From Psychroflexus longus (GTDB lineage Bacteria > Bacteroidota > Bacteroidia > Flavobacteriales > Flavobacteriaceae), in the NCBI RefSeq assembly GCF_020164595.1, contig NZ_JAIQZE010000003.1, positions 124,001 through 188,000 on the forward strand: a DNA stretch of 64,000 nucleotides, read 5' to 3'. Shown here piece by piece: positions 1-64,000 of this stretch. The notes below the pieces were generated by a model that saw nothing but the letters and a program-made list of their open reading frames with translations, was not told the DNA's origin and did not search any database. Made by a program: the position numbers and the translations under genes. How positions within the stretch are numbered: position 1 is the first letter of the stretch; every line of letters starts with the position of its first letter.

Positions 1-2
1 CA

Positions 3-764
3 TCTATAGTGCCTAGTGGAATTCCAATCCATAGACCTCAAGGTCAGAAATTACCAAAAGGATCTGACGAACCTATTTTTGGCCCGACGCGCCATCTAGA
101 CTTCGAGCTTGAAATGGCATTTATCACTACAGCCAGTAATGTTCTAGGTGAGCCGATCCCAGCAGAGGAAGCTGAGAGCTATATTTTTGGAATGGTTTTG
201 TTTAACGACTGGAGCGCTAGAGATCTTCAAAAGTGGGAGTATCAGCCCTTAGGACCTTTCTTAGGCAAAAACTTCGGTTGTTCAATTTCACCATGGATTG
301 TGACTTTGGATGCTTTAGAGCCTTTCAGAGTTGAAGGGCCTTCGCCAATAAAAAAGTTATTACCTTATCTTGTAACAACTGGTAAAAAAAGTTTTGACAT
401 CAGTCTATCAGTATCAATTCGACCAGATAAAGGCGAAGAAACTACGATTACCAAGTCCAATTTTAAATACATGTATTGGAATATGAGTCAGCAATTGGCT
501 CACCACACAGTCAATGGATGTCCTGTAAATAGTGGGGACTTGATGGCGAGTGGAACGATTTCCGGTCCAACACCAGAATCCTATGGTTCAATGCTCGAAT
601 TATCCTGGAATGGGTCTAAGCCTATAAAGCTTAAAGATGGTCAAGAGCGCAGGTTTATTGAAGATAATGACACTGTGATTTTACGAGGTTACTGTCAGAA
701 TTATGAAGTAAGAATAGGATTTGGAGAGGTGTCAACTAAAATTCTTCCAATATTTAAATCTTAA
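3..764 (+). CDS. fahA: Fumarylacetoacetase, C-terminal part (5' end outside window)
   Basis: Last enzyme of tyrosine/homogentisate breakdown; it splits fumarylacetoacetate into fumarate and acetoacetate in the cytosol. The reading frame is open from the first base, so the gene begins outside the window; an in-frame GTG at 9 is only an internal valine. The family's conserved stretches are present: SGIPIHRPQG near the cut edge, the metal-site region FNDWSARDLQKWEYQPLGPF, and SGTISGPTPESYGSMLEL near the C terminus. About 250 residues of a roughly 420-residue family are visible. It converges on the DCC-family gene with a 7-base gap and no hairpin terminator. Homogentisate dioxygenase and HPPD are expected upstream, but that cannot be seen here. 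Confidence 0.93.
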   Translation, partial: SIVPSGIPIHRPQGQKLPKGSDEPIFGPTRHLDFELEMAFITTASNVLGEPIPAEEAESYIFGMVLFNDWSARDLQKWEYQPLGPFLGKNFGCSISPWIVTLDALEPFRVEGPSPIKKLLPYLVTTGKKSFDISLSVSIRPDKGEETTITKSNFKYMYWNMSQQLAHHTVNGCPVNSGDLMASGTISGPTPESYGSMLELSWNGSKPIKLKDGQERRFIEDNDTVILRGYCQNYEVRIGFGEVSTKILPIFKS

Positions 765-771
765 TTAAGTA

Positions 772-1188
772 TTAAGTATCAAGAAATCTAGATTGTTCAT
801 CTTCTGAGGGCATCGGGCAAGTTTCTGACTTTCCGAACCATTGATAGCGATTTCTGGCTATATAGTCATAAATAATATTTCTAAAGCCTTCTGGTAAAAA
901 TAAAAAAAGACTTAATGCGGTGTACAACCCGCTTAGGTCTTTACTAATTTCTAAAGCAGCCGTCGACTTTATATAATAGGCATTTCCTGGATCTATTAAA
1001 ATTATAGAATCAATTTTAGAAGTATCAATTCCTCGCTCTGAAGTTAATTTTTGACCCAGATCACTCTGTAAGGAAGCAAACCTAAAAATGTCTTTTTTGT
1101 CCCTTTTCATGATAAATCTCACCGAAGAATTGCAGAAATTGCAAATACCATCAAAAAGAACAATTTTTTTATTTTCTGGTAGATCCAT
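772..1188 (-). CDS. DCC family thiol-disulfide oxidoreductase (DUF393)
   Basis: Small cytosolic protein of 138 residues belonging to the DCC family (DUF393), proposed thioredoxin-like oxidoreductases. The defining motif FDGICNFCN with CxxC lies at residues 12-20, and the later RYQWFGKSETCPMP region fits the family. Its ATG overlaps the stop codon of mutS2 by one base (TAATG on the minus strand), so it is probably translated by coupling from the mutS2 message. The substrate is unknown for most members; the assignment rests on the motif and the length. Confidence 0.85.
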   Translation of the reverse strand: MDLPENKKIVLFDGICNFCNSSVRFIMKRDKKDIFRFASLQSDLGQKLTSERGIDTSKIDSIILIDPGNAYYIKSTAALEISKDLSGLYTALSLFLFLPEGFRNIIYDYIARNRYQWFGKSETCPMPSEDEQSRFLDT

Positions 1189-3362
1189 TATTTCGCTCGC
1201 TTTACAAGTTCTAATTGGTCATCGGAAACACTAGTTGTGAACATCCCATAGTTGACGACAACTTTTCCTTTTTCAAATTTATCGATTGTTCCTACAGCTC
1301 TTCCGTCGTAAATTCTTACGGAATCTCCTTCTTTCAATACTGGTTTATCAGGCATTTTGGAAGCATTTTTTTCTTCCTTTATCTTATCTTTTTTCTTTTT
1401 AGTTCTTATTTTTTCAACCTTCTCTTGGGCCTCCTCTTTTATTTTCTTTTCCTTTTCTCTCTGGATTTTCTCATCCTTACGAGTTTGCTTGATTCGTTTT
1501 GAATTCTCACGCTCGATTATTTTTAGGATATTGGAATAGAGCTGCTTTTTATTTTTATTGTTGAAATATTGTAGGCCAATTTTATCAACCTTTTCTCCAA
1601 TACCAATCATGCGTTGGTTGCTATCATAAAGTTCTTGATAACTTTCCAGCTTCTGTTGAATTTTAGAATTAATTTCATCAAACTTTTCTTGTTCTTTCCG
1701 GGTTTCGTCAGTTTTTGACTTTAATTCTGAATTTGTTTTTGCAAGCTTAGATCGTTCCATCTGTAACTTGGCGATACTTTTATCAAACCTGATTTTGCCA
1801 CGTTCAACTTTTTTCTTCGCCCTGTTGATTAAGCTGAAAGGAATTCCGTTTTTCTGAGCCACCTCAAAAGTAAACGAGCTACCAGCTTCTCCAAGTTTAA
1901 GTTCAAATAATGGTTCCATGGTATAACTATCAAAAGCCATATTAGCATTGACAATTTCTGGATTTTCATTAGCCATCATTTTCAAATTGGCGTAATGTGT
2001 GGTAATAATGCCATAGGCTTTTTTCTCATGAAAAACTTCAAGAAATGTTTCAGCTAAAGCACCTCCGAGTTCAGGATCGGAACCCGTTCCAAATTCATCG
2101 ATTAAAAACAAGGTTTTGTCATCGCATGTTTTTAAGAATTTTCTCATGTTCTTCAATCGGTAACTGTAGGTGCTTAAATGGTTTTCGATGCTTTGGTTGT
2201 CACCAATATCTGTAAGTATTTTATCAAAAAAACAAATCCTGGAATATTCATGCACTGGAACTAACATGCCAGCTTGGAGCATGATTTGTACAAGACCAAT
2301 AGTTTTCAATGTGATGCTTTTCCCACCTGCATTAGGACCAGAGATTACAATGATTTGTTGGGAGTCATCCAGAGTAATATCTTGGGGGTAGGTTTTTTCA
2401 CCAATTTTGTTGTGATTAATCAGTAAAAGAGGGTGGTAAGCGTCCTTGAGGTAAATTTCTTTTTCAGTTGTGATTTTTGGAAGTAAGCCGTCGTAAAGTT
2501 CAGCGTATTTTACTTTAGCTGAAATTAAATCAACTTCACTTAAGTAATTTTGATATTGTTTTAAAAGATCGACAAAAGGTCTCAAATAGTTTGTCAGCGC
2601 CTTTAGTATTCTGTTGACTTCTTCTTTTTCCTCATATTCTGCTTCATCCAATTCTCTTTCGGACTGCTGAGTTTCTTCTGGTTGGATATAAACTATATTC
2701 CCAGATTTGGAACTTCCTAGCATACTCCCTTTTACTTTTCTCTTGTGCATAGCGGTAACCGCCAAAACTCTAACGCTATCTACAACAGACTCTTTTATAT
2801 CATCAAGATAACCGTAACTGCTATATTTGGATAATGCTTTTGAAAAACTCGAGTTGATTTTTCCTTTTGCAACATTTATCGTCTTTCTGATTCTAAATAA
2901 TTCAGGTGTAGCATCATTTCTAATGTCCCCAAATTTGTCGATAATTCTACGTATTTCATCTACAATCGCAGTAGTATATTCGATTGGCTGGGTAGATCTG
3001 TAAAGGTTAGGATATAATTCTTTGTATTTTTGGAAATACTTGATATGAATATTGCAGGTTTCAGAAAGATTTAAAATTTTCCTGAATCCGTTCAACTCCA
3101 TGACAGAGCCTTCAATGTTTAAAATTTTGATGGCTTCATCGACACTCTCAAACCCATGGTTAGGAATAGGTTTTTCCTGTAAAGCAGACGATTTATATTC
3201 TTCTGTCTGGTTAAGGTGAAAGTGAATGGATTTATAAGAAGAGTAAGGAGTGAGCTTTAAAGCTTTTTCTTGTCCCTTGTTTGTTATACAGTAGTGACTC
3301 AATTGTGAGCAAACTGCTGGAAATTCTAAATCTATTAAGGCTTTTTCGCTTATTTTTATCAT
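1188..3362 (-). CDS. mutS2: MutS2-type DNA mismatch repair ATPase lacking the Smr nuclease domain
   Basis: MutS2 family ATPase of 724 residues, linked in other bacteria to suppression of recombination and to ribosome rescue. The N-terminal core/lever region is followed by the ABC-type ATPase with Walker A GPNAGGKS at residues 342-349, a Walker B-like LFLIDEFGTGSDP, and the signature region further on. A long charged coiled coil rich in K and E follows (about residues 540-660), then a small KOW/beta-barrel-like end (GDSVRIYDGRAVGTIDKF). Well-studied MutS2 proteins such as that of Bacillus subtilis (about 785 residues) end in a Smr endonuclease domain. Here the protein stops after the barrel and no Smr motif is visible. 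A -7 promoter box lies 26 bases upstream. Confidence 0.9.
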   Translation of the reverse strand: MIKISEKALIDLEFPAVCSQLSHYCITNKGQEKALKLTPYSSYKSIHFHLNQTEEYKSSALQEKPIPNHGFESVDEAIKILNIEGSVMELNGFRKILNLSETCNIHIKYFQKYKELYPNLYRSTQPIEYTTAIVDEIRRIIDKFGDIRNDATPELFRIRKTINVAKGKINSSFSKALSKYSSYGYLDDIKESVVDSVRVLAVTAMHKRKVKGSMLGSSKSGNIVYIQPEETQQSERELDEAEYEEKEEVNRILKALTNYLRPFVDLLKQYQNYLSEVDLISAKVKYAELYDGLLPKITTEKEIYLKDAYHPLLLINHNKIGEKTYPQDITLDDSQQIIVISGPNAGGKSITLKTIGLVQIMLQAGMLVPVHEYSRICFFDKILTDIGDNQSIENHLSTYSYRLKNMRKFLKTCDDKTLFLIDEFGTGSDPELGGALAETFLEVFHEKKAYGIITTHYANLKMMANENPEIVNANMAFDSYTMEPLFELKLGEAGSSFTFEVAQKNGIPFSLINRAKKKVERGKIRFDKSIAKLQMERSKLAKTNSELKSKTDETRKEQEKFDEINSKIQQKLESYQELYDSNQRMIGIGEKVDKIGLQYFNNKNKKQLYSNILKIIERENSKRIKQTRKDEKIQREKEKKIKEEAQEKVEKIRTKKKKDKIKEEKNASKMPDKPVLKEGDSVRIYDGRAVGTIDKFEKGKVVVNYGMFTTSVSDDQLELVKRAK

Positions 3363-3388
3363 ACTAAAATTCTACATTCGTAGTTCCA

Positions 3389-3396
3389 CAAAAATA
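3389..3396 (-). promoter_or_regulatory. Bacteroidota -7 box for mutS2
   Basis: Read on the minus strand this is TATTTTTG, an exact match to TAnnTTTG. It lies 26 bases before the mutS2 ATG in the 44-base gap shared with the divergent ung gene. No clear -33 TTTG was found. Confidence 0.5.
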
Positions 3397-3406
3397 CGTA
3401 TAATAA

Positions 3407-4072
3407 ATGGAGGTTCAGATTGAAGCAAATTGGAAAAATATCTTAAAAGATGAGTTCGAAAAACCTTATTTTGAATCGCTTATTAAGTTTGTGAAATCAG
3501 AATACAAGAGCAATAAATGTTATCCCAAAGGCTCAGATATTTTCAATGCATTTGAGTTTTCTCCATTTGATGAAACCAAGGTGGTTATTCTAGGTCAGGA
3601 TCCTTATCATGGACCAGGTCAAGCTCATGGGCTTTCGTTTTCTGTTCCAAAAGGAGTTGCTGTGCCACCTTCCCTTCAGAATATTTATAGAGAAATGAAA
3701 GACGACTTAAATGTTGATTCGCCAAATCACGGAAATTTAGAAGATTGGGCGAAACAAGGCGTTTTACTGCTCAATGCCACCCTAACAGTAAGAGCACATG
3801 AAGCTGGGAGTCATCAAAATAAAGGATGGGAGATTTTTACAGACGAAGTTATCAAGAAACTATCCGCACATAAGGAAGGGATTATTTTTTTGCTGTGGGG
3901 TGGATTTGCCAAAAAGAAATCAAAACTTATCGATTCTAGTAAGCATCATATTTTAACCTCTGGTCATCCGTCACCTTTAAGCGCTAACCGTGGATATTGG
4001 TTTGGTAATAAACATTTCAGTAAAACCAATCAAATTTTACAGGAACAAGGCGATGATGCAATTCAATGGTAG
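3407..4072 (+). CDS. ung: Uracil-DNA glycosylase, family 1
   Basis: Removes uracil from DNA to start base-excision repair. All family-1 motifs are visible: the water-activating loop GQDPYHGP at residues 63-70 (Asp65 catalytic, His70), the uracil pocket Asn in LLLNATLTVR, and the C-terminal loop HPSPLSANRGYWFG that inserts into DNA. The length of 221 residues is typical. It is divergent from mutS2, giving a repair-themed pair on a shared 44-base intergenic region, and convergent with a small membrane protein whose stop codon starts one base after the TAG. Confidence 0.97.
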   Translation: MEVQIEANWKNILKDEFEKPYFESLIKFVKSEYKSNKCYPKGSDIFNAFEFSPFDETKVVILGQDPYHGPGQAHGLSFSVPKGVAVPPSLQNIYREMKDDLNVDSPNHGNLEDWAKQGVLLLNATLTVRAHEAGSHQNKGWEIFTDEVIKKLSAHKEGIIFLLWGGFAKKKSKLIDSSKHHILTSGHPSPLSANRGYWFGNKHFSKTNQILQEQGDDAIQW

Positions 4073-4073
4073 C

Positions 4074-4265
4074 TTATTTATCGGCAAAAACAGGATCTGA
4101 TTTCTTCTCTGATTGAGACCAGATTTTTTGTGTATTAATTTTTATTTTCTTTTTGGTTGATTTCTTTTGAGAGTCACCGCAATCACAACTATACCTTAAT
4201 AGTAGGAAGTTAATAATTATAAGGCAGGCTACTATAGCAATTACATAAAACATATAAAAGATCAT
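4074..4265 (-). CDS. Small single-pass membrane protein, unknown function
   Basis: A 63-residue frame not matched to any family I recognise. It has a strongly hydrophobic N-terminal helix (residues 2-24, FYMFYVIAIVACLIIINFLL), a CDC motif just after it, and a lysine/serine-rich tail, so it looks like a single-pass protein with a cytosolic basic tail. It fills the gap between ung and the binding-protein gene with no competing frame. Reality is likely but not certain. Confidence 0.5.
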   Translation of the reverse strand: MIFYMFYVIAIVACLIIINFLLLRYSCDCGDSQKKSTKKKIKINTQKIWSQSEKKSDPVFADK

Positions 4266-4323
4266 TTAGGATGAATAATTCTTTCAACTATAAGATGTAC
4301 TAAAAAGAGATTGGTTGCGTGTT

Positions 4324-5169
4324 TTAAAAAATAAATTCAGAATATTTCTTTTCTTGATTAATAAGGTTTAAATCTTTAAGCTTTTTTTGCGTGAAATAAA
4401 CATCACTCTCAGAAAGCTGATTCTGACTCCATTCAGTAATTTTAAGCCATTCTTTTACATCTTTGATTTCTAGTTGATAACGTTTAGAAATAAGTTCCTC
4501 AATATGATTCAAACTCTTTAAAGTTTTACTTTTTTGATTTAGAGGATTTAATAATTTTTCAATCACTTCAGAATTATATTCTAAAAACCCGTCTGTAGTT
4601 ACAATAACAAAGCATGGCCAGGGCGTGGGTTCGTCTCCAAGTCTTCTAAAAATTCCATTATCAACTAACGGCTTTGTAGTAAAATGTTCCCAGAGGAAAT
4701 AATCTGATGTTCCCTCAGTGAGGGATTTTTTAGCCCCAGCAAGATTTTGAGTTGTTTTGAAGTCTAACTTACTTGTATTCCAGTTTTGATGATTTGCATG
4801 CACATAGGTCATAAGATGTGATCCAGAACCAAAACGGCTTATGGCAGCAGTTTGGTTTTGCAAATCTTCAATCTTATTAAAATCTGAATCTGCATGAACG
4901 TGAATACCCCACATGAGTGGACTTTTCACATAGGTTTGAATAATTTTGAAAGGACTACCATCACAGATTTCTTTTATGGAGCCTTCGGTGAGCATAACAG
5001 CTACGTCTATATCTCCATTTTTTAAAGCTTCACTCATTTCACCAGTGCCTCCGTGAAAATCTGTCCAAGTGACGTCAATGCCACTCTCTTCAAAACTTCC
5101 ATCTTCAATACACAAATGCCATGGCAAATTGAAATGTTCTGGAACTCCACCGACTTTTAGATTTGTCAT
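4324..5169 (-). CDS. Cytosolic periplasmic-binding-protein-like protein (type 2 fold)
   Basis: A 281-residue protein with the look of an NMT1/SsuA-type substrate-binding domain: an N-terminal strand with GGVPEHFNLPWHLC, then FHGGTGEMSEALKNGDIDVAV (the glycine-turn ligand region), then a hinge-like RFGSGSHLM. It starts directly with MTNLKVGG and has no signal peptide or lipobox, and there is no permease or ATPase beside it, so a transport role is doubtful. The layout resembles the Ca3427-like binding-protein group shared by marine bacteria and fungi (from memory, unverified). It follows the nucleoside phosphorylase by 11 bases and probably shares its transcript. The ligand is unknown. Confidence 0.75.
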   Translation of the reverse strand: MTNLKVGGVPEHFNLPWHLCIEDGSFEESGIDVTWTDFHGGTGEMSEALKNGDIDVAVMLTEGSIKEICDGSPFKIIQTYVKSPLMWGIHVHADSDFNKIEDLQNQTAAISRFGSGSHLMTYVHANHQNWNTSKLDFKTTQNLAGAKKSLTEGTSDYFLWEHFTTKPLVDNGIFRRLGDEPTPWPCFVIVTTDGFLEYNSEVIEKLLNPLNQKSKTLKSLNHIEELISKRYQLEIKDVKEWLKITEWSQNQLSESDVYFTQKKLKDLNLINQEKKYSEFIF

Positions 5170-5180
5170 AAAAATCTTTT

Positions 5181-6053
5181 TTAAAACTTGGCAAGTTTAT
5201 TAAGCGTTAATTGGATAAGAGAATCGACAGCAGCTTTTGGATTTTTACTAAAATTCCCTGTGGATCTATTAGCAATGATCGCATTCATTGACAAAGCACC
5301 ATGACCAAGAAGTTTTGCTAGTCCATAGATAGCACTGGTTTCCATCTCTAAATTGGTTATCGTTTTTCCATTAAAATCAAAATCAACCAATTGATCAATA
5401 AATGTTGGATCTTGAGTTTCTAGCCTAAGAGTCCTGCCCTGTGGGCCATAGAAGCCCAAGTTAGTTCCTGTAAAACCTGAAATTACGTTTTCTTCACTTT
5501 TGAAAAGATTTATCAACTCAGCATCTCCATTTACAATATAGGGTTGAGGCTTTTTTGAAGAAATCTTTAGATGTTCACAAAGTGCTTCTGTAGCCTGTTT
5601 ATTTAAAATGTCGTTTTTGTAGTAATGGAGTAAGCCATCAAAACCAACACCAGCTTCACTCATTACGAACTTATCCAGTTCAGCATGGGGTTGAATTCCT
5701 CCCGAAGTTCCAATTCTGATGAAATTCAATTTCTGATGCTTTGGTTTAATTTCTCTGGTTTCAAGATCAATATTAACCAAGGCATCCAATTCATTGATGA
5801 CAATATCTATGTTGTCTATTCCAATCCCCGTAGAAATAACGGTCATTTTTCTACCCTTGTAAAATCCAGTTTGAGTTTTGAATTCTCTTTTTTGAGTCTC
5901 AAATATAACCTCATCAAAATAGGAAGTCACTTTTGCTACTCTATCCTGGTCACCTACCGTAATAATGATATCAGAGATATCTTCCGGTTTTAAGTTGAGG
6001 TGATATATACTACCACCTGGATTTAATATTAATTCTGAAGATGCTATAGGCAT
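5181..6053 (-). CDS. Nucleoside phosphorylase (uridine phosphorylase-like)
   Basis: PNP/UDP phosphorylase superfamily enzyme of 290 residues, cleaving a nucleoside with phosphate in salvage. Visible family signatures are the early phosphate-site ITVGDQDRVAKV, the central IRIGTSGGIQP, and the substrate-binding NLEMETSAIYGLAKLLGH with its conserved Glu and Met. The base specificity cannot be set from the sequence alone; the pattern is closest to uridine phosphorylases. It heads a two-gene unit with the cytosolic binding-protein-like gene, which suggests, without proving, that the latter handles a nucleoside-related ligand. Confidence 0.88.
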   Translation of the reverse strand: MPIASSELILNPGGSIYHLNLKPEDISDIIITVGDQDRVAKVTSYFDEVIFETQKREFKTQTGFYKGRKMTVISTGIGIDNIDIVINELDALVNIDLETREIKPKHQKLNFIRIGTSGGIQPHAELDKFVMSEAGVGFDGLLHYYKNDILNKQATEALCEHLKISSKKPQPYIVNGDAELINLFKSEENVISGFTGTNLGFYGPQGRTLRLETQDPTFIDQLVDFDFNGKTITNLEMETSAIYGLAKLLGHGALSMNAIIANRSTGNFSKNPKAAVDSLIQLTLNKLAKF

Positions 6054-6068
6054 ATTTTATGTTTTAAA

Positions 6069-6136
6069 AGGCCTGACTGCTATGACTCACACCTATATAT
6101 ATTTAATTGTTGCAAGGTTCAAACCCTGTCTGGTCT
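6069..6136 (+). other. tRNA-like remnant (possible decayed tRNA)
   Basis: In a 117-base gap, AGGCCTG (6069-6075) can pair with CTGGTCT (6130-6136) at six of seven positions, and a T-loop-like TTCAAAC sits where a T arm should be. However, only three of five T-stem pairs form, no convincing D or anticodon arm is visible, and the length (68) is short. It could be a decayed tRNA, an old attachment scar, or chance. Confidence 0.2.
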
Positions 6137-6170
6137 GAAAATTTTAAAAAGGAAAAAGTTCAATCCTAGA

Positions 6171-6506
6171 TTAACCTCCCACGCGTTTTACGTTGAAACC
6201 AAGATCTTTTAATAATTCCATAATTTGATCTCTGTAGTCCCCTTGAATGATAATTTCTTCATTCTTGTGGCTTCCGCCAACTCCAATGTCTTTCTTAAGG
6301 TATTTTGTGAGGTTCTGAAAATCTTTTTTAGCTCCTGTATAACCTTTTATCAACGTATTGGCCTTTCCTTTTCTTTTGGAGAACTCACAGATTAATGGAT
6401 CTGTTTGTAACCAAATATCAAGTTCGTCAGTTTTAGAAGTCGATTTCTCTTCTTTCTGAGGTTCATGATTCGGGAATAAGTCTTTAAGTTGGTCTTTAAG
6501 ATCCAT
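6171..6506 (-). CDS. SUI1/eIF1-like translation factor (YciH family)
   Basis: A 111-residue SUI1-domain protein, the bacterial counterpart of eukaryotic initiation factor eIF1 (YciH in Escherichia coli), thought to act at the ribosomal P site in start selection. The SUI1 core is clear: KGYTGAKKDFQNLTKYLK followed by GVGGSHKNEEIIIQGDYRD and a C-terminal helix ending LKDLGFNVKRVGG. The first 40 residues are a polar, flexible extension. It starts 3 bases after the oxygenase gene and is presumably in the same transcript. Confidence 0.93.
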   Translation of the reverse strand: MDLKDQLKDLFPNHEPQKEEKSTSKTDELDIWLQTDPLICEFSKRKGKANTLIKGYTGAKKDFQNLTKYLKKDIGVGGSHKNEEIIIQGDYRDQIMELLKDLGFNVKRVGG

Positions 6507-6509
6507 GCT

Positions 6510-7466
6510 TTACTCTTTTATCAGTCCAATTTCAACTAGTCGCTGATGCAGAAACTCACCGGCTGTAATGTCTTCGTAGTGTTTAGGATTATCTTCATCA
6601 ATACACTCATCAAGGCAATCCAGTCTCATATCACTTCTAGGATGTAGGAAAAAAGGTATGGAGTATCTAGGTTTGTCCCATTCTTCTTTAGGTGGATTCA
6701 CAACCCTATGAATAGTAGATCTCAGCTTATTATTGGTATGTCTCTCGAGCATATCACCGACGTTGATCACGAGTTCATCTTCTTTAGGTATAGCGTCAAT
6801 CCATTCACCATCTTTACGCTTCACCTGTAATCCTCCTGCAGATGCACCCATCAATAAAGTAATCAGATTGATGTCTCCGTGTGCCCCAGCTCTCACGGCA
6901 CCTTTAGGTTCTGTTTCTATAGGTGGATAATGAATTGGTCGTAAAATGGAATTACCATTACTTGCCCAATGATCAAAATAATATTCATTAAGTCCTATAT
7001 ATAAGGCTAATGCTCTCAAGACATAAATACCAGTTTTCTCGAGCATTCTGTAAGCTTCCATGCCAACTTCATTAAATGCAGGGAGTTCTTCTACCTTAAT
7101 ATTTTCTGGATATTTTTCAATAAGCTTAGCATCTTCTTCGGGCTCTTGTCCAAAGTGCCAAAATTCTTTAAGGTCGCCTTCCTTCTTCCCTTTAGCATGT
7201 TCTTTTCCAAATGAAACATAACCACGTTGACCTCCTAAATCTTCTCTTTCATATTTCTTTTTGGTCTCTTCTGGAAGGTTGAAAAAAGCTTTAACCTGAT
7301 TATATAATTCTTCGACTAGTTTTTCATCTAAAAAGTGATGATTCAAAGCTACAAAACCTATTTCTTCATAGGCTGAACCTATTTCATCAACAAATTTTTG
7401 TTTCCTTTTTGGATCCTCTGATAAAAAATCTGATAAATCAACACTTGGGATATTTGTAATGGGCAT
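6510..7466 (-). CDS. Isopenicillin N synthase-like 2-oxoglutarate/Fe(II) oxygenase
   Basis: A 318-residue oxygenase with the DIOX_N and 2OG-FeII_Oxy halves of the isopenicillin N synthase family. The iron ligands are His196 and Asp198 (HGDINLITLL) and His253 (STIHRVVNP); the co-substrate-binding R-x-S is RYS at 267-269. All are present, so it should be active. These flavobacterial enzymes are widespread and mostly uncharacterised, and no beta-lactam gene is nearby, so antibiotic synthesis is not implied. It is first in a two-gene unit with the SUI1 gene, with a -7 box 19 bases upstream. Confidence 0.9.
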   Translation of the reverse strand: MPITNIPSVDLSDFLSEDPKRKQKFVDEIGSAYEEIGFVALNHHFLDEKLVEELYNQVKAFFNLPEETKKKYEREDLGGQRGYVSFGKEHAKGKKEGDLKEFWHFGQEPEEDAKLIEKYPENIKVEELPAFNEVGMEAYRMLEKTGIYVLRALALYIGLNEYYFDHWASNGNSILRPIHYPPIETEPKGAVRAGAHGDINLITLLMGASAGGLQVKRKDGEWIDAIPKEDELVINVGDMLERHTNNKLRSTIHRVVNPPKEEWDKPRYSIPFFLHPRSDMRLDCLDECIDEDNPKHYEDITAGEFLHQRLVEIGLIKE

Positions 7467-7485
7467 GCTTTTAAATTTAGAAAAA

Positions 7486-7493
7486 CAAATTTA
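7486..7493 (-). promoter_or_regulatory. -7 box for the oxygenase-SUI1 unit
   Basis: TAAATTTG on the minus strand, an exact TAnnTTTG match 19 bases before the ATG at 7466. It lies in the divergent region shared with the E1 gene. Confidence 0.5.
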
Positions 7494-7551
7494 ATGAATT
7501 TTATTCAACAAGAATTTTAGCATTCTATATAATTAAAAGTTTTCATTATAA

Positions 7552-7559
7552 TACATTTG
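7552..7559 (+). promoter_or_regulatory. -7 box for the E1 alpha/beta gene
   Basis: TACATTTG, an exact TAnnTTTG match 23 bases before the ATG at 7583. No clear -33 TTTG was found. Confidence 0.5.
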
Positions 7560-7582
7560 GTTGGAAAGATAATATCTAACCT

Positions 7583-9559
7583 ATGAACTTTGAAGATCCT
7601 ACTTTATCCAAAGAACAACATATAAATCTATTCAAAAGTATTTTGAAGCCACGACTTATTGAGGAAAAAATGCTTGTGCTTTTAAGACAAGGCAAAATCT
7701 CGAAGTGGTTTTCAGGAATTGGACAAGAGGCGATAGCTGTAGGAGTAACAAAATCTTTGAAATCTGAAGAATACATCCTACCAATGCATAGAAATCTTGG
7801 AGTGTTCACTGAAAGAAAAATTCCTTTGCAACGCCTGTTTTCTCAATGGCAAGGAAAATTAAACGGATTCACTAAGGGTAGAGATCGCAGTTTTCATTTT
7901 GGAACACAGGAGTATAAAATTATTGGAATGATTTCTCATCTCGGCCCACAACTAGGAGTCGCCGACGGTATCGGTCTAGCACATAAATTGAAAAACGAAA
8001 AAGCTGTAACCGCTGTATTTACTGGTGAAGGAGGAACAAGTGAAGGTGATTTTCATGAAGCACTCAATGTCGCTTCAGTATGGGACCTTCCGGTATTGTT
8101 TTGTGTGGAAAATAATGGTTACGGACTTTCTACGCCAACCAGTGAGCAGTTTAAGTGCGAACATATTGCCGATAAAGCCATAGGCTATGGAATGGAGTCT
8201 CACATTATCGATGGTAACAACATCGTAGAGATTTATACTAAAGTGAATGAGATTGCAGAAAGTGTTAGGGAAAATCCCAGACCTATACTTCTTGAATTTA
8301 AAACCTTCAGAAGAAGAGGACACGAGGAAGCTAGCGGAACAAAATATGTTCCAGCTGAACTCATGGAACATTGGGAAAAGTTAGATCCTGTTGATAATTA
8401 TGAATTATTTATCCTGGAATCTGAATTCTTAAATCGCGATGAAATTGATTCCATTAAAGCTGAAATAAAATCAGAAATAGATAGACATCTTAAAATAGCT
8501 AATGAGGAACTCAATGTTGAAGCTGATGAAACTAAAGAATTAAACGATGTTTTTAAAGGTTATAAGTTTAAAACTCAAATACCTTCTTCCAAAAAAACAG
8601 AATTACGCTTTATCGACGCTATTTCTGATGGCTTGAAACAAAGCATGGAAAAACATGAGGATCTAGTCATTATGGGGCAGGATGTAGCTGAGTATGGAGG
8701 AGTTTTTAAAATTACAGACGGATTTGTTGAGAAATTCGGAAAAAAAAGAGTGAGAAATACACCTATATGTGAGTCGGCTATCATAACAACAGCGATGGGG
8801 CTATCTATCAAAGGAATGAAGTCGGTCGTAGAAATGCAGTTTAGTGATTTTGTAAGTTCCGGATTCAATCCTATAGTCAACTACTTAGCCAAAGTGCACT
8901 ATCGTTGGGGACAAAATGCAGATGTAGTGATTCGTATGCCTTGCGGTGCAGGAGTAGGAGCAGGACCTTTTCACAGTCAGACCAACGAAGCCTGGTTTAC
9001 CAAAACTCCTGGCTTAAAAGTCGTCTATCCTTCAACCCCTCAAGAAGCTAAAGGTTTATTGATAGCCTCTATCGAAGATCCAAATCCAGTCTTATTTTTT
9101 GAACATAAAGCTTTATACCGAAGCATAAGAGGAGAGGTTTCCGATGATTATTTTACAATTGAATTGGGGAAAGCCAATTTGATACGTGAAGGTAATGATC
9201 TTACTATCATTACTTATGGTGCGGCAGTTCATTGGGCTACTGAACTACTTGAAAAATATCCTGAAATTTCAGCAGAACTGATTGATTTAAGGACATTGTC
9301 ACCACTGGATGAAGAGGCTATTTTCAACTCTGTCAAGAAAACAGGAAAGGTTATTATCCTTCAGGAGGACTCCATATTTGGAGGGATTGCTTCAGATATT
9401 TCAGCTTTGATCTCCGAAAATTGCTTTGAATATTTAGACGCGCCAATCAAACGTGTGGCAAGTTTACCAACCCCGATTCCTTTCTCCAAAAATCTTGAAG
9501 ATCAATACTTAGGGAAAGTCAAATTTGAGAGTGAATTACTTGCATTAAATAAATATTAA
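7583..9559 (+). CDS. Fused 2-oxo acid dehydrogenase E1 (alpha plus beta)
   Basis: A 658-residue thiamine-diphosphate enzyme in which the E1 alpha chain (about residues 1-310) and E1 beta chain (about 340-658), separate in many bacteria, are one polypeptide. The ThDP/Mg motif begins GEGGTSEGDF at 148 and ends with Asn-Asn at 177-178. The beta half shows MGQDVAEYGGVFKITDGF, TPICESAIITTAMGLS and PNPVLFFEHKALYRS. The substrate is probably branched-chain 2-oxo acids or pyruvate; the beta part resembles branched-chain types used to make primers for iso-fatty acids. No E2 or E3 gene is adjacent, so the rest of the complex is elsewhere. Confidence 0.9.
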   Translation: MNFEDPTLSKEQHINLFKSILKPRLIEEKMLVLLRQGKISKWFSGIGQEAIAVGVTKSLKSEEYILPMHRNLGVFTERKIPLQRLFSQWQGKLNGFTKGRDRSFHFGTQEYKIIGMISHLGPQLGVADGIGLAHKLKNEKAVTAVFTGEGGTSEGDFHEALNVASVWDLPVLFCVENNGYGLSTPTSEQFKCEHIADKAIGYGMESHIIDGNNIVEIYTKVNEIAESVRENPRPILLEFKTFRRRGHEEASGTKYVPAELMEHWEKLDPVDNYELFILESEFLNRDEIDSIKAEIKSEIDRHLKIANEELNVEADETKELNDVFKGYKFKTQIPSSKKTELRFIDAISDGLKQSMEKHEDLVIMGQDVAEYGGVFKITDGFVEKFGKKRVRNTPICESAIITTAMGLSIKGMKSVVEMQFSDFVSSGFNPIVNYLAKVHYRWGQNADVVIRMPCGAGVGAGPFHSQTNEAWFTKTPGLKVVYPSTPQEAKGLLIASIEDPNPVLFFEHKALYRSIRGEVSDDYFTIELGKANLIREGNDLTIITYGAAVHWATELLEKYPEISAELIDLRTLSPLDEEAIFNSVKKTGKVIILQEDSIFGGIASDISALISENCFEYLDAPIKRVASLPTPIPFSKNLEDQYLGKVKFESELLALNKY

Positions 9560-9619
9560 AAAAATCTTAAAACAAAAGTTTCGCCGTATCTTAGATACTG
9601 AATTATAAAATTCAATATT

Positions 9620-9781
9620 ATGATACGATGGATAATCACGTTTCTTATTATTGCTTTAATAGCAGCTGTTTTAGGGTTTGGCGGAATTGCTGAAGGTGCT
9701 GCAGATATTGCAAGAATAATCTTTTACATTTTTATTATCTTTTTTGTTATTTCTTTAATTGGAAAGCTATTCAGACGATAA
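9620..9781 (+). CDS. DUF1328-family small membrane protein (YtjA-like)
   Basis: A 53-residue gene shorter than usual ORF cut-offs. It has two hydrophobic segments (about 4-20 and 31-48) separated by the family motif [15 protein letters not shown], which defines DUF1328 (YtjA). It ends KLFRR followed by TAA. The family is linked to the envelope and stress in other bacteria, but no mechanism is known. A perfect 12-bp terminator hairpin starts 11 bases after the stop, supporting a real monocistronic gene. Confidence 0.85.
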
Positions 9782-9792
9782 GAAAAATAATT

Positions 9793-9834
9793 AAATCCGT
9801 AGTTTTGTTAAATCAATAACTACGGATTTTTAAT
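9793..9834 (+). terminator. Strong intrinsic terminator after the DUF1328 gene
   Basis: A perfect 12-bp inverted repeat AAATCCGTAGTT/AACTACGGATTT with a 13-base loop, followed by a T-rich run. It separates the DUF1328 gene from the lipocalin/OmpA pair. Confidence 0.85.
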
Positions 9835-9851
9835 AATTTTAAATACTACTT

Positions 9852-10325
9852 ATGAAATACACACTTACATTGATTGTCGCTTTTCTACTGACTTCCTGTG
9901 GAGCTTCATATCAAGCAAATCAAGTCGAGAAAGAATTTAAAGGCGACTGGATTTTAGAATCAGTTACCTATCCAGATTCTTCTGGTTTGTTTGATGTCGA
10001 ACTTTTCAATGTTGCAGATGCTTCTTGTTTTGATAATTCAACTTGGAAATTTATTCCAAACAATAGTACAGGAAGTTTCATCCTGGATGGAAATGATTGT
10101 ACTAAAACCGAGCAGCAATTTACCTGGTATATTGATAAAGCTACAGCTCAGAACATCAATCCTGAAATGCTATTAAAAGTTATTACAGGACAAAAAGCTA
10201 GAAAAGTCGATATAGGTACAAGGATAAAAATTAAATCTTTGCTAGCGGATCAAATGATTTGGGAACAAAGCGTTATGTTTAATGGTAAGCAAATAAAAAT
10301 ACTAATGACATTTTCAAAATTTTAA
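9852..10325 (+). CDS. Lipocalin-like lipoprotein
   Basis: A 157-residue lipoprotein with a signal peptide and lipobox (LLTSCGAS, Cys16). The mature part opens with FKGDWILESVTYPD, the start of lipocalin-like domains common in Bacteroidota, and continues as an all-beta pattern with STWKFIPNNSTGSFILDG. It is probably anchored to the outer membrane and may bind a hydrophobic ligand; none is known. It precedes the OmpA-family lipoprotein by 2 bases and is cotranscribed with it, as often seen for these two families. Confidence 0.8.
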   Translation: MKYTLTLIVAFLLTSCGASYQANQVEKEFKGDWILESVTYPDSSGLFDVELFNVADASCFDNSTWKFIPNNSTGSFILDGNDCTKTEQQFTWYIDKATAQNINPEMLLKVITGQKARKVDIGTRIKIKSLLADQMIWEQSVMFNGKQIKILMTFSKF

Positions 10326-10327
10326 AC

Positions 10328-11023
10328 ATGAAAAACTTTCAAAGTAAATTTTTAATAATTTTAGTGGCTTTCGCCTTCTTGTTTAGTTCTTGCGAAGCAA
10401 CAAAGAATACAAACAAAACTCAACGTGGTGGTGCTATTGGCGCAGCAAGTGGTGCTGTAATTGGTGGTGTAATTGGAAACAATACTGGTGATGGTGATAA
10501 CTCTGTACTTGGAGCAATTATTGGCGGAGTAGTTGGCGGTGCAGCTGGTGCTTACATCGGAAACCGAATGGATAAACAAGCCAAAGAAATACAGGAAGAG
10601 ATTCCTGGAGCAGAAGTAACAAGAGTAGGCGAAGGAATTAATGTAACTTTTGATGAAAATTCTGGAGTTTATTTTGCGACTAATAAATCTAATATCGAAG
10701 GAAAATCTGAAATTTCATTATTGAAACTTATCAATATTTTTCAGAAGTATCCTAAAACTAATATTATTGTAGAAGGGCACACAGATTCATCAGGTAGTGA
10801 TTCTTACAATATGAATTTATCTAAAGAACGTGCTCAGTCGGTATCTAACTACTTAGCCAGTAATGGAATTGACAGTTCAAGAATTCAAACCAATTGGTTT
10901 GGCGAAGATCAACCAAAATTTAATAATTCAACAGCGGAAGGTCGTTCAAAAAACAGAAGGGTAGAATTGGCCATTGTTGCCAATGAAGAATTAAAAGAAG
11001 AAGCTAAACAAAAGGCTGAATAA
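10328..11023 (+). CDS. OmpA-family lipoprotein with glycine-zipper
   Basis: A 231-residue outer-membrane lipoprotein (lipobox FLFSSCEAT). After the Cys comes a glycine-zipper region (about residues 37-78, GGAIGAASGAVIGGVIGN and a second copy GAIIGGVVGGAAGAYIGN), then an OmpA C-terminal peptidoglycan-binding domain with VEGHTDSSGSDSYNMNLSKE and the RRVELAI end. It would tether the outer membrane to the cell wall. A hairpin terminator follows 22 bases after the stop and ends this unit just before the type III PKS locus. Confidence 0.92.
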   Translation: MKNFQSKFLIILVAFAFLFSSCEATKNTNKTQRGGAIGAASGAVIGGVIGNNTGDGDNSVLGAIIGGVVGGAAGAYIGNRMDKQAKEIQEEIPGAEVTRVGEGINVTFDENSGVYFATNKSNIEGKSEISLLKLINIFQKYPKTNIIVEGHTDSSGSDSYNMNLSKERAQSVSNYLASNGIDSSRIQTNWFGEDQPKFNNSTAEGRSKNRRVELAIVANEELKEEAKQKAE

Positions 11024-11045
11024 ACCTTAAAAAATCAACATGGAC

Positions 11046-11074
11046 AATCCTAATGCTACATTAGGATTTTTTTT
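11046..11074 (+). terminator. Intrinsic terminator after the OmpA-family gene
   Basis: A perfect 10-bp stem AATCCTAATG/CATTAGGATT with loop CTA, followed by an eight-T run. It insulates the polyketide locus from the upstream unit. Confidence 0.9.
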
Positions 11075-11079
11075 ATGCC

Positions 11080-11087
11080 TAAATTTC
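11080..11087 (+). promoter_or_regulatory. Near-consensus -7 box before the polyketide locus
   Basis: TAAATTTC differs from TAnnTTTG only in the last base and lies 4 bases before the ATG at 11092, right after the terminator. If used, the first mRNA of the locus would be leaderless. Weak by sequence alone. Confidence 0.3.
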
Positions 11088-11091
11088 AGCA

Positions 11092-12207
11092 ATGAAAATT
11101 TACGATGTAATTATTATAGGAGGAGGTCTGGCAGGTTTGACTTTAGCTATAGATTTGTCTTCGAGTGGATTTGAAGTCCTACTCATTGAGAAAGACGAAT
11201 ATCCCAAGCACAAAGTATGTGGAGAATATGTTTCCAATGAAGTTTTACCTTATTTGGATCGTCTTGGAATTCACATTAATCAAACTAAGGCAGACCAAAT
11301 TAATAAGTTAACTTTAAGTAACCGAAATGGCAAATCTGTAAATATCGATTTACCTCTAGGTGGCTTTGGAATGTCACGATACGCTTTGGATCATCTACTG
11401 TATGAGAAAGCAAAATCTAATGGTGTCCAGTTCAAGTTTGAAACTGTTATGGGTGTTGAATTTGAAAATGAACAATTTTGTATTACAGCCAACCAGCAAA
11501 ATTATTATTCTGAATTAGCCATTGGTAGTTTCGGAAAGCGATCGACACTGGATAAGAAACTAGACAGAGATTTCATCCATAACAAGACTCCTTGGATTGG
11601 AATTAAAGCGCATTATAAGAATGATGATTTCCCTGAAGGTGAAGTACAACTGCATAATTTTGAAGGCGGGTATTGTGGGCTTTCTAAAACAGAAACAGGT
11701 GCTGTCAATTTTTGCTATTTAGCGCATTACGATAGCTTCAAAAAGGAAGGTTCTGTTGAAAATTTCAATCAAAATGTTTTAACCAAAAATCCCAAACTGA
11801 AATCATTTCTAATGAATTCTGAAATGCTTTTTGATAAGCATTTAGCGATTTCACAGGTGTCCTTTCAAAATAAAAATGCTGTAGAAAATCACATGTTGAT
11901 GTCTGGAGATTCTGCAGGACTCATTCATCCACTTTGTGGTAATGGCATGGCTATGGCCATACATTCAGCTAAACTACTTTCAGTAGAAATTAAAAATTAC
12001 AAAATTCATAAGAATAGAAATCAGTTGGAAGAAAATTATACGTCAATTTGGAAACAGACTTTTCGCAAAAGACTTATTTTTGGATCGGTATTTCAAAAGA
12101 TACTTTTACAACCCAAACTAACCAATTTAGGGATGTCATTAGTTTCAAAATCTCCATTTTTACTAAAGAAAATGATTCAGCAAACCCACGGTAAACCTAT
12201 TTCATGA
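11092..12207 (+). CDS. FAD-dependent oxidoreductase/monooxygenase of the type III PKS locus
   Basis: A 371-residue flavoprotein of the geranylgeranyl-reductase/aromatic-hydroxylase group. It has an N-terminal FAD Rossmann motif (IIGGGLAGLTLAID, Gly10/12/15), the group's KVCGEYV at 41-47, and the second FAD motif GDSAGLIHPLCGNGMAMA from 272. In the Streptomyces srs operon a flavoprotein hydroxylates the alkylresorcinol made by the type III PKS; the same role is inferred here. A reductase acting on an unsaturated chain is the alternative. Its last four bases (ATGA) overlap the methyltransferase start, so the two are coupled. Confidence 0.85.
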   Translation: MKIYDVIIIGGGLAGLTLAIDLSSSGFEVLLIEKDEYPKHKVCGEYVSNEVLPYLDRLGIHINQTKADQINKLTLSNRNGKSVNIDLPLGGFGMSRYALDHLLYEKAKSNGVQFKFETVMGVEFENEQFCITANQQNYYSELAIGSFGKRSTLDKKLDRDFIHNKTPWIGIKAHYKNDDFPEGEVQLHNFEGGYCGLSKTETGAVNFCYLAHYDSFKKEGSVENFNQNVLTKNPKLKSFLMNSEMLFDKHLAISQVSFQNKNAVENHMLMSGDSAGLIHPLCGNGMAMAIHSAKLLSVEIKNYKIHKNRNQLEENYTSIWKQTFRKRLIFGSVFQKILLQPKLTNLGMSLVSKSPFLLKKMIQQTHGKPIS

Positions 12208-12914
12208 AGCACATTTCTACAAAAAAACGAAGTCGCGAAGATGAAATTATGGATGAGTTTGACTTTAAGGGAGAAGAGCTAAAAAAAGTGCTTCGAACCA
12301 TTGATAACATTAACACCAAGCTTGGCGGGCATCGTGTGACCAGAAAAGGGATTCAGGAATTACTAGTAAACAACTCTAAGAAACATCTGGTCATTGCAGA
12401 CTTGGGTTGTGGAAGCGGTGATGCCTTAAGGCAAATCTCCAAATGGGCGAAAAATCGAGGCATCAACGTTCAACTCATAGGTATAGATGCCAATCCTCAT
12501 ACGATCGAAATTGCCAGAGAATGGTCGAGAGATTATAAGAATATTTCATACCGAGTCATTGATGTCTTTAGTGAAGATTTTGAGGACTTTGAAGCCGATA
12601 TCATAACGTGTTGTCTTACTCTTCATCATTTTGACGATCAATCCATAGCAAAACTTTTACCGATTCTTTCGGAAAAAGCAAGTCTGGGATTGGTTATTAA
12701 TGATTTGCATCGACATAAATTAGCTTATCAATTATTCAAGCTATATTGTTCAGTCTTTGTAAATTCAGACATTGCAAGAAAAGATGGATTGACTTCAATT
12801 CTCAGAGGATTCAAGTCAGAAGATCTTGATAATTTCGCCAAACAACTAAATTTAAAGCACCACATAACATGGTATTGGGCTTTTCGATACCAGTGGATCA
12901 TATATAGCTCATGA
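12204..12914 (+). CDS. SAM-dependent methyltransferase of the type III PKS locus
   Basis: Class I methyltransferase of 236 residues. The SAM site IADLGCGSGDALRQ is at about residues 65-78 (DLGCGSG 66-72), followed by the acidic strand-2 end GIDANP and the post-IV region CCLTLHHFDD. The probable target is a hydroxyl or ring carbon of the polyketide product, by analogy with SrsB. It overlaps both neighbours by ATGA 4-base junctions, which ties flavoprotein, methyltransferase and PKS into one translationally coupled trio. Confidence 0.85.
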   Translation: MKHISTKKRSREDEIMDEFDFKGEELKKVLRTIDNINTKLGGHRVTRKGIQELLVNNSKKHLVIADLGCGSGDALRQISKWAKNRGINVQLIGIDANPHTIEIAREWSRDYKNISYRVIDVFSEDFEDFEADIITCCLTLHHFDDQSIAKLLPILSEKASLGLVINDLHRHKLAYQLFKLYCSVFVNSDIARKDGLTSILRGFKSEDLDNFAKQLNLKHHITWYWAFRYQWIIYSS

Positions 12915-13963
12915 GTGTAAAAATAGAAACAGTAGCGACAGAAACACCTCAATACTACAAAGAAACCAAAGATATTATTCCTTTTGTTGAGATGTGGCTT
13001 GCTGATGAAGATGAAAGGTTCCGAAGGAAAGTAATCAAAATTTATGAAGGCGCTCAAGTCGATAAGCGGTATTCCATCATGGATCCTGAAGAGGTGTTTG
13101 AAGCCACCTCTTTTGAAGATAAAAACCGAATCTATACACGGGAAGCCAAAATCTTGGGCAAAAAAGTGTTAGAAAAAGCATTAGATCAGGCGGGATGGTC
13201 ACCACAAAGTTTGGACTACATTATCACTGTAAGTTGCACCGGTATTATGATTCCATCATTAGATGCTTTTCTTATCAACGATTTGGATTTGAGACAAGAT
13301 ATCATAAGACTTCCAGTGACCGAAATGGGCTGCGCAGCGGGGATTTCAGGGATGATTTACGCCAAGCAGTTTTTACAGGCCAATCCTGACAAAAGAGCGG
13401 CGATAGTTTCATTTGAAGCGCCAACTGCTACCTTTCAGCTCAGTGATAAGTCAATGGCCAATATGGTGAGTTCTGCCATTTTTGGAGACGGATCTGCATG
13501 TGTGTTGATGAGTTCTGAAGAGACATGCACGGGTCCGAAAATTCTTTGGGAATCTATGTATCATTTTTACAATGACACGCACATGATGGGTTTTGACTTG
13601 ACCAATTCTGGTCTTAAAATGGTACTCGATATAGACGTTCCTGAGAAAATAAGTAGCCATTTTCCAGCAATCATCCATCCATTTTTAAAAGATAATAACA
13701 CCAGCATAGAAGATATCAATCACCTTATTTTTCATCCTGGAGGCAAAAAAATCATCAATACTGTGGAAGCTCTTTTTGGAGCGATGGGCAAAAATATTGA
13801 CGATACTAAAGAAGTATTAAGACTATTTGGAAATATGAGCAGCGCTACAGTACTCTATGTATTGGAACGCATGCTTCAAAAAGATATCAAAAAAGGAGAA
13901 AAAGGCTTGATGCTAAGTTTTGGACCTGGCTTTTCAGCACAACGCATTCTTTTGGAATGGTAG
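12911..13963 (+). CDS. Type III polyketide synthase (chalcone/stilbene synthase superfamily)
   Basis: A 350-residue homodimeric-type condensing enzyme that extends an acyl starter with malonyl-CoA and cyclises it. The full catalytic triad is visible: Cys141 in VTEMGCAAGI, His275 in LIFHPGGKK and Asn308 in LFGNMSSATVLYVLE. The cyclisation-loop signature appears as SFGPGFSAQ near the end. The substrate is not readable, but bacterial relatives with methyltransferase and flavoprotein partners make alkylresorcinols or alkylpyrones from fatty acyl starters. A 78-base gap follows before the FabL-like gene, so the downstream genes could be a second transcript. Confidence 0.93.
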   Translation: MSVKIETVATETPQYYKETKDIIPFVEMWLADEDERFRRKVIKIYEGAQVDKRYSIMDPEEVFEATSFEDKNRIYTREAKILGKKVLEKALDQAGWSPQSLDYIITVSCTGIMIPSLDAFLINDLDLRQDIIRLPVTEMGCAAGISGMIYAKQFLQANPDKRAAIVSFEAPTATFQLSDKSMANMVSSAIFGDGSACVLMSSEETCTGPKILWESMYHFYNDTHMMGFDLTNSGLKMVLDIDVPEKISSHFPAIIHPFLKDNNTSIEDINHLIFHPGGKKIINTVEALFGAMGKNIDDTKEVLRLFGNMSSATVLYVLERMLQKDIKKGEKGLMLSFGPGFSAQRILLEW

Positions 13964-14041
13964 TTTGCACATAAAAGTCCGTTTATTTTCTACTGAATTT
14001 GATTCAAGTAGTAAGATTTAATTTTTAAAGACATTCAGCTT

Positions 14042-14824
14042 ATGACCAACCAATCACTTAAACATTTCGCTTTAGTTCTAGGAGGAAGCCAGGGTTTAGG
14101 ATATGCTTCAGCATTGAAGTTGGCTCAAAACGGTTGGAATTTACTCATCATCCATAGAGATAGAAGAAGTGATCTACCTGACATTGAAGCTAGATTTGAT
14201 TTTATTAGGCGATGTGGAGTCGATCTAAAAACATTTAATCTGGACGCCACAAATTCAGAAAAAAGAAAAGAATTTATTGATCAACTTCCAGAATTATTAG
14301 GCGAATCTGGAAAAATTAAACTTCTGCTTCATAGCATTGCTAAAGGAAACCTGAAAGCCATGACCGGAGACTCCCCACTCAATCAAACGGACTTGCAAAT
14401 CACCGCTAACGCGATGGCCTACAGTTTTTATGACTGGTCTAAGGATATTGTGGAAGCAGGTTTCTTAGCAAAACAGACCAAACTTTTAGCCTTTACCAGC
14501 GAAGGAAATCAACGGGTTTGGAAACATTATGCTGCCGTTTCTGTGGCCAAAACAAGCCTTGAAACCCTAATGAAATATATGGCAAAAGAATTTGCTGAGT
14601 ATGGTATTACTGCGAACTGTATTCAGGCTGGGATGGTAGAAACCCAATCTTTCCAGATGATTCCGGGTCATGAACAATTGAAAGAAGCTGCTGTAAAGCG
14701 AAACCCTTTTCAGCGACTAACTCAGCCAGAAGATATTGCCAATGTGGTTTATTTATTAAGTTTAGAAGAATCCAATTGGATCAATGGCTCTGTCATCAAA
14801 GCCGATGGTGGAGAAAGTTTATAA
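14042..14824 (+). CDS. FabL-like enoyl-ACP reductase (SDR with YxxxxxxK)
   Basis: An SDR-fold protein of 260 residues. The cofactor loop is LGGSQGLGYASA at 14-25 and the conserved LLLHSIAKG is at 94-102. The catalytic pair is Tyr163 and Lys170, six residues apart (HYAAVSVAK), the spacing of enoyl-ACP reductases FabI/FabL rather than the YxxxK of ketoreductases. The C-terminal half (MAKEFAEYGITANCIQAG, then NGSVIKADGGESL) matches FabL-type layout. It would reduce enoyl-ACP with NAD(P)H. It lies 11 bases before the dehydratase start. Confidence 0.8.
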   Translation: MTNQSLKHFALVLGGSQGLGYASALKLAQNGWNLLIIHRDRRSDLPDIEARFDFIRRCGVDLKTFNLDATNSEKRKEFIDQLPELLGESGKIKLLLHSIAKGNLKAMTGDSPLNQTDLQITANAMAYSFYDWSKDIVEAGFLAKQTKLLAFTSEGNQRVWKHYAAVSVAKTSLETLMKYMAKEFAEYGITANCIQAGMVETQSFQMIPGHEQLKEAAVKRNPFQRLTQPEDIANVVYLLSLEESNWINGSVIKADGGESL

Positions 14825-14835
14825 GTTATCAACGC

Positions 14836-15276
14836 ATGAAATCATCCAAAATCATTTCGAAATTACCCTATCAGGAGCCTTTTCTTTATGTAAAAAGCAT
14901 TGATGAAGTTTCCGAGGACTCTATAAAAGGAAGTTATACCTTCAAAGCTTCGTCCTGGTTCTATAAAGGACATTTCAAAAATAATCCCATTACGCCAGGA
15001 GTAATTTTGACTGAATGTGCCGCTCAAATTGGTTTGGCAAGTTTTGGGTTTTACCTTTTATCTCAACAAAGAGATATTGATCTTGAGCAAGTGAAATTGG
15101 CCATGACGTCTACCAATGTTGAATTTTTAAAACCAGTTTTACCTGGAGATAAAGTGGTGGTAGAAGCAGAAAAAATATATTTTAGATTTAATAAATTGAA
15201 AGTCTCCGTCAAGATGTTTGATGTGTCTGGAAACCTAGTACTTCGCGGAGAGCTGGCCGGAGTTATTTTACCTTAG
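14836..15276 (+). CDS. FabZ-like 3-hydroxyacyl-ACP dehydratase (hot-dog fold)
   Basis: A 146-residue hot-dog protein. The active-site motif GHFKNNPITPGVILTE puts His46 and Glu60 at the FabZ spacing, so dehydratase chemistry is plausible; isomerase or thioesterase use is possible. I chose ATG 14836 because an earlier in-frame ATG at 14776 adds 20 residues that overlap the reductase gene and look unlike the family (rich in W, R and H). The KS gene follows after 2 bases. Confidence 0.87.
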   Translation: MKSSKIISKLPYQEPFLYVKSIDEVSEDSIKGSYTFKASSWFYKGHFKNNPITPGVILTECAAQIGLASFGFYLLSQQRDIDLEQVKLAMTSTNVEFLKPVLPGDKVVVEAEKIYFRFNKLKVSVKMFDVSGNLVLRGELAGVILP

Positions 15277-15278
15277 CT

Positions 15279-16553
15279 ATGGAAAAAAGAAGAGTCGTTA
15301 TCACCGGAATGGGAATCGTTGCTCCTAACGCTACTGGTCTTTCTCAGTTTGAGCAAGCTATAAAAGCAGGTAAAAGCGGGATTGAATTTCACCAGCAACT
15401 AAAAGATTTAAATTTTAGTTGTCAGATTGGTGGTATGCCAAAAGTCACTCAGGAAGTTTTGGACAACAACTTCACAGCTTTAGAACAACGCGGTCTTTTG
15501 GCGTCGGGATTAATTTATGGAGGAATTGCTGGTCAGGAAGCCTGGAAAGATGCTCAACTGGAAATTGGGGATGAACTCGATACAGATACAGGAATCATTT
15601 TCGGGACAGGTGTTCTTGGCGTTGAGAAATTGAGAGAAGCCTTCCATAAAATCGATGACAAGCAAGTTAGAAGATTGGGGAGTACTAGCGTTTTACAAAC
15701 GATGGCGAGTGGAATCAGTGCCTTTTTATGCGGAAAACTGGGCTGTGGGAATCAGGTGACTTCCAACTCCTCGGCCTGTACAACAGGAACTGAAGCTTTA
15801 TTGATGGGTCATGAACGCATCCAATACGGCAAAGCTAAGCGCATGCTGGTAGGAAGTTGCAGTGACTCCGGACCTTATGTCTGGGGTGGTTTTGATGCCT
15901 TAAGAATTTTACCTTATCAATATAATGATACTCCAGAATTGGCGTCTCAGCCCATGTCGGAGTCAGCTTCAGGCTTTGTGCCTTCAAGTGGGGCAGGGGC
16001 ATTAATGTTGGAAAGTTTGGAATCTGCTTTAGAAAGAGGCGCAAACATTTATGCCGAAGTTTTAGGCGGACATGTCAATTCAGGTGGTCAGCGAGAACAA
16101 GGAAGTATGACGGCTCCCAACTCCACGGCGGTTAAAAGCTGTATATCGCAAGCATTAATAGATGCAGAAGTAAATTCAGAAGAAATTGACCTTATTAACG
16201 GACATTTGACTGCGACAGCTATGGATGCCACTGAAATTAAGAATTGGTCGCAGGCTTTAAGGCTTTCAGGAAAAGAATTCCCATATATCAATTCACTAAA
16301 AAGCCATGTTGGTCATGCTTTGGCGGCGGCCGGTAGTCTTGAACTGGTGAGTTCTGTATTGGAAATTAAAAATGGATTTATGTTTCCAAATCTAAATTGT
16401 GAAACGATTCATCCTGATATTGTGAAACTAATCGATGAAGAAAAAATTCCAAGAGAACTTATTGAAAAAAAGATAAATCTATTAGCAAAAGCTAGTTTTG
16501 GATTCGGGGATGTCAACGCCTGTGTCATTTTAAAATCGTATACAAATGAATAA
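15279..16553 (+). CDS. Beta-ketoacyl-ACP synthase (FabF-like)
   Basis: A 424-residue elongating ketosynthase. Active-site residues are all visible: Cys167 in SNSSACTTGTEA, His309 in INGHLTATAMDATE, and Lys341/His346 in SLKSHVGHALAAAG. The KS N-terminal signature RRVVITGMGIVAPNATG is present. The usual HGTGT around the first His is HLTAT, a mild departure that may change the acyl preference. It would extend acyl chains on the locus-encoded ACP. It overlaps the next small gene by 8 bases, so that gene belongs to the same operon. Confidence 0.92.
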   Translation: MEKRRVVITGMGIVAPNATGLSQFEQAIKAGKSGIEFHQQLKDLNFSCQIGGMPKVTQEVLDNNFTALEQRGLLASGLIYGGIAGQEAWKDAQLEIGDELDTDTGIIFGTGVLGVEKLREAFHKIDDKQVRRLGSTSVLQTMASGISAFLCGKLGCGNQVTSNSSACTTGTEALLMGHERIQYGKAKRMLVGSCSDSGPYVWGGFDALRILPYQYNDTPELASQPMSESASGFVPSSGAGALMLESLESALERGANIYAEVLGGHVNSGGQREQGSMTAPNSTAVKSCISQALIDAEVNSEEIDLINGHLTATAMDATEIKNWSQALRLSGKEFPYINSLKSHVGHALAAAGSLELVSSVLEIKNGFMFPNLNCETIHPDIVKLIDEEKIPRELIEKKINLLAKASFGFGDVNACVILKSYTNE

Positions 16554-16776
16554 ACAACAACTCAAAAAGCGCTATTGGATTTTTGGCGGATTAGGAACTG
16601 GTTTGCTGGGTTTCGGACTTTCTGCGTTGGTAGAAAGTGGATTCATGAAGCACAGCGAAGCTCCGGCCTGGCAGTGGATATTGGCCGGGACTTTATCTTT
16701 AATATTGATCATGACAGGCATCAACTTTTTGTTTGAGAGTTTTAGAAGTAAACAAGAATTGAACAAGAATAATTAA
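16546..16776 (+). CDS. Small two-helix membrane protein within the PKS/FAS locus
   Basis: A 76-residue protein with two hydrophobic helices (about 11-29, IFGGLGTGLLGFGLSALV, and 44-64, WILAGTLSLILIMTGINFLF) and a charged tail (RSKQELNKNN). I do not recognise a family. Its start lies inside the KS gene (8-base overlap), and it sits between KS and ACP, so it may anchor the enzymes or handle a lipid product at the membrane. That role is inference from position only. Confidence 0.75.
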   Translation: MNKQQLKKRYWIFGGLGTGLLGFGLSALVESGFMKHSEAPAWQWILAGTLSLILIMTGINFLFESFRSKQELNKNN

Positions 16777-16873
16777 GATTTTTGCTTTTCTCTATTCTGA
16801 ATTTGATAGCGGAAAGCTTGATGTTTTGAGACTTGATTATAAAAACTAATTAGTAAATTGCTTTCAAAAATAT

Positions 16874-17128
16874 ATGACTTCTGAAGCTATTCAAGAACGA
16901 CTAAAAACTATAGTTAAGCCCTATATCAACAATCAAGAGAATTTCGAAAAATTATCAAAAGAGTCAGATTTCATCAACGACCTTGAAATCAATTCGGCCA
17001 ATTTGGTAGATATTGTCCTAGATGTGGAGGATGAATTTGATATCCGAATTGAAAATGACGATATGGAAAAAATGACTAAAGTAGAAGCAACAGTTGAGGT
17101 GATTCAGAAGAAACTTTCTCAAAAATGA
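16874..17128 (+). CDS. Acyl carrier protein of the locus
   Basis: An 84-residue acyl carrier protein. Helix II carries the modification site with Ser41 in EINSANLVDIVLDVEDEF; the usual DSL is NSA here, but the Ser and the following acidic helix are kept. The FDI turn and the acidic run fit the fold. It overlaps the phosphopantetheinyl transferase gene by ATGA, so the carrier and its likely activating enzyme are made together. A 97-base gap separates it from the small membrane gene and could hold its own promoter; no exact TAnnTTTG box is seen there. Confidence 0.9.
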   Translation: MTSEAIQERLKTIVKPYINNQENFEKLSKESDFINDLEINSANLVDIVLDVEDEFDIRIENDDMEKMTKVEATVEVIQKKLSQK

Positions 17129-17646
17129 TCGGAAACGACATTGTTGATTTAAACAAAGCAAATCAGGATTCTAATATTTTCCGACCGCGATATCTTGAAA
17201 AAGTTTGTTCACCTGAAGAAATTGAACTTGTATTTTCGAGCTCAAATGCAATCACAACCTTTTGGAGAATCTGGACGATGAAGGAAAGCGTCTATAAAGC
17301 CTTTCAAAGAAAATTTCAATTTAAAACTGTTTTTAATCCATTTGCTTTTGTTTGTCAGTTTGAGGATTCAGACTCTGGTAAAGTTAGTTTCAAAGCCCAT
17401 CAACTTTTCACGAAAACAATTCAAACTGAAGAATTTATCTATTCTGAAGTGATTAATTCCCGAGCAAAGCAAAGATTTTTTGGCTCTGCATCTGATTTTT
17501 TGCAAAAACTAAAACCAGAATTGAATCTACAATCGCATCCAGAACTCACCAAAACAAGAGAAGGTCTTCCAGTTTTGAATTTACCAAATAAGACATTAGC
17601 TATTTCTAAAACTCATCATGGAAACTTCCAAGCCTTTCAGTATTAA
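17125..17646 (+). CDS. 4'-phosphopantetheinyl transferase
   Basis: A 173-residue enzyme that attaches the phosphopantetheine arm to ACPs. The AcpS/Sfp superfamily motifs are present: the N-terminal IGNDIVDL (Asp5, Asp8) and the WTMKESVYKAF motif at 50-60 with its catalytic Glu and Lys. Length and the opening motif are nearer AcpS-like than Sfp-like members. Starting inside the ACP gene marks it as the dedicated transferase of the cluster. It ends 62 bases before the next gene, which has its own promoter box. Confidence 0.9.
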   Translation: MIGNDIVDLNKANQDSNIFRPRYLEKVCSPEEIELVFSSSNAITTFWRIWTMKESVYKAFQRKFQFKTVFNPFAFVCQFEDSDSGKVSFKAHQLFTKTIQTEEFIYSEVINSRAKQRFFGSASDFLQKLKPELNLQSHPELTKTREGLPVLNLPNKTLAISKTHHGNFQAFQY

Positions 17647-17695
17647 TTATTTAATAAAGATTTGGTGTGTGGTACAATTCATGCTTATTGTTTAT

Positions 17696-17703
17696 TATAT
17701 TTG
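17696..17703 (+). promoter_or_regulatory. -7 box, leaderless spacing, for the secreted protein at 17709
   Basis: TATATTTG, an exact match 5 bases before ATG 17709. The closeness places the expected start of transcription at or next to the ATG and argues against the longer TTG-type start at 17667. Confidence 0.55.
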
Positions 17704-17708
17704 TTAAC

Positions 17709-18353
17709 ATGAGTTATTTTAAATATATTTTTTCACTGTTTTTATTGAGTTCGATAGTGCTTAATGCTCAAAATCGGGATTTTCCAACCCGAGGGTCAGA
17801 AGTGATCAATAATCCAAAATTCAAATCTTCGAATTCTAGCTCAGGTTTCGGTCGACTTGGCGTTCCTAATCGAAGCAAAGTCAAAGATGTTTTTGCTAAA
17901 AATGAAGAAGGTGTAGATTTCAAACCCAAAACTCAGTATACAAATCCAAGTGAAATTTGGACAGATAAGCTTAACAAGAAGCCTGAAGATGAAAACAAAG
18001 GCATGAAAGAGGAGTGGGCTGAGGATATGAATCTTGGTGACTTTGTAACCTCATCAGATAAAATGACATTCATTTGTCGTGATCATATGATGTTTGATGG
18101 TGATAGAGTACAGATCAAGGTAAATGGCCAAGTCATTGTTCAAAACTTACTTTTGGAAAATGCTTACAAAGAGATTACTATACCACTTGAAATAGGTTTT
18201 AATAAAATTGAATTTATAGCTCTCAATCAAGGAGATGCTGGTCCAAATACAGCGGAATTAAAAATCATTGATGGTTCCAAGTTATTATCTAGAAATGTGT
18301 GGAATTTGTTGACTGGCGTAAAAGCGAGTACAGTCATTGTTAAAAACGAATAA
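17709..18353 (+). CDS. Secreted protein of unknown function
   Basis: A 214-residue protein starting MSYFKYIFSLFLL, with a signal peptide likely cut after LNAQ. The mature part is polar (FPTRGSEVINNPKFK, then a Lys/Glu-rich section) and ends in a beta-rich domain (about residues 110-205) with HMMFDGDRVQIKVNGQVIV and IPLEIGFNKIEFIALNQGDAG, a small carbohydrate- or ligand-binding-like fold. I do not know the family. The upstream in-frame start at 17667 would add 14 residues and destroy the signal-peptide pattern. It abuts recQ head-on with no base between the stop codons. Confidence 0.8.
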   Translation: MSYFKYIFSLFLLSSIVLNAQNRDFPTRGSEVINNPKFKSSNSSSGFGRLGVPNRSKVKDVFAKNEEGVDFKPKTQYTNPSEIWTDKLNKKPEDENKGMKEEWAEDMNLGDFVTSSDKMTFICRDHMMFDGDRVQIKVNGQVIVQNLLLENAYKEITIPLEIGFNKIEFIALNQGDAGPNTAELKIIDGSKLLSRNVWNLLTGVKASTVIVKNE

Positions 18354-20441
18354 TTACTTTTCCAAAACGGCTAGTGCCAATCTTATTTTCTCATAGCTCA
18401 ATTTTTCATCTAAAGCTTCATAAATAGGTTTTAAAGCTCCTTCATGAGTAATGCTTTTAAGACAATTTTCTACCATTTTCAATTCAGGATTTGATACGAG
18501 CTCACTTAAATCTAAGGGTTTGCCTTTGGCTACTAAGGTGCATAAATGTGAAACTATAGTCGTAGATTTTAGATTTCGTTCTTTAGCTATTTCATCAATG
18601 CTTTTTCCTCCTTTATAAAGTTCGTAAGTTTCATCATAGGTAGATACTTTTTTCTTTCTCTTTTTCTTGTTGAATAACTTAATTACGTAAATAAACTCAT
18701 CTGCATATTTTTCAGCTTTCAAACTGTTCACACCGCTTATAGATTTGAATTCTTGTTCGCTTTGAGGCCTTTCTCTTTCTATTTCCTTGAGTGTTGCATC
18801 ATTGAAAACAAGATAAGGAGGAATATTTTCTTCTACAGAAATTTCCATCCTCAATTGCTTTAACTGATTGAATAAATTGGAAGTTTTTGTAGTCTTTCTA
18901 CTTTCTATAAATCCAGGCTGATCGGCCTTAGGTTTAGTAAGCCAAACTTGTTCGTTTTCAAAAAGTACTTTTTTCGCTAAAGGCGTAAACTCCAAGGCAT
19001 TTTTTCTGTGGAATGCAATTTCGATGTAGCCTAAATTGATAAGCTGTAATATATAATGTTGCCAGTCCTTCCAGCTGATGTTAGTTCCGATTCCGAAAGT
19101 TTTGAGTTCTTGATAACCTTTATCGTAAATGCCAGCATTTTTGGCTCCTCTCAAAATATCTATAATGACACTAATGGGTTCCTTTTGCTTTACCCTTGCG
19201 ACAGCAGAAAGCGCTTTTTGTGCTATTACTTTAGCATCTATAAATCGTGGTGGATTTTTACATACATCACAAAACCCGCAATTTTCAGTGAGATGTTCTC
19301 CAAAATAACCTAGTAAAATTCTTCTTCTGCAGGAAGTAGCTTCAGCAAATTGCTTCATTCGCTCCAGCTTAGCTTCCTGAACTTCTTTATTTTTTCCATC
19401 TTCGATAAAACGTTTGTACTGAATAACGTCGGCATACGAATGAAACATTAGAGCATTGGCGGTAAGGCCATCCCTTCCAGAACGGCCGATTTCCTGGTAA
19501 TAGCTTTCTATGTTTTTGGGCATATTATAATGAATTACCCAGCGCACATTTGATTTATCAATTCCCATCCCAAAAGCAACCGTAGCACAGATGATTTGGG
19601 TTTTGTCGTAAACAAATTCTTCCTGAATTTTAGATCTTGTTTCAGAATCTAGGCCGGCGTGATAGGCTTTGGCTTTAAAGCCTTTTTGAGTCAAGTCTTT
19701 TGCCAGTTTTTCAGTGGATTTCCGACTTAAGCTGTAGACAATTCCTGCTTCATCTTTTCTTTTGAGCAAGAAATTTTCAATTTGTTTCATGCGCTCGCTT
19801 GCAGATCTGACTTCCAAAAAAATATTTTCTCTGTCGAATGAAGAAAGAAACACTTTTGCTTTCGGAATGCTGAGTTGCTTTAAAATATCTTTTCTTGTGG
19901 TTTTATCTGCTGTTGCCGTCAAAGCTAAAACCGGTGTGTTGGGTAAAGATCTTTTTAAAAAACCTAACTGCTGATACGAAGGTCTGAAGTCGTGACCCCA
20001 TGACGATATACAATGTGCTTCATCCACAGCAACACAACTAATATAGTTTTCATTTAATATTTCCTGAAGTCCGGATAGGCTTTCCGGAGCAGTATACAGG
20101 AGTTTAAGTTCTTTATTGGCGACTTTAGATTTGATGATTTGTTGAGTCTCTGGAGTCTGTGTAGAATTAAAAAAATCTGCTTCAATTCCATTGCTTTTAA
20201 GGCCATCTACCTGATCTTTCATCAGAGCGATAAGCGGTGAAATGACAAGAGTAGTTCCCTTAAATTCTAAAGCTGGTAACTGAAAACACATCGATTTTCC
20301 ACCACCTGTGGGCATAACGACAAGTGCATCGTTTTTATTAAGAACATGTTCAATAATTTCAGACTGATTCTTTCTGAAACTATCATAACCAAAATAAGTT
20401 TTTAGGTGTGAAAGGCTGTTCTGAATCAGTTCTAAGGACAT
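18354..20441 (-). CDS. recQ: RecQ ATP-dependent DNA helicase
   Basis: A 695-residue superfamily-2 helicase that unwinds DNA in recombinational repair. Walker [19 protein letters not shown] and the DEAH box [18 protein letters not shown] are followed by motif [12 protein letters not shown]. The RQC zinc site appears as [12 protein letters not shown] with CGFCDVC. After an HRDC-like region ([16 protein letters not shown]) there is a C-terminal helix-turn-helix tail (about 600-695) with [20 protein letters not shown], typical of longer Bacteroidota RecQ proteins. No -7 box of the exact form was found just upstream. Confidence 0.96.
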
Positions 20442-20509
20442 GTTTGTTATTGTGGAATTGAAGATGCAAATTACAATTTCAATTTCAGTTTTTTAAAGTT
20501 GAATAATGA

Positions 20510-20517
20510 TATATTTG
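20510..20517 (+). promoter_or_regulatory. -7 box, leaderless spacing, for the Rrf2 gene
   Basis: TATATTTG, an exact match 5 bases before ATG 20523. It overlaps an upstream TTG-start version of the gene, so it helps choose the ATG as the true start. Confidence 0.55.
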
Positions 20518-20522
20518 TTGAA

Positions 20523-20960
20523 ATGATATCCAAAAAGACAAAATACGCTATCAATGCCTTAGTTTTTTTAGCTAAAAGAACTGGGGAAGGACCAATAGTC
20601 ATAAGTGAGATCGCTGAAAAAGAACGTATTCCAAGAAAATTCTTAGAATCTATATTGCTTAGTCTAAAAAAAGCAGGGCTTCTCGCGAGCAAAAAGGGTA
20701 AAGGTGGTGGTTATTTTCTTCTTCAAGATCCAGAAGAAATCAACTTAGCTGATGTGATGCGTCTCTTTGATGGGCCCATTGCTTTTTTACCTTGTGTGAC
20801 TTACAAATATTACGAACGTTGCGAAGAATGCAAGGATGAAGAGACTTGCGGAATTCGTGATGTGTTTTTTGAGGTCAAACAGAAGACTGTGGAACTTCTT
20901 AAACAGGCAAGTCTGAGTGAAATTATTAAACGAGAAAGTAATTTAATCTCTCATTTATAA
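20523..20960 (+). CDS. Rrf2 family transcriptional regulator with Fe-S-type cysteines
   Basis: A 145-residue winged-helix regulator starting MISKKTKYAINALVFLAK. The recognition region EIAEKERIPRKFLESILLSL is standard for Rrf2 proteins, and GGGYFLLQDPEEINLADV follows. Cysteines at the sensor region (FLPCVTYKYYERCEECKDEE, then TCGIRD) resemble the cluster-binding cysteines of IscR/RsrR-like members, so it may sense iron-sulfur or redox state. I start it at ATG 20523, not at TTG 20499, which would overlap the promoter box. The next gene is an SLC13 permease 244 bases away. Confidence 0.88.
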   Translation: MISKKTKYAINALVFLAKRTGEGPIVISEIAEKERIPRKFLESILLSLKKAGLLASKKGKGGGYFLLQDPEEINLADVMRLFDGPIAFLPCVTYKYYERCEECKDEETCGIRDVFFEVKQKTVELLKQASLSEIIKRESNLISHL

Positions 20961-21025
20961 ATAATCCTATCCTATTTAAAATCATGATTCTGGTACAAGA
21001 TTGAAGCATACTTTTTTAAGTGTGT

Positions 21026-21059
21026 AGACCTCATAGTTTTTTAAAATCTGTGAGGCCTT
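21026..21059. repeat. Imperfect palindrome (AGACCTCA...TGTGAGGCCT)
   Basis: Arms AGACCTCATAG and CTGTGAGGCCT pair at ten of eleven positions (one A-C mismatch, one T-G wobble), with T/A-rich bases between. It resembles the AGACCTCACAGG/CCTGTGAGGTCT palindromes I have seen scattered in flavobacterial genomes (recollection, not checked). There is no T run after it, so it is not a standard terminator for the Rrf2 gene. Confidence 0.45.
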
Positions 21060-21181
21060 GAAAATCCAATTTTCACTATTGCAGTTTTCTTATATACCCT
21101 ATTAAAGATAATATTGAATTAACCTCAGATTATTCGGTAAAAATTTATTTATATAAAGTCTATAGATTTGGTAGACTATTA

Positions 21182-21189
21182 TATATTTG
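21182..21189 (+). promoter_or_regulatory. -7 box for the SLC13 permease
   Basis: TATATTTG, an exact match 15 bases before ATG 21205. A second match, TAGATTTG, lies at 21163-21170. The nearer box overlaps a TTG start at 21187, supporting the ATG. Confidence 0.45.
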
Positions 21190-21204
21190 GCAAAAATATG
21201 TTCA

Positions 21205-23001
21205 ATGACCACTGCCGCTATAATTACTATTTGTGTCATTATTCTCGCTATCATTCTATTTGCTACTGAAGCTTTACCTATCGATCTTGTCGCTATCTCG
21301 ATAATGATTATTTTAGTATTAACAGGAGTGATTACGCCACAAGAAGGTGTAGAAGGTTTTAGTAATAAAGCTACCGTCACGGTTGCTTTTATGTTCGTTT
21401 TGAGCGCTGCCTTACTCAAGACAGGAGCTCTTCAAGTCTTAGCTCATCGCTTGTCTAATATATTCAGATACAATTTCAACAGTGGAATTTTAATGATGAT
21501 GTTTATGATTGCGATTATTTCTGCATTCGTTAATAATACACCTGTAGTTGCTGTTTTTATACCAGTAGTTATTCAGATCGCTCATACTTCAGGGCAAAGT
21601 CCCTCGAAGATGTTAATACCACTTTCTTTTGCTTCTATTTTTGGAGGAATGTGCACGCTCATTGGTACGTCAACAAATATTTTGGTAAGTGGTATTGCTG
21701 AAAAGGAAGGAGAAAAAGCTGTAGAAATGTTTCAAATGACTCCTGTAGCTGGAATCCTTTTAGTAGTAGGAGTGATTTATATGTCAATTCTGGGCATTAA
21801 GCTTCTTCCAAAAACCAGACGCACCAAAGACCTGAAAGATAAGTTCGAAGTGAATAATTACATCACTTTAGTAGAGTTGTTATCAAATTCAACTTCTATT
21901 GGAAAAAAAATTATGGACTCTGAATTAGTCATTGAATTTCAGATGGATATCATTGAAGTGCGACGTAATGGTAGCCAATTCACACTTCCTCCAGGAGATT
22001 TTGAACTCAATGAAGGTGATATTCTAAAGGTAAGATGTGATGTGGAAAAGTTGAAATCCCTGAAAGGAAAAACTAAGACACTGACGGTTTCCCCTTTGAA
22101 AATTGGTGATAATGATTTGTCAGGTAAAAATTCTGCTTTGGTAGAAATGGTGATCACATCGTCTTCAGAAATTCATGGAAAAACGTTGAGAGAACTGGAT
22201 TTCAGAAGGCGATTTAGAGCAATACCACTAGCCATAAAGCACAGAGAAGACATACAACATAACGATTTATACGACGTCAAACTTAGCGCTGGTGATGTTA
22301 TCCTAGCCGAAGTAAAATCGCATTATGTAAAAGAATTAAACAAGCTGGAAGCTGGCCAAAATACCCCGTTTGTATTATTATCTGAAAATCATCTCACAGA
22401 ATTTGATAAAAAGAAATTTACAATCGTGATCTCTCTCATTGCGATTATGGTTGTTCTGGCTAGTCTTGGAATTCTGGATATAATGGTAGGCTCTATTTGT
22501 GCTGTGATCATTTTAGTTTTAGCCAAAATCCTTAGTATGAAAGAAATCTATAAAGCCATCAACTGGAAGATTATTTTTTTGCTAGTCGGTGCTTTGAGCT
22601 TGGGTCTGGCTATCGCGAAAACAGGACTGGATATTTTAATTGCCGAGGCTTTATTGAATAAACTGCAGCCTCATGGAATCATAGCCGTGATTTCTGGATT
22701 GTATTTGGTAACGTCCCTGCTCACCGAAGTTATGTCTAACAATGCTTCTGCAGCACTCATGACCCCCATCGCTATTGCCGTTGCTCACACTTCTGGAGTT
22801 GAAGTCCTTCCTTTTTTAGTCACCGTGATGATAGCAGCTTCAGCTACTTTCATGACCCCAATTGGTTATCAAACCAATACTATGGTCTATAGTGCAGGAA
22901 ATTATAAATTCAGAGATTTTTTTAAGGTAGGTTTACTTTTGAATTTGATATTTTGGATCATTTCCAGCTTTACGATTCCATGGTACTTCGAACTCATCTA
23001 A
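21205..23001 (+). CDS. SLC13-family permease with two TrkA-C (RCK_C) domains
   Basis: A 598-residue membrane transporter of the divalent anion/sodium symporter type. The first half has several helices ending about residue 205 and contains the family's NNTPVVAVFIPV. A central soluble part (about 215-400) carries two TrkA-C domains (for example SELVIEFQMDIIEVRRNG and SSSEIHGKTLRELDFRRRF), and the second helix set includes TEVMSNNASAALMTPIAIAVAH. This arrangement occurs in SAC1-like sulfate transporters, so sulfate is a reasonable guess, as is another dianion. The ATG at 21205 is preferred to the TTG at 21187. Its stop overlaps that of the DoxX gene on the other strand. Confidence 0.88.
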   Translation: MTTAAIITICVIILAIILFATEALPIDLVAISIMIILVLTGVITPQEGVEGFSNKATVTVAFMFVLSAALLKTGALQVLAHRLSNIFRYNFNSGILMMMFMIAIISAFVNNTPVVAVFIPVVIQIAHTSGQSPSKMLIPLSFASIFGGMCTLIGTSTNILVSGIAEKEGEKAVEMFQMTPVAGILLVVGVIYMSILGIKLLPKTRRTKDLKDKFEVNNYITLVELLSNSTSIGKKIMDSELVIEFQMDIIEVRRNGSQFTLPPGDFELNEGDILKVRCDVEKLKSLKGKTKTLTVSPLKIGDNDLSGKNSALVEMVITSSSEIHGKTLRELDFRRRFRAIPLAIKHREDIQHNDLYDVKLSAGDVILAEVKSHYVKELNKLEAGQNTPFVLLSENHLTEFDKKKFTIVISLIAIMVVLASLGILDIMVGSICAVIILVLAKILSMKEIYKAINWKIIFLLVGALSLGLAIAKTGLDILIAEALLNKLQPHGIIAVISGLYLVTSLLTEVMSNNASAALMTPIAIAVAHTSGVEVLPFLVTVMIAASATFMTPIGYQTNTMVYSAGNYKFRDFFKVGLLLNLIFWIISSFTIPWYFELI

Positions 23002-23357
23002 AACAGTTCGAATAAACTATAAAACCTGAAGGCTACAAATAGATTTAAGAGGGCAAAAAACAGGGAGGGGAAGGATAGAATAAAATTGTCTTTAATTTTT
23101 ATTCTCACTCCAAATCCCAAACTCATCAAAACCGAAAGTCCAGTGGCAGCAACAAAACCTAAAATTGGTTCGAAATAGAATCCAGCTGCTAGTCCAACTG
23201 CTCCGAGTACTTGGAAGAAACCTGTAAGTTTCCTTTGAGCTGGAGTTAATCCAAACCTTTTGAATTCTTCAAACATTTTAGGACTATAAAAACACCCTAA
23301 CCCATAAAAAAAGAATGAAATACTTATAAATAAGACTAGGATTTGTAAGATGATCAT
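22998..23357 (-). CDS. DoxX-like membrane protein
   Basis: A 119-residue four-helix membrane protein of the DoxX/DoxD group. It shows the family pattern FYGLGCFYSPKMFEEFKRFG, then LTGFFQVLGAVGLAAGF and a closing pair of helices. The function is unknown in this group. It is last in a three-gene unit (CD225, DUF2752, DoxX) and starts 6 bases after the DUF2752 stop. Its stop overlaps the SLC13 stop on the opposite strand in the sequence CTAA. Confidence 0.83.
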   Translation of the reverse strand: MIILQILVLFISISFFFYGLGCFYSPKMFEEFKRFGLTPAQRKLTGFFQVLGAVGLAAGFYFEPILGFVAATGLSVLMSLGFGVRIKIKDNFILSFPSLFFALLNLFVAFRFYSLFELF

Positions 23358-23363
23358 ATTGCG

Positions 23364-23771
23364 TTATGGCGCTAAAATTTGAAACGGTTCCAAAGGTATG
23401 TTTCTTAAGATCCAAAACCCTAAGACTAAAGCTAAAATTAACCAAGGTGCAACTTTATTTTGTAAAAGATTTTCAGTTTTCTTTTCTGAAGATTCATTTA
23501 TAAAAGAGGTGTAAGCTTTATAAGAAGCAATAATAATTAAAAACAAGATTAAAAAGTTGTGTTGTAAACCGATCCAGATATTGCCGTGTAAAATTTCATG
23601 AATAGCGCGTTGGGAGCCACAACCAGGACAGTGAAAGCCAGTTAAAAGATGAAAAGGACACTTTGGAGTGTATACAGATGTACTTGGATTAATAGCATAA
23701 TAAAATATACCCGCAGCAAGAATGACCACGGGTATGCTTATTTTCAAAAATAAATGATTTTTACTCAGCAT
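23364..23771 (-). CDS. DUF2752 membrane protein
   Basis: A 135-residue membrane protein with three helices. The defining DUF2752 motif is KCPFHLLTGFHCPGCGSQRA (about 38-57), with CP-x-H and CPGCG cysteines that could hold a metal or a disulfide. It begins immediately after the CD225-like gene's stop (zero gap), a neighbour pair often seen in Bacteroidota. No function is known. Confidence 0.88.
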   Translation of the reverse strand: MLSKNHLFLKISIPVVILAAGIFYYAINPSTSVYTPKCPFHLLTGFHCPGCGSQRAIHEILHGNIWIGLQHNFLILFLIIIASYKAYTSFINESSEKKTENLLQNKVAPWLILALVLGFWILRNIPLEPFQILAP

Positions 23772-24116
23772 TTATCTATTAGCCTTTTCCAATTCTTTTT
23801 GATATTCTTCCATAAATTTATCCATAAATTCTTCTCCAAATGCAGAAGTGAATAGGATTATGCCTATAATAAAAAGGACCACGACTGATACAATAGTTAC
23901 TATCCACCAGGTTTTTGCATTTTTTGAAGCTCTTGCAGCACCTTCATAATCCTGCATATTGTATTTTGAATTTACCTTAGAAGCATAAACAATACTTATG
24001 ATGCCAAAGATTGTAGAAGGAATAATACTACATGCAATCACTGAAATTACAGTTGAAATAATAGCCATCGGCATATGGCTGTTCGGTTTGGGCGGTTGAG
24101 TTTGATAAGTTTCCAT
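23772..24116 (-). CDS. CD225/dispanin-like membrane protein
   Basis: A 114-residue two-helix protein that starts METYQTQPPKPNSHMPMAII. The pattern YASKVNSKY, GAARASKNAKTWW and a second helix matches the CD225/dispanin domain known from interferon-induced transmembrane proteins and many bacteria. I place the start at the internal ATG (24116) because the longer frame adds 21 residues unlike the family. It opens the three-gene membrane unit. The role in bacteria is unknown. Confidence 0.8.
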   Translation of the reverse strand: METYQTQPPKPNSHMPMAIISTVISVIACSIIPSTIFGIISIVYASKVNSKYNMQDYEGAARASKNAKTWWIVTIVSVVVLFIIGIILFTSAFGEEFMDKFMEEYQKELEKANR

Positions 24117-24182
24117 GAAATAATTTTTTAGTTTAGATAAAATTAACTTTTCCAACCAAACTCCTAAAATTTTGATCAAAAA

Positions 24183-25472
24183 TTATTTCAATTCGTGAAC
24201 AAATTCAGAAAGAGCTTTCACCGTGTGATCAATGTCTTCATAAGACAATGCATCGTTCAAGAAATAGCTTTCAAAAGCACTTGGTGGCATATATACTCCA
24301 CGATCCAACATACCATGAAAATAAGTTTTGAATTTATTATTATTCCCATGTGCAGCCGACTTGAAGTCAGTTACTGGGTTTTCACAAAAATGAATTGAAA
24401 TCATAGAGCCAATTCTATTGATTTGATGAACAATCCCTGCGTCATCGAGGACTTTTTTCATGCCTTCATGGAGATACTCAGTCTTTTTTCTTAAGCTTTC
24501 AAAAATCTCTTTGTTTGAATTCAATTCAGTCAGCATAGCATAACCCGCAGCCATTGCCAAAGGATTACCACTTAAGGTTCCAGCTTGATACACAGGTCCA
24601 TCTGGTGCGAGGTGATCCATGACTTCTGCCTTTCCAGCAAAAGCACCCACAGGTAGTCCTCCACCTACAACTTTTCCAAAAGTAACTATATCAGCTTTTA
24701 CTCTCAAAAGCTCTTGTACTCCACCTGGAGCCAATCTAAAGCCAGTCATCACTTCATCGAAAACCAGGAGAATATTATTTTCATCGCAAAGTTGTCTCAA
24801 ACCCTCCAGGAAGCCTTCTTCAGGAATAATGCATCCCATATTGCCAGCTACAGGCTCTATAATGATACATGCAATATCACCTTCGTTTTCTTTGATAAGT
24901 GTTTTCACACTTTCAAGGTCATTGTAGTTTGCTAAAAGTGTGTCTTTAGCTGTTCCTTTGGTGACTCCTGGTGAATTCGGTTCTCCGAAAGTTACTGCTC
25001 CGCTTCCAGCTTGTATCAGAAATGAATCACTATGACCATGATAACAGCCTGCAAATTTTATAATCTTATCTTTTCTGGTGTAGCCTCTTGCCAATCTTAC
25101 TGCGCTCATGCAGGCTTCTGTACCACTATTGACAAATCGAATTTTATCAATGTTGGGTACCATTTCTACAGCAAGTTTGGCAATTTTAGTCTCTAATGCT
25201 GTGGGAATTCCAAACGAAGTTCCTTGTTTAGTTTTTTCTACTACAGCCTCCACTACAGATGGAAAAGCATGTCCTAAAATCATTGGACCCCAAGACGAGA
25301 TATAGTCTATTAATTTATTACCATCTTCATCATGAAGGTAGGCACCTTTTGCTTCTTTAACGAAAATTGGATCTCCTCCAACAGCATTGAAAGCCCTTAC
25401 CGGAGAATTGACACCTCCAGGAATGTATTTTTTGGCTTCATCAAATAATGCACTACTTCGTTTATATATCAT
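24183..25472 (-). CDS. hemL: Glutamate-1-semialdehyde 2,1-aminomutase
   Basis: PLP enzyme making 5-aminolevulinate from glutamate-1-semialdehyde, the C5 route to haem. At 429 residues it has the normal length. The N-terminal [20 protein letters not shown], the PLP-phosphate site [17 protein letters not shown], and the Schiff-base Lys267 in [17 protein letters not shown] are all visible. It is last in a minus-strand unit after the glucosaminidase (4-base gap). Other haem genes are not in the window. Confidence 0.97.
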
Positions 25473-25476
25473 AATA

Positions 25477-26325
25477 TCAATTTTTAACTTTTAGTTGTTG
25501 ACCAATTTGTATGAGGTCATGACCCAATTTATTAATTACTTTCAATTCTTCAACCGAGATGCCGAATTTTTCAGAAATATTATAAAGTGTATCTCCTTTT
25601 TTTACATTGTAATATTCTGTTCCTGTGCTTATCAATCTTTTAGGTTTAGGCAAAGGAATATTTGCTGATTTACCTAAAACGGCTCTGTCAAACTCGTTAA
25701 GTTGATAGCGCTCTATTAGGCTTATTAATTTTTCAGGATATCTTGGGTCTGTTGCATACCCAGCCTTTCTTAAGCCTCTGGCCCAAGCTTTGTAATCGTC
25801 GCTGTCATAATCAAATAGGAAACTATAACGGGTTCTTTCAAATAGAAATAAAGAGTGATCTCTAAATGAGTATTGAGGGTCAATATATTTTCTGAAGCAT
25901 TCCTGAGCTTCATCATCATCGTGATACACTTTTTCCCATTCCCATCCATTGCATTTTATTCCAAAATGATTGTTGGAACGCTGGGTTAAATTCCCATTCC
26001 CAGAGCCGGACTCAAGAATCCCTTGAGCTATAGTAATGCTCGCAGGAATACCGTACAACCTCATTTCTTCCTGTGCGATTCCAGCATAATTGTAGATATA
26101 AAGCTCAACTGCATTGAGATTGCTCAGGTCAACATCCTGGATGTCATCATCCAAGTGGTCTTCCAAATCAACATATCTATAGGGTTGGGATTGTTTTTTT
26201 TCAATTTGAGATTTTGAATATTGATCTCTATTTTTTTCTACTAAAGCTGTTTTCGTTTTCTTTGATGTTCCACAAGACATCATTATAATCAGAAACAAAA
26301 AGCTGAAAGCGAAAGTGTATTTCAT
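25477..26325 (-). CDS. Lipoprotein N-acetylglucosaminidase with LysM domain
   Basis: A 282-residue lipoprotein (lipobox [10 protein letters not shown]). A FlgJ/glucosaminidase-type domain (about 75-215) has the catalytic-Glu motif [13 protein letters not shown] and [14 protein letters not shown], and the C terminus is a LysM peptidoglycan-binding motif ([17 protein letters not shown]). It should cut cell-wall glycan strands at the outer membrane or periplasm. It overlaps the upstream ACC-deaminase-like gene by ATGA and precedes hemL by 4 bases. Confidence 0.92.
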
Positions 26326-27257
26326 AAGCGATTAATGGTTTGTAATCCTTTTTGTTTTAAAGTTCGATTCATACCCTCGACACCTTGAAGTCCACCAGTA
26401 TGAATCGCTAAAATACGAGTATTTTTAGGAAAAAACCCAGATTGAATCATGTCAAAAATGCCATAAAACATCTTCCCTGTATAGATAGGGTCGAGGGGGA
26501 TGTTGTAATCCTGTTGAAACCCATTAATAAATTGAATTAATTCTGAATTTACTTTTGCGTAGCCTCCAAAATGATAATCATTTTGAAATGACCAGTTAGT
26601 TCTTTGTGTCCATTTTGATACTTCCTTTTGAAGAAAATCTCCCTTCAAAGCACTAAACCCTATACAATGTTGATGAAGTTTAGAACCTTCAATTAGCCCA
26701 GCAAGAGTTCCGCCAGTCCCAACCGATGAACACACCATATCAAAATCATCGTCTTTTTCTAAAATTTCCTGACATCCTTTTATAGCAAGAAGATTTGTCC
26801 CACCTTCAGGAATTATAAAAATTGAAGGATTCCTTTCAATCAGTGATTTTACCTCAGGTATATTTTCTTTATCTCTATAATCATTTCTAGAAACGAAAAT
26901 AAATTGCATTCCTTTTTGATGAGCATAAGCTAATGTTGGATTAGTAGACAAGGTGTTCTCTATATTCTGTCCTAGTTCTTCTCCACGAATTATTCCAATA
27001 GATTTAAGACCTAAAATAGAACACGCTTCTGCTGTCGCTGAAATATGATTGGAGAAGGCTCCTCCAAAGGTCAATATTTTTGAGTTTTTTCTTTTTTGAG
27101 CCTCAAGTAAATTATACTTTAATTTTCTAAACTTATTTCCTGAAACTATGGGATGAATCAGATCTTCACGTTTAACACTTAAATCAATTCCATGAAAAAC
27201 CCCAATATGCTCTGTAACAGAATTATAGTTTTTTTCAAAAAAAGAAATTGAACTCAT
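26322..27257 (-). CDS. PLP enzyme of the ACC deaminase / D-cysteine desulfhydrase family
   Basis: A roughly 311-residue PLP enzyme. The Schiff-base lysine motif SGNKFRKLKYNLLEAQ, GGAFSNHISATAEACS and VGTGGTLAGLIEGS identify the family; the exact substrate (ACC, D-cysteine or another D-amino acid) cannot be chosen. I start it at ATG 27257 because a -7 box lies at 27279-27286 and would overlap the longer start at 27281. It is the first gene of the unit that continues to hemL. Confidence 0.85.
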   Translation of the reverse strand: MSSISFFEKNYNSVTEHIGVFHGIDLSVKREDLIHPIVSGNKFRKLKYNLLEAQKRKNSKILTFGGAFSNHISATAEACSILGLKSIGIIRGEELGQNIENTLSTNPTLAYAHQKGMQFIFVSRNDYRDKENIPEVKSLIERNPSIFIIPEGGTNLLAIKGCQEILEKDDDFDMVCSSVGTGGTLAGLIEGSKLHQHCIGFSALKGDFLQKEVSKWTQRTNWSFQNDYHFGGYAKVNSELIQFINGFQQDYNIPLDPIYTGKMFYGIFDMIQSGFFPKNTRILAIHTGGLQGVEGMNRTLKQKGLQTINRL

Positions 27258-27278
27258 AGTATCTTCTAAAATAAAACT

Positions 27279-27286
27279 CAAAATTA
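27279..27286 (-). promoter_or_regulatory. -7 box for the ACC-deaminase-like/hemL unit
   Basis: TAATTTTG on the minus strand, an exact match 21 bases before ATG 27257 and overlapping the alternative ATG 27281. It is back to back with the DUF5522 promoter at 27320. Confidence 0.5.
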
Positions 27287-27319
27287 AAGCCTTATCTTCG
27301 ATTTAAAGAAAGGTTTAAT

Positions 27320-27327
27320 TAAATTTG
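27320..27327 (+). promoter_or_regulatory. -7 box, leaderless spacing, for the DUF5522 gene
   Basis: TAAATTTG, an exact match only 4 bases before ATG 27332. Confidence 0.55.
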
Positions 27328-27331
27328 ATAG

Positions 27332-27499
27332 ATGAATTATTTTAAGAAGCAAATTCCGCTCGAGGAAGGTGATTTTTATTTAACGAAAGAAGGTTACAGG
27401 TGTTTTACAGAACAATATCATTTAAAAAGAGGCTATTGCTGTAAAAGTGGATGCAGACACTGTCCATACGGTTATGATAAGAAAAAACACAACAATTAA
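27332..27499 (+). CDS. DUF5522 small cysteine-rich protein
   Basis: A 55-residue gene below usual ORF length. The protein has four cysteines in the second half, in RGYCCKSGCRHCPYGYDKK, plus YRCFTEQYHLKRGYC earlier. This is the DUF5522 signature, also found inside eukaryotic proteins, and looks like a small metal-binding knuckle. It has its own promoter at leaderless spacing and lies between two divergently read units. Function unknown; the pattern is distinctive enough to call it real. Confidence 0.85.
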   Translation: MNYFKKQIPLEEGDFYLTKEGYRCFTEQYHLKRGYCCKSGCRHCPYGYDKKKHNN

Positions 27500-27585
27500 A
27501 ATTAGATTTATCTAATTACTACAAACGGCATACTAATTGTTTAAATAATTATAAATTGAGATTAAACAATTAAAATATTAAAAAC

Positions 27586-28122
27586 ATGAAACTATTAAAA
27601 GTAACATTAATTTTCATAGGGATAATCTCATTCACTTCTTGTTCCTCAATAAAAGTCGCGACAGATTACGATAAAGAAATAGATTTTAATTTATATAATT
27701 CTTTTGCGTTTTACAAGCCAGGAATTGATGCTGCAGAGATTTCAGATTTAGATAAAAAAAGAATTTTAAGAGCTATTGAAAGAGAATTGATAGCTAAAGG
27801 AATGGTAAAAACAACTAACCCTGATTTGTTGGTAAGTATTTTTACTGAAACTAGAGAAAATGTAAATATTTATCAGAATAATTTCGGATACGGTTGGGGA
27901 TGGAATCCATATTTCTGGGGACCTGGAGGTTTCAATACAGTTTCATCTAATATTGAAGGAACACTTTATGTTGATTTAATAGATGCTGGAAAAAATGAAT
28001 TGGTTTGGCAAGGTTTAGGTACTGGGATTTTAAGTTTGGACATGGATAAGAAAGAAGAAAAGATTAATGAAATAGTAAATAAAATAATGGAGAAATATCC
28101 TCCAGAAAGAGACCTGAAGTAA
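27586..28122 (+). CDS. DUF4136 lipoprotein
   Basis: A 178-residue lipoprotein (lipobox ISFTSCSSI, Cys20) of the DUF4136 family, common in Bacteroidota. Conserved pieces are KVATDYDKEIDFNLYNSFAFY at the start of the mature part, KKRILRAIERELIAKGM and LVWQGLGTG. It is probably outer-membrane anchored; its role is unknown. A long hairpin terminator follows. Confidence 0.87.
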   Translation: MKLLKVTLIFIGIISFTSCSSIKVATDYDKEIDFNLYNSFAFYKPGIDAAEISDLDKKRILRAIERELIAKGMVKTTNPDLLVSIFTETRENVNIYQNNFGYGWGWNPYFWGPGGFNTVSSNIEGTLYVDLIDAGKNELVWQGLGTGILSLDMDKKEEKINEIVNKIMEKYPPERDLK

Positions 28123-28153
28123 GTTCATGGTTGTTTATTTAGTTTGTTAGGTG

Positions 28154-28199
28154 AAGCTGTACAAAAATGAAATTTTCATTTTGTACAGCTTTATTTTTT
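28154..28199 (+). terminator. Long-stem terminator after the DUF4136 gene
   Basis: Arms 28154-28172 and 28174-28191 pair along about 18 positions with one bulged A (AAGCTGTACAAAA against TTTTGTACAGCTT at the ends), followed by TTATTTTTT. Confidence 0.88.
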
Positions 28200-28330
28200 A
28201 AGTCTATATCGAAGGTTTGCCTTGATTTTATCAACAAACGGGTTAAGTACCTTTTAGAGATTTCAATATAAATAAGTTCTAAAGCCTACATTTATATATT
28301 TCAGAGTTAGATAATTTTAAAAATACACGT

Positions 28331-28825
28331 ATGAGTAGAGGATTTGTAAAAGAAAGTGATCAGGAAGAACCAATAGTTATTCCTCCTAGAGCATCATTGC
28401 CAGATAATGAAATAAATTACGTGACTCCACACGGCATAGAGCTCTTAAATGAAGAGAAGATTTCTCTAGAAAAGCAACGTGTAGAAATTGAGGTAAAAGA
28501 TGAAACTGAGCGAAGACGAGAATTATCTTTAATAGATGGGAAACTGAAATTGCTGATAGAAAGATTGAAAACTGCTCAAATAATTGAACCTAAAAGTCAA
28601 AATCAGAATGAAGTTAGATTTGGTTCCACGGTAAAGTTTAAAATGAATGGGAATTTACAAGAGTTCAAAATCGTTGGAGTAGATGAAGCCAATATAAAGC
28701 AGAAAAAGATAGCATTTAGGTCTCCGTTGGCCAAAGCGATAACTTCAAAAAAAGAAGGCGATAAGTTTGATTTTAAACTTGGCGAAGAACGACGACCAAT
28801 AGAAATCATAAGCATCAAATACTAA
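28331..28825 (+). CDS. GreA/GreB-family transcription elongation factor
   Basis: A 164-residue protein. The N-terminal MSRGFVKESDQEEP and PPRASLPDNEINYVTPHG resemble GreB. A short coiled-coil arm (EKISLEKQRVEIEVKDETER) and the C-terminal FKBP-like globule (GSTVKFKMNG, then ISSPLAKAI-type FRSPLAKAITSKKEGD) follow. It should bind the secondary channel of RNA polymerase and help cleave backtracked RNA; the arm is shorter and less acidic at its tip than in classical GreA, so cleavage activity is not certain. Confidence 0.85.
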   Translation: MSRGFVKESDQEEPIVIPPRASLPDNEINYVTPHGIELLNEEKISLEKQRVEIEVKDETERRRELSLIDGKLKLLIERLKTAQIIEPKSQNQNEVRFGSTVKFKMNGNLQEFKIVGVDEANIKQKKIAFRSPLAKAITSKKEGDKFDFKLGEERRPIEIISIKY

Positions 28826-28882
28826 ATTTTATGCAAGACTATCCTTTCGATTATTCTTAATTAAAAAACAATTTCTACTAAT

Positions 28883-29581
28883 TTACATTTCAGAAATTTT
28901 CTTGATACTCTCAGGATGCATTACATGTTTGCCATCAAATTTGATGATCTCTGGAGCATTAGGAAAAATACTCAGTGCAAGTTGGAGTTGAGCCCGTATT
29001 CTTTCTTCTGATAGATATTCATCTTCATTTCCAAAGATGATGGATGTTTTTAAGTCGGGTAGATAAGCGAAGCTGGTTGCATCAAATTCTGTCGGTATGC
29101 TCCCTGAGTGTATCACCAAATGATCACAATTGACTTTTCGTTTCGCAAGCCAACGTGTCACGACAGAAACTCCTTGAGAAAACCCGAAAAGAATAATTTT
29201 TTTATCCTTAGGTAATTTTTCTGTTTGTAATATTGCGTCCAGATAATTCAGAACATTTTCAATCTCCTGTTCTCTATTTTCTTTGGTAAGCCATGAGGCG
29301 CCGACATATTTATAGGCTTTGGTTTGATAATACTTTGATGGTGCTTGTGGTGCAATGACGTAGTTCAATTCTGGGTCAAGATTTTCGAAATAACCGATAA
29401 AAAATTTACTCAAAAAACCAATGCCGTGGCAGGCTATCCAGATGTTTTTGGTATCCGTAGTAAGCGTGTTAAGTGTAGAGTAGGTGTTTGTGGTTTCATA
29501 ATCAACTTTTTTAGTAAGACTCACTTCACTTAAAATTTTAAAATTTTCAACCCAAAGTAAATGTTTAATTTTGTTTGACAT
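28883..29581 (-). CDS. Alpha/beta-hydrolase (carboxylesterase/phospholipase-like)
   Basis: A 232-residue serine hydrolase: nucleophile elbow GFSQGVS with Ser135, a late acid near Asp187 (GNEDEYL) and His219 (DGKHVMHPE). The opening CHGIGFLSKF and VIAPQAPSKYY fit the phospholipase/carboxylesterase (YpfH-like) group. The start codon ATG at 29581 and the start of the divergent GH113-like gene share bases (CATG at 29579-29582), so its promoter would have to lie inside the neighbour's coding region. No later Met gives a workable start. Confidence 0.85.
   Translation of the reverse strand: MSNKIKHLLWVENFKILSEVSLTKKVDYETTNTYSTLNTLTTDTKNIWIACHGIGFLSKFFIGYFENLDPELNYVIAPQAPSKYYQTKAYKYVGASWLTKENREQEIENVLNYLDAILQTEKLPKDKKIILFGFSQGVSVVTRWLAKRKVNCDHLVIHSGSIPTEFDATSFAYLPDLKTSIIFGNEDEYLSEERIRAQLQLALSIFPNAPEIIKFDGKHVMHPESIKKISEM
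29566..29573 (+). promoter_or_regulatory. -7 box, leaderless spacing, for the GH113-like gene
   Basis: TAATTTTG, an exact match 6 bases before ATG 29580; it lies inside the coding region of the divergent hydrolase. A TTG start at 29571 would overlap it. Confidence 0.55.
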
Positions 29582-30587
29582 GAAATTTTCAAGACTTTAT
29601 CTAGTAATATTTTTCTTACTCAACAATTTTCTGTTGGTATTTGCTCAGGACAAGTCCACAACTAAAATTAATGGGATGACCATGGTTGCTTCAAAAACAA
29701 CTATAACTGATGCCAATGCTAAAGACCTTCGAGATATTGGAAGTAATTATATAGCCGTAATGCCTTATGCTTTCATGCCTAGAGCAGAAAAAGCTCAATT
29801 ATATTTTGATACCAAAAGGCAATGGACAGGAGAAACCCTTACAGGAATAGAGTCTGATGTGAAGACCCTACAAGCAGTAGGATTGAAAGTTATGATAAAG
29901 CCTCATATCTGGATTGGAAGCGGAGCTTTTACAGGCAGTATTGCAATGACTTCCGAGATAGATTGGATCCAATTCGAAGAGAATTACAAAGCCTATATTC
30001 TAACATTTGCCAGTATAGCTGAAAAAAATAAAGTTTCGCTTTTTTGTCTAGGAACAGAATTGAACAGTTTTGTTTCGGAAAGACCAGAATTTTGGTGTAA
30101 GCTTATTGAAGAAGTGAAATCCATTTATTCTGGAAAGCTTACTTATGCTGAAAATTGGGATAAATATGAAGATGTTATATTTTGGGATAGTTTAGATTAC
30201 ATTGGAATTGATGCCTATTTTCCAATTTCTGAAAATAAAACTCCAAGTGTAGAGAAAGTCAATTTTGCTTGGCATGGATTGAAAGCTACTTTAAAGTCCT
30301 TTTCTAAAGATTATAATTCTAAAATACTTTTTACTGAATACGGTTATAGAAGTATTGATTTTGCTGGCAAAGAGCCTTGGGATTCTTCACGAAAAGAAGT
30401 TTCAGGCAATGAAACAGCGCAGCTTAATTTATTAAAAGGCTTACATGAAAGTATTTGGGATGAAGATTGGTTCGCAGGTGGTTTTTTGTGGAAATGGTTT
30501 CCGAATTACAATTCCGATTCATATAGACACAAGAATCGCTTTACTATTCAGGGAAAAATCTCCGAAAGCTATTTCAAATCTTTTTGA
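29580..30587 (+). CDS. Secreted GH113-like glycoside hydrolase
   Basis: A 335-residue TIM-barrel protein with a signal peptide (KFSRLYLVIFFLLNNFLLVFA, cut near Gln23). It resembles glycoside hydrolase family 113 (beta-mannanases): GSNYIAVMPYAFMP opens the barrel, and the two putative carboxylates are Glu160 in CLGTELNSF and Glu253 in LFTEYGYRS. Aromatic residues line the far end (GGFLWKWFPNY). The substrate is not known; no PUL genes such as SusC/SusD are nearby. The ATG at 29580 is chosen over TTG 29571. Confidence 0.85.
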   Translation: MKFSRLYLVIFFLLNNFLLVFAQDKSTTKINGMTMVASKTTITDANAKDLRDIGSNYIAVMPYAFMPRAEKAQLYFDTKRQWTGETLTGIESDVKTLQAVGLKVMIKPHIWIGSGAFTGSIAMTSEIDWIQFEENYKAYILTFASIAEKNKVSLFCLGTELNSFVSERPEFWCKLIEEVKSIYSGKLTYAENWDKYEDVIFWDSLDYIGIDAYFPISENKTPSVEKVNFAWHGLKATLKSFSKDYNSKILFTEYGYRSIDFAGKEPWDSSRKEVSGNETAQLNLLKGLHESIWDEDWFAGGFLWKWFPNYNSDSYRHKNRFTIQGKISESYFKSF

Positions 30588-30674
30588 AATAGAGTTTAAA
30601 AGTAAATCTAAACTAAATTCCATAAAAGTCTTTTAAAATATTCTGTATTAATAGCAGTGATGGCTTTGCTTTCG

Positions 30675-30682
30675 TAATTTTG
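30675..30682 (+). promoter_or_regulatory. -7 box for the menaquinone gene unit
   Basis: TAATTTTG, an exact match 18 bases before ATG 30701. It rules out an alternative TTG start at 30680. Confidence 0.5.
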
Positions 30683-30700
30683 TTTATTCAACTTTTGAAA

Positions 30701-31120
30701 ATGGATAAACAAAAGATATTAGAGCAGTGTAATGCTTATACCAAAAATACATTGATGGAAACCCTTGATATTTCCTACGTTGATGTAGGTGAGGATTTCC
30801 TCGTTGCAAAAATGCCAGTAACACCAAAAGTACATCAGCCAGATGGAGTTCTACACGGAGGAGCCATGGTAGCTCTCGCAGAAAGTGTAGGAAGCGCCGC
30901 TTGTTTTGTTTTTTTGGACACTCAAAAATTCATGATTCGTGGTTTGGAAATTTCTGCAAACCACGTGAGGAGTTTGAGTGATGGTAATGTTTTTGCTACT
31001 GCAAAGTTTATTCATAAAGGGCGGACGACTCAAGTTTGGGACATTAAATTGACAGATGTTGAGAACAGACTAATTTCAGCAGTAAAGTTAACCACCATAG
31101 CTTTACCTAAAGCAAGCTAA
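30701..31120 (+). CDS. PaaI-type hot-dog thioesterase, probable DHNA-CoA thioesterase
   Basis: A 139-residue hot-dog protein with the PaaI/YdiI motif VLHGGAMVALAESVGSAAC. Its position directly before isochorismate synthase (TAATG junction) and menD makes hydrolysis of 1,4-dihydroxy-2-naphthoyl-CoA in menaquinone synthesis the best guess (MenI/YdiI role); this is inference from context. I use ATG 30701, after the -7 box. Confidence 0.85.
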   Translation: MDKQKILEQCNAYTKNTLMETLDISYVDVGEDFLVAKMPVTPKVHQPDGVLHGGAMVALAESVGSAACFVFLDTQKFMIRGLEISANHVRSLSDGNVFATAKFIHKGRTTQVWDIKLTDVENRLISAVKLTTIALPKAS

Positions 31121-32220
31121 TGCAAAACTTACGGGAACATATTGAGGAGGCCTGGTCTTCACAATTACCTTTTGTGGCCTATCATCTTCCAAATGCAAAT
31201 GACGTCCGCTGTTTTTTTTCAAAGGATTCAGAGTTACGTCACCTTCAGCGTTATGACGATGCAGGATTTGTATTTTCAGCTTTTGAGCCTTTATCCCAAC
31301 CCATCGTGTTCCCAGAAGCGACTTCTGAAGTTTTAAAGTTTGAGCTCATCGATTATGAAGTGGAATCGCAAAGCACATTCAGTATAAAAGAAAATCCTGA
31401 AGAAAAAGATGATTATATAAAACTGGTAGCCGATGCGATAGATCTAATTAAGGCTGATGAAGTAAGAAAGATTGTGGTTTCCAGAAAGATTTCTGCTGAC
31501 TATGATTTGCATAATCCGGTTGAATTGTTGCTGAAATTGATAAAGTTTTACCCTGAAGCTTTTACTTATGTTTGGTTTCATCCTGAAGTTGGATTGTGGG
31601 CGGGAGCATCTCCGGAATTTCTAGCTAAAACTTACAGAACGCAGTTTAAAACTATGGCGCTAGCGGGGACAAAGCGGGTAGGGGAGGACAGAGACTGGAC
31701 TGAAAAGGAACTGGATGAGCAACAAATCGTGACTGATGAAATTGTGTATGGACTAAAAAAGCATACTAAAACACTTGAGGTTTCTGAGCGAAAAACAGAT
31801 AAAGCAGGGGAACTTCTGCATTTGAGAACTGACATAACGGCGACTTTGGAATCTTCTAACTTGGGCGATTTGTTAAATGAATTACATCCTACTCCAGCAG
31901 TTTGTGGTTTGCCTAAAGAAAAGGCTTACCAATATTTGAAGGCTAATGAAAATTATAAAAGACAGTTCTATGCTGGATATTTTGGAGAGCTCAACATGCC
32001 GCATCATAATCAAAGATCGAGTAGAACCAGAAATCAAGAAAATCAAGCTTATAAATCTATAGTAAGGGCTTCCAATTTGTACGTTAACTTGCGCTGTATG
32101 AGTTATGCAGAGGGAAAAATCAATATATATGTGGGTGGCGGCATTACAAAAGACAGTAATCCTGAGGATGAATGGACAGAAACAGTCAATAAATCTAGGA
32201 CCATGTTAAAAGTGCTATAA
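31120..32220 (+). CDS. menF: Isochorismate synthase
   Basis: A 366-residue chorismate-utilising enzyme that isomerises chorismate to isochorismate, the first menaquinone step. The catalytic core shows VVSRKISADYDL, WAGASPEFLAKT, MALAGTKRVGEDRDW, ELHPTPAVCGLPKEKA and the closing YVGGGITKDSNPEDEW. It lacks an anthranilate/glutamine domain. Menaquinone is favoured over siderophore use because menD follows. It overlaps the thioesterase stop by one base and precedes menD by 51 bases, where menD has its own promoter. Confidence 0.92.
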   Translation: MQNLREHIEEAWSSQLPFVAYHLPNANDVRCFFSKDSELRHLQRYDDAGFVFSAFEPLSQPIVFPEATSEVLKFELIDYEVESQSTFSIKENPEEKDDYIKLVADAIDLIKADEVRKIVVSRKISADYDLHNPVELLLKLIKFYPEAFTYVWFHPEVGLWAGASPEFLAKTYRTQFKTMALAGTKRVGEDRDWTEKELDEQQIVTDEIVYGLKKHTKTLEVSERKTDKAGELLHLRTDITATLESSNLGDLLNELHPTPAVCGLPKEKAYQYLKANENYKRQFYAGYFGELNMPHHNQRSSRTRNQENQAYKSIVRASNLYVNLRCMSYAEGKINIYVGGGITKDSNPEDEWTETVNKSRTMLKVL

Positions 32221-32259
32221 GAAATCGTAAGACTATAGCTATTTAGAAATCCCCCATCT

Positions 32260-32267
32260 TATTTTTG
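32260..32267 (+). promoter_or_regulatory. -7 box, leaderless spacing, for menD
   Basis: TATTTTTG, an exact match 4 bases before ATG 32272. Confidence 0.55.
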
Positions 32268-32271
32268 TATT

Positions 32272-34029
32272 ATGAATCAGATCTATTCCAGCATACCAAC
32301 AGCTCAACTAATAGTCGAACTTTGTGTTTTGAATGGCATAGAGCATGTGGTAATCTCACCTGGTTCCAGAAACGCGCCTTTAACGATAACATTAGCGAAT
32401 CATCCCAAAATAAACGCTTACAGTATTGTGGATGAGCGTTGTGCTGGGTTTTTTGCATTAGGCATGACTCAGCGTTTTAACGCCCCTGTGGCTGTGGTTT
32501 GTACTTCCGGTTCTGCTTTATTAAACTACTATCCAGCAGTGTCTGAAGCATTTTACAGTAATTTGCCTTTGGTAGCGATATCTGCGGACAGGCCCCCACA
32601 CTTAATTGATGTTGGGGATGGGCAAACTATTAGACAACCAGATGTTTTTAGCAATCATATTTTATATTCGGCCAACTTAAAGTCTGATTTTCACAATTCT
32701 GAAGACCAATCTATTTTAGATTTTAACACAAAAGAAACTCACAAAGCACTTCAAACCGCTATTTGGAATCAGGGGCCAGTCCATATCAATGCTCCTTTTG
32801 ATGAGCCACTTTACAATAAAACAGATCAGTTGGATTTTATAATTCCCCAATTAGAGTCTTTGAAACCAGAGAATGCTGAAATCAATTCTTCCGATTTTAT
32901 AAAATCATGGAATACTTCGTCCAAAAAACTGGTTTTGGTAGGGGTAAATCTGGATGAAAAAATTGATAAAAACGTTCTCAAGTTGCTTTCAGACGACCCG
33001 TCCATCATCGTTATGACTGAGATCACTTCCAATATTTCTGATAGGAATTTCTTTACCAATATAGATTCAATTTTAGCTCCAATCGAATCAGAAGAAAATA
33101 CTGAAAAATTATTTGAGGCTCTACAGCCAGACATGCTTATTACTTTTGGAGGTTTGATTGTATCCAAAAAGATTAAAAAATTTCTAAGACAATTTAAGCC
33201 TAAAAAGCATTTTCACATTGATCCTAGAGAAGCTAACGATACCTTTTTCTGCCTGACTCAGCATTTTGAAACCTCTGTCAATTCTTTTTTTGAAAAAGCC
33301 AATTCATCACTAAATAAGATTGAGTCTTCCTATTTTGAAAGCTGGAATGCCATCCGATTGAAAACTCTAGAATATAGAAAATATTATAAGGATGAAATCG
33401 GATTTACTGATTTTGCTTTTTACTATAGTTTATTTGAACACTTGCCTCAAGATGAAACAGTTCATTTTGCTAACAGTTCCAGTATTCGTTATGCAAATTT
33501 ATTTGATTCCAGACGTGAAATAAAAGCTTTTGCCAACAGAGGTACAAGTGGTATAGATGGAAGTACTTCTACTGCTATCGGTTATGCAGTTGCCAGCCAG
33601 GAACCAACGACTTTGGTGACTGGAGATCTTAGTTTTTTCTATGATTCCAATGCGCTTTGGAATAACTACATACCTAAAAATTTTAAGATCATACTCCTCA
33701 ATAATGCCGGTGGAGGTATTTTTAGAATCCTTCCTGGGAACAAAGATGAAAACTATTTTGCAAATTATTTTGAAACGACACATAACCTTAATGCCAAACA
33801 ATTGTGTGAGATGTATCAACTACAATATACAGTAGCATATGATTTAGAAGAGGTTGACAAAGAATTACCTTTGTTTTTTAAGAGAAATGATTCTCCACAA
33901 TTGATTGAAATCTTCACACCAAGATTGGAAAATGATAAAGTGCTTCTAGGGTATTTTGACTATCTAAGAAAACATATTGACTTTCAGTCGGTTTTAAATT
34001 TTAAAACAACAGAGTCCGCTTCAAACTAA
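32272..34029 (+). CDS. menD: 2-succinyl-5-enolpyruvyl-6-hydroxy-3-cyclohexene-1-carboxylate synthase
   Basis: Thiamine-diphosphate enzyme joining isochorismate and 2-oxoglutarate in menaquinone synthesis; 585 residues. Visible signatures are VISPGSRNAPLTITLANH near the N terminus, the conserved Glu of IVDERCAGFFALGM, the central RGTSGIDGSTSTAIG and the ThDP motif VTGDLSFFYDSNALWNN, then LLNNAGGGIFRIL. The upstream isochorismate synthase supplies its substrate. menB, menC and menE are not in the window. Confidence 0.96.
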   Translation: MNQIYSSIPTAQLIVELCVLNGIEHVVISPGSRNAPLTITLANHPKINAYSIVDERCAGFFALGMTQRFNAPVAVVCTSGSALLNYYPAVSEAFYSNLPLVAISADRPPHLIDVGDGQTIRQPDVFSNHILYSANLKSDFHNSEDQSILDFNTKETHKALQTAIWNQGPVHINAPFDEPLYNKTDQLDFIIPQLESLKPENAEINSSDFIKSWNTSSKKLVLVGVNLDEKIDKNVLKLLSDDPSIIVMTEITSNISDRNFFTNIDSILAPIESEENTEKLFEALQPDMLITFGGLIVSKKIKKFLRQFKPKKHFHIDPREANDTFFCLTQHFETSVNSFFEKANSSLNKIESSYFESWNAIRLKTLEYRKYYKDEIGFTDFAFYYSLFEHLPQDETVHFANSSSIRYANLFDSRREIKAFANRGTSGIDGSTSTAIGYAVASQEPTTLVTGDLSFFYDSNALWNNYIPKNFKIILLNNAGGGIFRILPGNKDENYFANYFETTHNLNAKQLCEMYQLQYTVAYDLEEVDKELPLFFKRNDSPQLIEIFTPRLENDKVLLGYFDYLRKHIDFQSVLNFKTTESASN

Positions 34030-34053
34030 GCTAGTTTCAATTTTAAAATTGAT

Positions 34054-34061
34054 TACTTTTG
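34054..34061 (+). promoter_or_regulatory. -7 box for the S1-domain gene
   Basis: TACTTTTG, an exact match 19 bases before ATG 34081. Confidence 0.45.
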
Positions 34062-34080
34062 CATTCTAAATTATTTTTGA

Positions 34081-34920
34081 ATGTTAGACTTAGGCGTAAA
34101 GCATACCTTGACCATCGACAGAGACACTCCTCCAGGATTATTTTTGAAAAATGAAGAGGATGAAGAGGTTCTCCTTCCCAATAAATATAAACCTAGCCAT
34201 TTCGAAATCGGTGATGAAATTGAAGTTTTTGTCTATCTAGATTTTGACGAACGACCAGTAGCTACAAACCTGGAGCCAAAGGTCATGCTCGATGAATTTG
34301 CTTATCTCACTTGTGTGGATAGCAATGATTTTGGAGCCTTTTTGGATTGGGGATTAGAAAAACACCTTTTTGTTCCGCACATGGAACAAGCCTATAAAAT
34401 GATTAAAGGAGAGCAATATCTTATTTTTTGTTATCTGGATGAGCAAACGAATCGTCTTGTTGCTTCAAGTCGTGTGAATAAATTTGTTGATAATTCTATC
34501 TTGACGGTTGAACATTTTGATGAGGTGGATTTAATTGTAACTAACCCTACAGACATGGGTTATAATGTGATTATAAATGAAATTCATATAGGATTACTTT
34601 ATAAAGATGAAGTTTTTCAAGATTTGAAAACAGGGGATCGTCTTAAAGGAATCATCAAAAAGATTAGACCTGATAATAAAATTGATGTTTCTCTTCAGCG
34701 TCCTGGTTATAGAGGTATTGAGCCAAATGCTCAAAAAGTTATGGAAGTCTTGGAAGCAACCGAAGACGGTTTTCTTCCCCTACACGATAAATCCAAACCT
34801 GAGTTGATTTATGATACTGTTCATCTAAGCAAAAAGGCGTTCAAAAAAGCAATTGGAACTTTGTACAAAGAGCGTCAAATTACCATTGAAAATGGCGTTG
34901 GAATTTTTCTAACTAAGTAA
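34081..34920 (+). CDS. CvfB-like S1 RNA-binding protein
   Basis: A 279-residue protein of the CvfB/YitL family: three S1-like OB modules (VLLPNKYKPSHFEIGDEIEV, then AFLDWGLEKHLFVPHMEQ, then GDRLKGIIKKIRPDNKIDVS) and a C-terminal winged helix (HLSKKAFKKAIGTLYKERQI). Such proteins bind RNA and affect virulence-factor expression in Staphylococcus; in flavobacteria the role is untested. It stands alone after menD, with its own promoter, and its stop is 1 base from that of the convergent secreted protein. Confidence 0.88.
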   Translation: MLDLGVKHTLTIDRDTPPGLFLKNEEDEEVLLPNKYKPSHFEIGDEIEVFVYLDFDERPVATNLEPKVMLDEFAYLTCVDSNDFGAFLDWGLEKHLFVPHMEQAYKMIKGEQYLIFCYLDEQTNRLVASSRVNKFVDNSILTVEHFDEVDLIVTNPTDMGYNVIINEIHIGLLYKDEVFQDLKTGDRLKGIIKKIRPDNKIDVSLQRPGYRGIEPNAQKVMEVLEATEDGFLPLHDKSKPELIYDTVHLSKKAFKKAIGTLYKERQITIENGVGIFLTK

Positions 34921-34921
34921 T

Positions 34922-35425
34922 TTATCTGCTTAAGTAAAACATTGGACTTGAACTTCTTCTGTAAGGAGAAAGTTGATAGAATGGAGACATTCTGCCGAAC
35001 TTGTCACCAAGATCTTCATAAGCTGAATTCTTTATGCGGTTTAGATCGGAATAAATGGGCTGTTGATGGTAAGAGGGTGACCATGGAGATGTAGAAGTAT
35101 TATCAAACTTCGGTTTAAAGTTTCCAAACATAGCCGACTGTCTTTCTACAAAAGAGAATTGCTGTTCTTGCTGTTGTTGAGCTCGGTAAGCTTTTCTATT
35201 TGCAGCTGCAACCATGTTTACTTCTGGGCGTTCTGCAAATTTATCCTTAAAAATATTGACTTCTGGTAGATTGAATTCTTTACCTACTGTAATAACGCTG
35301 AAAGGATCTGAGTTAAGACTTAATGACACAATTGGTCTTATCTCGAAAACTTCAAAGTCAGTTTGAGCTTTTATTTGATAAAAGCTAAGTACCAGAATGA
35401 AACTAATAATTTTCAATGCGTTCAT
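34922..35425 (-). CDS. Small secreted protein of unknown function
   Basis: A 167-residue protein with a clear signal peptide (ALKIISFILVLSFYQIKAQ). The mature chain has no recognisable domain: a beta-like start (FEVFEIRPIVSLSLNSDP), a Gln-rich stretch (RAQQQQEQQFSF), and a Pro/Ser/Tyr-rich end (SPFYQLSPYRRSSSPMFY). A -7 box at leaderless spacing supports the start. It lies 19 bases after the tryptophan dioxygenase gene, but that box suggests its own transcript. Confidence 0.7.
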   Translation of the reverse strand: MNALKIISFILVLSFYQIKAQTDFEVFEIRPIVSLSLNSDPFSVITVGKEFNLPEVNIFKDKFAERPEVNMVAAANRKAYRAQQQQEQQFSFVERQSAMFGNFKPKFDNTSTSPWSPSYHQQPIYSDLNRIKNSAYEDLGDKFGRMSPFYQLSPYRRSSSPMFYLSR

Positions 35426-35429
35426 ATTA

Positions 35430-35437
35430 CAAAAATA
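35430..35437 (-). promoter_or_regulatory. -7 box, leaderless spacing, for the secreted protein at 35425
   Basis: TATTTTTG on the minus strand, an exact match only 4 bases before ATG 35425. Confidence 0.55.
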
Positions 35438-35444
35438 GCAAATA

Positions 35445-36347
35445 TTATACCCAATCTAAGATTTCTAGATCTTTCCATAAGCCAGGAAAAAAACTACGCT
35501 GCTGGTGTTTGGGGTGAAGGTATTTTTTCCATGGAGATCCTCCGGTACCTTCTTTAGTTTCCCCTTTTTTCTCTAAATACTTTTTAGCTGTATTGAGATG
35601 TGTTTTGGGCCATTTCACGTTATATTGATGATCAAAATCTTTCATTCTGAAAATTAAATTATCAGAAGGCTTTTCAAATTTTTGAAACTGCTCCCAGACT
35701 GTATTTCCAGTGACCTCTGCTGTGAGTTCTTTGAAACTCTGTAAATATTTTTGCTCAAAAGCCATCAAGGTTTGAGAGGTTTTACCAGTTTCTCTATTAT
35801 AACCTGCATCTCTCCAGTAGATGTTATCAAAAATTTCATCTACAGAAGGTTGTTCAGAAAGCCTTTTATAACCTTCTTTGTTAACAAGGTTTAGAAGAGG
35901 CGTACACATTATTTCCAGATATCGAAATTGAGCACTTTGTATTCCACTAGCCGGAGTGAGTGACATTCTGAATTTGTTATAGTCATTATAATCCAACCCA
36001 TCAGTCATTACTTCAAATGAAGTAATGAGCATATCGGTGTATCTTACAAGTCTTCTTATTTTTTCAATAAAAAGACTTTCAGTATCAAAGGTTTTAATTT
36101 CTAAAAGCTGTTTGATCTCATGGATCATGAGCTTTAGAGTAAGCTCTGTAATTTGATGATAAACAATAAATACAGTTTCGTCTTCAAAATGGGTTTTAGG
36201 TTTTTGTAAAGATAACAGAGTATCAACCTCAATATAATCCCAATAATTCACTGGTTTTGAATACAAAAGTCCTTTGAGATAATTATCAGGATTTTCTCCT
36301 AGGGCTTTATATTTTTCTTCAAGCTGCTTTAAAAGCTCATTGTTCAT
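35445..36347 (-). CDS. kynA: Tryptophan 2,3-dioxygenase
   Basis: Haem enzyme opening the indole ring of tryptophan, first step of the kynurenine route. At 300 residues it has the family length. Key regions are NYWDYIEVDTLLSLQKPK, DETVFIVYHQITELTLKLMI (distal pocket with the conserved His), SGIQSAQFRYLEIM, and the proximal-His region MRDFDHQYN-type (LIFRMKDFDHQYNVKWPKTH) with GTGGSPWKKYL. Kynurenine downstream genes are not in this window. Confidence 0.93.
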   Translation of the reverse strand: MNNELLKQLEEKYKALGENPDNYLKGLLYSKPVNYWDYIEVDTLLSLQKPKTHFEDETVFIVYHQITELTLKLMIHEIKQLLEIKTFDTESLFIEKIRRLVRYTDMLITSFEVMTDGLDYNDYNKFRMSLTPASGIQSAQFRYLEIMCTPLLNLVNKEGYKRLSEQPSVDEIFDNIYWRDAGYNRETGKTSQTLMAFEQKYLQSFKELTAEVTGNTVWEQFQKFEKPSDNLIFRMKDFDHQYNVKWPKTHLNTAKKYLEKKGETKEGTGGSPWKKYLHPKHQQRSFFPGLWKDLEILDWV

Positions 36348-36363
36348 CTGGTAAGATTTTAAT

Positions 36364-36371
36364 CAAATTTA
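36364..36371 (-). promoter_or_regulatory. -7 box for tryptophan 2,3-dioxygenase
   Basis: TAAATTTG on the minus strand, an exact match 16 bases before ATG 36347. Confidence 0.5.
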
Positions 36372-36525
36372 TTAAATTAAGTCAAGTTTATTATTGTCTT
36401 GGGTCTTTAAGAAAATTTCATTTTAATTTTTTGTTCAAACATAACTACTCATTTTTAATAAGATCTCGTTATAGTTATATGTTAACAAGGAATTTAATCA
36501 TCTATAAGTATCCTAAAAAACTTGC

Positions 36526-36533
36526 TATCTTTG
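36526..36533 (+). promoter_or_regulatory. -7 box for trxB
   Basis: TATCTTTG, an exact match 16 bases before ATG 36550, in the 202-base divergent region with the dioxygenase. Confidence 0.5.
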
Positions 36534-36549
36534 TATAAAATTTAAAGTT

Positions 36550-37533
36550 ATGTCAGAGAATATAGAACGTATAAAATGTCTTATCATAGGTTCAGGTCCT
36601 GCTGGATATACTGCAGCGATATATGCTGCTAGAGCAGACATGCATCCGGTAATCTATACAGGAATGGAGCCAGGTGGTCAACTTACGACCACAACAGAGG
36701 TTGATAATTTTCCTGGTTATCCAGATGGAATTGATGGACCAAAGATGATGGTCGAGTTACAACAACAAGCTGAGCGTTTTGGAACCGATGTCAGAATAGG
36801 CATGGTAACCAAAGTTGAATTGTCAGATAAAGTTGGTGGTATCCATAAGGCACAAATAGATAATAAAACTTGGGTTGAAGCAAAAACAGTTATTATTTCT
36901 ACAGGTGCTTCCGCAAAATATCTTGGTTTACCAAGTGAACAACGTTTAAGAGGCGGAGGAGTTTCTGCCTGTGCGGTTTGTGACGGTTTCTTTTACAAAG
37001 GTCAGGATGTTGCAATCGTTGGTGGTGGAGATACCGCTTGTGAAGAGGCAACTTACCTTGCCAATATTTGTACTAAAGTGACTATGTTGGTAAGAAAAGG
37101 AGAAATGAAAGCTTCTAAAGCTATGCAACATAGAGTCGATAATACAAAAAATATAGATCTACGCTATCACAGTGAAGTTGATGAAGTATTAGGAGATCAG
37201 GTTGTTGAAGGTTTAAGAATTATAAACAATAAAACAGGTGAGAAAGATGAAATTAAAATCACAGGTTTGTTCATCGCAATTGGACATAAACCAAACACCG
37301 ACATATTTAAAGGATATTTGGATATGGATGACGTAGGTTACATTATCACCAAACCAAAAACTACAAATACCAATTATCCAGGTGTATTTGCATGTGGAGA
37401 TTCTCAGGATAAAGTTTATCGTCAAGCCATCACCGCAGCAGGAACTGGATGTATGGCAGCATTGGATGCAGAACGTTACCTAGCAAATTCAGAGTCAATT
37501 GAGCGCTCAGAACCTCAGGCTGCATTAAGCTAG
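36550..37533 (+). CDS. trxB: Thioredoxin reductase
   Basis: FAD/NADPH enzyme that reduces thioredoxin; 327 residues. FAD motif LIIGSGPAGYTAAIYAARA, the redox CAVCDGFFYKG (CxxC), the NADPH motif AIVGGGDTACEEATYLA and the C-terminal FACGDSQDKVYRQAITAAG are all present. A hairpin terminator follows 22 bases after the stop, lying inside the last codons of convergent aroB. Confidence 0.96.
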   Translation: MSENIERIKCLIIGSGPAGYTAAIYAARADMHPVIYTGMEPGGQLTTTTEVDNFPGYPDGIDGPKMMVELQQQAERFGTDVRIGMVTKVELSDKVGGIHKAQIDNKTWVEAKTVIISTGASAKYLGLPSEQRLRGGGVSACAVCDGFFYKGQDVAIVGGGDTACEEATYLANICTKVTMLVRKGEMKASKAMQHRVDNTKNIDLRYHSEVDEVLGDQVVEGLRIINNKTGEKDEIKITGLFIAIGHKPNTDIFKGYLDMDDVGYIITKPKTTNTNYPGVFACGDSQDKVYRQAITAAGTGCMAALDAERYLANSESIERSEPQAALS

Positions 37534-37550
37534 ATTAACATAAATAATTC

Positions 37551-38624
37551 TTAGGAAAGGCTTTTGTAATATGCAAAAGCCTTTTTTATTTGGTCATCAC
37601 TGACTTTACAATTGATCTTTGGCTGACCAATATCTTCCAATAAAACAAAATTGATATTACCAGCAGAATTCTTCTTGTCGTGCTTAAGATATGTTTTAAT
37701 ATTCGTGATGTCGTGCTTAGAAAACACAACAGTTTTGAAATATGTTTTTATAACCTGACTTGCTTTATCACATTTTGTGCTATTGAATTCAAGAACTTCA
37801 ACAGATAGCTTTAAGGCCAAAATCATCCCAATAGCAACAGCTTCTCCGTGAAGTAATTTTGCTTTTTCTGAAGACTCCATATGATAGGATTCTATCGCAT
37901 GCCCTAAAGTATGGCCGAAGTTTAGGGCCATTCTTAGTCCGTTTTCAAATGGATCTTCTTCAGCAATTTTTGTTTTCACTTTTATAGAGTCTCGAATTAG
38001 TTCAGGTAATTTCTCCACTTGGAACTGAGACAAATCTTCAAAAGCAAAGAAGTCCTCTGCATTGGCAATCAATCCATGTTTAAGCATTTCGGCAAGACCA
38101 CTTCTCATTTCTTCTTGAGGAAGTGTGGCCAGATAACCTACGTCAACCATGACCAATTTTGGAGGTCTTATGATGCCAATTTGATTTTTTAAACTATCGA
38201 GATTTACACCGTTTTTTCCGCCAATAGCTGCATCAACCATTCCTAATAGTGTGGTAGGTATATGAACAAAATCGATACCTCTTTTGAAACAGGAAGCAGC
38301 ATACCCTCCAATATCTGTTACAATGCCACCACCAAGATTAATAAGCAAAGATTTTCTGTCTGCACCGTTCTCAGAAAGTGTTTTCCATATTTCGTTACAC
38401 GTTTGTATGGTTTTATGTTCTTCCCCTGGTTCAATTTCAATCCACTCTATATTGACATCAGCTTCAATTTTTTCTGAAAGAAATTTGGAACAAAACTCAT
38501 GAGTATTGGAGTCTACCAAAATAAATAGAGAAGAATAAGATTGAGATTTGATGAGCTTATTTAACTCGATGTAAGCTGTATCTTGAAAAGCTATCTTGTA
38601 AGTTTCTAATTGTAGGGTGTTCAT
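37551..38624 (-). CDS. aroB: 3-Dehydroquinate synthase
   Basis: Second enzyme of the shikimate pathway, converting DAHP to 3-dehydroquinate with NAD and a metal; 357 residues. Visible motifs: NLGGGIVTDIGGYAASCFKRG (NAD site), HIPTTLLGMVDAAIGGKNGV, GLAEMLKHGLI with the metal Glu, and the metal histidines in NFGHTLGHAIES and LLHGEAVAIGM. It works with aroE, aroA and DAHP synthase elsewhere in the window. A -7 box lies 45 bases upstream. Confidence 0.96.
   Translation of the reverse strand: MNTLQLETYKIAFQDTAYIELNKLIKSQSYSSLFILVDSNTHEFCSKFLSEKIEADVNIEWIEIEPGEEHKTIQTCNEIWKTLSENGADRKSLLINLGGGIVTDIGGYAASCFKRGIDFVHIPTTLLGMVDAAIGGKNGVNLDSLKNQIGIIRPPKLVMVDVGYLATLPQEEMRSGLAEMLKHGLIANAEDFFAFEDLSQFQVEKLPELIRDSIKVKTKIAEEDPFENGLRMALNFGHTLGHAIESYHMESSEKAKLLHGEAVAIGMILALKLSVEVLEFNSTKCDKASQVIKTYFKTVVFSKHDITNIKTYLKHDKKNSAGNINFVLLEDIGQPKINCKVSDDQIKKAFAYYKSLS
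37556..37587 (+). terminator. trxB terminator embedded in the end of aroB
   Basis: A perfect 11-bp stem AAAGGCTTTTG/CAAAAGCCTTT with a 7-base loop and six T's on the plus strand. It terminates trxB while coding for the last residues of aroB on the other strand. Confidence 0.88.
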
Positions 38625-38669
38625 CCTTATTAGCTGTGTTAAGATTATTAGAATTGACTACTGAATATG

Positions 38670-38677
38670 CAAAAATA
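38670..38677 (-). promoter_or_regulatory. -7 box for aroB
   Basis: TATTTTTG on the minus strand, an exact match 45 bases before ATG 38624. It is 13 bases from the divergent box at 38691. Confidence 0.4.
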
Positions 38678-38690
38678 GTACATCAATAAC

Positions 38691-38698
38691 TATATTTG
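38691..38698 (+). promoter_or_regulatory. -7 box for proline dehydrogenase
   Basis: TATATTTG, an exact match 16 bases before ATG 38715. Confidence 0.5.
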
Positions 38699-38714
38699 AC
38701 CACATTTAAAAACT

Positions 38715-39908
38715 ATGATCGACACTAAAATATTTAATGATACAAAGCATGCCTTTGTTCTAAAATCTGATGAGGATTTAAAACGTGCATTGTTTCTTTT
38801 TTCAATGATGAATGTGCCCTATTTTGTTCCTGTTTCTACAGCCTTAACAAATTTTGCACTCAATATAAAACTTCCCATTGAACCATTAGTAAAAGCTACA
38901 ATTTTTAAACAATTTTGCGGGGGTGTAAGTCAAGATGATTGTATGCCGCTTGTCAAAAAAATGCACAAAGAAAATGTTTATACTGTTTTAGATTATTCAG
39001 TAGAGGGCAAAGAGTCTGAGGAAGAGTTTGATAAAGCCGCAAACACCAAAATTGAAATTATAAAATATGCTTCTGGTGTGAAAGAAATTCCATTTGCTGT
39101 TGCCAAACCTACAGGTCTGGGCCGTTTTGAAATTTGGGAAAAAGTTACTGCAAATGATACTCTTACCGATGAGGAACAATCAGAATGGGAGAGAATAAAG
39201 GCCAGATTTGAAAAGGTTTGTCAGGCAGCTTATGACTATGATACCAAACTTCTTATCGATGCTGAAGAAAGCTGGATGCAGGATGCTGCAGATAATCTCA
39301 TTGAAGACATGATGAGAAAATTTAACAAAGAAAAAGCGATTATATTTAATACTTTACAATGTTACCGCTGGGATCGTTTGTCCTATGTTAAAGCTATTCA
39401 TGAAAGAGCCCAGGAAGAAGGGTTTAAGCTTGGTTTTAAGACTGTGCGCGGAGCTTACATGGAGAAAGAAAATGCGAGAGCAAAAAAGCATGGTTATCCT
39501 ACACCAATTTGTGAAGACAAGGAAGCAACAGATGTCAACTTTAATGCGGTGATGTGCTACTGCATTGACAATGTTGAAGATATTTCACAATTTATAGGGA
39601 CACACAACGAGGTGAGCAGTTATATGGCTCTTCAATTGATGAATCAGAAAGATCTTCACTTATCAGACGATAGAATTTGGTTTGGTCAGCTATATGGCAT
39701 GAGTGATCACATCAGTTTTAATCTCGGACGAGAAAATGCTAATGCCATAAAGCTTATGCCATTTGGCCCCATTAAAGACGTAATTCCTTACTTAATTAGA
39801 AGAGCTCAGGAAAATTCTTCAGTCCAAGGCCAAACCGGAAGGGAACTGGCTTTACTCAGAGAAGAAAAACACAGAAGAGACGGTCAATATGTGAAACGTG
39901 TTGAATAA
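38715..39908 (+). CDS. Proline dehydrogenase
   Basis: FAD enzyme oxidising proline to pyrroline-5-carboxylate; 397 residues, the stand-alone form (no P5C dehydrogenase domain). Conserved parts are YSVEGKESEEEFDKAA, the FAD barrel piece VKAIHERAQEEGFKLGFKTV, VRGAYMEKENARAKKHGYP, GTHNEVSSYMA, and the C-terminal RRAQENSSVQGQTGRELALL. The DinB gene follows with zero gap, so both are probably one transcript with the exonuclease VII genes. Confidence 0.94.
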   Translation: MIDTKIFNDTKHAFVLKSDEDLKRALFLFSMMNVPYFVPVSTALTNFALNIKLPIEPLVKATIFKQFCGGVSQDDCMPLVKKMHKENVYTVLDYSVEGKESEEEFDKAANTKIEIIKYASGVKEIPFAVAKPTGLGRFEIWEKVTANDTLTDEEQSEWERIKARFEKVCQAAYDYDTKLLIDAEESWMQDAADNLIEDMMRKFNKEKAIIFNTLQCYRWDRLSYVKAIHERAQEEGFKLGFKTVRGAYMEKENARAKKHGYPTPICEDKEATDVNFNAVMCYCIDNVEDISQFIGTHNEVSSYMALQLMNQKDLHLSDDRIWFGQLYGMSDHISFNLGRENANAIKLMPFGPIKDVIPYLIRRAQENSSVQGQTGRELALLREEKHRRDGQYVKRVE

Positions 39909-40433
39909 ATGACAAGCAAACAAGATATTTCAAATAAAGAATACAAACCCTATTATGATCTATATCTTAATAGGGTTTCTTCAAAAACAACACTTTTTGA
40001 AGCCTTAGAACAGCAAAGTGAGTTAATTGACTTTTTTAATGCTATTCCTCTAAATAAACATGAATTCCGCTATGAACCAGAAAAGTGGACTCCAAAACAA
40101 ATCCTTCAGCATCTTATAGATACTGAGCGCATTTTTGTCAATCGTGCTTTAAGGTTTGCAAGAGAAGATTTTACAGAACTTCCAGGTTATGATGAAAATC
40201 ATTATGCAGAGCAATGTTTTTCAAATCAGCGATCTATCAAAGATTTATTAGAAGAATATGAGGTAGTTAGATCTTCCAGTATTTTTCTTTATAAAAGTTT
40301 TGCTGATCAGGTATTGACCAACACAGGACAAGCTAGCGGCGGACCGTTTTCAGTAAGGGTGATTCCATTCATCTTGTGCGGACACCAGAAGCATCACATT
40401 CATATCATTAAAGAGCGCTATCTCAAAAATTAG
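39909..40433 (+). CDS. DinB-like protein (DfsB/DUF-type four-helix bundle)
   Basis: A 174-residue DinB superfamily protein, probably a metal-dependent hydrolase or thiol-transferase. Metal-ligand histidines appear in QILQHLIDTERIFVNRAL and GHQKHHIHIIKERY, with the usual EKWTPKQ motif before the first. No DNA-damage context is visible. It directly follows proline dehydrogenase and precedes xseA by 2 bases. Confidence 0.9.
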   Translation: MTSKQDISNKEYKPYYDLYLNRVSSKTTLFEALEQQSELIDFFNAIPLNKHEFRYEPEKWTPKQILQHLIDTERIFVNRALRFAREDFTELPGYDENHYAEQCFSNQRSIKDLLEEYEVVRSSSIFLYKSFADQVLTNTGQASGGPFSVRVIPFILCGHQKHHIHIIKERYLKN

Positions 40434-40435
40434 AA

Positions 40436-41836
40436 ATGTCATCAACTTCTAAAATTTCTGTTTTTACACTTTTGGACATCGGTCGAAGTTTGCAGAGGAT
40501 GATCACAACCCATTACAACAAGCCCTACTGGATCAAAACTGAAATAGCCAAATTAAACGCCTATACCAAAAGCGGGCATTGTTACCCAGATCTTGTTGAA
40601 AAACAAAACGGACAAGTTTTAGCTCAGATGCGAGCCACAATTTGGGCGGATACCTACAAGCGAATAGCTCAGCAGTTTGAGGAAATCACCAATAAACCTA
40701 TTTCTGAAGGCATGACAGTGTTGATTTTAACCAAAGTCAACTACCACCCCAATTATGGTTTCTCCCTCAATATTCTGGATATTGATGCTAGTTTTACACT
40801 TGGTGAAATGGCTAAAGAAAAACTGGAAAGCCTTAAGCGTTTAAAAGTAGAAGGAATTTTTGACTTGAATAAATCGCTCAATTTTCCTAAAATTCCAAAG
40901 CGTATAGCTGTGATTTCTGTGCAAACAAGCAAGGGCTACCAAGACTTCATCAACATCATCACTGAATCATATTCTTATTTAAATTTTGAAATAGAACTTT
41001 TTCCCGCTTTATTACAAGGGGACAAAGCTATTACTTCTATTGCAGAAGCCTTGAAAACTATTGAAAGTAGGAAAAAAGAGTTTGATGTAGTCACTGTAAT
41101 AAGAGGTGGAGGAGGAGACGTGGGACTCAGTTGCTACGATAGCTTTGTGTTGGCTTCCAAAGTAGCAAGGTTTCCACTGCCAGTGATTTCTGGAATTGGA
41201 CATTCTACCAACGAAACACTTGTAGAAATGGTGACTTACGCCAATAAAATCACCCCTACAGATGTGGCTTATTTTTTCATCAAAATATTTCAGGAACGCT
41301 TAGTTGAGCTTAACAACTTCAATTTGCAAATCCAAAGTTTGGTTAAATTCAAGCTGAAAGAAGAACAGCTAGACCTAAAGCATCAACACCAGGAATTTAA
41401 AACACAAGTTAACATTCTTTTGCAAAATCATAGATATAATTTGAAGGAGCAAAGACAACGAATCAAATCCACGATTCCTTCACTTTTGAAAACAAAGCTC
41501 GATGGCCTGACTCGCTCAAGTTACCAACTTAGCTGGCTGTCTAAACAAAAGTTTCAGAAGCAAGACCAGGACTTAGTTTTAATATCTAAAACCTTAGAAA
41601 AAGAAACAAGAAGTAAAATTATAAACCAAGATCAACAGCTTGACTACCTATCGTCCACACTCAATCTTTTGTCTCCAGAACGTTTACTACAACGTGGATA
41701 TACACTGAATTTGGTAAACGATAGGATTATAAAATCTGCGAGAGAATTAAAGCCAGGAGATCATTTAAAAACGATATTTGCTGACGGTTATGCTGAAAGT
41801 GACGTAATAAAAATTGAATCTAATGAAAAAAACTGA
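40436..41836 (+). CDS. xseA: Exodeoxyribonuclease VII large subunit
   Basis: Large subunit of the single-strand exonuclease VII; 466 residues. The N-terminal OB fold contains WIKTEIAKLNAYTKSGHCYP; the catalytic core shows IAVISVQTSKGYQDFIN, VTVIRGGGGDVGLSCYD and GHSTNETLVEMV with ANKITPTDVA; a long coiled-coil region (about 285-420) follows. The last 14 bases overlap xseB. Confidence 0.95.
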   Translation: MSSTSKISVFTLLDIGRSLQRMITTHYNKPYWIKTEIAKLNAYTKSGHCYPDLVEKQNGQVLAQMRATIWADTYKRIAQQFEEITNKPISEGMTVLILTKVNYHPNYGFSLNILDIDASFTLGEMAKEKLESLKRLKVEGIFDLNKSLNFPKIPKRIAVISVQTSKGYQDFINIITESYSYLNFEIELFPALLQGDKAITSIAEALKTIESRKKEFDVVTVIRGGGGDVGLSCYDSFVLASKVARFPLPVISGIGHSTNETLVEMVTYANKITPTDVAYFFIKIFQERLVELNNFNLQIQSLVKFKLKEEQLDLKHQHQEFKTQVNILLQNHRYNLKEQRQRIKSTIPSLLKTKLDGLTRSSYQLSWLSKQKFQKQDQDLVLISKTLEKETRSKIINQDQQLDYLSSTLNLLSPERLLQRGYTLNLVNDRIIKSARELKPGDHLKTIFADGYAESDVIKIESNEKN

Positions 41837-42041
41837 AAGCTACGAAAGCGCCTTACAAGAACTAAAAACTATAGTTTCTGATATAGAAAATGATTCAGTT
41901 TCTGTAGACGAGCTTACTAAAAAAGTGAAGCGGGCTTCAGAGTTGATTAAATTCTGTAAAAATATTCTCACCAAAACGGAGACTGAAGTCAACTCCGCTT
42001 TGGATGATATGATTGATCTTAATGAAGAAAAAGAGGATTAA
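41823..42041 (+). CDS. xseB: Exodeoxyribonuclease VII small subunit
   Basis: A 72-residue helical partner of XseA (SYESALQELKTIVSDIEND, then VDELTKKVKRASELIKFCK). I use ATG 41823, giving a normal small-subunit length and a 14-base overlap with xseA; the earlier start at 41814 adds three residues. Its TAA overlaps the kdsA stop on the opposite strand (TTAA). Confidence 0.93.
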   Translation: MKKTESYESALQELKTIVSDIENDSVSVDELTKKVKRASELIKFCKNILTKTETEVNSALDDMIDLNEEKED

Positions 42042-42856
42042 AACTGATTGATTGTCTTTCTGATTTTTACAAGTCTTGTCAGCAGGCCTTCCAACAATTC
42101 CAAGTCTAGCATGTTAGCTCCATCACTTTTTGCAGTACTGGGGTCAAAATGAGTTTCTATAAAAAGACCGTCGACGTTATTTACAATTCCTGCTCTGGCA
42201 ATAGTTTCTATCATTTCTGGTCTTCCACCTGTCACTCCAGAAGATTGGTTAGGCTGTTGTAAAGAATGTGTAACATCAAGAACCGTTGAAGCATAACGTC
42301 TCATTGTAGGAATACCTCTGAAGTCAACAATCAAATCTTGATAACCAAACATAGTTCCACGATCGGTGATCATCACTTTATCATTTCCAGAATCCTTAAT
42401 TTTTTGAGCAGCGTGCTGCATGCTTTCTGGACTCATAAATTGTCCCTTCTTAAGATTCACAACCTTTCCAGTGTCTGCAGCAGCCACTAGAAGATCGGTC
42501 TGTCTTACCAAAAACGCTGGAATTTGTAACACATCCACGTAAGCAGCGGCCATCGCAGCATCACTTTCCTGGTGAATATCTGTCACTGTAGGTACATCAA
42601 ACGTGTTACTTACTTTTTCAAGAATCTTAAGTGCTTTCTCATCACCTATTCCAGTAAAGCTATCTATTCTGCTTCGGTTTGCTTTTTTAAAGGAACCTTT
42701 AAATACAAAAGGAATTTCTAGTTTGTCAGTTATTTTGACAATGCGTTCAGCTATTTTTAAAGCCATTTCTTCACCTTCAATGGCACAAGGACCCGCGAGA
42801 AGAAAAAAGTTGGAAGACTTGGTATGTTTTAACTTTGGAATAAGACTTAGATCCAT
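42038..42856 (-). CDS. kdsA: 3-Deoxy-8-phosphooctulonate synthase
   Basis: Makes KDO 8-phosphate from arabinose 5-phosphate and PEP for the LPS inner core; 272 residues. Diagnostic parts are LLAGPCAIEGEEMALKIAE, FKGSFKKANRSRIDSFTG, TDIHQESDAA, ITDRGTMFGYQDLIVDFRG and DVTHSLQQPN. A KdsC-type phosphatase gene, the next step, is at 51210 in this window but not adjacent. A -7 box lies 17 bases upstream. Confidence 0.95.
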   Translation of the reverse strand: MDLSLIPKLKHTKSSNFFLLAGPCAIEGEEMALKIAERIVKITDKLEIPFVFKGSFKKANRSRIDSFTGIGDEKALKILEKVSNTFDVPTVTDIHQESDAAMAAAYVDVLQIPAFLVRQTDLLVAAADTGKVVNLKKGQFMSPESMQHAAQKIKDSGNDKVMITDRGTMFGYQDLIVDFRGIPTMRRYASTVLDVTHSLQQPNQSSGVTGGRPEMIETIARAGIVNNVDGLFIETHFDPSTAKSDGANMLDLELLEGLLTRLVKIRKTINQF

Positions 42857-42873
42857 TTTTTAAAAATTTTTCA

Positions 42874-42881
42874 CAAAGATA
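42874..42881 (-). promoter_or_regulatory. -7 box for kdsA
   Basis: TATCTTTG on the minus strand, an exact match 17 bases before ATG 42856. Confidence 0.5.
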
Positions 42882-42987
42882 AGTATTTAGAAAAGCTTAT
42901 TCCATTACTATTTTTCAAGATGTCAGATTTTTGATCTACTTAAATTCTTATCTTTCAGAATAAATAAATTTAAATACAGATTCAGAC

Positions 42988-43830
42988 ATGAAAACAATTT
43001 TTACAGTACTTACATTGGTATTTTCAGTTTTTGCATATTCTCAAATTGAAACTCCACAGCCTAGTCCTAACTCCACTTTGACCCAAAATGTTGGTCTTTC
43101 AGAAGTGATGGTTGCTTATTCTAGACCATCAGCCAACGGAAGAGTCGTTTTTGGAGAGCTTGTGCCATTTGATAAACAATGGCGAACTGGTGCAAACGAA
43201 AACACAATTATTACTTTTTCAGATGACGTTGAAGTTCAAGGTCAACTACTTTCTGCAGGAAGCTATGCGGTATTTAGTGTTCCAAAAAAAGACAACTGGG
43301 ATGTCTTTTTCTATGAAGACATTGACAACTGGGGATTACCAGTGACCTGGAACGAGGACGCAGTAGTTGCAATGATCAATGTTCCCACAAAAACTCTAAA
43401 CCACCATGTCGAAACCTTTACAATTGGTGTCGACAATATTAATCTGGAAAAAGCCCATTTAAAGATATCTTGGGAAAAAACAATGGTAGAAGTTCCAATC
43501 GATTTTCCAACAGACGAACTTGTAATGTCGAACATCAAGTCAGTAATGGACGGTCCTTCTGCTAATGATTATTTCAATTCTGCTATTTATTATTTAAGTG
43601 CAAACAAAGACCTAGGTCAAGCTGAGGAATGGATGGAGAAAGGTATGGCAATGTCTGAAAACAAGCCATATTGGATGCTTAGACAGCAATCGTTAATCTA
43701 TGCTGCCAATGGCAAAAAGGATAAAGCGGTCGAGACGGCGAAGGCTTCATTAGCCGGAGCAAAAAAGGCTGGTAATGCAGATTACATCAAAATGAATGAA
43801 GATTCGTTAAAGGAATGGGGTGCTAAATAA
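42988..43830 (+). CDS. DUF2911 secreted protein
   Basis: A 280-residue protein with a signal peptide (TIFTVLTLVFSVFAYSQI). The DUF2911 domain (about 20-175) is recognised by VGLSEVMVAYSRPSANGRV, GKLVPFDKQW-like GELVPFDKQWRTGANENTI and the following beta-rich part. The C-terminal 90 residues are helical and TPR-like (LGQAEEWMEKGMAMSENKPY). Function unknown. It stands alone, with a terminator that runs into the end of the symporter gene. Confidence 0.88.
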   Translation: MKTIFTVLTLVFSVFAYSQIETPQPSPNSTLTQNVGLSEVMVAYSRPSANGRVVFGELVPFDKQWRTGANENTIITFSDDVEVQGQLLSAGSYAVFSVPKKDNWDVFFYEDIDNWGLPVTWNEDAVVAMINVPTKTLNHHVETFTIGVDNINLEKAHLKISWEKTMVEVPIDFPTDELVMSNIKSVMDGPSANDYFNSAIYYLSANKDLGQAEEWMEKGMAMSENKPYWMLRQQSLIYAANGKKDKAVETAKASLAGAKKAGNADYIKMNEDSLKEWGAK

Positions 43831-43849
43831 TAAAAGCAGTTTCTTATTT

Positions 43850-45547
43850 TTAAGCCGATTCAACTTTTTGAGTCGGTTTTTTTGTGAAAAATTGTATCAA
43901 AATGGCAATACCTACCACTAATCCACACCCGAACAAGTTCAACCATAAATAAGGCATCCAGTCTTCAGAATAGCCAACAAGTACGATGACTTGAGTTATA
44001 ATTGCAGCAATAAATACGGCTCGGCTTTTTACATAAGTGATAAAAAACGCCAATAGAAAAATACCTAAAACATTACCATAGAATATAGACCCTATAATAT
44101 TCACAAGTTGAATTAAGTTGTCAAATAGACTGGCTGTACAGGCAAATATGATGGCAAAAATTCCCCAGCCTAAAGTAAATAGTTTGGTAGAGTTGACATA
44201 ATGCTTATCACTCATAGCTCCTTTCTTATTCCTTTTATACAAGTCTATGGTTGTGGTTGAAGCTAAAGCATTGAGCTCGGATGCTGTAGATGACATTGCC
44301 GCAGAAAGTATTACGGCTAGTAACAATCCCACCAGGCCTTTCGGTAAATTATTGATAATGAAATGAATAAACACGTAGTCTTTATCGTTGGTTTCAATTT
44401 TTTCATCCACTTTAGAAATAATCTCTTTGGCCTGATCTCTTAATTCAAATTCTTCGGTGTTTAGTTGACTGAGTTGTGTTTGTAAATTATCACTTTCAGC
44501 AGGAGATAATTCATTTGCAAATTGATTTGCTAAAATTGTTTTTTTATCCTGAATACTTGTTAATTGGGATTCTAGAGCTTCAAATTCAGATTTATATTCT
44601 GAAGCTGTCACAGCATCTTTAGCTGCCGGATTGAAATTGATAGGGGAATAATTGAATTGATAAAACACAAAAACCATAACCCCAATAAGCAAAATAAAAA
44701 ACTGCAAAGGCACTTTCAAGATGGCATTGAAAATCAAACCCATCTGACTTTCTCTTAAGCTTTTCCCAGACAAATATCGCTGTACCTGGCTTTGGTCTGT
44801 CCCAAAATAGGATAGAGCTAAAAAACTTCCCCCAATGATGCCGCTCCAAAACGTATAGCGGTTATCAAAGTTGAAAGAAAAGTCTAAAACATCCAATTTA
44901 TTATTTGCTCCGGCAATTTTCATTGCTTTATTGAAGGTTATTTCGTCTGGCAAGTAGGAGAATATCAGTACGAAAGCAGTGATTAAGCCAAGAAAAATAA
45001 CCGCCATTTGCTGCTTCTGAGTGACATTGACCGCCTGTGTTCCTCCAGTCACCGTGTAAATGATGACTAAAATCCCGATCATTATATTAAGATAAAATAG
45101 GTTCCAACCTAAAACTGCAGATAAGATGATCGAGGGCGCATAAATGGTAATTCCAGCAGCCAAACTTCTTTGAATTAAAAATAAACCAGCCGTAAGACTT
45201 CTGGTTTTCAGATCGAAGCGGGATTCCAAATACTCATAGGCCGTATATACTTTGAGCCTATGGTAAATAGGAAGGAAAACCAGACAAATAATAATGATTG
45301 CTATGGGTAGGCCAAAATAAAACTGAACAAAACCCATCCCATCATGAAATGCTTGCCCAGGAGTCGATAAAAAAGTGATGGCACTGGCCTGAGTTGCCAT
45401 GACAGACAGACCAACAGTCCACCACCTGGATTTATTTCCACCCTTTATAAAATCATCTACATTGGCGTTTTTTCTGGACTTCAGGCTCCCATAAATGACT
45501 ATAAAAGCAAGGGTCGCAAACAAAATGATAAAGTCTAAAGTCTCCAT
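43850..45547 (-). CDS. Sodium:solute symporter (SSS family) with a coiled-coil insert
   Basis: A 565-residue membrane transporter of the SSS family. Helix TM1 is at about 5-21, followed by DDFIKGGNKSRWWTVGLSVMA and the sodium-site helix QASAITFLSTPGQAF. The later QSQVQRYLSGKS and SAAMSSTASELNALAST (sodium site) are family hallmarks. Between the helices near 282-298 and 398-418 lies a roughly 85-residue hydrophilic insert (about 305-390) rich in E, Q, K and L, probably a coiled coil outside the membrane core. It follows a 37-residue membrane gene by 9 bases and a PIG-L deacetylase. Confidence 0.92.
   Translation of the reverse strand: METLDFIILFATLAFIVIYGSLKSRKNANVDDFIKGGNKSRWWTVGLSVMATQASAITFLSTPGQAFHDGMGFVQFYFGLPIAIIIICLVFLPIYHRLKVYTAYEYLESRFDLKTRSLTAGLFLIQRSLAAGITIYAPSIILSAVLGWNLFYLNIMIGILVIIYTVTGGTQAVNVTQKQQMAVIFLGLITAFVLIFSYLPDEITFNKAMKIAGANNKLDVLDFSFNFDNRYTFWSGIIGGSFLALSYFGTDQSQVQRYLSGKSLRESQMGLIFNAILKVPLQFFILLIGVMVFVFYQFNYSPINFNPAAKDAVTASEYKSEFEALESQLTSIQDKKTILANQFANELSPAESDNLQTQLSQLNTEEFELRDQAKEIISKVDEKIETNDKDYVFIHFIINNLPKGLVGLLLAVILSAAMSSTASELNALASTTTIDLYKRNKKGAMSDKHYVNSTKLFTLGWGIFAIIFACTASLFDNLIQLVNIIGSIFYGNVLGIFLLAFFITYVKSRAVFIAAIITQVIVLVGYSEDWMPYLWLNLFGCGLVVGIAILIQFFTKKPTQKVESA
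43852..43883 (+). terminator. Terminator of the DUF2911 gene, inside the symporter's last codons
   Basis: Stem CCGATTCAA against TTGAGTCGG (one T-G wobble), flanked by AAG/TTT bases, then seven T's. It overlaps the 3' end of the minus-strand symporter gene. Confidence 0.8.
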
Positions 45548-45556
45548 GAATCTGTT

Positions 45557-45670
45557 TTAATTTTGAAACCAATTCATGAAAATATAAAAGCCCAAAATGT
45601 AGATCGCATTGCAGATAAGAATCCAGGTATAGGCAGATTTCCAAAAGTATTTTTCAGGCTTTTCAGACAT
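45557..45670 (-). CDS. Small single-helix membrane protein between PIG-L and SSS genes
   Basis: A 37-residue gene too short for usual ORF cut-offs. It begins MSEKPEKYFWKSAYTW, has one hydrophobic helix (about 13-34, containing ILICNAIYILGFYIF) and ends NWFQN. It starts 1 base after the PIG-L stop and ends 9 bases before the symporter start. The tight spacing and the start/helix/stop layout make it a likely accessory subunit of the symporter. I do not know a named family. Confidence 0.72.
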   Translation of the reverse strand: MSEKPEKYFWKSAYTWILICNAIYILGFYIFMNWFQN

Positions 45671-45671
45671 A

Positions 45672-48152
45672 TTATTTTATAGAAATTAAGTTAGCCATCA
45701 ATTTGTAAGCTCCTACTACTCCTGCCGGTAGTTCTCTAAAAAAACTTAAGCCTGTGTAAACATAATGTCCTTGACCGTACATGGCGACCAAAATGCTACT
45801 TTGTTTGGGGGATTCATTTTTATCATTCATAGATAAAACAGGCGTCAAGTCCTCTGACCATTGATCCGGAAAGTATAAGCCACGTTCCTGCACCCAACCC
45901 TCAAAATCTTCTTGTGCTATTTTGTTTGGAAAATTAAGAACCGTGTGTTCTGGATTGATGAATCTTACTTCTGCTTTTTCTTCTGTTACCCGATCACGAG
46001 AAATCCGCATTGGAAATGGAGCAACATTCTCAGTTTTTAGGCCTCGGTTGGTGTTATACTGGACAATCATGGTTCCACCATTTTCAACAAATTCAAACAA
46101 GATTTCCTGCTTGTAGGCCAAAACTTCATGGATATTGTAAGCTCTAATCCCCATGATGACAACATCAAAATTTTTCAATAATTCTTCAGAAATCGTTTCA
46201 GGTGAAAATTCTTCAATATCAAATCCAAGATCTCTAAGGTTGGCAGGGACACTTGAGCCTGCTCCGCTGATGTAAGCAATCTTTTTATTACTGATCTTTA
46301 TGTCAAGATTAACGAGCTGAGCAGAAGATTCCTCAACAATATTGTGAGTTCCAATATGGTCATAATCGAGCTTAGTAACTTTATAGGAAAGAGCTTTATC
46401 TTTTAATTTTAAAAGAGGTTTTACTTTCGCTTTTCCAAATGAATTTGGTGTAATCTGAAAAGTAAAAGTTTTACTTTCACCTTTATTTGTTAAACTGATT
46501 TCATGAAATTTTGGGGAGATATTCCAATTTTCAGAACTATTCAATTCAAGTTTTCCACTCAAACCATCAGCATATGCCTTCACTTCAACATCTATCGTTT
46601 TTTGATTGGAATTTTTGAAGATATAAACAGACTCTTTCAGGCTAATAGAAGCATCAGGTAGGATTTCAAAGTCCTGATAAACTTCCCCTTTTACAGGATC
46701 ATTGTACTTATAGATAAGAGGTTTGGTAAAAGCAAAAGCTTCTCCATTAATATCAAATTCAAAGGTAAAAAGAATCGGTTTTGGAGTCTCTGGCAAACCT
46801 ATTAGGTTTTGATCATTCACAGCATAAATTCCTAGTTTGGCCTTATTTTCAAGCCAATAAGGCGTTGTGAAGTTCTCTTCTGAATTTAATTCTAACTGAC
46901 TTGAAAATTTGTAGTCATAATTATTTTCGAGTTGAGTCGAGTTGATATTAATCTCTTGACCCGAATGAGAGATCGACTTTAATTGAATTTTTGCAGGACT
47001 ACGATTGATGAGCTCAAATTCCAAATCTATAACATCACCTGGCGTAGCATAAGCTAATTTACTTTTTGCTTCTACAAAAAGGCCAAGACAGGCCGTAATC
47101 ACCGACTTTATCTGTTCGCTTTTTTGCTCTCTCCAGAATTTATCATCGATTTCATTTATCAATTTTTTAGCTTTCAATAATTCTGGAACAACTTTCCACG
47201 GTTGTTTGAAATCATAATCTTGCTCTACCTGGTACAAGATTTTGCCGATTTTTTTCCCTTCTGGTATTCGGTTCCAAGAGGTGTCTATTCCAGCAAAGGG
47301 ATTATTTCCATCAATTGACTCTCCGTTGATCAGTTCTATGTATTCAATTTTATCACCACGAGAACCAGTATTGCCAAACCCTTGTGATTTATGCTGACTC
47401 CTACTTAAAGCAGAAATTTCGTTATTGGATAAGCCTTCGAGAGGGTAATATTTATTGATTTCCAATTCGATAAAATTGGATTTATCAGCTTTCTCAAAAG
47501 CTTCCTGACTACCGTAAAACCACCAGGAAGTGTTGAAAAAGCTACGTCTTGGAGACCAAGGCTCTACATAATCGAGCTGAGAAGTAAATTGATCTTTTTC
47601 TCCTGCAATGCTGAAAGCTTCCATGCTCAAAAGTGCTGATGAGGTATGATGTCCATGTGTATTGCCTGAAGTCCTGTGGTCGAAACGATTGATGATGACA
47701 TCCGGCCGGTGATTTCTTATAGCCCAGACCACATCAGAAAGAATTTTTTCTTTATCCCAAATTTTGAGAGTCTCCTCCGGGGTTTTAGAAAATCCAAAAT
47801 CGATAGCTCTTGAAAACCACTGTTGGCCATCATCAATCTTTCTGGCATTAAGCAATTCCTGAGTTCGAATAATTCCTAGCTTTTCACCAAGCTCAGGACC
47901 TATAAGGTTTTGTCCTCCGTCACCTCTAGTTAAGGATAGATAGGTGGTTTTAGCGTTTAGTTCTTTTGAGAAATAAGTAATTAAGCTTGTGTTCTCATCA
48001 TCTGGATGAGCAGCTATATAAAGGACATTTCCTAGAAAGTTTAATTCTTTAAGGTTTTGGAAAATTTCTGATGAAGATGGCTTGTCCGGAGCTTGTGAAT
48101 ATGAAGAATAACTTATCAAAATTAAAAAACTGCAGACAATAAATCTTATCAT
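45672..48152 (-). CDS. Secreted PIG-L family deacetylase with C-terminal domains
   Basis: An 826-residue secreted protein (signal peptide IRFIVCSFLILISYSSYSQ). The N-terminal PIG-L/LmbE zinc deacetylase has the metal motif AAHPDDENTSL, LTRGDGGQNLIGPELGEKLG, and the later metal histidines in SGNTHGHHTSSALLS. After about 330 come beta-sandwich domains and a C-terminal flavodoxin/GATase-like part with DVVIMGIRAYNI and GGTMIVQYNTNRGL. It probably removes an acetyl group from an N-acetyl sugar or related compound outside the cytoplasm. It is first in the operon with the small membrane protein and the symporter, suggesting hydrolysis then uptake. Confidence 0.9.
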   Translation of the reverse strand: MIRFIVCSFLILISYSSYSQAPDKPSSSEIFQNLKELNFLGNVLYIAAHPDDENTSLITYFSKELNAKTTYLSLTRGDGGQNLIGPELGEKLGIIRTQELLNARKIDDGQQWFSRAIDFGFSKTPEETLKIWDKEKILSDVVWAIRNHRPDVIINRFDHRTSGNTHGHHTSSALLSMEAFSIAGEKDQFTSQLDYVEPWSPRRSFFNTSWWFYGSQEAFEKADKSNFIELEINKYYPLEGLSNNEISALSRSQHKSQGFGNTGSRGDKIEYIELINGESIDGNNPFAGIDTSWNRIPEGKKIGKILYQVEQDYDFKQPWKVVPELLKAKKLINEIDDKFWREQKSEQIKSVITACLGLFVEAKSKLAYATPGDVIDLEFELINRSPAKIQLKSISHSGQEININSTQLENNYDYKFSSQLELNSEENFTTPYWLENKAKLGIYAVNDQNLIGLPETPKPILFTFEFDINGEAFAFTKPLIYKYNDPVKGEVYQDFEILPDASISLKESVYIFKNSNQKTIDVEVKAYADGLSGKLELNSSENWNISPKFHEISLTNKGESKTFTFQITPNSFGKAKVKPLLKLKDKALSYKVTKLDYDHIGTHNIVEESSAQLVNLDIKISNKKIAYISGAGSSVPANLRDLGFDIEEFSPETISEELLKNFDVVIMGIRAYNIHEVLAYKQEILFEFVENGGTMIVQYNTNRGLKTENVAPFPMRISRDRVTEEKAEVRFINPEHTVLNFPNKIAQEDFEGWVQERGLYFPDQWSEDLTPVLSMNDKNESPKQSSILVAMYGQGHYVYTGLSFFRELPAGVVGAYKLMANLISIK

Positions 48153-48168
48153 TTCAAAAAATTTTAAT

Positions 48169-48176
48169 CAAATATA
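48169..48176 (-). promoter_or_regulatory. -7 box for the PIG-L/symporter operon
   Basis: TATATTTG on the minus strand, an exact match 16 bases before ATG 48152. Confidence 0.5.
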
Positions 48177-48215
48177 CTAGGCTCAAGGGTGAATATTGAA
48201 TTATTTCAATGCTTT

Positions 48216-48764
48216 TTAACGATCTATATTTTCACCCCGTTCCAGCAAAGCATCTTTTTTGAGTAATGTTACTGGTTTTTGTAAAAATAGATTGTTAGGA
48301 TAAGTTACTAATTCACCTTTATCTGTTCTTAAATGTAATTGAAAAGCTTTTATGTCCTCAATAATGACATTGTCTATTGGTGAATCCTTATCGTGAATTT
48401 TGATTTTATCTCCAATTTTATAGGGAAAGGAAAAAAACATGATGACTCCGGAAGTGATATTGCTTAAGATCGACCACACAGCAAAAAGACCAATTCCTAT
48501 AACGGCAAAAACAGAGGAGAAAATCAGAGCTAGTTCTTGAACTTTCACACCCCAGATAAGAAGTAAGGAAAACAAAGCGATGAAGGATACCAGAACATTT
48601 ATGTATTTGAAAATAAGTCTGGTTCTTGCAAAGTTAAGCTCATCTCTTTTGGCAATGCGCTTTGCAGATTGTTTGAGTCCTAATCTCAGTAGCAATAATC
48701 CAACCACTACAACAGTGGTCCAGATGATTTGATATTCGTATTCAAAAAAAACGTCTTTTATCAT
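48216..48764 (-). CDS. Mechanosensitive ion channel (MscS family), short form
   Basis: A 182-residue MscS-type protein with helices at about 14-28 and 52-72, a pore helix region (SSVFAVIGIGLFAVWSILSNITSG), and the start of the beta domain with FPYKIGDKIKIHDKDSP and YPNNLFLQKPV. It lacks the long C-terminal cage of full MscS. It would release pressure in osmotic downshock. It follows the lipoprotein gene by 4 bases and ends a six-gene unit. Confidence 0.88.
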   Translation of the reverse strand: MIKDVFFEYEYQIIWTTVVVVGLLLLRLGLKQSAKRIAKRDELNFARTRLIFKYINVLVSFIALFSLLLIWGVKVQELALIFSSVFAVIGIGLFAVWSILSNITSGVIMFFSFPYKIGDKIKIHDKDSPIDNVIIEDIKAFQLHLRTDKGELVTYPNNLFLQKPVTLLKKDALLERGENIDR

Positions 48765-48768
48765 GAAG

Positions 48769-49653
48769 TTATAAGCTTAGACTATCACGCAAATGTAAAT
48801 ATTTGTTGGAGTTTTGCTGCCAGTATTTGGTTTTAAGCGTTTTAATTTTCTTTGCGGTAGAAGTTAGTGTATCCGCCTTGTTTATTTCAATTTCTTCCCA
48901 TTTCTCAATAGCAAAAGGGAAAGTTTTTTCTTGATAAATCTTAACTATCCTGCCTAGATTTTCATAATTAATAGTGGTCTGAATATAATCTTCTTCAGTT
49001 TGTTCAATGGAAGCTTCGTAAGCTCTAAACTCTTTATGATTAAGACGAAGGAAAGAAAAATCAGGGAGTAATTCGTGCTGACCAGCCCTTATTTGTCTTG
49101 GATCTAGTCTCAGCTGTATCCATAGTTCATTTTCAGTAAGTGTCGGCTTCATCTTAAAACTCAAATCTGCTTCACCTTCAAAATAAGAATGTGTTTCCAG
49201 TTCGAATTCTGTTTTGTGATTGAGTTGTGCATAGTATTGACCACACCATTCTTGGATGCTGGAAGCGACTTTCAGTACTGGTGTTTTCTTTTCTAAAGGC
49301 AAAAAAGCACTTTGCATGATACTGTAGGGATAAATTCCAGTATTAAATTTTTTAGTAGAATTCAATTTCATTACGGAAACGGTTTTTTCTGATTTTGTGT
49401 TGGCTTTTACCTGTGCCTCTGGTAGAAAATCTTCTGTGACGAATATCATCATGCCTTTTCCATGTCGCTTTTCTCCATAACGGTAAAATTCCAAATCATA
49501 ACTGGTTAATTCTGCTTTACCATCATACCAATAAGACTTAAAAGCTTCAGATAAATTTCGTGGCTCGGCACCTGCATTAAGCTTTGACTCTGGTTGAGGT
49601 TCTGTCTTGCAACTATAAGTGCTAACGAGTAATAAAATCAGAATATATTTCAT
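48769..49653 (-). CDS. Conserved lipoprotein of unknown function
   Basis: A 294-residue lipoprotein (lipobox LVSTYSCKTE, Cys15). The mature part has no domain I can name: beta-rich with FKSYWYDGKAELTSYDLEFY, SSIQEWCGQYYAQLNHKTEF and a C-terminal region ending HLRDSL. It sits between maf and mscS in the unit, an order I believe recurs in flavobacteria. Some databases label relatives as Maf-like by position, which is not supported by the sequence. Confidence 0.75.
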   Translation of the reverse strand: MKYILILLLVSTYSCKTEPQPESKLNAGAEPRNLSEAFKSYWYDGKAELTSYDLEFYRYGEKRHGKGMMIFVTEDFLPEAQVKANTKSEKTVSVMKLNSTKKFNTGIYPYSIMQSAFLPLEKKTPVLKVASSIQEWCGQYYAQLNHKTEFELETHSYFEGEADLSFKMKPTLTENELWIQLRLDPRQIRAGQHELLPDFSFLRLNHKEFRAYEASIEQTEEDYIQTTINYENLGRIVKIYQEKTFPFAIEKWEEIEINKADTLTSTAKKIKTLKTKYWQQNSNKYLHLRDSLSL

Positions 49654-49718
49654 TAGTAATGTTTTTATCCGTTGTAATTTAAAAATATTTCTGTTGCAAA
49701 AGCAATTAGCTTTTTCTA

Positions 49719-50300
49719 CTACTTAATTTGTGAGAGTTTTTCATAAACCAAATGGATGGGAAATCCCATGACGGTATAGAAAGAACCTTTTAGTTCTGAA
49801 ATGCCAATCTGGCCAATCCATTCCTGTATGCCATAAGCTCCAGCCTTGTCGAAAGGCGAATAATTATTTATGTAATGCCAAATCTCATCGTCTGTGAGGG
49901 GTTTGAATTTTACTTCTGCGGAATCAAAAAAGGTTTCTGTTTTCTCAACAGTCTTGATGCAAAACGATGAGATAACTTCGTGGGAGGCGTTTGATAATGA
50001 TTTTAGCATTTGGTAAGCTTCTTCTTTGTCACTTGGCTTATTCAGAGCTTTATTATTGTGCCAAACGATTGTGTCACCGGTGATTAAAATTTGATTGTGT
50101 TTCAAATCCTCAAATTGATCTGCTTTTAATTCTGCAAGGTAATCGCTGATTTCATGATGTTTTAGTTCCTCACTGAATACTTCATCCACAGAGCGAAGTT
50201 CAATTTTAAAATCGACTCCAATGGATTTCAATATTTCTTGTCTTCTTGGTGAACCTGAAGCCAAAATGACTTCTTTGTCCTTCAAATTGTCTAAAATCAT
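49719..50300 (-). CDS. maf: Maf nucleotide pyrophosphatase
   Basis: A 193-residue Maf/YhdE enzyme that hydrolyses non-canonical or modified nucleoside triphosphates. It has the opening ILASGSPRRQEILKSIG, the central ITGDTIVWHNNKALNKPSD, and the late DKAGAYGIQEWIGQI followed by GSFYTVMGFPIHL. It overlaps the UbiA gene start by 4 bases. Confidence 0.95.
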   Translation of the reverse strand: MILDNLKDKEVILASGSPRRQEILKSIGVDFKIELRSVDEVFSEELKHHEISDYLAELKADQFEDLKHNQILITGDTIVWHNNKALNKPSDKEEAYQMLKSLSNASHEVISSFCIKTVEKTETFFDSAEVKFKPLTDDEIWHYINNYSPFDKAGAYGIQEWIGQIGISELKGSFYTVMGFPIHLVYEKLSQIK

Positions 50301-51190
50301 AAAATTAAAAATGTTAGCATGGAACAGAGTCCGGTTAAAAATACAAGTTTTAAATTGAAACTAATTTTTCTGTAATCCTTAGCAGATTTTGCTTCCAGGG
50401 TTTTTTTTGAAATCAAAATCAAGGGTAAAATAATTAGAACAAATACATAGAATATGAAAATATTCAGATTTAGGAAATAAGCCAAAACTATGGATAGTAA
50501 AACTAAAATTGTGAAGGTAAGCAGTCCGAATATAACGTAGTTGCTTCGTTTTTTTCCTATTAAAATAGGCAGGGTTTTCATAATGCAAAAATAATCTCCT
50601 CTAATGTCCTCTATATCTTTAATGAGTTCACGACACAAATTCAAAAGAAAAGCAAGAAAAGAATAGACTAATAATGTAAAAAAAGCCACAGGATAATTGA
50701 CTTTATCGATTAAAGCTATTCCCAAACAAAACAGACTTAGACCAACTAATAAGCTAACCAGTAAATTCCCTAAAACAGCAACGCGCTTCAACCATATGGA
50801 ATAAAAGGCAAGTGCAAGCGGCGAAAACACAATAATGTAAAACACCAGCCAAATATGCTTAAATGGCTGTATCACAAAAAGATATAATGCAATTCCTAGC
50901 CCAAGAACATTAAATACGAAATAAAGCCTCAAGGCTAGCTTTCTTGAAATCACTTTATCGATAATAAGCTTGTCGGGTTTGTTGATGCTGTCGGTGGTGA
51001 CGTCAAAAAAATCATTGATGATATTTCCTCCAGAGGCTACAAAAACTATAGATAAAGCAAGTAGACTGTAATGAAACAGGTTTAATTCTAGTGGGACCCC
51101 AAAACCTGGCACCAAAGCAAATCTTATAAGTCCTGCAGTAAATAGCAAGAGCAGTAAATTTTTCCATCTTATAAGATTGAGAATATGCAT
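50297..51190 (-). CDS. UbiA family prenyltransferase
   Basis: A 297-residue integral membrane prenyltransferase with about eight helices. The first aspartate motif is NIINDFFDVTTDSINKPD, the second is RELIKDIEDIRGDYFC, both needed for magnesium-diphosphate binding. It resembles geranylgeranylglycerol-phosphate-type and MenA-type proteins; since menaquinone genes are in the window MenA is possible, but nothing here decides it. It overlaps maf by ATGA and follows the KdsC-like gene by 19 bases. Confidence 0.85.
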   Translation of the reverse strand: MHILNLIRWKNLLLLLFTAGLIRFALVPGFGVPLELNLFHYSLLALSIVFVASGGNIINDFFDVTTDSINKPDKLIIDKVISRKLALRLYFVFNVLGLGIALYLFVIQPFKHIWLVFYIIVFSPLALAFYSIWLKRVAVLGNLLVSLLVGLSLFCLGIALIDKVNYPVAFFTLLVYSFLAFLLNLCRELIKDIEDIRGDYFCIMKTLPILIGKKRSNYVIFGLLTFTILVLLSIVLAYFLNLNIFIFYVFVLIILPLILISKKTLEAKSAKDYRKISFNLKLVFLTGLCSMLTFLIL

Positions 51191-51209
51191 CTAGCTTATC
51201 GATTAGTGC

Positions 51210-51713
51210 TTAGAACTTCCACTTTCCCTGAGTTTTTAGCACCTGTTCGATAAGGTCTCTCACACAACCTTCGCCACCTTTTCTATGCGAAACGTAATCT
51301 GAAACCGCTTTTACTTCTGGTACTGCATCTTGTGGACAGGTGGCCAAGCCAACCATTTTCATCGGATAAATATCAGGAATATCATCTCCCATGTAGGCCA
51401 CGTGTTCGGGCTTGATATCGTAAACATCAAGAAACTCTTCCAGACATTCGACTTTGTCGGCAACCCCTAAGTGAATGTTGGTCACCCCTAAATCTTTGAG
51501 TCGGGTCCTTACCATTTCATTAGTCCCGCCAGAAATAACAATAATTTCGTACCCGGCTTTCAGGGCTTCTTTTACGACGAAACCATCCTTAACGTTCATG
51601 GTTCTTATAAGGTCTCCAGAGGTAGATATTTGTAGAGCACCATTGGTGAATACGCCGTCCACGTCGAAGGCAAATGTGGTGACTTTGTTTAGTAATTCTT
51701 TATAATTAGTCAT
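51210..51713 (-). CDS. KdsC-like HAD phosphatase
   Basis: A 167-residue HAD-fold protein close to 3-deoxy-8-phosphooctulonate phosphatase. Motif I is FAFDVDGVFTNG, motif II ends VISGGTNEMVR, and motif IV is YMGDDIPDI with VSDYVSHRKGGEGCVRDLIE at the end, as in KdsC. It would remove phosphate from KDO 8-phosphate, after KdsA (gene at 42038). Its start overlaps the DUF2520 gene by 8 bases. Confidence 0.9.
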   Translation of the reverse strand: MTNYKELLNKVTTFAFDVDGVFTNGALQISTSGDLIRTMNVKDGFVVKEALKAGYEIIVISGGTNEMVRTRLKDLGVTNIHLGVADKVECLEEFLDVYDIKPEHVAYMGDDIPDIYPMKMVGLATCPQDAVPEVKAVSDYVSHRKGGEGCVRDLIEQVLKTQGKWKF

Positions 51714-52452
51714 GCTTTTGTATAATTGATTGTGTAAGAAGTTGATAAATATCTTTATGTATTTTATTTTGTAATTGACCTAGGTGCCTTTTAATCGTGC
51801 TTTGATCTTTCCTGATCGCAGGACCGGTTTGAACATCTGAAGGAGAATTGGACTCAATCTTTTTTGATGTTTCCTGTATCAATGCTTTCAAAATGTCAAA
51901 CGGCATGTTATCTTCTTTACAAATAGACTCTCCAATAGAGTAGAGGTGATTGGTGAAATTGCAAACAAAAACTGCGGAGAGATGTAAAGTTTGACGTTGA
52001 GCAGAATTGATTTCAAAAATTTCTGTAGAAATACATTTTCCAATAGCCCTCAGGATTTTTAAATTTTCTTCTGAATTTGCCTCCAGACAGATTGGAATTT
52101 TAGAATAATCCAGCTTAGAGCCTTTAGAAAACGTTTGAAGCGGATAAAAAACTCCGGAATTAGCTGACTCTAATATAGACTGACTGCCAGAAGTGTGAGC
52201 AATAATTCCAGAATTTGTTTGAATTTGGTTTGCCAGCTTTTCGATGACGTCGTCTTTTAAACAAAGCAGGTATAAATCCGCTTGTTTTAGTTCAGATAAA
52301 TTTGTGGTTGTAGCTGTAGATTTTTCAAAGACTTGCAAGGAATCAGGTTGATGATTATAAACCTGAATCACAGAGCATTCACTTGAAGCTTGAAAAGCTT
52401 GAAACATATGGGTAGCCACGTTACCAGTTCCTAAAATGACTATTGAAAACAT
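51706..52452 (-). CDS. Rossmann/DUF2520 oxidoreductase-like protein
   Basis: A 248-residue protein with an N-terminal Rossmann fold (IVILGTGNVATHMFQAF) and a C-terminal DUF2520 domain (NSAQRQTLHLSAVFVCNFTNHLY, then QTGPAIRKDQSTIKRHL). It resembles ketopantoate reductase-type and F420-linked enzymes, but the substrate is unknown. It starts the run leading to mscS. A -7 box is 26 bases upstream. Confidence 0.88.
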   Translation of the reverse strand: MFSIVILGTGNVATHMFQAFQASSECSVIQVYNHQPDSLQVFEKSTATTTNLSELKQADLYLLCLKDDVIEKLANQIQTNSGIIAHTSGSQSILESANSGVFYPLQTFSKGSKLDYSKIPICLEANSEENLKILRAIGKCISTEIFEINSAQRQTLHLSAVFVCNFTNHLYSIGESICKEDNMPFDILKALIQETSKKIESNSPSDVQTGPAIRKDQSTIKRHLGQLQNKIHKDIYQLLTQSIIQKHD

Positions 52453-52478
52453 TCACTGTAAGTTTTAATTCTTTCAAA

Positions 52479-52486
52479 CAAAGGTA
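52479..52486 (-). promoter_or_regulatory. -7 box for the DUF2520-to-mscS unit
   Basis: TACCTTTG on the minus strand, an exact match 26 bases before ATG 52452. Confidence 0.5.
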
Positions 52487-52700
52487 GTGTTCATTTTTAA
52501 TTCTAAAATGGAAACTCAAGGATCCCATAATTAATATTTATAGTAATTCTTAAAAGCAAAGGATGTCATTGAATTTTAATCTTAGGTGTTGATAATTGTT
52601 TAAAATATTAACATCAAGTATTTGGATTTCAGAGTTTTTAATTAACACAACTTCAACGTTCGTAACCAGGTCTATGGTTTAAAAATCCTCTTGTATTAAG

Positions 52701-52708
52701 TATATTTG
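52701..52708 (+). promoter_or_regulatory. -7 box for the CcsBA gene
   Basis: TATATTTG, an exact match 20 bases before ATG 52729. The rest of the 276-base divergent gap (52453-52728) is AT-rich, with no ORF or terminator I could support. Confidence 0.5.
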
Positions 52709-52728
52709 CAGTTCGTATTTTAGAAACT

Positions 52729-55700
52729 ATGCTAGAGAAAAAAATTAAAGATATACTGTTTTCAACTCGATTGATGGCAGTGCTTTTTATCATTTATGCG
52801 GTTGCTATGGGTGTTGGTACTTTTATTGAAAATTCCTATACAACTGTTACCGCTAGAGAATGGATATATGATGCTTGGTGGTTTGAGGTGATTATGGTAT
52901 TTTTTGTCATCAACTTTATTGGGAATATCTTTAGATACAAACTGTTGAGGAAAAAGAAATGGACCACGTTACTACTTCACTTATCCTTCATCTTGATTTT
53001 AGTAGGAGCTTGGGTGACACGCTATATTGGTGAAGAAGGCATTATGCCAATTCGTGAAGGCGAAGTTGAAAATACAATGCTTTCAGAAAAAACTTATTTG
53101 TCAACTTTTATTGATGGTGAGATTGATGGAGAACCTTTGAGGAAAAAGCAGGAATTTAATATCAATCTTGGGCCTGCAATTACCGCAGGAAAAACGATTA
53201 AGACAGATTATAACGGAACGCCAGTTAAAATAGAATTCCTTGAATTTATTCAGGGTGCCGAAGAAGGGGTTGTAGAAGATGAAACAGGAGACTATTTCCT
53301 GAAGATTGTTGAAGCTGGTGAAGGCAATAGACACGATCACTTTTTGAAAGCTGGTGAAGTTGCCAATATTCATAATATTCTATTTGCTTTCAATAAACAA
53401 ACCGATGGAGCTATCAATATAATAGGGAATAATGAAGTAGGGTTTACTATCACTTCACCATTTGAAGGGGACTGGATGCGAATGGCCGATCAGGAAAAGG
53501 GACAGCTAGCAGTTGATTCTATTCAGGATCTACAATTGCGGTCTTTATATAATGTTGGAGGCATGCAGTTTGTGATTCCTGATCCAGCGATTAAAGGACG
53601 ATATGATTTAGTTCAAAAAGAAATGGTAACTAAAAATGATCCAGATGGTATTTTCGTTCAAGTGACTGCCAATGGTGAAACTGAAAAATTAGGATTGCTT
53701 GGTGGTAAAGGTTACCAAATGGATATGAAAAAACTAAGTGTTGGTGGTTTTGAAGTTTATATGAGTTATGGTAGTAAAGATGTAGAACTCCCATTTGCTT
53801 TAAAACTCAACGATTTTATCGCTAAAAAACATCCAGGAACTGAAGATAGAAGGCAACCTAGTTACGAATCTTTTATGAGTAAAGTTGAAGTAGTGGACGG
53901 TAGTAATTCTTATCCTTACGATATTTACATGAATCATGTTTTAGACCATAAGGGCTATCGTTTTTTCCAATCTTCTTTCGATCCAGATGAAGGAGGAACT
54001 ATTTTGTCTGTAAACAATGACTGGTGGGGCACCTGGATAACTTACATAGGATATTTTTTATTATATCTGGGAATGATGGCGATTATGGTGGATAGAGGAT
54101 CAAGATTTGGAGATATAAGGAAAAAATTGGATAAAATCAAACAGAAGAAAGCAAAATTAGCTAGTGTATTCATTCTGTTGTTTGGAATGACGGGTTTTGC
54201 TCAAACTCAAAATGGAAATGTTGTTGAGGAGCCTAATCAGGTTCAGGAAGGTGAAACAAACGTAGACCACGCTACTCATGAGATGATCCCTGAAGTAGAT
54301 TATGACAAGGTCATCAAAATGATTCAAGCCAATAAAGTAGACAAAAAGCATGCTGCCAAATTTGGTGAACTCATCATCCAGGATTATGGGGGTAGAATGA
54401 AACCTATCAATACATATTCTTCGGAATTACTTAGAAAACTCGGAAAAAAAGATGAGTATAATGAATTGAATAGCGATCAAGTCTTATTGTCAATGATCGA
54501 AAACCCTAATATTTGGTATTCTGCACCTCTTATTTCCATTAAAGCTAAAAATGACAGTTTACATCATGTTCTTGGTGTTGAAGAAGATATCAAATATGTT
54601 TCTTTAACTGATTTTTTCGAACCCAAAACTGCAGAATACAAATTAGGAAAGTATCTAGATGATGCATACAAAGCAGCCGTTCCTAATCAATTCCAAAAAG
54701 ACTTTATCACCGCAGATGAAAAGGTGAATTTGATTTACAATACTTTACTTGGCAAGCAATTCAAAATATTTCCAATACCAGATCATCCGAATAACAAGTG
54801 GGTAGCCTTTCCGGAGCTTGATGAGGAAAGATATTTTACTGGTGTAGACACGCTTTACACTAAGCAAATCTTACCACTCTACATGCAATCCTTGAGGAGT
54901 GCTAGGCAAACAGGAGATTATGAACAATCGAATGAATTGCTTTTAAGCCTGAAGTCATTTCAAAAAAAGTATGGAGAAGAAGTTATGCCAGCAGAGGACA
55001 AGGTGAAAGCTGAAATTCTCTATAATAAAATTGATATTTTTAATATCCTCTTTCAGCTATACCTTTATGTGAGTTTGATCATGATCGTATTTGTGATCAT
55101 GAGAATTTTTAAAGAAAATAAGCTCAATAAGTATGTAATTACGACGAGTAAAGTTCTTCTCATTATTTTATTTGTTGCTCACACAGCAGGACTTGCTGCG
55201 CGTTGGTATATTTCAGGACATGCACCCTGGAGTAATGCGTATGAAAGCATGATTTATGTGGCTTGGGCTACGATGTTCTTTGGTCTGGCGTTTGGACGTA
55301 AAAGTGATCTGACGATGGGTTCTACTGCTTTTGTAACTTCCATTATACTTATGGTGGCGCACTGGAACTGGTTAGATCCAAGTATTGGTAATTTGCAACC
55401 CGTTTTAGACTCGTATTGGTTAATGATTCACGTGGCTGTTATTGTAGGAAGTTACGGTCCATTTGCATTAGGTGCCATTATAGGTTTGGTTTCTCTCATT
55501 CTAATTATTGCAACGAATAAATCTAACTTCAAGAAAATGAAGTTGAATATCCAGGAGTTAACGATCATCAATGAATTAGCGCTTACTGTTGGACTTGTAA
55601 TGTTGACTATAGGTAATTTCTTAGGTGGTCAATGGGCCAATGAGAGCTGGGGTAGATACTGGGGCTGGGATCCCAAAGAAACCTGGGCACTTATCAGTAT

Positions 55701-55953
55701 TTTCGTTTACGCCTTTGTAATTCACATGCGTCTAGTGCCAGGTTTGAGAGGCTTGTTCGCATTCAACTGGGCTGCAGTTATCGCATTTGGATCTATACTG
55801 ATGACTTACTTTGGAGTTAATTTTTATCTAACTGGTTTGCACTCATACGCAAGTGGAGATCAAATTATCAGTTATCAATTTATCATCATAGCATTTGCTG
55901 CGTGGATTCTACTTGGTATTGCAGCTAAATACAAGTATAAGAAGTTTTACTAA
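52729..55953 (+). CDS. ccsBA: Fused cytochrome c biogenesis protein CcsBA (ResB plus CcsA)
   Basis: A 1074-residue membrane protein that moves haem out and attaches it to c-type cytochromes (system II). The N-terminal ResB/CcsB part (about 1-470) has helices near 14-30, 48-65 and 78-95 and a large external domain. A linker follows with a predicted helix near 480 (SVFILLFGMTGFAQ) and a soluble section. The C-terminal CcsA part (about 770-1074) carries the haem-handling WWD motif in GQWANESWGRYWGWDPKETW (about 967-985). The fused form is common in Bacteroidota. It is a single gene with its own promoter. Confidence 0.94.
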   Translation: MLEKKIKDILFSTRLMAVLFIIYAVAMGVGTFIENSYTTVTAREWIYDAWWFEVIMVFFVINFIGNIFRYKLLRKKKWTTLLLHLSFILILVGAWVTRYIGEEGIMPIREGEVENTMLSEKTYLSTFIDGEIDGEPLRKKQEFNINLGPAITAGKTIKTDYNGTPVKIEFLEFIQGAEEGVVEDETGDYFLKIVEAGEGNRHDHFLKAGEVANIHNILFAFNKQTDGAINIIGNNEVGFTITSPFEGDWMRMADQEKGQLAVDSIQDLQLRSLYNVGGMQFVIPDPAIKGRYDLVQKEMVTKNDPDGIFVQVTANGETEKLGLLGGKGYQMDMKKLSVGGFEVYMSYGSKDVELPFALKLNDFIAKKHPGTEDRRQPSYESFMSKVEVVDGSNSYPYDIYMNHVLDHKGYRFFQSSFDPDEGGTILSVNNDWWGTWITYIGYFLLYLGMMAIMVDRGSRFGDIRKKLDKIKQKKAKLASVFILLFGMTGFAQTQNGNVVEEPNQVQEGETNVDHATHEMIPEVDYDKVIKMIQANKVDKKHAAKFGELIIQDYGGRMKPINTYSSELLRKLGKKDEYNELNSDQVLLSMIENPNIWYSAPLISIKAKNDSLHHVLGVEEDIKYVSLTDFFEPKTAEYKLGKYLDDAYKAAVPNQFQKDFITADEKVNLIYNTLLGKQFKIFPIPDHPNNKWVAFPELDEERYFTGVDTLYTKQILPLYMQSLRSARQTGDYEQSNELLLSLKSFQKKYGEEVMPAEDKVKAEILYNKIDIFNILFQLYLYVSLIMIVFVIMRIFKENKLNKYVITTSKVLLIILFVAHTAGLAARWYISGHAPWSNAYESMIYVAWATMFFGLAFGRKSDLTMGSTAFVTSIILMVAHWNWLDPSIGNLQPVLDSYWLMIHVAVIVGSYGPFALGAIIGLVSLILIIATNKSNFKKMKLNIQELTIINELALTVGLVMLTIGNFLGGQWANESWGRYWGWDPKETWALISIFVYAFVIHMRLVPGLRGLFAFNWAAVIAFGSILMTYFGVNFYLTGLHSYASGDQIISYQFIIIAFAAWILLGIAAKYKYKKFY

Positions 55954-56053
55954 TGAATAAGTCCTATCTCTAATACTTCCCAAAGGGAAGGGAGCTATAT
56001 TAAAAGTAAAATTCCACTCCTTGAGAGGGGAAGAATAGAGGAGGAATTATTTT
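55954..56053. repeat. Nested inverted-repeat, C/G-block intergenic element
   Basis: Between ccsBA and aroE: a perfect small hairpin CTTCCC-AAA-GGGAAG (55976-55990) and an outer repeat AATTCC (near 56010) with GGAATT (near 56043) enclosing CTCC and GAGGGG blocks. The T-rich ATTATTTTTTATT after the outer arm could make this the ccsBA terminator. The composition resembles C-block/G-block repeats seen between flavobacterial genes (recollection, unchecked). Confidence 0.4.
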
Positions 56054-56782
56054 TTATTCATTCCATATTTCCCAAGCTTTTTCAGCCTGAGCAATGAGCA
56101 TTTGCTCTCCATTGATAATTTGAGCTCCTTTTTCTTTACCTTGAGCAAGAAAACTAGTGATTGAAGGATTATAGATCAGATCGTATAGAAGGTGTCTTTC
56201 ATCAATAAATTCAAAAGGAATAGGAGGGAATTGATTAACATCCGGATGTGTGCCAAGAGGTGTGCAATTCACTATAAGTTGATGATTTTTTATTATATCT
56301 GAAGTCAACTCCTCATAAGTATAATCTCCTTTTTCTTTATCTCTGGAAACAAGATTGATATTGTATCCCATCGACACTAATGCATGCCTGATTGCTTTAG
56401 CAGCACCACCAGTTCCTAAAATTAAGGCTGCTTCATGGTTTGGTGCAATGAGTGAGAAAATGGATTTTGTAAATCCAAAAACATCTGTATTGTATCCAAT
56501 CAATTTTTTATTTTCTATCTTAATTGTATTTACGGCACCGATGCGTTCCGCCTGTGAATCAATTTCATCTAGGTATGGAATTACCTCTTCTTTGTAGGGT
56601 ATCGTTACATTAAGTCCAGCCAATTCAATCGAGTTATTGACAATCTGTTTTATTTCCTTAATGTCGTCAATATCATAATTGATGTATTTAGCCTTGATAG
56701 CTTCATTATGAAATTTGGTATTGAAATATGATTTTGAAAAAGAATAATCTATATTTTTCCCTATAAGTCCGTATGTTGTCAT
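56054..56782 (-). CDS. aroE: Shikimate dehydrogenase
   Basis: Reduces 3-dehydroshikimate to shikimate with NADPH; 242 residues, slightly short. Substrate-site GKNIDYSFSKSYFN and AGLNVTIPYKEEVIPYLDEI (with the catalytic Lys), the GAVNTIKIENKKLIGYNTD stretch, the cofactor loop LILGTGGAAKAIRHAL, and the C-terminal EQMLIAQAEKAWEIW are present. It follows the second DUF368 gene by 3 bases, an odd partner for a shikimate enzyme, and is the last gene of that minus-strand unit. Confidence 0.95.
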   Translation of the reverse strand: MTTYGLIGKNIDYSFSKSYFNTKFHNEAIKAKYINYDIDDIKEIKQIVNNSIELAGLNVTIPYKEEVIPYLDEIDSQAERIGAVNTIKIENKKLIGYNTDVFGFTKSIFSLIAPNHEAALILGTGGAAKAIRHALVSMGYNINLVSRDKEKGDYTYEELTSDIIKNHQLIVNCTPLGTHPDVNQFPPIPFEFIDERHLLYDLIYNPSITSFLAQGKEKGAQIINGEQMLIAQAEKAWEIWNE

Positions 56783-56785
56783 GTG

Positions 56786-57802
56786 CTATCTTTTTTTACT
56801 TTGCTTACCGTACCAGGCAAGGCTCAAAACTATTAAAATTCCTAATATAATAAAAGCAAAAGCAATCCATGTGCTTGCTTCAGACAGATCTGGCCAAAAT
56901 CTAGCGTAATTATCTAAAACAGGATCACCATTTGTATCTTTGACAATGACTCCGGCTTCGTTTGTTTTATACACTTTTTCTTTCCAGGGCCAAACTACGC
57001 CTAAACTTCCTGTTATAAAACCAATTATGATTGAAAAAGTAATTTTCTTATAATACTTAAGAACGAAGTTGAGTAAGTGAGATAGTGTAATCAACCCAAA
57101 AATAGAACCTGCTGTAAAAGAACCTAAAACTTGCAGTAATCTCACTCTTTTAGGATCTCCAGTAAATGAGAAGTCCAGCTTTACAATATCTGCAATCGTG
57201 TCATAAAGTGCGTTTACAGAGTCAACGAGTAACAAGACGTAATTGCCAAGAAGAATAAGGATAAAAGAGCCGGATAGTCCAGGAAGAGTCATTCCGGAAA
57301 CGCTTATAATTCCACAGAAAAACACGAAAAGCAAATGATCATTTTCTGTCGCAGGTTTCAAAAAACTGATGCTTAGACCAGCTAGTATTCCCAAAACAAT
57401 AAAAAGAATAGTTTTAATAGTTCTTATTTTAAAATCCTTTCCTATGTAATATATCGAGCCGATGATCATTCCAAAGAAAGTAGACCAAACGTATAGCTCA
57501 TAATGTTGTATAAAAAAATCCAATAACTTGGAAATACTGAAATAGCTGAAGATCATTCCCAGGATGAGAATGAAAAGGAATTTTGCATTGATGTATTGAA
57601 AAAAACTTACAAACCTGGCGTTCAGAAGAAGCTTTAAAGACTTCAGATTAAATTTCTGAAGAGAATAAATAAACTCTTCATAAAACCCAGCAACAAAAGC
57701 AACTACCCCTCCGGAGACTCCTGGAACTTTATTGGCAGCTCCCATGGCAAGTCCCTTCAGAAAAAGGAAAATCTTATCATTAAATGTTCTAGTGCTTTGC
57801 AT
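56786..57802 (-). CDS. DUF368 membrane protein (PopT-type), second copy
   Basis: A roughly 338-residue polytopic protein of the DUF368 family. Members called PopT are reported to return undecaprenyl phosphate across the inner membrane. The two internal-repeat signatures are AMGAANKVPGVSGGVVAFVAG near the N terminus and SGMTLPGLSGSFILILLGNY in the middle. I start at ATG 57802 (MQSTRTF), which lines up with the paralogue; the 57826 start adds eight residues. The start lies inside the end of the upstream paralogue, so the two are coupled. Confidence 0.9.
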   Translation of the reverse strand: MQSTRTFNDKIFLFLKGLAMGAANKVPGVSGGVVAFVAGFYEEFIYSLQKFNLKSLKLLLNARFVSFFQYINAKFLFILILGMIFSYFSISKLLDFFIQHYELYVWSTFFGMIIGSIYYIGKDFKIRTIKTILFIVLGILAGLSISFLKPATENDHLLFVFFCGIISVSGMTLPGLSGSFILILLGNYVLLLVDSVNALYDTIADIVKLDFSFTGDPKRVRLLQVLGSFTAGSIFGLITLSHLLNFVLKYYKKITFSIIIGFITGSLGVVWPWKEKVYKTNEAGVIVKDTNGDPVLDNYARFWPDLSEASTWIAFAFIILGILIVLSLAWYGKQSKKR

Positions 57803-58724
57803 TGGATAAGGGTTGTTTTTGTGCAATTTTTTCTAAAGCCAATATCAATATAAAACCTAAAACAGCAGCTACCATAGCAAAAATAAGTTTAGGATCGCCG
57901 TCATAATACTGTGGTAGGACTGAAGTTTCATCCAAAATAACAACTTTGCCTTTTATGATTTCAGAATCAATAACTTTTTTCCAAGGCCATATTTTGTTGA
58001 GAGATCCGGCAATAAAACCGGTCAATATAGCTAGAGTGATTAATTTATAATTATTAAATAACCACTTCAGAATCCTGGAAAAACTCAAAATTCCGATAAT
58101 TGCTCCCAGTCCAACAAGACCTATAACTTGAAAATTTAATTCTGAAACCGCTTCAGTTATGGATTTGTAACCTCCCATCAAAACAAGAATAAAGGCTCCA
58201 GAAATACCAGGTAGAATCATGGCACAGATGGCAATTGCTCCGCAAAGCAAGAAATAGAGTGGATGATCGATGCCCTGTGCTGGGGCTAATAATGTTATTC
58301 CAAACGCGATAATAAAACCGATAACAGCGAAACTGATTAACTTTAAAGTCCAACGGTCTATCTGTTTTCCAACATACCATACACTAGCTACCACTAAGCC
58401 AAAGAAAAAAGACCAAACCACTATAGGGTAGGTTTCTAACAGATAATTTGTGAGCTTCATCAAAGTAAATACACTCAGGAATATACCAGTAAGTAAAGCT
58501 AAAATGAAATTTCCATTCAATTGTTTCCACATGCCTGAAAACCCATTTTTTTTCCAGGTTTTGATCAAACTTAAATCTACATTGGCAATAGTAGTAACAA
58601 GCTCTTCATAAATGCCTGTTATAAAAGCAATAGTTCCTCCGGAAACACCAGGAACAACGTCTGCAGCTCCCATGCCCAAACCTTTTAAACTTATCGTGAT
58701 ATAGGATTTGAAATTTCTTTTCAT
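57789..58724 (-). CDS. DUF368 membrane protein (PopT-type), first copy
   Basis: A 311-residue paralogue of the following gene with the same paired motifs: GMGAADVVPGVSGGTIAFITG and AMILPGISGAFILVLMGGY. About nine helices are expected. It likely recycles C55-type lipid phosphate used for wall and LPS building. Both copies are clearly related but differ in loops (this one has ILDETSVLPQYYDGDP; the other a longer loop), so they may act under different conditions or as a heterodimer. gldA lies 45 bases upstream. Confidence 0.9.
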   Translation of the reverse strand: MKRNFKSYITISLKGLGMGAADVVPGVSGGTIAFITGIYEELVTTIANVDLSLIKTWKKNGFSGMWKQLNGNFILALLTGIFLSVFTLMKLTNYLLETYPIVVWSFFFGLVVASVWYVGKQIDRWTLKLISFAVIGFIIAFGITLLAPAQGIDHPLYFLLCGAIAICAMILPGISGAFILVLMGGYKSITEAVSELNFQVIGLVGLGAIIGILSFSRILKWLFNNYKLITLAILTGFIAGSLNKIWPWKKVIDSEIIKGKVVILDETSVLPQYYDGDPKLIFAMVAAVLGFILILALEKIAQKQPLSNAKH

Positions 58725-58769
58725 AGTTAAGGATGAGATTTTCTACTGTAAAAATTCGTGTTTATAAGT

Positions 58770-59669
58770 TTAAGCGTCTTTAGTCAAATCTATGAATAGA
58801 CTTTCAAGATTCTTATTTTTTTTGTGAAGCTCAATAATTTTCAAGCCTTTATCATGAGCAAAATCAAATACATCAGGACGTTTGTCCACTGTGGTTTCGA
58901 AAGTTATCTCATATTTAAACCGAGTTGTATTAATGATGTTACTCACCTTACCAATTTCCTTGAGTGCAACTTCTTCGATGCGATAATTAAACTCGACTTC
59001 TATCACTTGTTGTGAAGAATCCTTAAGATCTTCAAGTTTTTTATCAGAAACTATTTCACCTTTATTAATGATGATGACTCTATCACAAATGGCTTCTACT
59101 TCCTGCATGATGTGAGTAGACAAGAGTATTGTTTTGTTTTTACTGATGGACTTTATCAAGTCTCTTATTTCGATAAGTTGATTTGGATCTAGACCCGTCG
59201 TTGGCTCGTCAAGAATTAGAATGTTTGGATCATGCAATAAAGCAGCGGCAAGGCCGACGCGTTGTCTGTAACCTTTAGATAATTGATAAATTCGCTTTCC
59301 AATTTCATTATTCAATTTAGTTTGTTCTATAACTTTATCTATTCTTTCTCTTGAACTGTTGAAGATTTTTGCGTGAAAATCTAAATATTCTTTAATGTAC
59401 ATCTCCAAATAGATAGGATTATGCTCAGGCAAATAGCCAATCTGTTTTTGGATTTCAGTTTTTGCTTCAGTCAATTTCAAACCATTGATGCTAGCTTCAC
59501 CAGACGTTGGACTTATAAATCCGGTCAATATTTTCATCAGAGTAGATTTTCCTGCACCATTGGGTCCAAGCAGACCAACAACTTCGCCTTTAGAAATCTT
59601 AAAATCTATATTTTTTAAGACTGACTGATTTTTGTAAGATTTTGAAATAGACCTAACTTCAATTGACAT
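58770..59669 (-). CDS. gldA: Gliding-motility ABC transporter ATPase GldA
   Basis: A 299-residue ABC ATPase. Walker A GLLGPNGAGKSTLMKIL, the signature LSKGYRQRVGLAAALL, Walker B ILILDEPTTGLDP and the switch His in LSTHIMQEVEA are all visible. The stretch GYLPEHNPIYLEMYIKEYL is typical of GldA, which with GldF and GldG supports gliding in flavobacteria. gldF and gldG are not adjacent here. I choose ATG 59669 because a -7 box overlaps the 59687 alternative. Confidence 0.86.
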   Translation of the reverse strand: MSIEVRSISKSYKNQSVLKNIDFKISKGEVVGLLGPNGAGKSTLMKILTGFISPTSGEASINGLKLTEAKTEIQKQIGYLPEHNPIYLEMYIKEYLDFHAKIFNSSRERIDKVIEQTKLNNEIGKRIYQLSKGYRQRVGLAAALLHDPNILILDEPTTGLDPNQLIEIRDLIKSISKNKTILLSTHIMQEVEAICDRVIIINKGEIVSDKKLEDLKDSSQQVIEVEFNYRIEEVALKEIGKVSNIINTTRFKYEITFETTVDKRPDVFDFAHDKGLKIIELHKKNKNLESLFIDLTKDA

Positions 59670-59684
59670 TACCAAACTTTTGCT

Positions 59685-59692
59685 CAAAAATA
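59685..59692 (-). promoter_or_regulatory. -7 box for gldA
   Basis: TATTTTTG on the minus strand, an exact match 15 bases before ATG 59669; it excludes the start at 59687. Confidence 0.5.
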
Positions 59693-59780
59693 CAAATTAT
59701 ATCCCTTTACAATTTCAGAATGGATTTAGTATTGAAAGTATTTTAAAAACTTTTCGAAACTTAAAAGCAATCTAAATGCC

Positions 59781-59810
59781 TTTGATATCTGACATTAAAA
59801 GTTAATTTTG
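59781..59810 (+). promoter_or_regulatory. Full -33/-7 promoter, leaderless spacing, for DAHP synthase/chorismate mutase
   Basis: TTTG at 59781-59784, an 18-base spacer, then TAATTTTG at 59803-59810: the complete Bacteroidota promoter and the best in the window. ATG 59816 is only 5 bases after the -7 box. A GTG at 59810 would overlap the box, so the ATG is preferred. Confidence 0.7.
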
Positions 59811-59815
59811 TGGAT

Positions 59816-60895
59816 ATGGAAAATGATAACAAACTAAGAAATTGGTTAACGGAGATGAATTTAGATCATCCGTTGGTAATTGCCGGACCTTGTAGTGCTG
59901 AAACTGAAGAACAAGTCCTGAATATAGCACATCAGCTTAAAGATTCTGACGCTACAGTGATGCGCGCAGGTATATGGAAGCCCAGAACCCGCCCGGGTAA
60001 TTTTGAAGGTGTTGGTGCCATAGGTCTGGATTGGCTGAAGAAGGCTAAAGAAGAAACAGGCCTTATGATAGCCACTGAAGTTGCTAATAAAACACACGTG
60101 GATCTGGCTCTTAAAGCAGGCGTTGATGTACTTTGGATAGGTGCAAGAAGCACGGTAAGTCCATTTATCGTTCAGGAAATTGCAGATGCTTTGGAAGGAA
60201 CTGATAAAATTGTATTGGTCAAAAACCCTGTTAATCCCGATTTAGCTTTATGGCTTGGAGGAGTTGAGCGACTTTATAATGCTAATATTAAGAACCTTGG
60301 AGTCATTCATAGAGGTTTTTCGACTTACGAAAAAATAAAATATAGAAACAATCCCGAGTGGCAGATAGCTATTGATTTACAAAATCAATTTCCAGATCTA
60401 CCAATTCTAGTCGATCCTTCTCATATTGCGGGTAAAAGAGATTTGGTATTTGATATATGTCAAACAGCCTTAGATCTTAATTACGATGGTATGATAGTAG
60501 AAACTCATCATACTCCAGATAAAGCCTGGAGTGATGCAGCTCAACAAATCACTCCAGATTTCTTAAAGCAAATGACAATAGATCTTCGCATAAGACAAAA
60601 AGAAGGTGCAGAAGAATTCAATAAAAAACTTAATGTCTTAAGATCTAAAATTGATATCATCGATAATCAAATTGTAGATTTTCTTGGAAAACGAATGAGT
60701 GTAGCAGATGATATTGGTGAGTTGAAAAAAGAAAATAACGTAGCGATTCTTCAGCCTGAACGCTGGAATAGTGTTTTGAATAGGCTCACAGAAAAAGGAG
60801 AAAAAAATCACTTGTCCAAAGACTTTGTGGAACGTCTTACAAAAGCGATCCATGAAGAATCTATCGCCCATCAACATAAAATAATAAGCCAGTAA
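59816..60895 (+). CDS. Bifunctional DAHP synthase / chorismate mutase
   Basis: A 359-residue fusion. The N-terminal part (about 1-265) is a type I-beta DAHP synthase: VIAGPCSAETEEQVLNIA, MRAGIWKPRTRPGNFEGVG, IGARSTVSPF, VIHRGFST and VDPSHIAGKRDLV. The C-terminal about 90 residues are an AroQ chorismate mutase helix bundle (LRSKIDIIDNQIVDFLGKRM with the usual Arg and Lys). This order, with the mutase last, is seen in Bacteroidota and suggests that prephenate or aromatic amino acids control pathway entry. It starts the forward unit that ends with aroA. Confidence 0.94.
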   Translation: MENDNKLRNWLTEMNLDHPLVIAGPCSAETEEQVLNIAHQLKDSDATVMRAGIWKPRTRPGNFEGVGAIGLDWLKKAKEETGLMIATEVANKTHVDLALKAGVDVLWIGARSTVSPFIVQEIADALEGTDKIVLVKNPVNPDLALWLGGVERLYNANIKNLGVIHRGFSTYEKIKYRNNPEWQIAIDLQNQFPDLPILVDPSHIAGKRDLVFDICQTALDLNYDGMIVETHHTPDKAWSDAAQQITPDFLKQMTIDLRIRQKEGAEEFNKKLNVLRSKIDIIDNQIVDFLGKRMSVADDIGELKKENNVAILQPERWNSVLNRLTEKGEKNHLSKDFVERLTKAIHEESIAHQHKIISQ

Positions 60896-60926
60896 TGAAA
60901 TTTGTATCTCTTTTAAAATCAAGATT

Positions 60927-61883
60927 ATGAAGGCGGTGGTTTATAAGTCCACAGGGAGTTGGTATCACGTCAAAGCTGAAGATGGAAAGATTTATAATTC
61001 TAGAATCAAAGGGAAATTTAGGCTAAAAGGAATTAAAAGTACAAATCCTGTTGCCGTTGGAGATCACGTAGAAATTGATACTGAAAAGAAAGGGGATGAT
61101 ACCATTGGCATCATAAAGGAGATTTACGACAGAAAAAATTATATCATTAGAAAGTCTGTCAATCTTTCTAAACAAACTCACATTATAGCAGCTAATATTG
61201 ATCAAGCTTTCTTACTTGTCACTCACAACAATCCGCCTACAAGTACTACATTTATAGACAGATTTCTAGTGACAGCCGAAGCATACCATATTCCTACGGT
61301 TATTTTAATAAACAAAATAGATACTTATAGTCTGGAAGAATTTGCTGAGATGAAATATCTGGCAGAACTTTACAGAGGTATTGGATATACCTGCATAGGA
61401 ATTTCAGCAGAAATCGGCGAAAATATCGATAAAGTGAAAGAACTGATGAAAGATAAGGTGAGTGTTTTTGCTGGTCATAGTGGGGTTGGTAAATCTACAT
61501 TGGTTAACGCCATTGAGCCAACTTTGAATATTAAAACTTCGGAAATTTCTGAACAGCATAGACAAGGTCAGCACACAACAACATTTGCAGAAATGCACGA
61601 GTTGAATTTTGGAGGTCAGATTATCGATACTCCAGGAATCAGAGGCTTTGGTGTTGTGGATATTGATAAATACAATCTTGATAACTATTTTCCTGAATTT
61701 TTTAAATTAAAAAGTAATTGTAAGTTCAATAACTGTATCCATGTAGAAGAACCTCATTGCGCAGTAAAAGATGCCCTGGCAGAAGATGAACTAGCTTATT
61801 CCAGATACAAAAGTTATTTGCAGATTATGGAAGGTGAGGAGGACGAAAGTTTTAGAAAAGACCCTTATCAAGATTTGAGATAA
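60927..61883 (+). CDS. rsgA: Ribosome small-subunit assembly GTPase RsgA
   Basis: A 318-residue circularly permuted GTPase that checks 30S subunit maturation. It has an N-terminal OB fold ([19 protein letters not shown]), a G domain in permuted order ([12 protein letters not shown], then [16 protein letters not shown] at about 183-198, then DTPGIRGFG), and a zinc finger with Cys and His in [19 protein letters not shown]. It lies between the DAHP gene and dtd with 31- and 1-base gaps. Confidence 0.96.
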
Positions 61884-61884
61884 T

Positions 61885-62337
61885 ATGAAAATTATACTTC
61901 AAAGAGTCAAAGAAGCTTCAGTTGAAATCGATACTCAAATAGCCGGAAGCATCAATCAAGGTTATCTCATTTACTTAGGTATTGGAGAAGAAGACCAGAA
62001 AGAAGATATTGATTGGTTGGTTAATAAAATATCTAATTTTAGAATATTTTCAGATGAAGATGTAAAGATGAATTTAAATATTAGAGAGGTACAAGGAGAG
62101 ATTTTGATAGTAAGCCAATTTACTCTTCATGCCTCTACCAAAAAGGGAAATAGACCAAGTTTTACAAAAGCAGCGAAACCAGAATTGGCAAAAAAGCTTT
62201 ACCATGACTTCATTGAGTCAATGAAAGAAGCATATCATGGAAATATTCAAACAGGCCGGTTCGGAGCTAATATGCAAGTACATTCCATAAATGACGGACC
62301 TTTGACATTTATTTTGGATTCAAAAAATAAGGATTGA
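61885..62337 (+). CDS. dtd: D-aminoacyl-tRNA deacylase
   Basis: A 150-residue editing enzyme that frees tRNA from D-amino acids. The family motifs [20 protein letters not shown] and the Gly-cis-Pro region [20 protein letters not shown] are present. It starts 1 base after rsgA. Confidence 0.96.
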
Positions 62338-62351
62338 TTAAAACTAAACTT

Positions 62352-62678
62352 ATGAACATACAAGATGCTCAGAAAGCAGTAGATGAATGGATAAATGAAC
62401 ATGGTGTACGTTATTTTGATGAACTCACCAACATGGCCCAACTCACTGAAGAAGTGGGAGAGGTGGCAAGAATAATTGCCAGACGCTATGGTGAACAAAG
62501 TGAAAAAGAAAGCGATAAGTCCAAGGATCTCGGAGAAGAACTTGCAGATGTAGTCTTTGTTGTTTTATGTTTGGCAAATCAAACAGGAATTGATTTGCAA
62601 TCTGCTTTTGATAAAAAATTGGACTTGAAATCAAAGCGAGATCATGATCGACATAAAAATAATCCTAAACTCAAGTAA
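62352..62678 (+). CDS. MazG-like nucleotide pyrophosphohydrolase
   Basis: A 108-residue all-helical protein of the MazG/NTP-PPase group: LTNMAQLTEEVGEVARIIARR with the EExxE metal half, then DLGEELADVVFVVLCLANQT with the second acidic pair. It would hydrolyse a nucleoside triphosphate to NMP. I use ATG 62352 in place of TTG 62334; it ends adjacent to the next gene (zero gap). Confidence 0.9.
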   Translation: MNIQDAQKAVDEWINEHGVRYFDELTNMAQLTEEVGEVARIIARRYGEQSEKESDKSKDLGEELADVVFVVLCLANQTGIDLQSAFDKKLDLKSKRDHDRHKNNPKLK

Positions 62679-62936
62679 ATGTTTCAAAAAGTAATCTCCA
62701 CCAAGGGTTTTTGGAGATCTGTAATAATTCTTGCAGGTGGTTTTATCTTCATTTATAATATTGTAGATATTTGGTTTGCTTACGATTTTAATTGGGCTCT
62801 GTATGCAGAAAACCGATTTGCAAAAGATAACTTGCTGAGGTTTTTTGTCGCCAACATCATGAGCGGATTCGTTTATGGTTTTGTTGTTACTTTTCTAAAA
62901 TTTAGAGGTAATATCAAAAAAAGAGACAAACAATGA
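62679..62936 (+). CDS. Small membrane protein, unknown function
   Basis: An 85-residue protein with two likely helices (about 11-29, GFWRSVIILAGGFIFIYNIV, and 50-71, FFVANIMSGFVYGFVVTF) and a basic tail (RGNIKKRDKQ). I do not know its family. Its TGA overlaps the aroA ATG (ATGA), tying it to the operon. Confidence 0.78.
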   Translation: MFQKVISTKGFWRSVIILAGGFIFIYNIVDIWFAYDFNWALYAENRFAKDNLLRFFVANIMSGFVYGFVVTFLKFRGNIKKRDKQ

Positions 62937-64000
62937 AATTGAGTTATACCCCCGTAAAAAACAATCAGTTTCAATTTGAAATCACTGGTTCCAAAAGCAT
63001 TTCCAATAGATATTTAATTCTAAAGACACTTTTTCCAAATTTGGAACTCAAAGGATTATCCAATAGTGATGATACTCAGGTGCTTCAAAAAGCCTTGTCA
63101 CAACCTCTTAAGGAAGTCAAAGAAATTGACATACATCACGCAGGAACTGCCATGCGATTTTTAACGGCGTATTTATCAACCATTCCTGATAATGAAATCA
63201 TTCTCACCGGAAGCCAACGCATGCAGGAACGACCAATCGGCATACTCGTAGAAGCGCTTAGAATCCTTGGAGCAAAAATAGAATATGTAAAAAATGAGGG
63301 TTTTCCTCCTTTAAAAATATCTGGAAAATCCCTTCAGAAAGATAAAATATCCATTTCGGCAGATGTCAGTAGTCAGTACATTACTGCTTTGATGCTCGTT
63401 GCACCTTCTTTGAAAAATGGACTAAACATTCAACTAGAGTCTAAAGTGACTTCCAAACCTTATCTCAAAATGACAGCTCAAGCGCTAGAATCGGTTGGGC
63501 TCAAAGTTGATTTTGACACTAATACTATTAAAGTTTATCCTCAAATTGAAATTGAACCTAAACAAATTGCAGTAGAATCTGACTGGAGTTCTGTGTCCTA
63601 TTTTTACAGTTGTTTGGCTTTGATGAAAACAGGAACTTTTGAAATCTCCACTTTCTATCAAGATAGTCTTCAGGGAGATTCCAAAGTAGCTGAATTTTAT
63701 AAGCTGCTCGGCATCGAGACTCGATTTGATAAAGAATCAATTCGACTTTCAAAAGTTGAAAACTTTAAGCTTCCTCAAAAAATTGAATTAGATCTCAATG
63801 ATACGCCAGATTTAGCTCAGACGATTGCTGTCACCTGTTTAGGACTCGAAGTTGAATGTGTTTTGACAGGCCTTCATACTTTGAAGGTAAAAGAAACAGA
63901 CAGGCTAGTAGCTTTGAAAAATGAAATCGAAAAATTTGGTGCAGAGATTTTTATAACTACAGAATCTCTTCACTTAAAACCCATTTCGAATTTAAATTCA
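62933..64000 (+). CDS. aroA: 3-Phosphoshikimate 1-carboxyvinyltransferase (3' end outside window)
   Basis: EPSP synthase, joining shikimate 3-phosphate and PEP. The gene is open from ATG 62933 to the window edge (356 codons, so most of a roughly 410-residue enzyme). Signatures are SKSISNRYLILKTLFP (the shikimate-binding start), HHAGTAMRFLTAYLS, TGSQRMQERPIG, SSQYITALMLVAPS, the catalytic Asp region NDTPDLAQTIAVTCL and GLHTLKVKETDRLVALKNE. It overlaps the preceding small membrane gene by ATGA and completes the chorismate set with DAHP synthase, aroB and aroE of this window. Confidence 0.96.
   Translation, partial: MKLSYTPVKNNQFQFEITGSKSISNRYLILKTLFPNLELKGLSNSDDTQVLQKALSQPLKEVKEIDIHHAGTAMRFLTAYLSTIPDNEIILTGSQRMQERPIGILVEALRILGAKIEYVKNEGFPPLKISGKSLQKDKISISADVSSQYITALMLVAPSLKNGLNIQLESKVTSKPYLKMTAQALESVGLKVDFDTNTIKVYPQIEIEPKQIAVESDWSSVSYFYSCLALMKTGTFEISTFYQDSLQGDSKVAEFYKLLGIETRFDKESIRLSKVENFKLPQKIELDLNDTPDLAQTIAVTCLGLEVECVLTGLHTLKVKETDRLVALKNEIEKFGAEIFITTESLHLKPISNLNS

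Follow-up and report, generated by a model that had tools for sequence, protein, structure and literature searches.

A conserved operon of Psychroflexus longus and related Flavobacteriaceae joining a type III polyketide synthase to a discrete acyl-chain gene set

Type III polyketide synthases (PKSs) encoded together with a SAM methyltransferase and an FAD oxidoreductase are described for srsABC of Streptomyces griseus, pkqABC of Mycobacterium smegmatis and Streptomyces MNU77, hidABC of cyanobacteria and the trios of planctomycetes, with methylated alkylresorcinols or quinones as the reported products (PMC9927152, PMC10896814, PMC8086630). In Streptomyces and mycobacteria such trios are reported to make quinones (PMC9927152). 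The parts of these accounts dealing with the operons give three core genes and do not mention a private set of ketosynthase (KS), dehydratase (DH), acyl carrier protein (ACP) and 4'-phosphopantetheinyl transferase (PPTase). The ars operon of Azotobacter (ArsABCD) is described as encoding, together with its type III PKSs, a PPTase and a fatty acid synthase (FAS) dedicated to them (PMC4824345), ArsA being given there as a type I FAS. During cylindrocyclophane formation a free-standing ACP and upstream elongation reportedly deliver the acyl chain to the type III PKS CylI, yielding an alkylresorcinol (PMC8086630), and SCO7671 and germicidin synthase are reported to take hexanoyl-ACP (PMC6274091).

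The window analysed here is a stretch of 64,000 nucleotides from Psychroflexus longus. Nucleotides 11092–17646 contain nine intact, co-directional genes on the + strand, in agreement with the nine consecutive same-strand genes listed in an earlier note on this DNA, and Pfam families were assigned to eight of the nine products. The first gene (FMO, 11092–12207) codes for an FAD-dependent monooxygenase/oxidoreductase of the geranylgeranyl-reductase/PHBH superfamily (PF01494, FAD_binding_3, E 3.1e-14; TIGR02032, 111.5 bits, below the cut-off of 158.8), which we infer to be a ring hydroxylase. Overlapping it by 4 nt is the gene for a SAM-dependent class I methyltransferase (MT, 12204–12914; PF13649, Methyltransf_25, E 2.9e-13; NF004851, 132.4 bits, below 243), followed by the type III PKS (12911–13963; PF00195/PF02797, Chal_sti_synt_N/C). 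The second half opens with a FabL-like reductase (SDR, 14042–14824; adh_short_C2; NF005975, 137.9 bits, below 328), a probable enoyl reductase, a FabZ-like hotdog 3-hydroxyacyl dehydratase (14836–15276, with ATG 14836 the likely start; PF07977, FabA-like, E 1.8e-14; NF000582, 66.3 bits, below 113) and a FabF-like KS (15279–16553; PF00109/PF02801, ketoacyl-synt N/C; TIGR03150, 256 bits, below 494). A small membrane protein with two helices judged by eye (TM2, 16546–16776) matched no Pfam or NCBIfam family. The type II ACP (16874–17128; PF00550, PP-binding, E 2e-4; NF002148, 50.7 bits, below 71) is overlapped by 4 nt by the PPTase gene (17125–17646; PF01648, ACPS, E 1.8e-14; NCBIfam AcpS model, 23 bits, below 60); the genome has just one other PPTase match. 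The acyl enzymes are discrete proteins (76–424 aa) and there is no type I multi-domain FAS; no ketoreductase is encoded among the nine genes, and no acyltransferase family was matched there using Pfam and NCBIfam.

The locus resembles the srs, pkq, hid and planctomycete trios in bringing together a type III PKS, a SAM methyltransferase and an FAD oxidoreductase, but its order, FMO-MT-PKS, differs from theirs; the srsABC-like trio proposed earlier holds by enzyme type. As in ars, a dedicated fatty-acid module and a PPTase are present (the latter in 32 of the 70 loci treated below), whereas the module here consists of discrete type II proteins rather than a type I FAS, and a methyltransferase and a flavoprotein are added. 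Elongation in the cylindrocyclophane system, in contrast to this discrete type II set, is by type I PKSs.

Every catalytic residue named beforehand in the PKS, KS, DH, ACP and PPTase was found. The PKS triad (Cys141, His275, Asn308) is intact, and triad and pocket residues are invariant in 70/70 loci; the 44 PKS rows behind the locus-scan profile and the PKS alignment are no test of triad invariance, since their selection by length and by the letters GCAAG had already required a motif containing the Cys. The KS triad (Cys167, His309, His346) is likewise intact and invariant in 45/45 aligned orthologs. His46 and Glu60 of the DH, numbered from ATG 14836, are kept in 43/43, and Ser41 of the ACP, within an NSA motif, in 41/41. 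The PPTase carries the motif WTMKES. The SDR has the Y-x6-K motif, the catalytic motif of FabL/FabI-type enoyl reductases, in 43/43 aligned orthologs.

Between an OmpA-family gene and the operon lies a Rho-independent terminator-like hairpin of 10 pairs with a T-run (11046–11068, + strand), which ends 23 bases upstream of the FMO start and fits the upstream terminator claimed previously. Of 45 gaps between OmpA and FMO that were tested, 40 have a hairpin with T-run; inspection by eye showed one in all nine Psychroflexus rows, with changed stems. The gaps of 78 and 97 bases within the operon have the lengths first reported and contain no + strand terminator-like site. No RNA family reached its gathering threshold at 9500–18400, and the Bacteroidetes-type promoter consensus pattern had no match in this region and two in the window, against 4.6 expected.

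We sampled 149 genomes of Flavobacteriaceae. An ortholog of the PKS was present in 48 of these, and 47 of the same 48 also carried an ortholog of the KS, which none of the remaining 101 did. The KS also occurs in 26/26 further genomes carrying a hybrid-type PKS, giving 73/74 for both samples together. The single-pathway reading of the earlier note withstands this comparison, which supports the two halves being one conserved unit. Genome G144 retains both halves though on separate contigs, and G138 keeps FMO-MT-PKS-SDR with no KS match. FMO and MT were each found in 70/70 hybrid loci, a total including two duplicate pairs from two sources (L109/L131, L040/L139) and so 68 distinct loci, and the order FMO-MT-PKS-(SDR)-DH-KS-ACP(-PPT) is near-constant. 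Two loci (L065, L145) stop at contig edges and two (L137, L138) have the ACP missing from the ORF calls. The PKS tree (84 rows, 82 different sequences) implies four or more changes of the upstream neighbourhood with the operon order kept; the trees are quick ones with SH-aLRT support only and long remote branches.

Because the ORF caller was a simple script that took the earliest possible start of each frame, many tabulated gene overlaps are overstated. Counted from its first ATG, the cassette gene that follows the PKS starts inside the PKS gene or no more than 10 nt from its end in 37/70 loci (41/70 from the longest start), and an identical 7-nt overlap with the PKS is found in 21/70, 19 of these at an ATG. 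Distances among the PKSs correlate with those among the KSs (r 0.81, 67 loci; r 0.88 for the 50 loci that share the E1-dehydrogenase gene as neighbour), compared with r 0.68 for PKS and the E1-dehydrogenase neighbour (51 loci) and r 0.75 for PKS and the adjacent OmpA gene (47 loci); each correlation lay above all 199 permutations. The cassette is also separate from the primary FAS: the operon KS is distinct from the genome's own FabF and only 31% identical to the one other KS match that the genome has at E 1e-5, and the cassette members score below the NCBIfam cut-offs of the primary FabF, FabZ, FabL, ACP and AcpS models.

The nine-gene set itself is not fixed, TM2, PPTase and enoyl reductase each being lacking in some loci. 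TM2, matched only in the Psychroflexus loci plus L073 and L140, is a Psychroflexus accessory. The FabL-like reductase is dispensable in the family: it is absent in 7/69 loci, with a remnant left in L059. In six of the genomes lacking it (that of L059 not among them) it has not moved elsewhere: no ortholog was found there and the best other match was below 70 bits or none, compared with 228–574 bits in four genomes possessing it. The DH is absent in L068. From the losses of SDR, DH and PPTase it follows that chain chemistry may differ between loci.

The separation of the two halves, which the earlier note held would count against a single pathway, does occur in distant Bacteroidota outside this clade. 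In a phylum sample, PKS, MT and FMO lack the KS half in 4 of 13 type III PKS loci, the 13 being those with a called PKS ORF (L126, with none, is outside this number). Conversely, in a class sample 5 of 16 cassette-bearing genomes have SDR-DH-KS-ACP-PPTase without this PKS, so the function of the cassette is not bound up with type III PKSs. Since each module occurs without the other, their histories are separate; read most simply, PKS trio and acyl cassette were joined once in this clade. In three loci of the family sample (L079–L081) a PKS alone was matched, and that weakly.

SDR-DH-KS-ACP-PPTase form a cassette that is portable between gene contexts: in L152 and L153 it stands head to head with a DarB/DarH operon. 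The models were run on L152 only, where DarB scores 634.8 bits (cut-off 550) and DarH is present; the L153 homologs are 75% and 70% identical to these. In dar loci the ring is made by the KSIII-type DarB rather than by a type III PKS. Elsewhere the cassette flanks a FeeM-like protein (PF21926); DarB and the FeeM-like proteins are acyl-thioester-using enzymes beside the cassette. In the tree, KSs from type III PKS loci and from dar loci group together (SH-aLRT 98). The cassette is not a general part of dar operons: among 47 DarB genomes of the class sample its KS occurs in four (G127, G172, G245, G593) and adjoins DarB in G245 only. At E 1e-100, DarB is unmatched in the Psychroflexus genome.

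We propose, as the likelier account, that the operon encodes one pathway of two modules. The cassette, with a ketoreductase of the host FAS, would use an ACP of its own to build or extend one particular acyl chain; the earlier suggestion of a starter chain built or modified on site agrees with this, the two options being indistinguishable here. The type III PKS would take this acyl-ACP as starter, add malonyl-CoA units and close a ring, most likely a resorcinol, which the MT would methylate and the flavoprotein hydroxylate or oxidise. The end product would be a membrane lipid, either a methylated alkyl-hydroquinone or of quinone type. The operon thus probably serves to make a special lipidic aromatic compound, possibly a quinone.

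The closest solved chain to the PKS, M. tuberculosis Pks11 (181 bits), is labelled in the PDB as an alpha-pyrone enzyme, and the PKS might form an alkyl-alpha-pyrone from the cassette's starter, to be modified by MT and flavoprotein. Phe228 of the PKS, at a position that our own alignment maps to Trp281 of ArsB, is kept in 70/70 loci. A bulky residue is reported there for the resorcinol-forming ArsB, against Gly in the pyrone-forming ArsC (PMC9927152), and by that rule the Phe would favour a resorcinol; it is not decisive, because the pyrone-labelled Pks11 has Trp at the aligned position. As the hid, planctomycete and pkq trios are reported to lead to resorcinol-derived lipids, we regard a pyrone as unlikely, if the nearest competitor. 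Still less probable is a PKS confined to malonyl/acetyl units, making a small aromatic while the cassette performs a separate lipid step. Its best NCBIfam model is DpgA (NF042429), and 1u0m, a putative polyketide synthase and presumably THN synthase, is a relative at 148.7 bits; however, the DpgA score of 169.9 bits is far under the cut-off of 425, no recognisable DpgB/C/D-type match occurs among the nine genes, and the private KS in 73/74 hybrid-PKS genomes would go unexplained. CylI is a relative at 134 bits. On a Streptomyces plasmid (L150) the operon profiles gave 246 bits for a PKS and 66 bits for an FMO, with MT unmatched. A plasmid search for the PKS found none closer (about 34% identity at best among the matches listed), and a second found FMO relatives without an annotated type III PKS alongside in the two loci inspected.

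The cassette might instead act after or beside the PKS, supplying a second acyl chain to be joined to the phenolic ring, in line with the two-chain make-up of dialkylresorcinols and flexirubins. Its position beside DarB/DarH in two genomes and the grouping of the KSs of both contexts point that way, but the lack of an acyltransferase family match among the nine genes makes this rather improbable, and the 7-nt overlap of PKS and cassette fits supply of the PKS, though it proves nothing. That two unrelated pathways are neighbours by chance could be argued from each half occurring alone in distant Bacteroidota; this is the least probable reading, and is rejected on the co-inheritance (47/48 vs 0/101; 26/26), with the constant order through upstream changes and the overlapping reading frames also standing against it.

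The operon is widespread and apparently uncharacterised, and among openly licensed papers, as far as their accessible text goes, we found no product or description for this gene set. In 2,680 genomes surveyed with a focus on Flavobacteriaceae, type III PKS clusters are reported as 10.74% of biosynthetic clusters, and the part reporting this assigns no product to any of them (PMC10734526). With the operon PKS in 48/149 sampled genomes, many of these clusters may be this operon; if so, a single mutant examined in one LC-MS run could link a large part of them to a compound. The operon bears on the question of acyl-ACP supply to a type III PKS by discrete type II enzymes. Flavobacteriaceae use menaquinone, and it also bears on whether these bacteria have a second quinone-like lipid. 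At its widest, and only as a speculation that we consider doubtful, the discrete type II cassette would pass its acyl-ACP straight to the PKS for a polyketide quinone, which in Flavobacteriaceae would act alongside menaquinone as another redox lipid, and the cassette would have been reused in Bacteroidia for ring- and amide-forming enzymes (DarB, FeeM-like) as an exchangeable acyl-supply part.

ORF calling in the window placed nine genes on the forward strand from 11092 to 17646: a flavoprotein (FMO), a methyltransferase (MT), a type III polyketide synthase (PKS), a FabL-like reductase (SDR), a dehydratase (DH), a ketosynthase (KS), the two-helix protein TM2, an ACP and a PPTase. Pfam agrees with the gene families of the earlier note for eight of the nine; TM2 (76 aa), a Psychroflexus accessory, is without a family in Pfam and NCBIfam. 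Adjacent genes overlap at FMO/MT, MT/PKS and ACP/PPTase (4 nt each) and at KS/TM2 (8 nt). The window belongs to a Psychroflexus genome; its PKS is 96% and 91% identical to the P. lacisalsi and P. curvus enzymes, respectively, and the catalytic residues of this PKS are unchanged in 70/70 aligned orthologs; those of KS, DH and ACP, together with the SDR motif, are also invariant among the orthologs aligned. The proteins of the SDR-DH-KS-ACP-PPTase half, hereafter the cassette, are distinct from the housekeeping FabF, FabZ, FabL, AcpP and AcpS models, since they score under the NCBIfam cut-offs for each. The genome contains a single further KS match (31% identity) and a single further PPTase match. 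Upstream of the operon, at 7583–9559, lies a gene for a fused alpha/beta E1 2-oxoacid dehydrogenase, present in 51 of the 70 loci combining PKS and cassette (hybrid loci); its proximity is probably plain synteny.

Two short motifs were found in the internal gaps. ACTAATTAGTAAATTGC, at 16845–16861 directly upstream of the ACP start, has a single match in the window (0.02 expected) and is almost unaltered in several Psychroflexus gaps that are otherwise different; it may act as a regulatory element or as a promoter inside the operon. TTCTGAATTTGAT occurs in both internal operon gaps, at 13991–14003 (one mismatch) and 16795–16807. The window yields seven matches to it (expectation 0.66), and the five outside the operon gaps fall inside ORFs.

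In a sample of 149 Flavobacteriaceae genomes, for which the tally gives one genome per genus, 48 contain a PKS match (63–100% identity, E <= 1.9e-150), and eight more have weak matches alone (25–33%). A KS ortholog (E <= 1e-90) was detected in 47 genomes, every one among the 48 with the PKS; the exception is genome G138. In a further set, the KS was present in 26/26 genomes with a hybrid-type PKS and in 0/9 Flavobacteriaceae genomes without a PKS match, while 2/45 genomes with a remote PKS had a 49–50% identical KS at another site. PKS and KS distances correlate with r 0.81 (67 loci), rising to 0.88 in the 50 loci with the conserved E1 gene adjoining; comparison with E1 gave 0.68 for both PKS and KS, and comparison with OmpA gave 0.75 for both. 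Even genome G144, with its PKS on contig C1 and its KS on contig C33, retains both halves. From the PKS to the next cassette gene (first ATG), 37/70 loci show an overlap or at most 10 nt, 28/70 show 11–120 nt, the class to which the 78-nt gap of the window belongs, and 5/70 are farther apart. An exact 7-nt overlap is common to 21/70 loci, 19 at ATG and two at GTG.

The earlier note expected a constant set in constant order to support one pathway; the hybrid loci agree in gene order, which is near-constant with few genes inserted or absent, and in the pairing of KS with PKS (47/48 PKS genomes), but not in the set itself. Profile matches over the 70 loci numbered 70 for FMO and MT, 63 for SDR, 65 for DH, 67 for KS, 64 for ACP and only 32 for PPTase. 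PPTase presence (32/66 loci scored) requires at least five changes on the PKS tree, as does the SDR, which is absent from 7/69 loci. One of these seven, L059, keeps an SDR remnant, and no SDR ortholog was found elsewhere in the genomes of the other six. Given the loci that lack the SDR, lineages probably either differ in how saturated the chain is or leave this step to the host. In L068 the SDR-KS interval is too short for a DH. A divergent version of the operon (L156 and L157) has a PKS 50–52% identical, with ACP and PPTase not detected.

Certain neighbours recur. M143, a conserved membrane protein of ~143 aa matching no family in Pfam or NCBIfam, lies at the operon 3' end in 15/70 loci (e.g. 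L033:12617-13048, PKS-oriented). A YceI-domain lipid-binding-type protein, assigned by a Pfam check on two proteins, adjoins the operon in 15 of the first 48 loci and in more than one context (e.g. L046:6113-6655, PKS-oriented); both also occur in L068, where the context differs. A lipid-binding partner for the operon is plausible, though putative, because a planctomycete type III PKS operon has been described with a lipid/isoprenoid-binding protein gene (PMC10896814). In a second context (L046, L050, L062, L067, L071, L074) the operon lies downstream of fabH, accB and accC, named from reading the sequences, and adjoins malonyl-CoA supply genes. Four of these loci encode, after the PPTase, a ~745-aa protein resembling, on sequence reading, an MMPL/RND lipid exporter (L046:12918-15155, PKS-oriented).

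The two halves have separate histories. The hybrid PKSs form a single group against 14 remote PKSs (SH-aLRT 100). Of 13 remote loci, i.e. phylum-sample loci with a called PKS ORF, four have PKS, MT and FMO (L122, L123, L125, L127), and none matched the KS, DH or ACP profiles. Conversely, a sample of 247 Bacteroidia genomes includes 16 with the cassette KS (E <= 1e-100) and 11 with the PKS (E <= 1e-80), all within those 16, leaving five with the cassette KS and no such PKS. The single-pathway claim of the earlier note, which was to fail if relatives carried the halves in unrelated places, is supported for the hybrid loci, where they are joined; in distant Bacteroidota they are found apart (4/13 remote PKS loci; 5/16 cassette genomes).

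The neighbours of the PKS-less cassettes, where unscanned, were named by sequence reading. In L152, SDR-DH-KS-ACP-PPTase lies head to head with the dialkylresorcinol (dar) enzymes DarB (634.8 bits, cut-off 550) and DarH; the same layout recurs in L153 of the phylum sample, where the DarB and DarH homologs are 75% and 70% identical. This pairing is rare: the cassette adjoins DarB in one genome only (G245) of the 47 DarB genomes in the Bacteroidia sample. In L161 the cassette is accompanied by both a FeeM-like N-acyl amino acid synthase and a FabH-like KS; a second cassette copy, L158, is present in the same genome (G540). Glycosyltransferase-type genes stand beside the cassette in L160 and L162, and housekeeping-type genes in L158 and L159. 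The KSs of all these contexts form one group against FabF (SH-aLRT 100), within which the dar-linked and type-III-linked KSs cluster together (SH-aLRT 98). We read the cassette as an acyl-supply unit which has been joined to several acyl-thioester-consuming enzymes.

In the proposed pathway the ACP would be armed by the PPTase, and the chain would be built or extended on it by the KS, a host ketoreductase (none is encoded in the nine-gene set), the DH and, usually, the FabL-like enoyl reductase. Enoyl reductases carry a Y-x6-K motif, which is retained in 43/43 SDRs. The PKS would then be loaded with acyl-ACP. There is precedent for this step: hexanoyl-ACP is a reported substrate of SCO7671 and germicidin synthase (PMC6274091), SCO7671 being located in a pkq-like operon (PMC9927152), and ArsB/ArsC are served by the ars FAS (PMC4824345). 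Ring closure would fall to the PKS. Since the pocket positions examined (Phe228, Met237, Pro171 and Thr174) are strictly kept in 70/70 sequences, this family probably makes one ring type. Phe228, the presumed counterpart of ArsB Trp281 in our alignment, would weakly favour a resorcinol. Judging from the FMO-MT-PKS trio, the ring may finally be methylated and hydroxylated to a hydroquinone or quinone.

Type III PKS clusters are reported as 9% of Flavobacteriaceae clusters (PMC7440613) and as 10.74% of the clusters in another survey (PMC10734526). In the openly licensed literature searched, we recognised no paper that covers this set of nine genes or the compound it makes. The component parts of the operon are of known kinds; what is new is that a type II cassette has been coupled to a type III PKS trio, how frequent this arrangement is, and that the cassette is portable.
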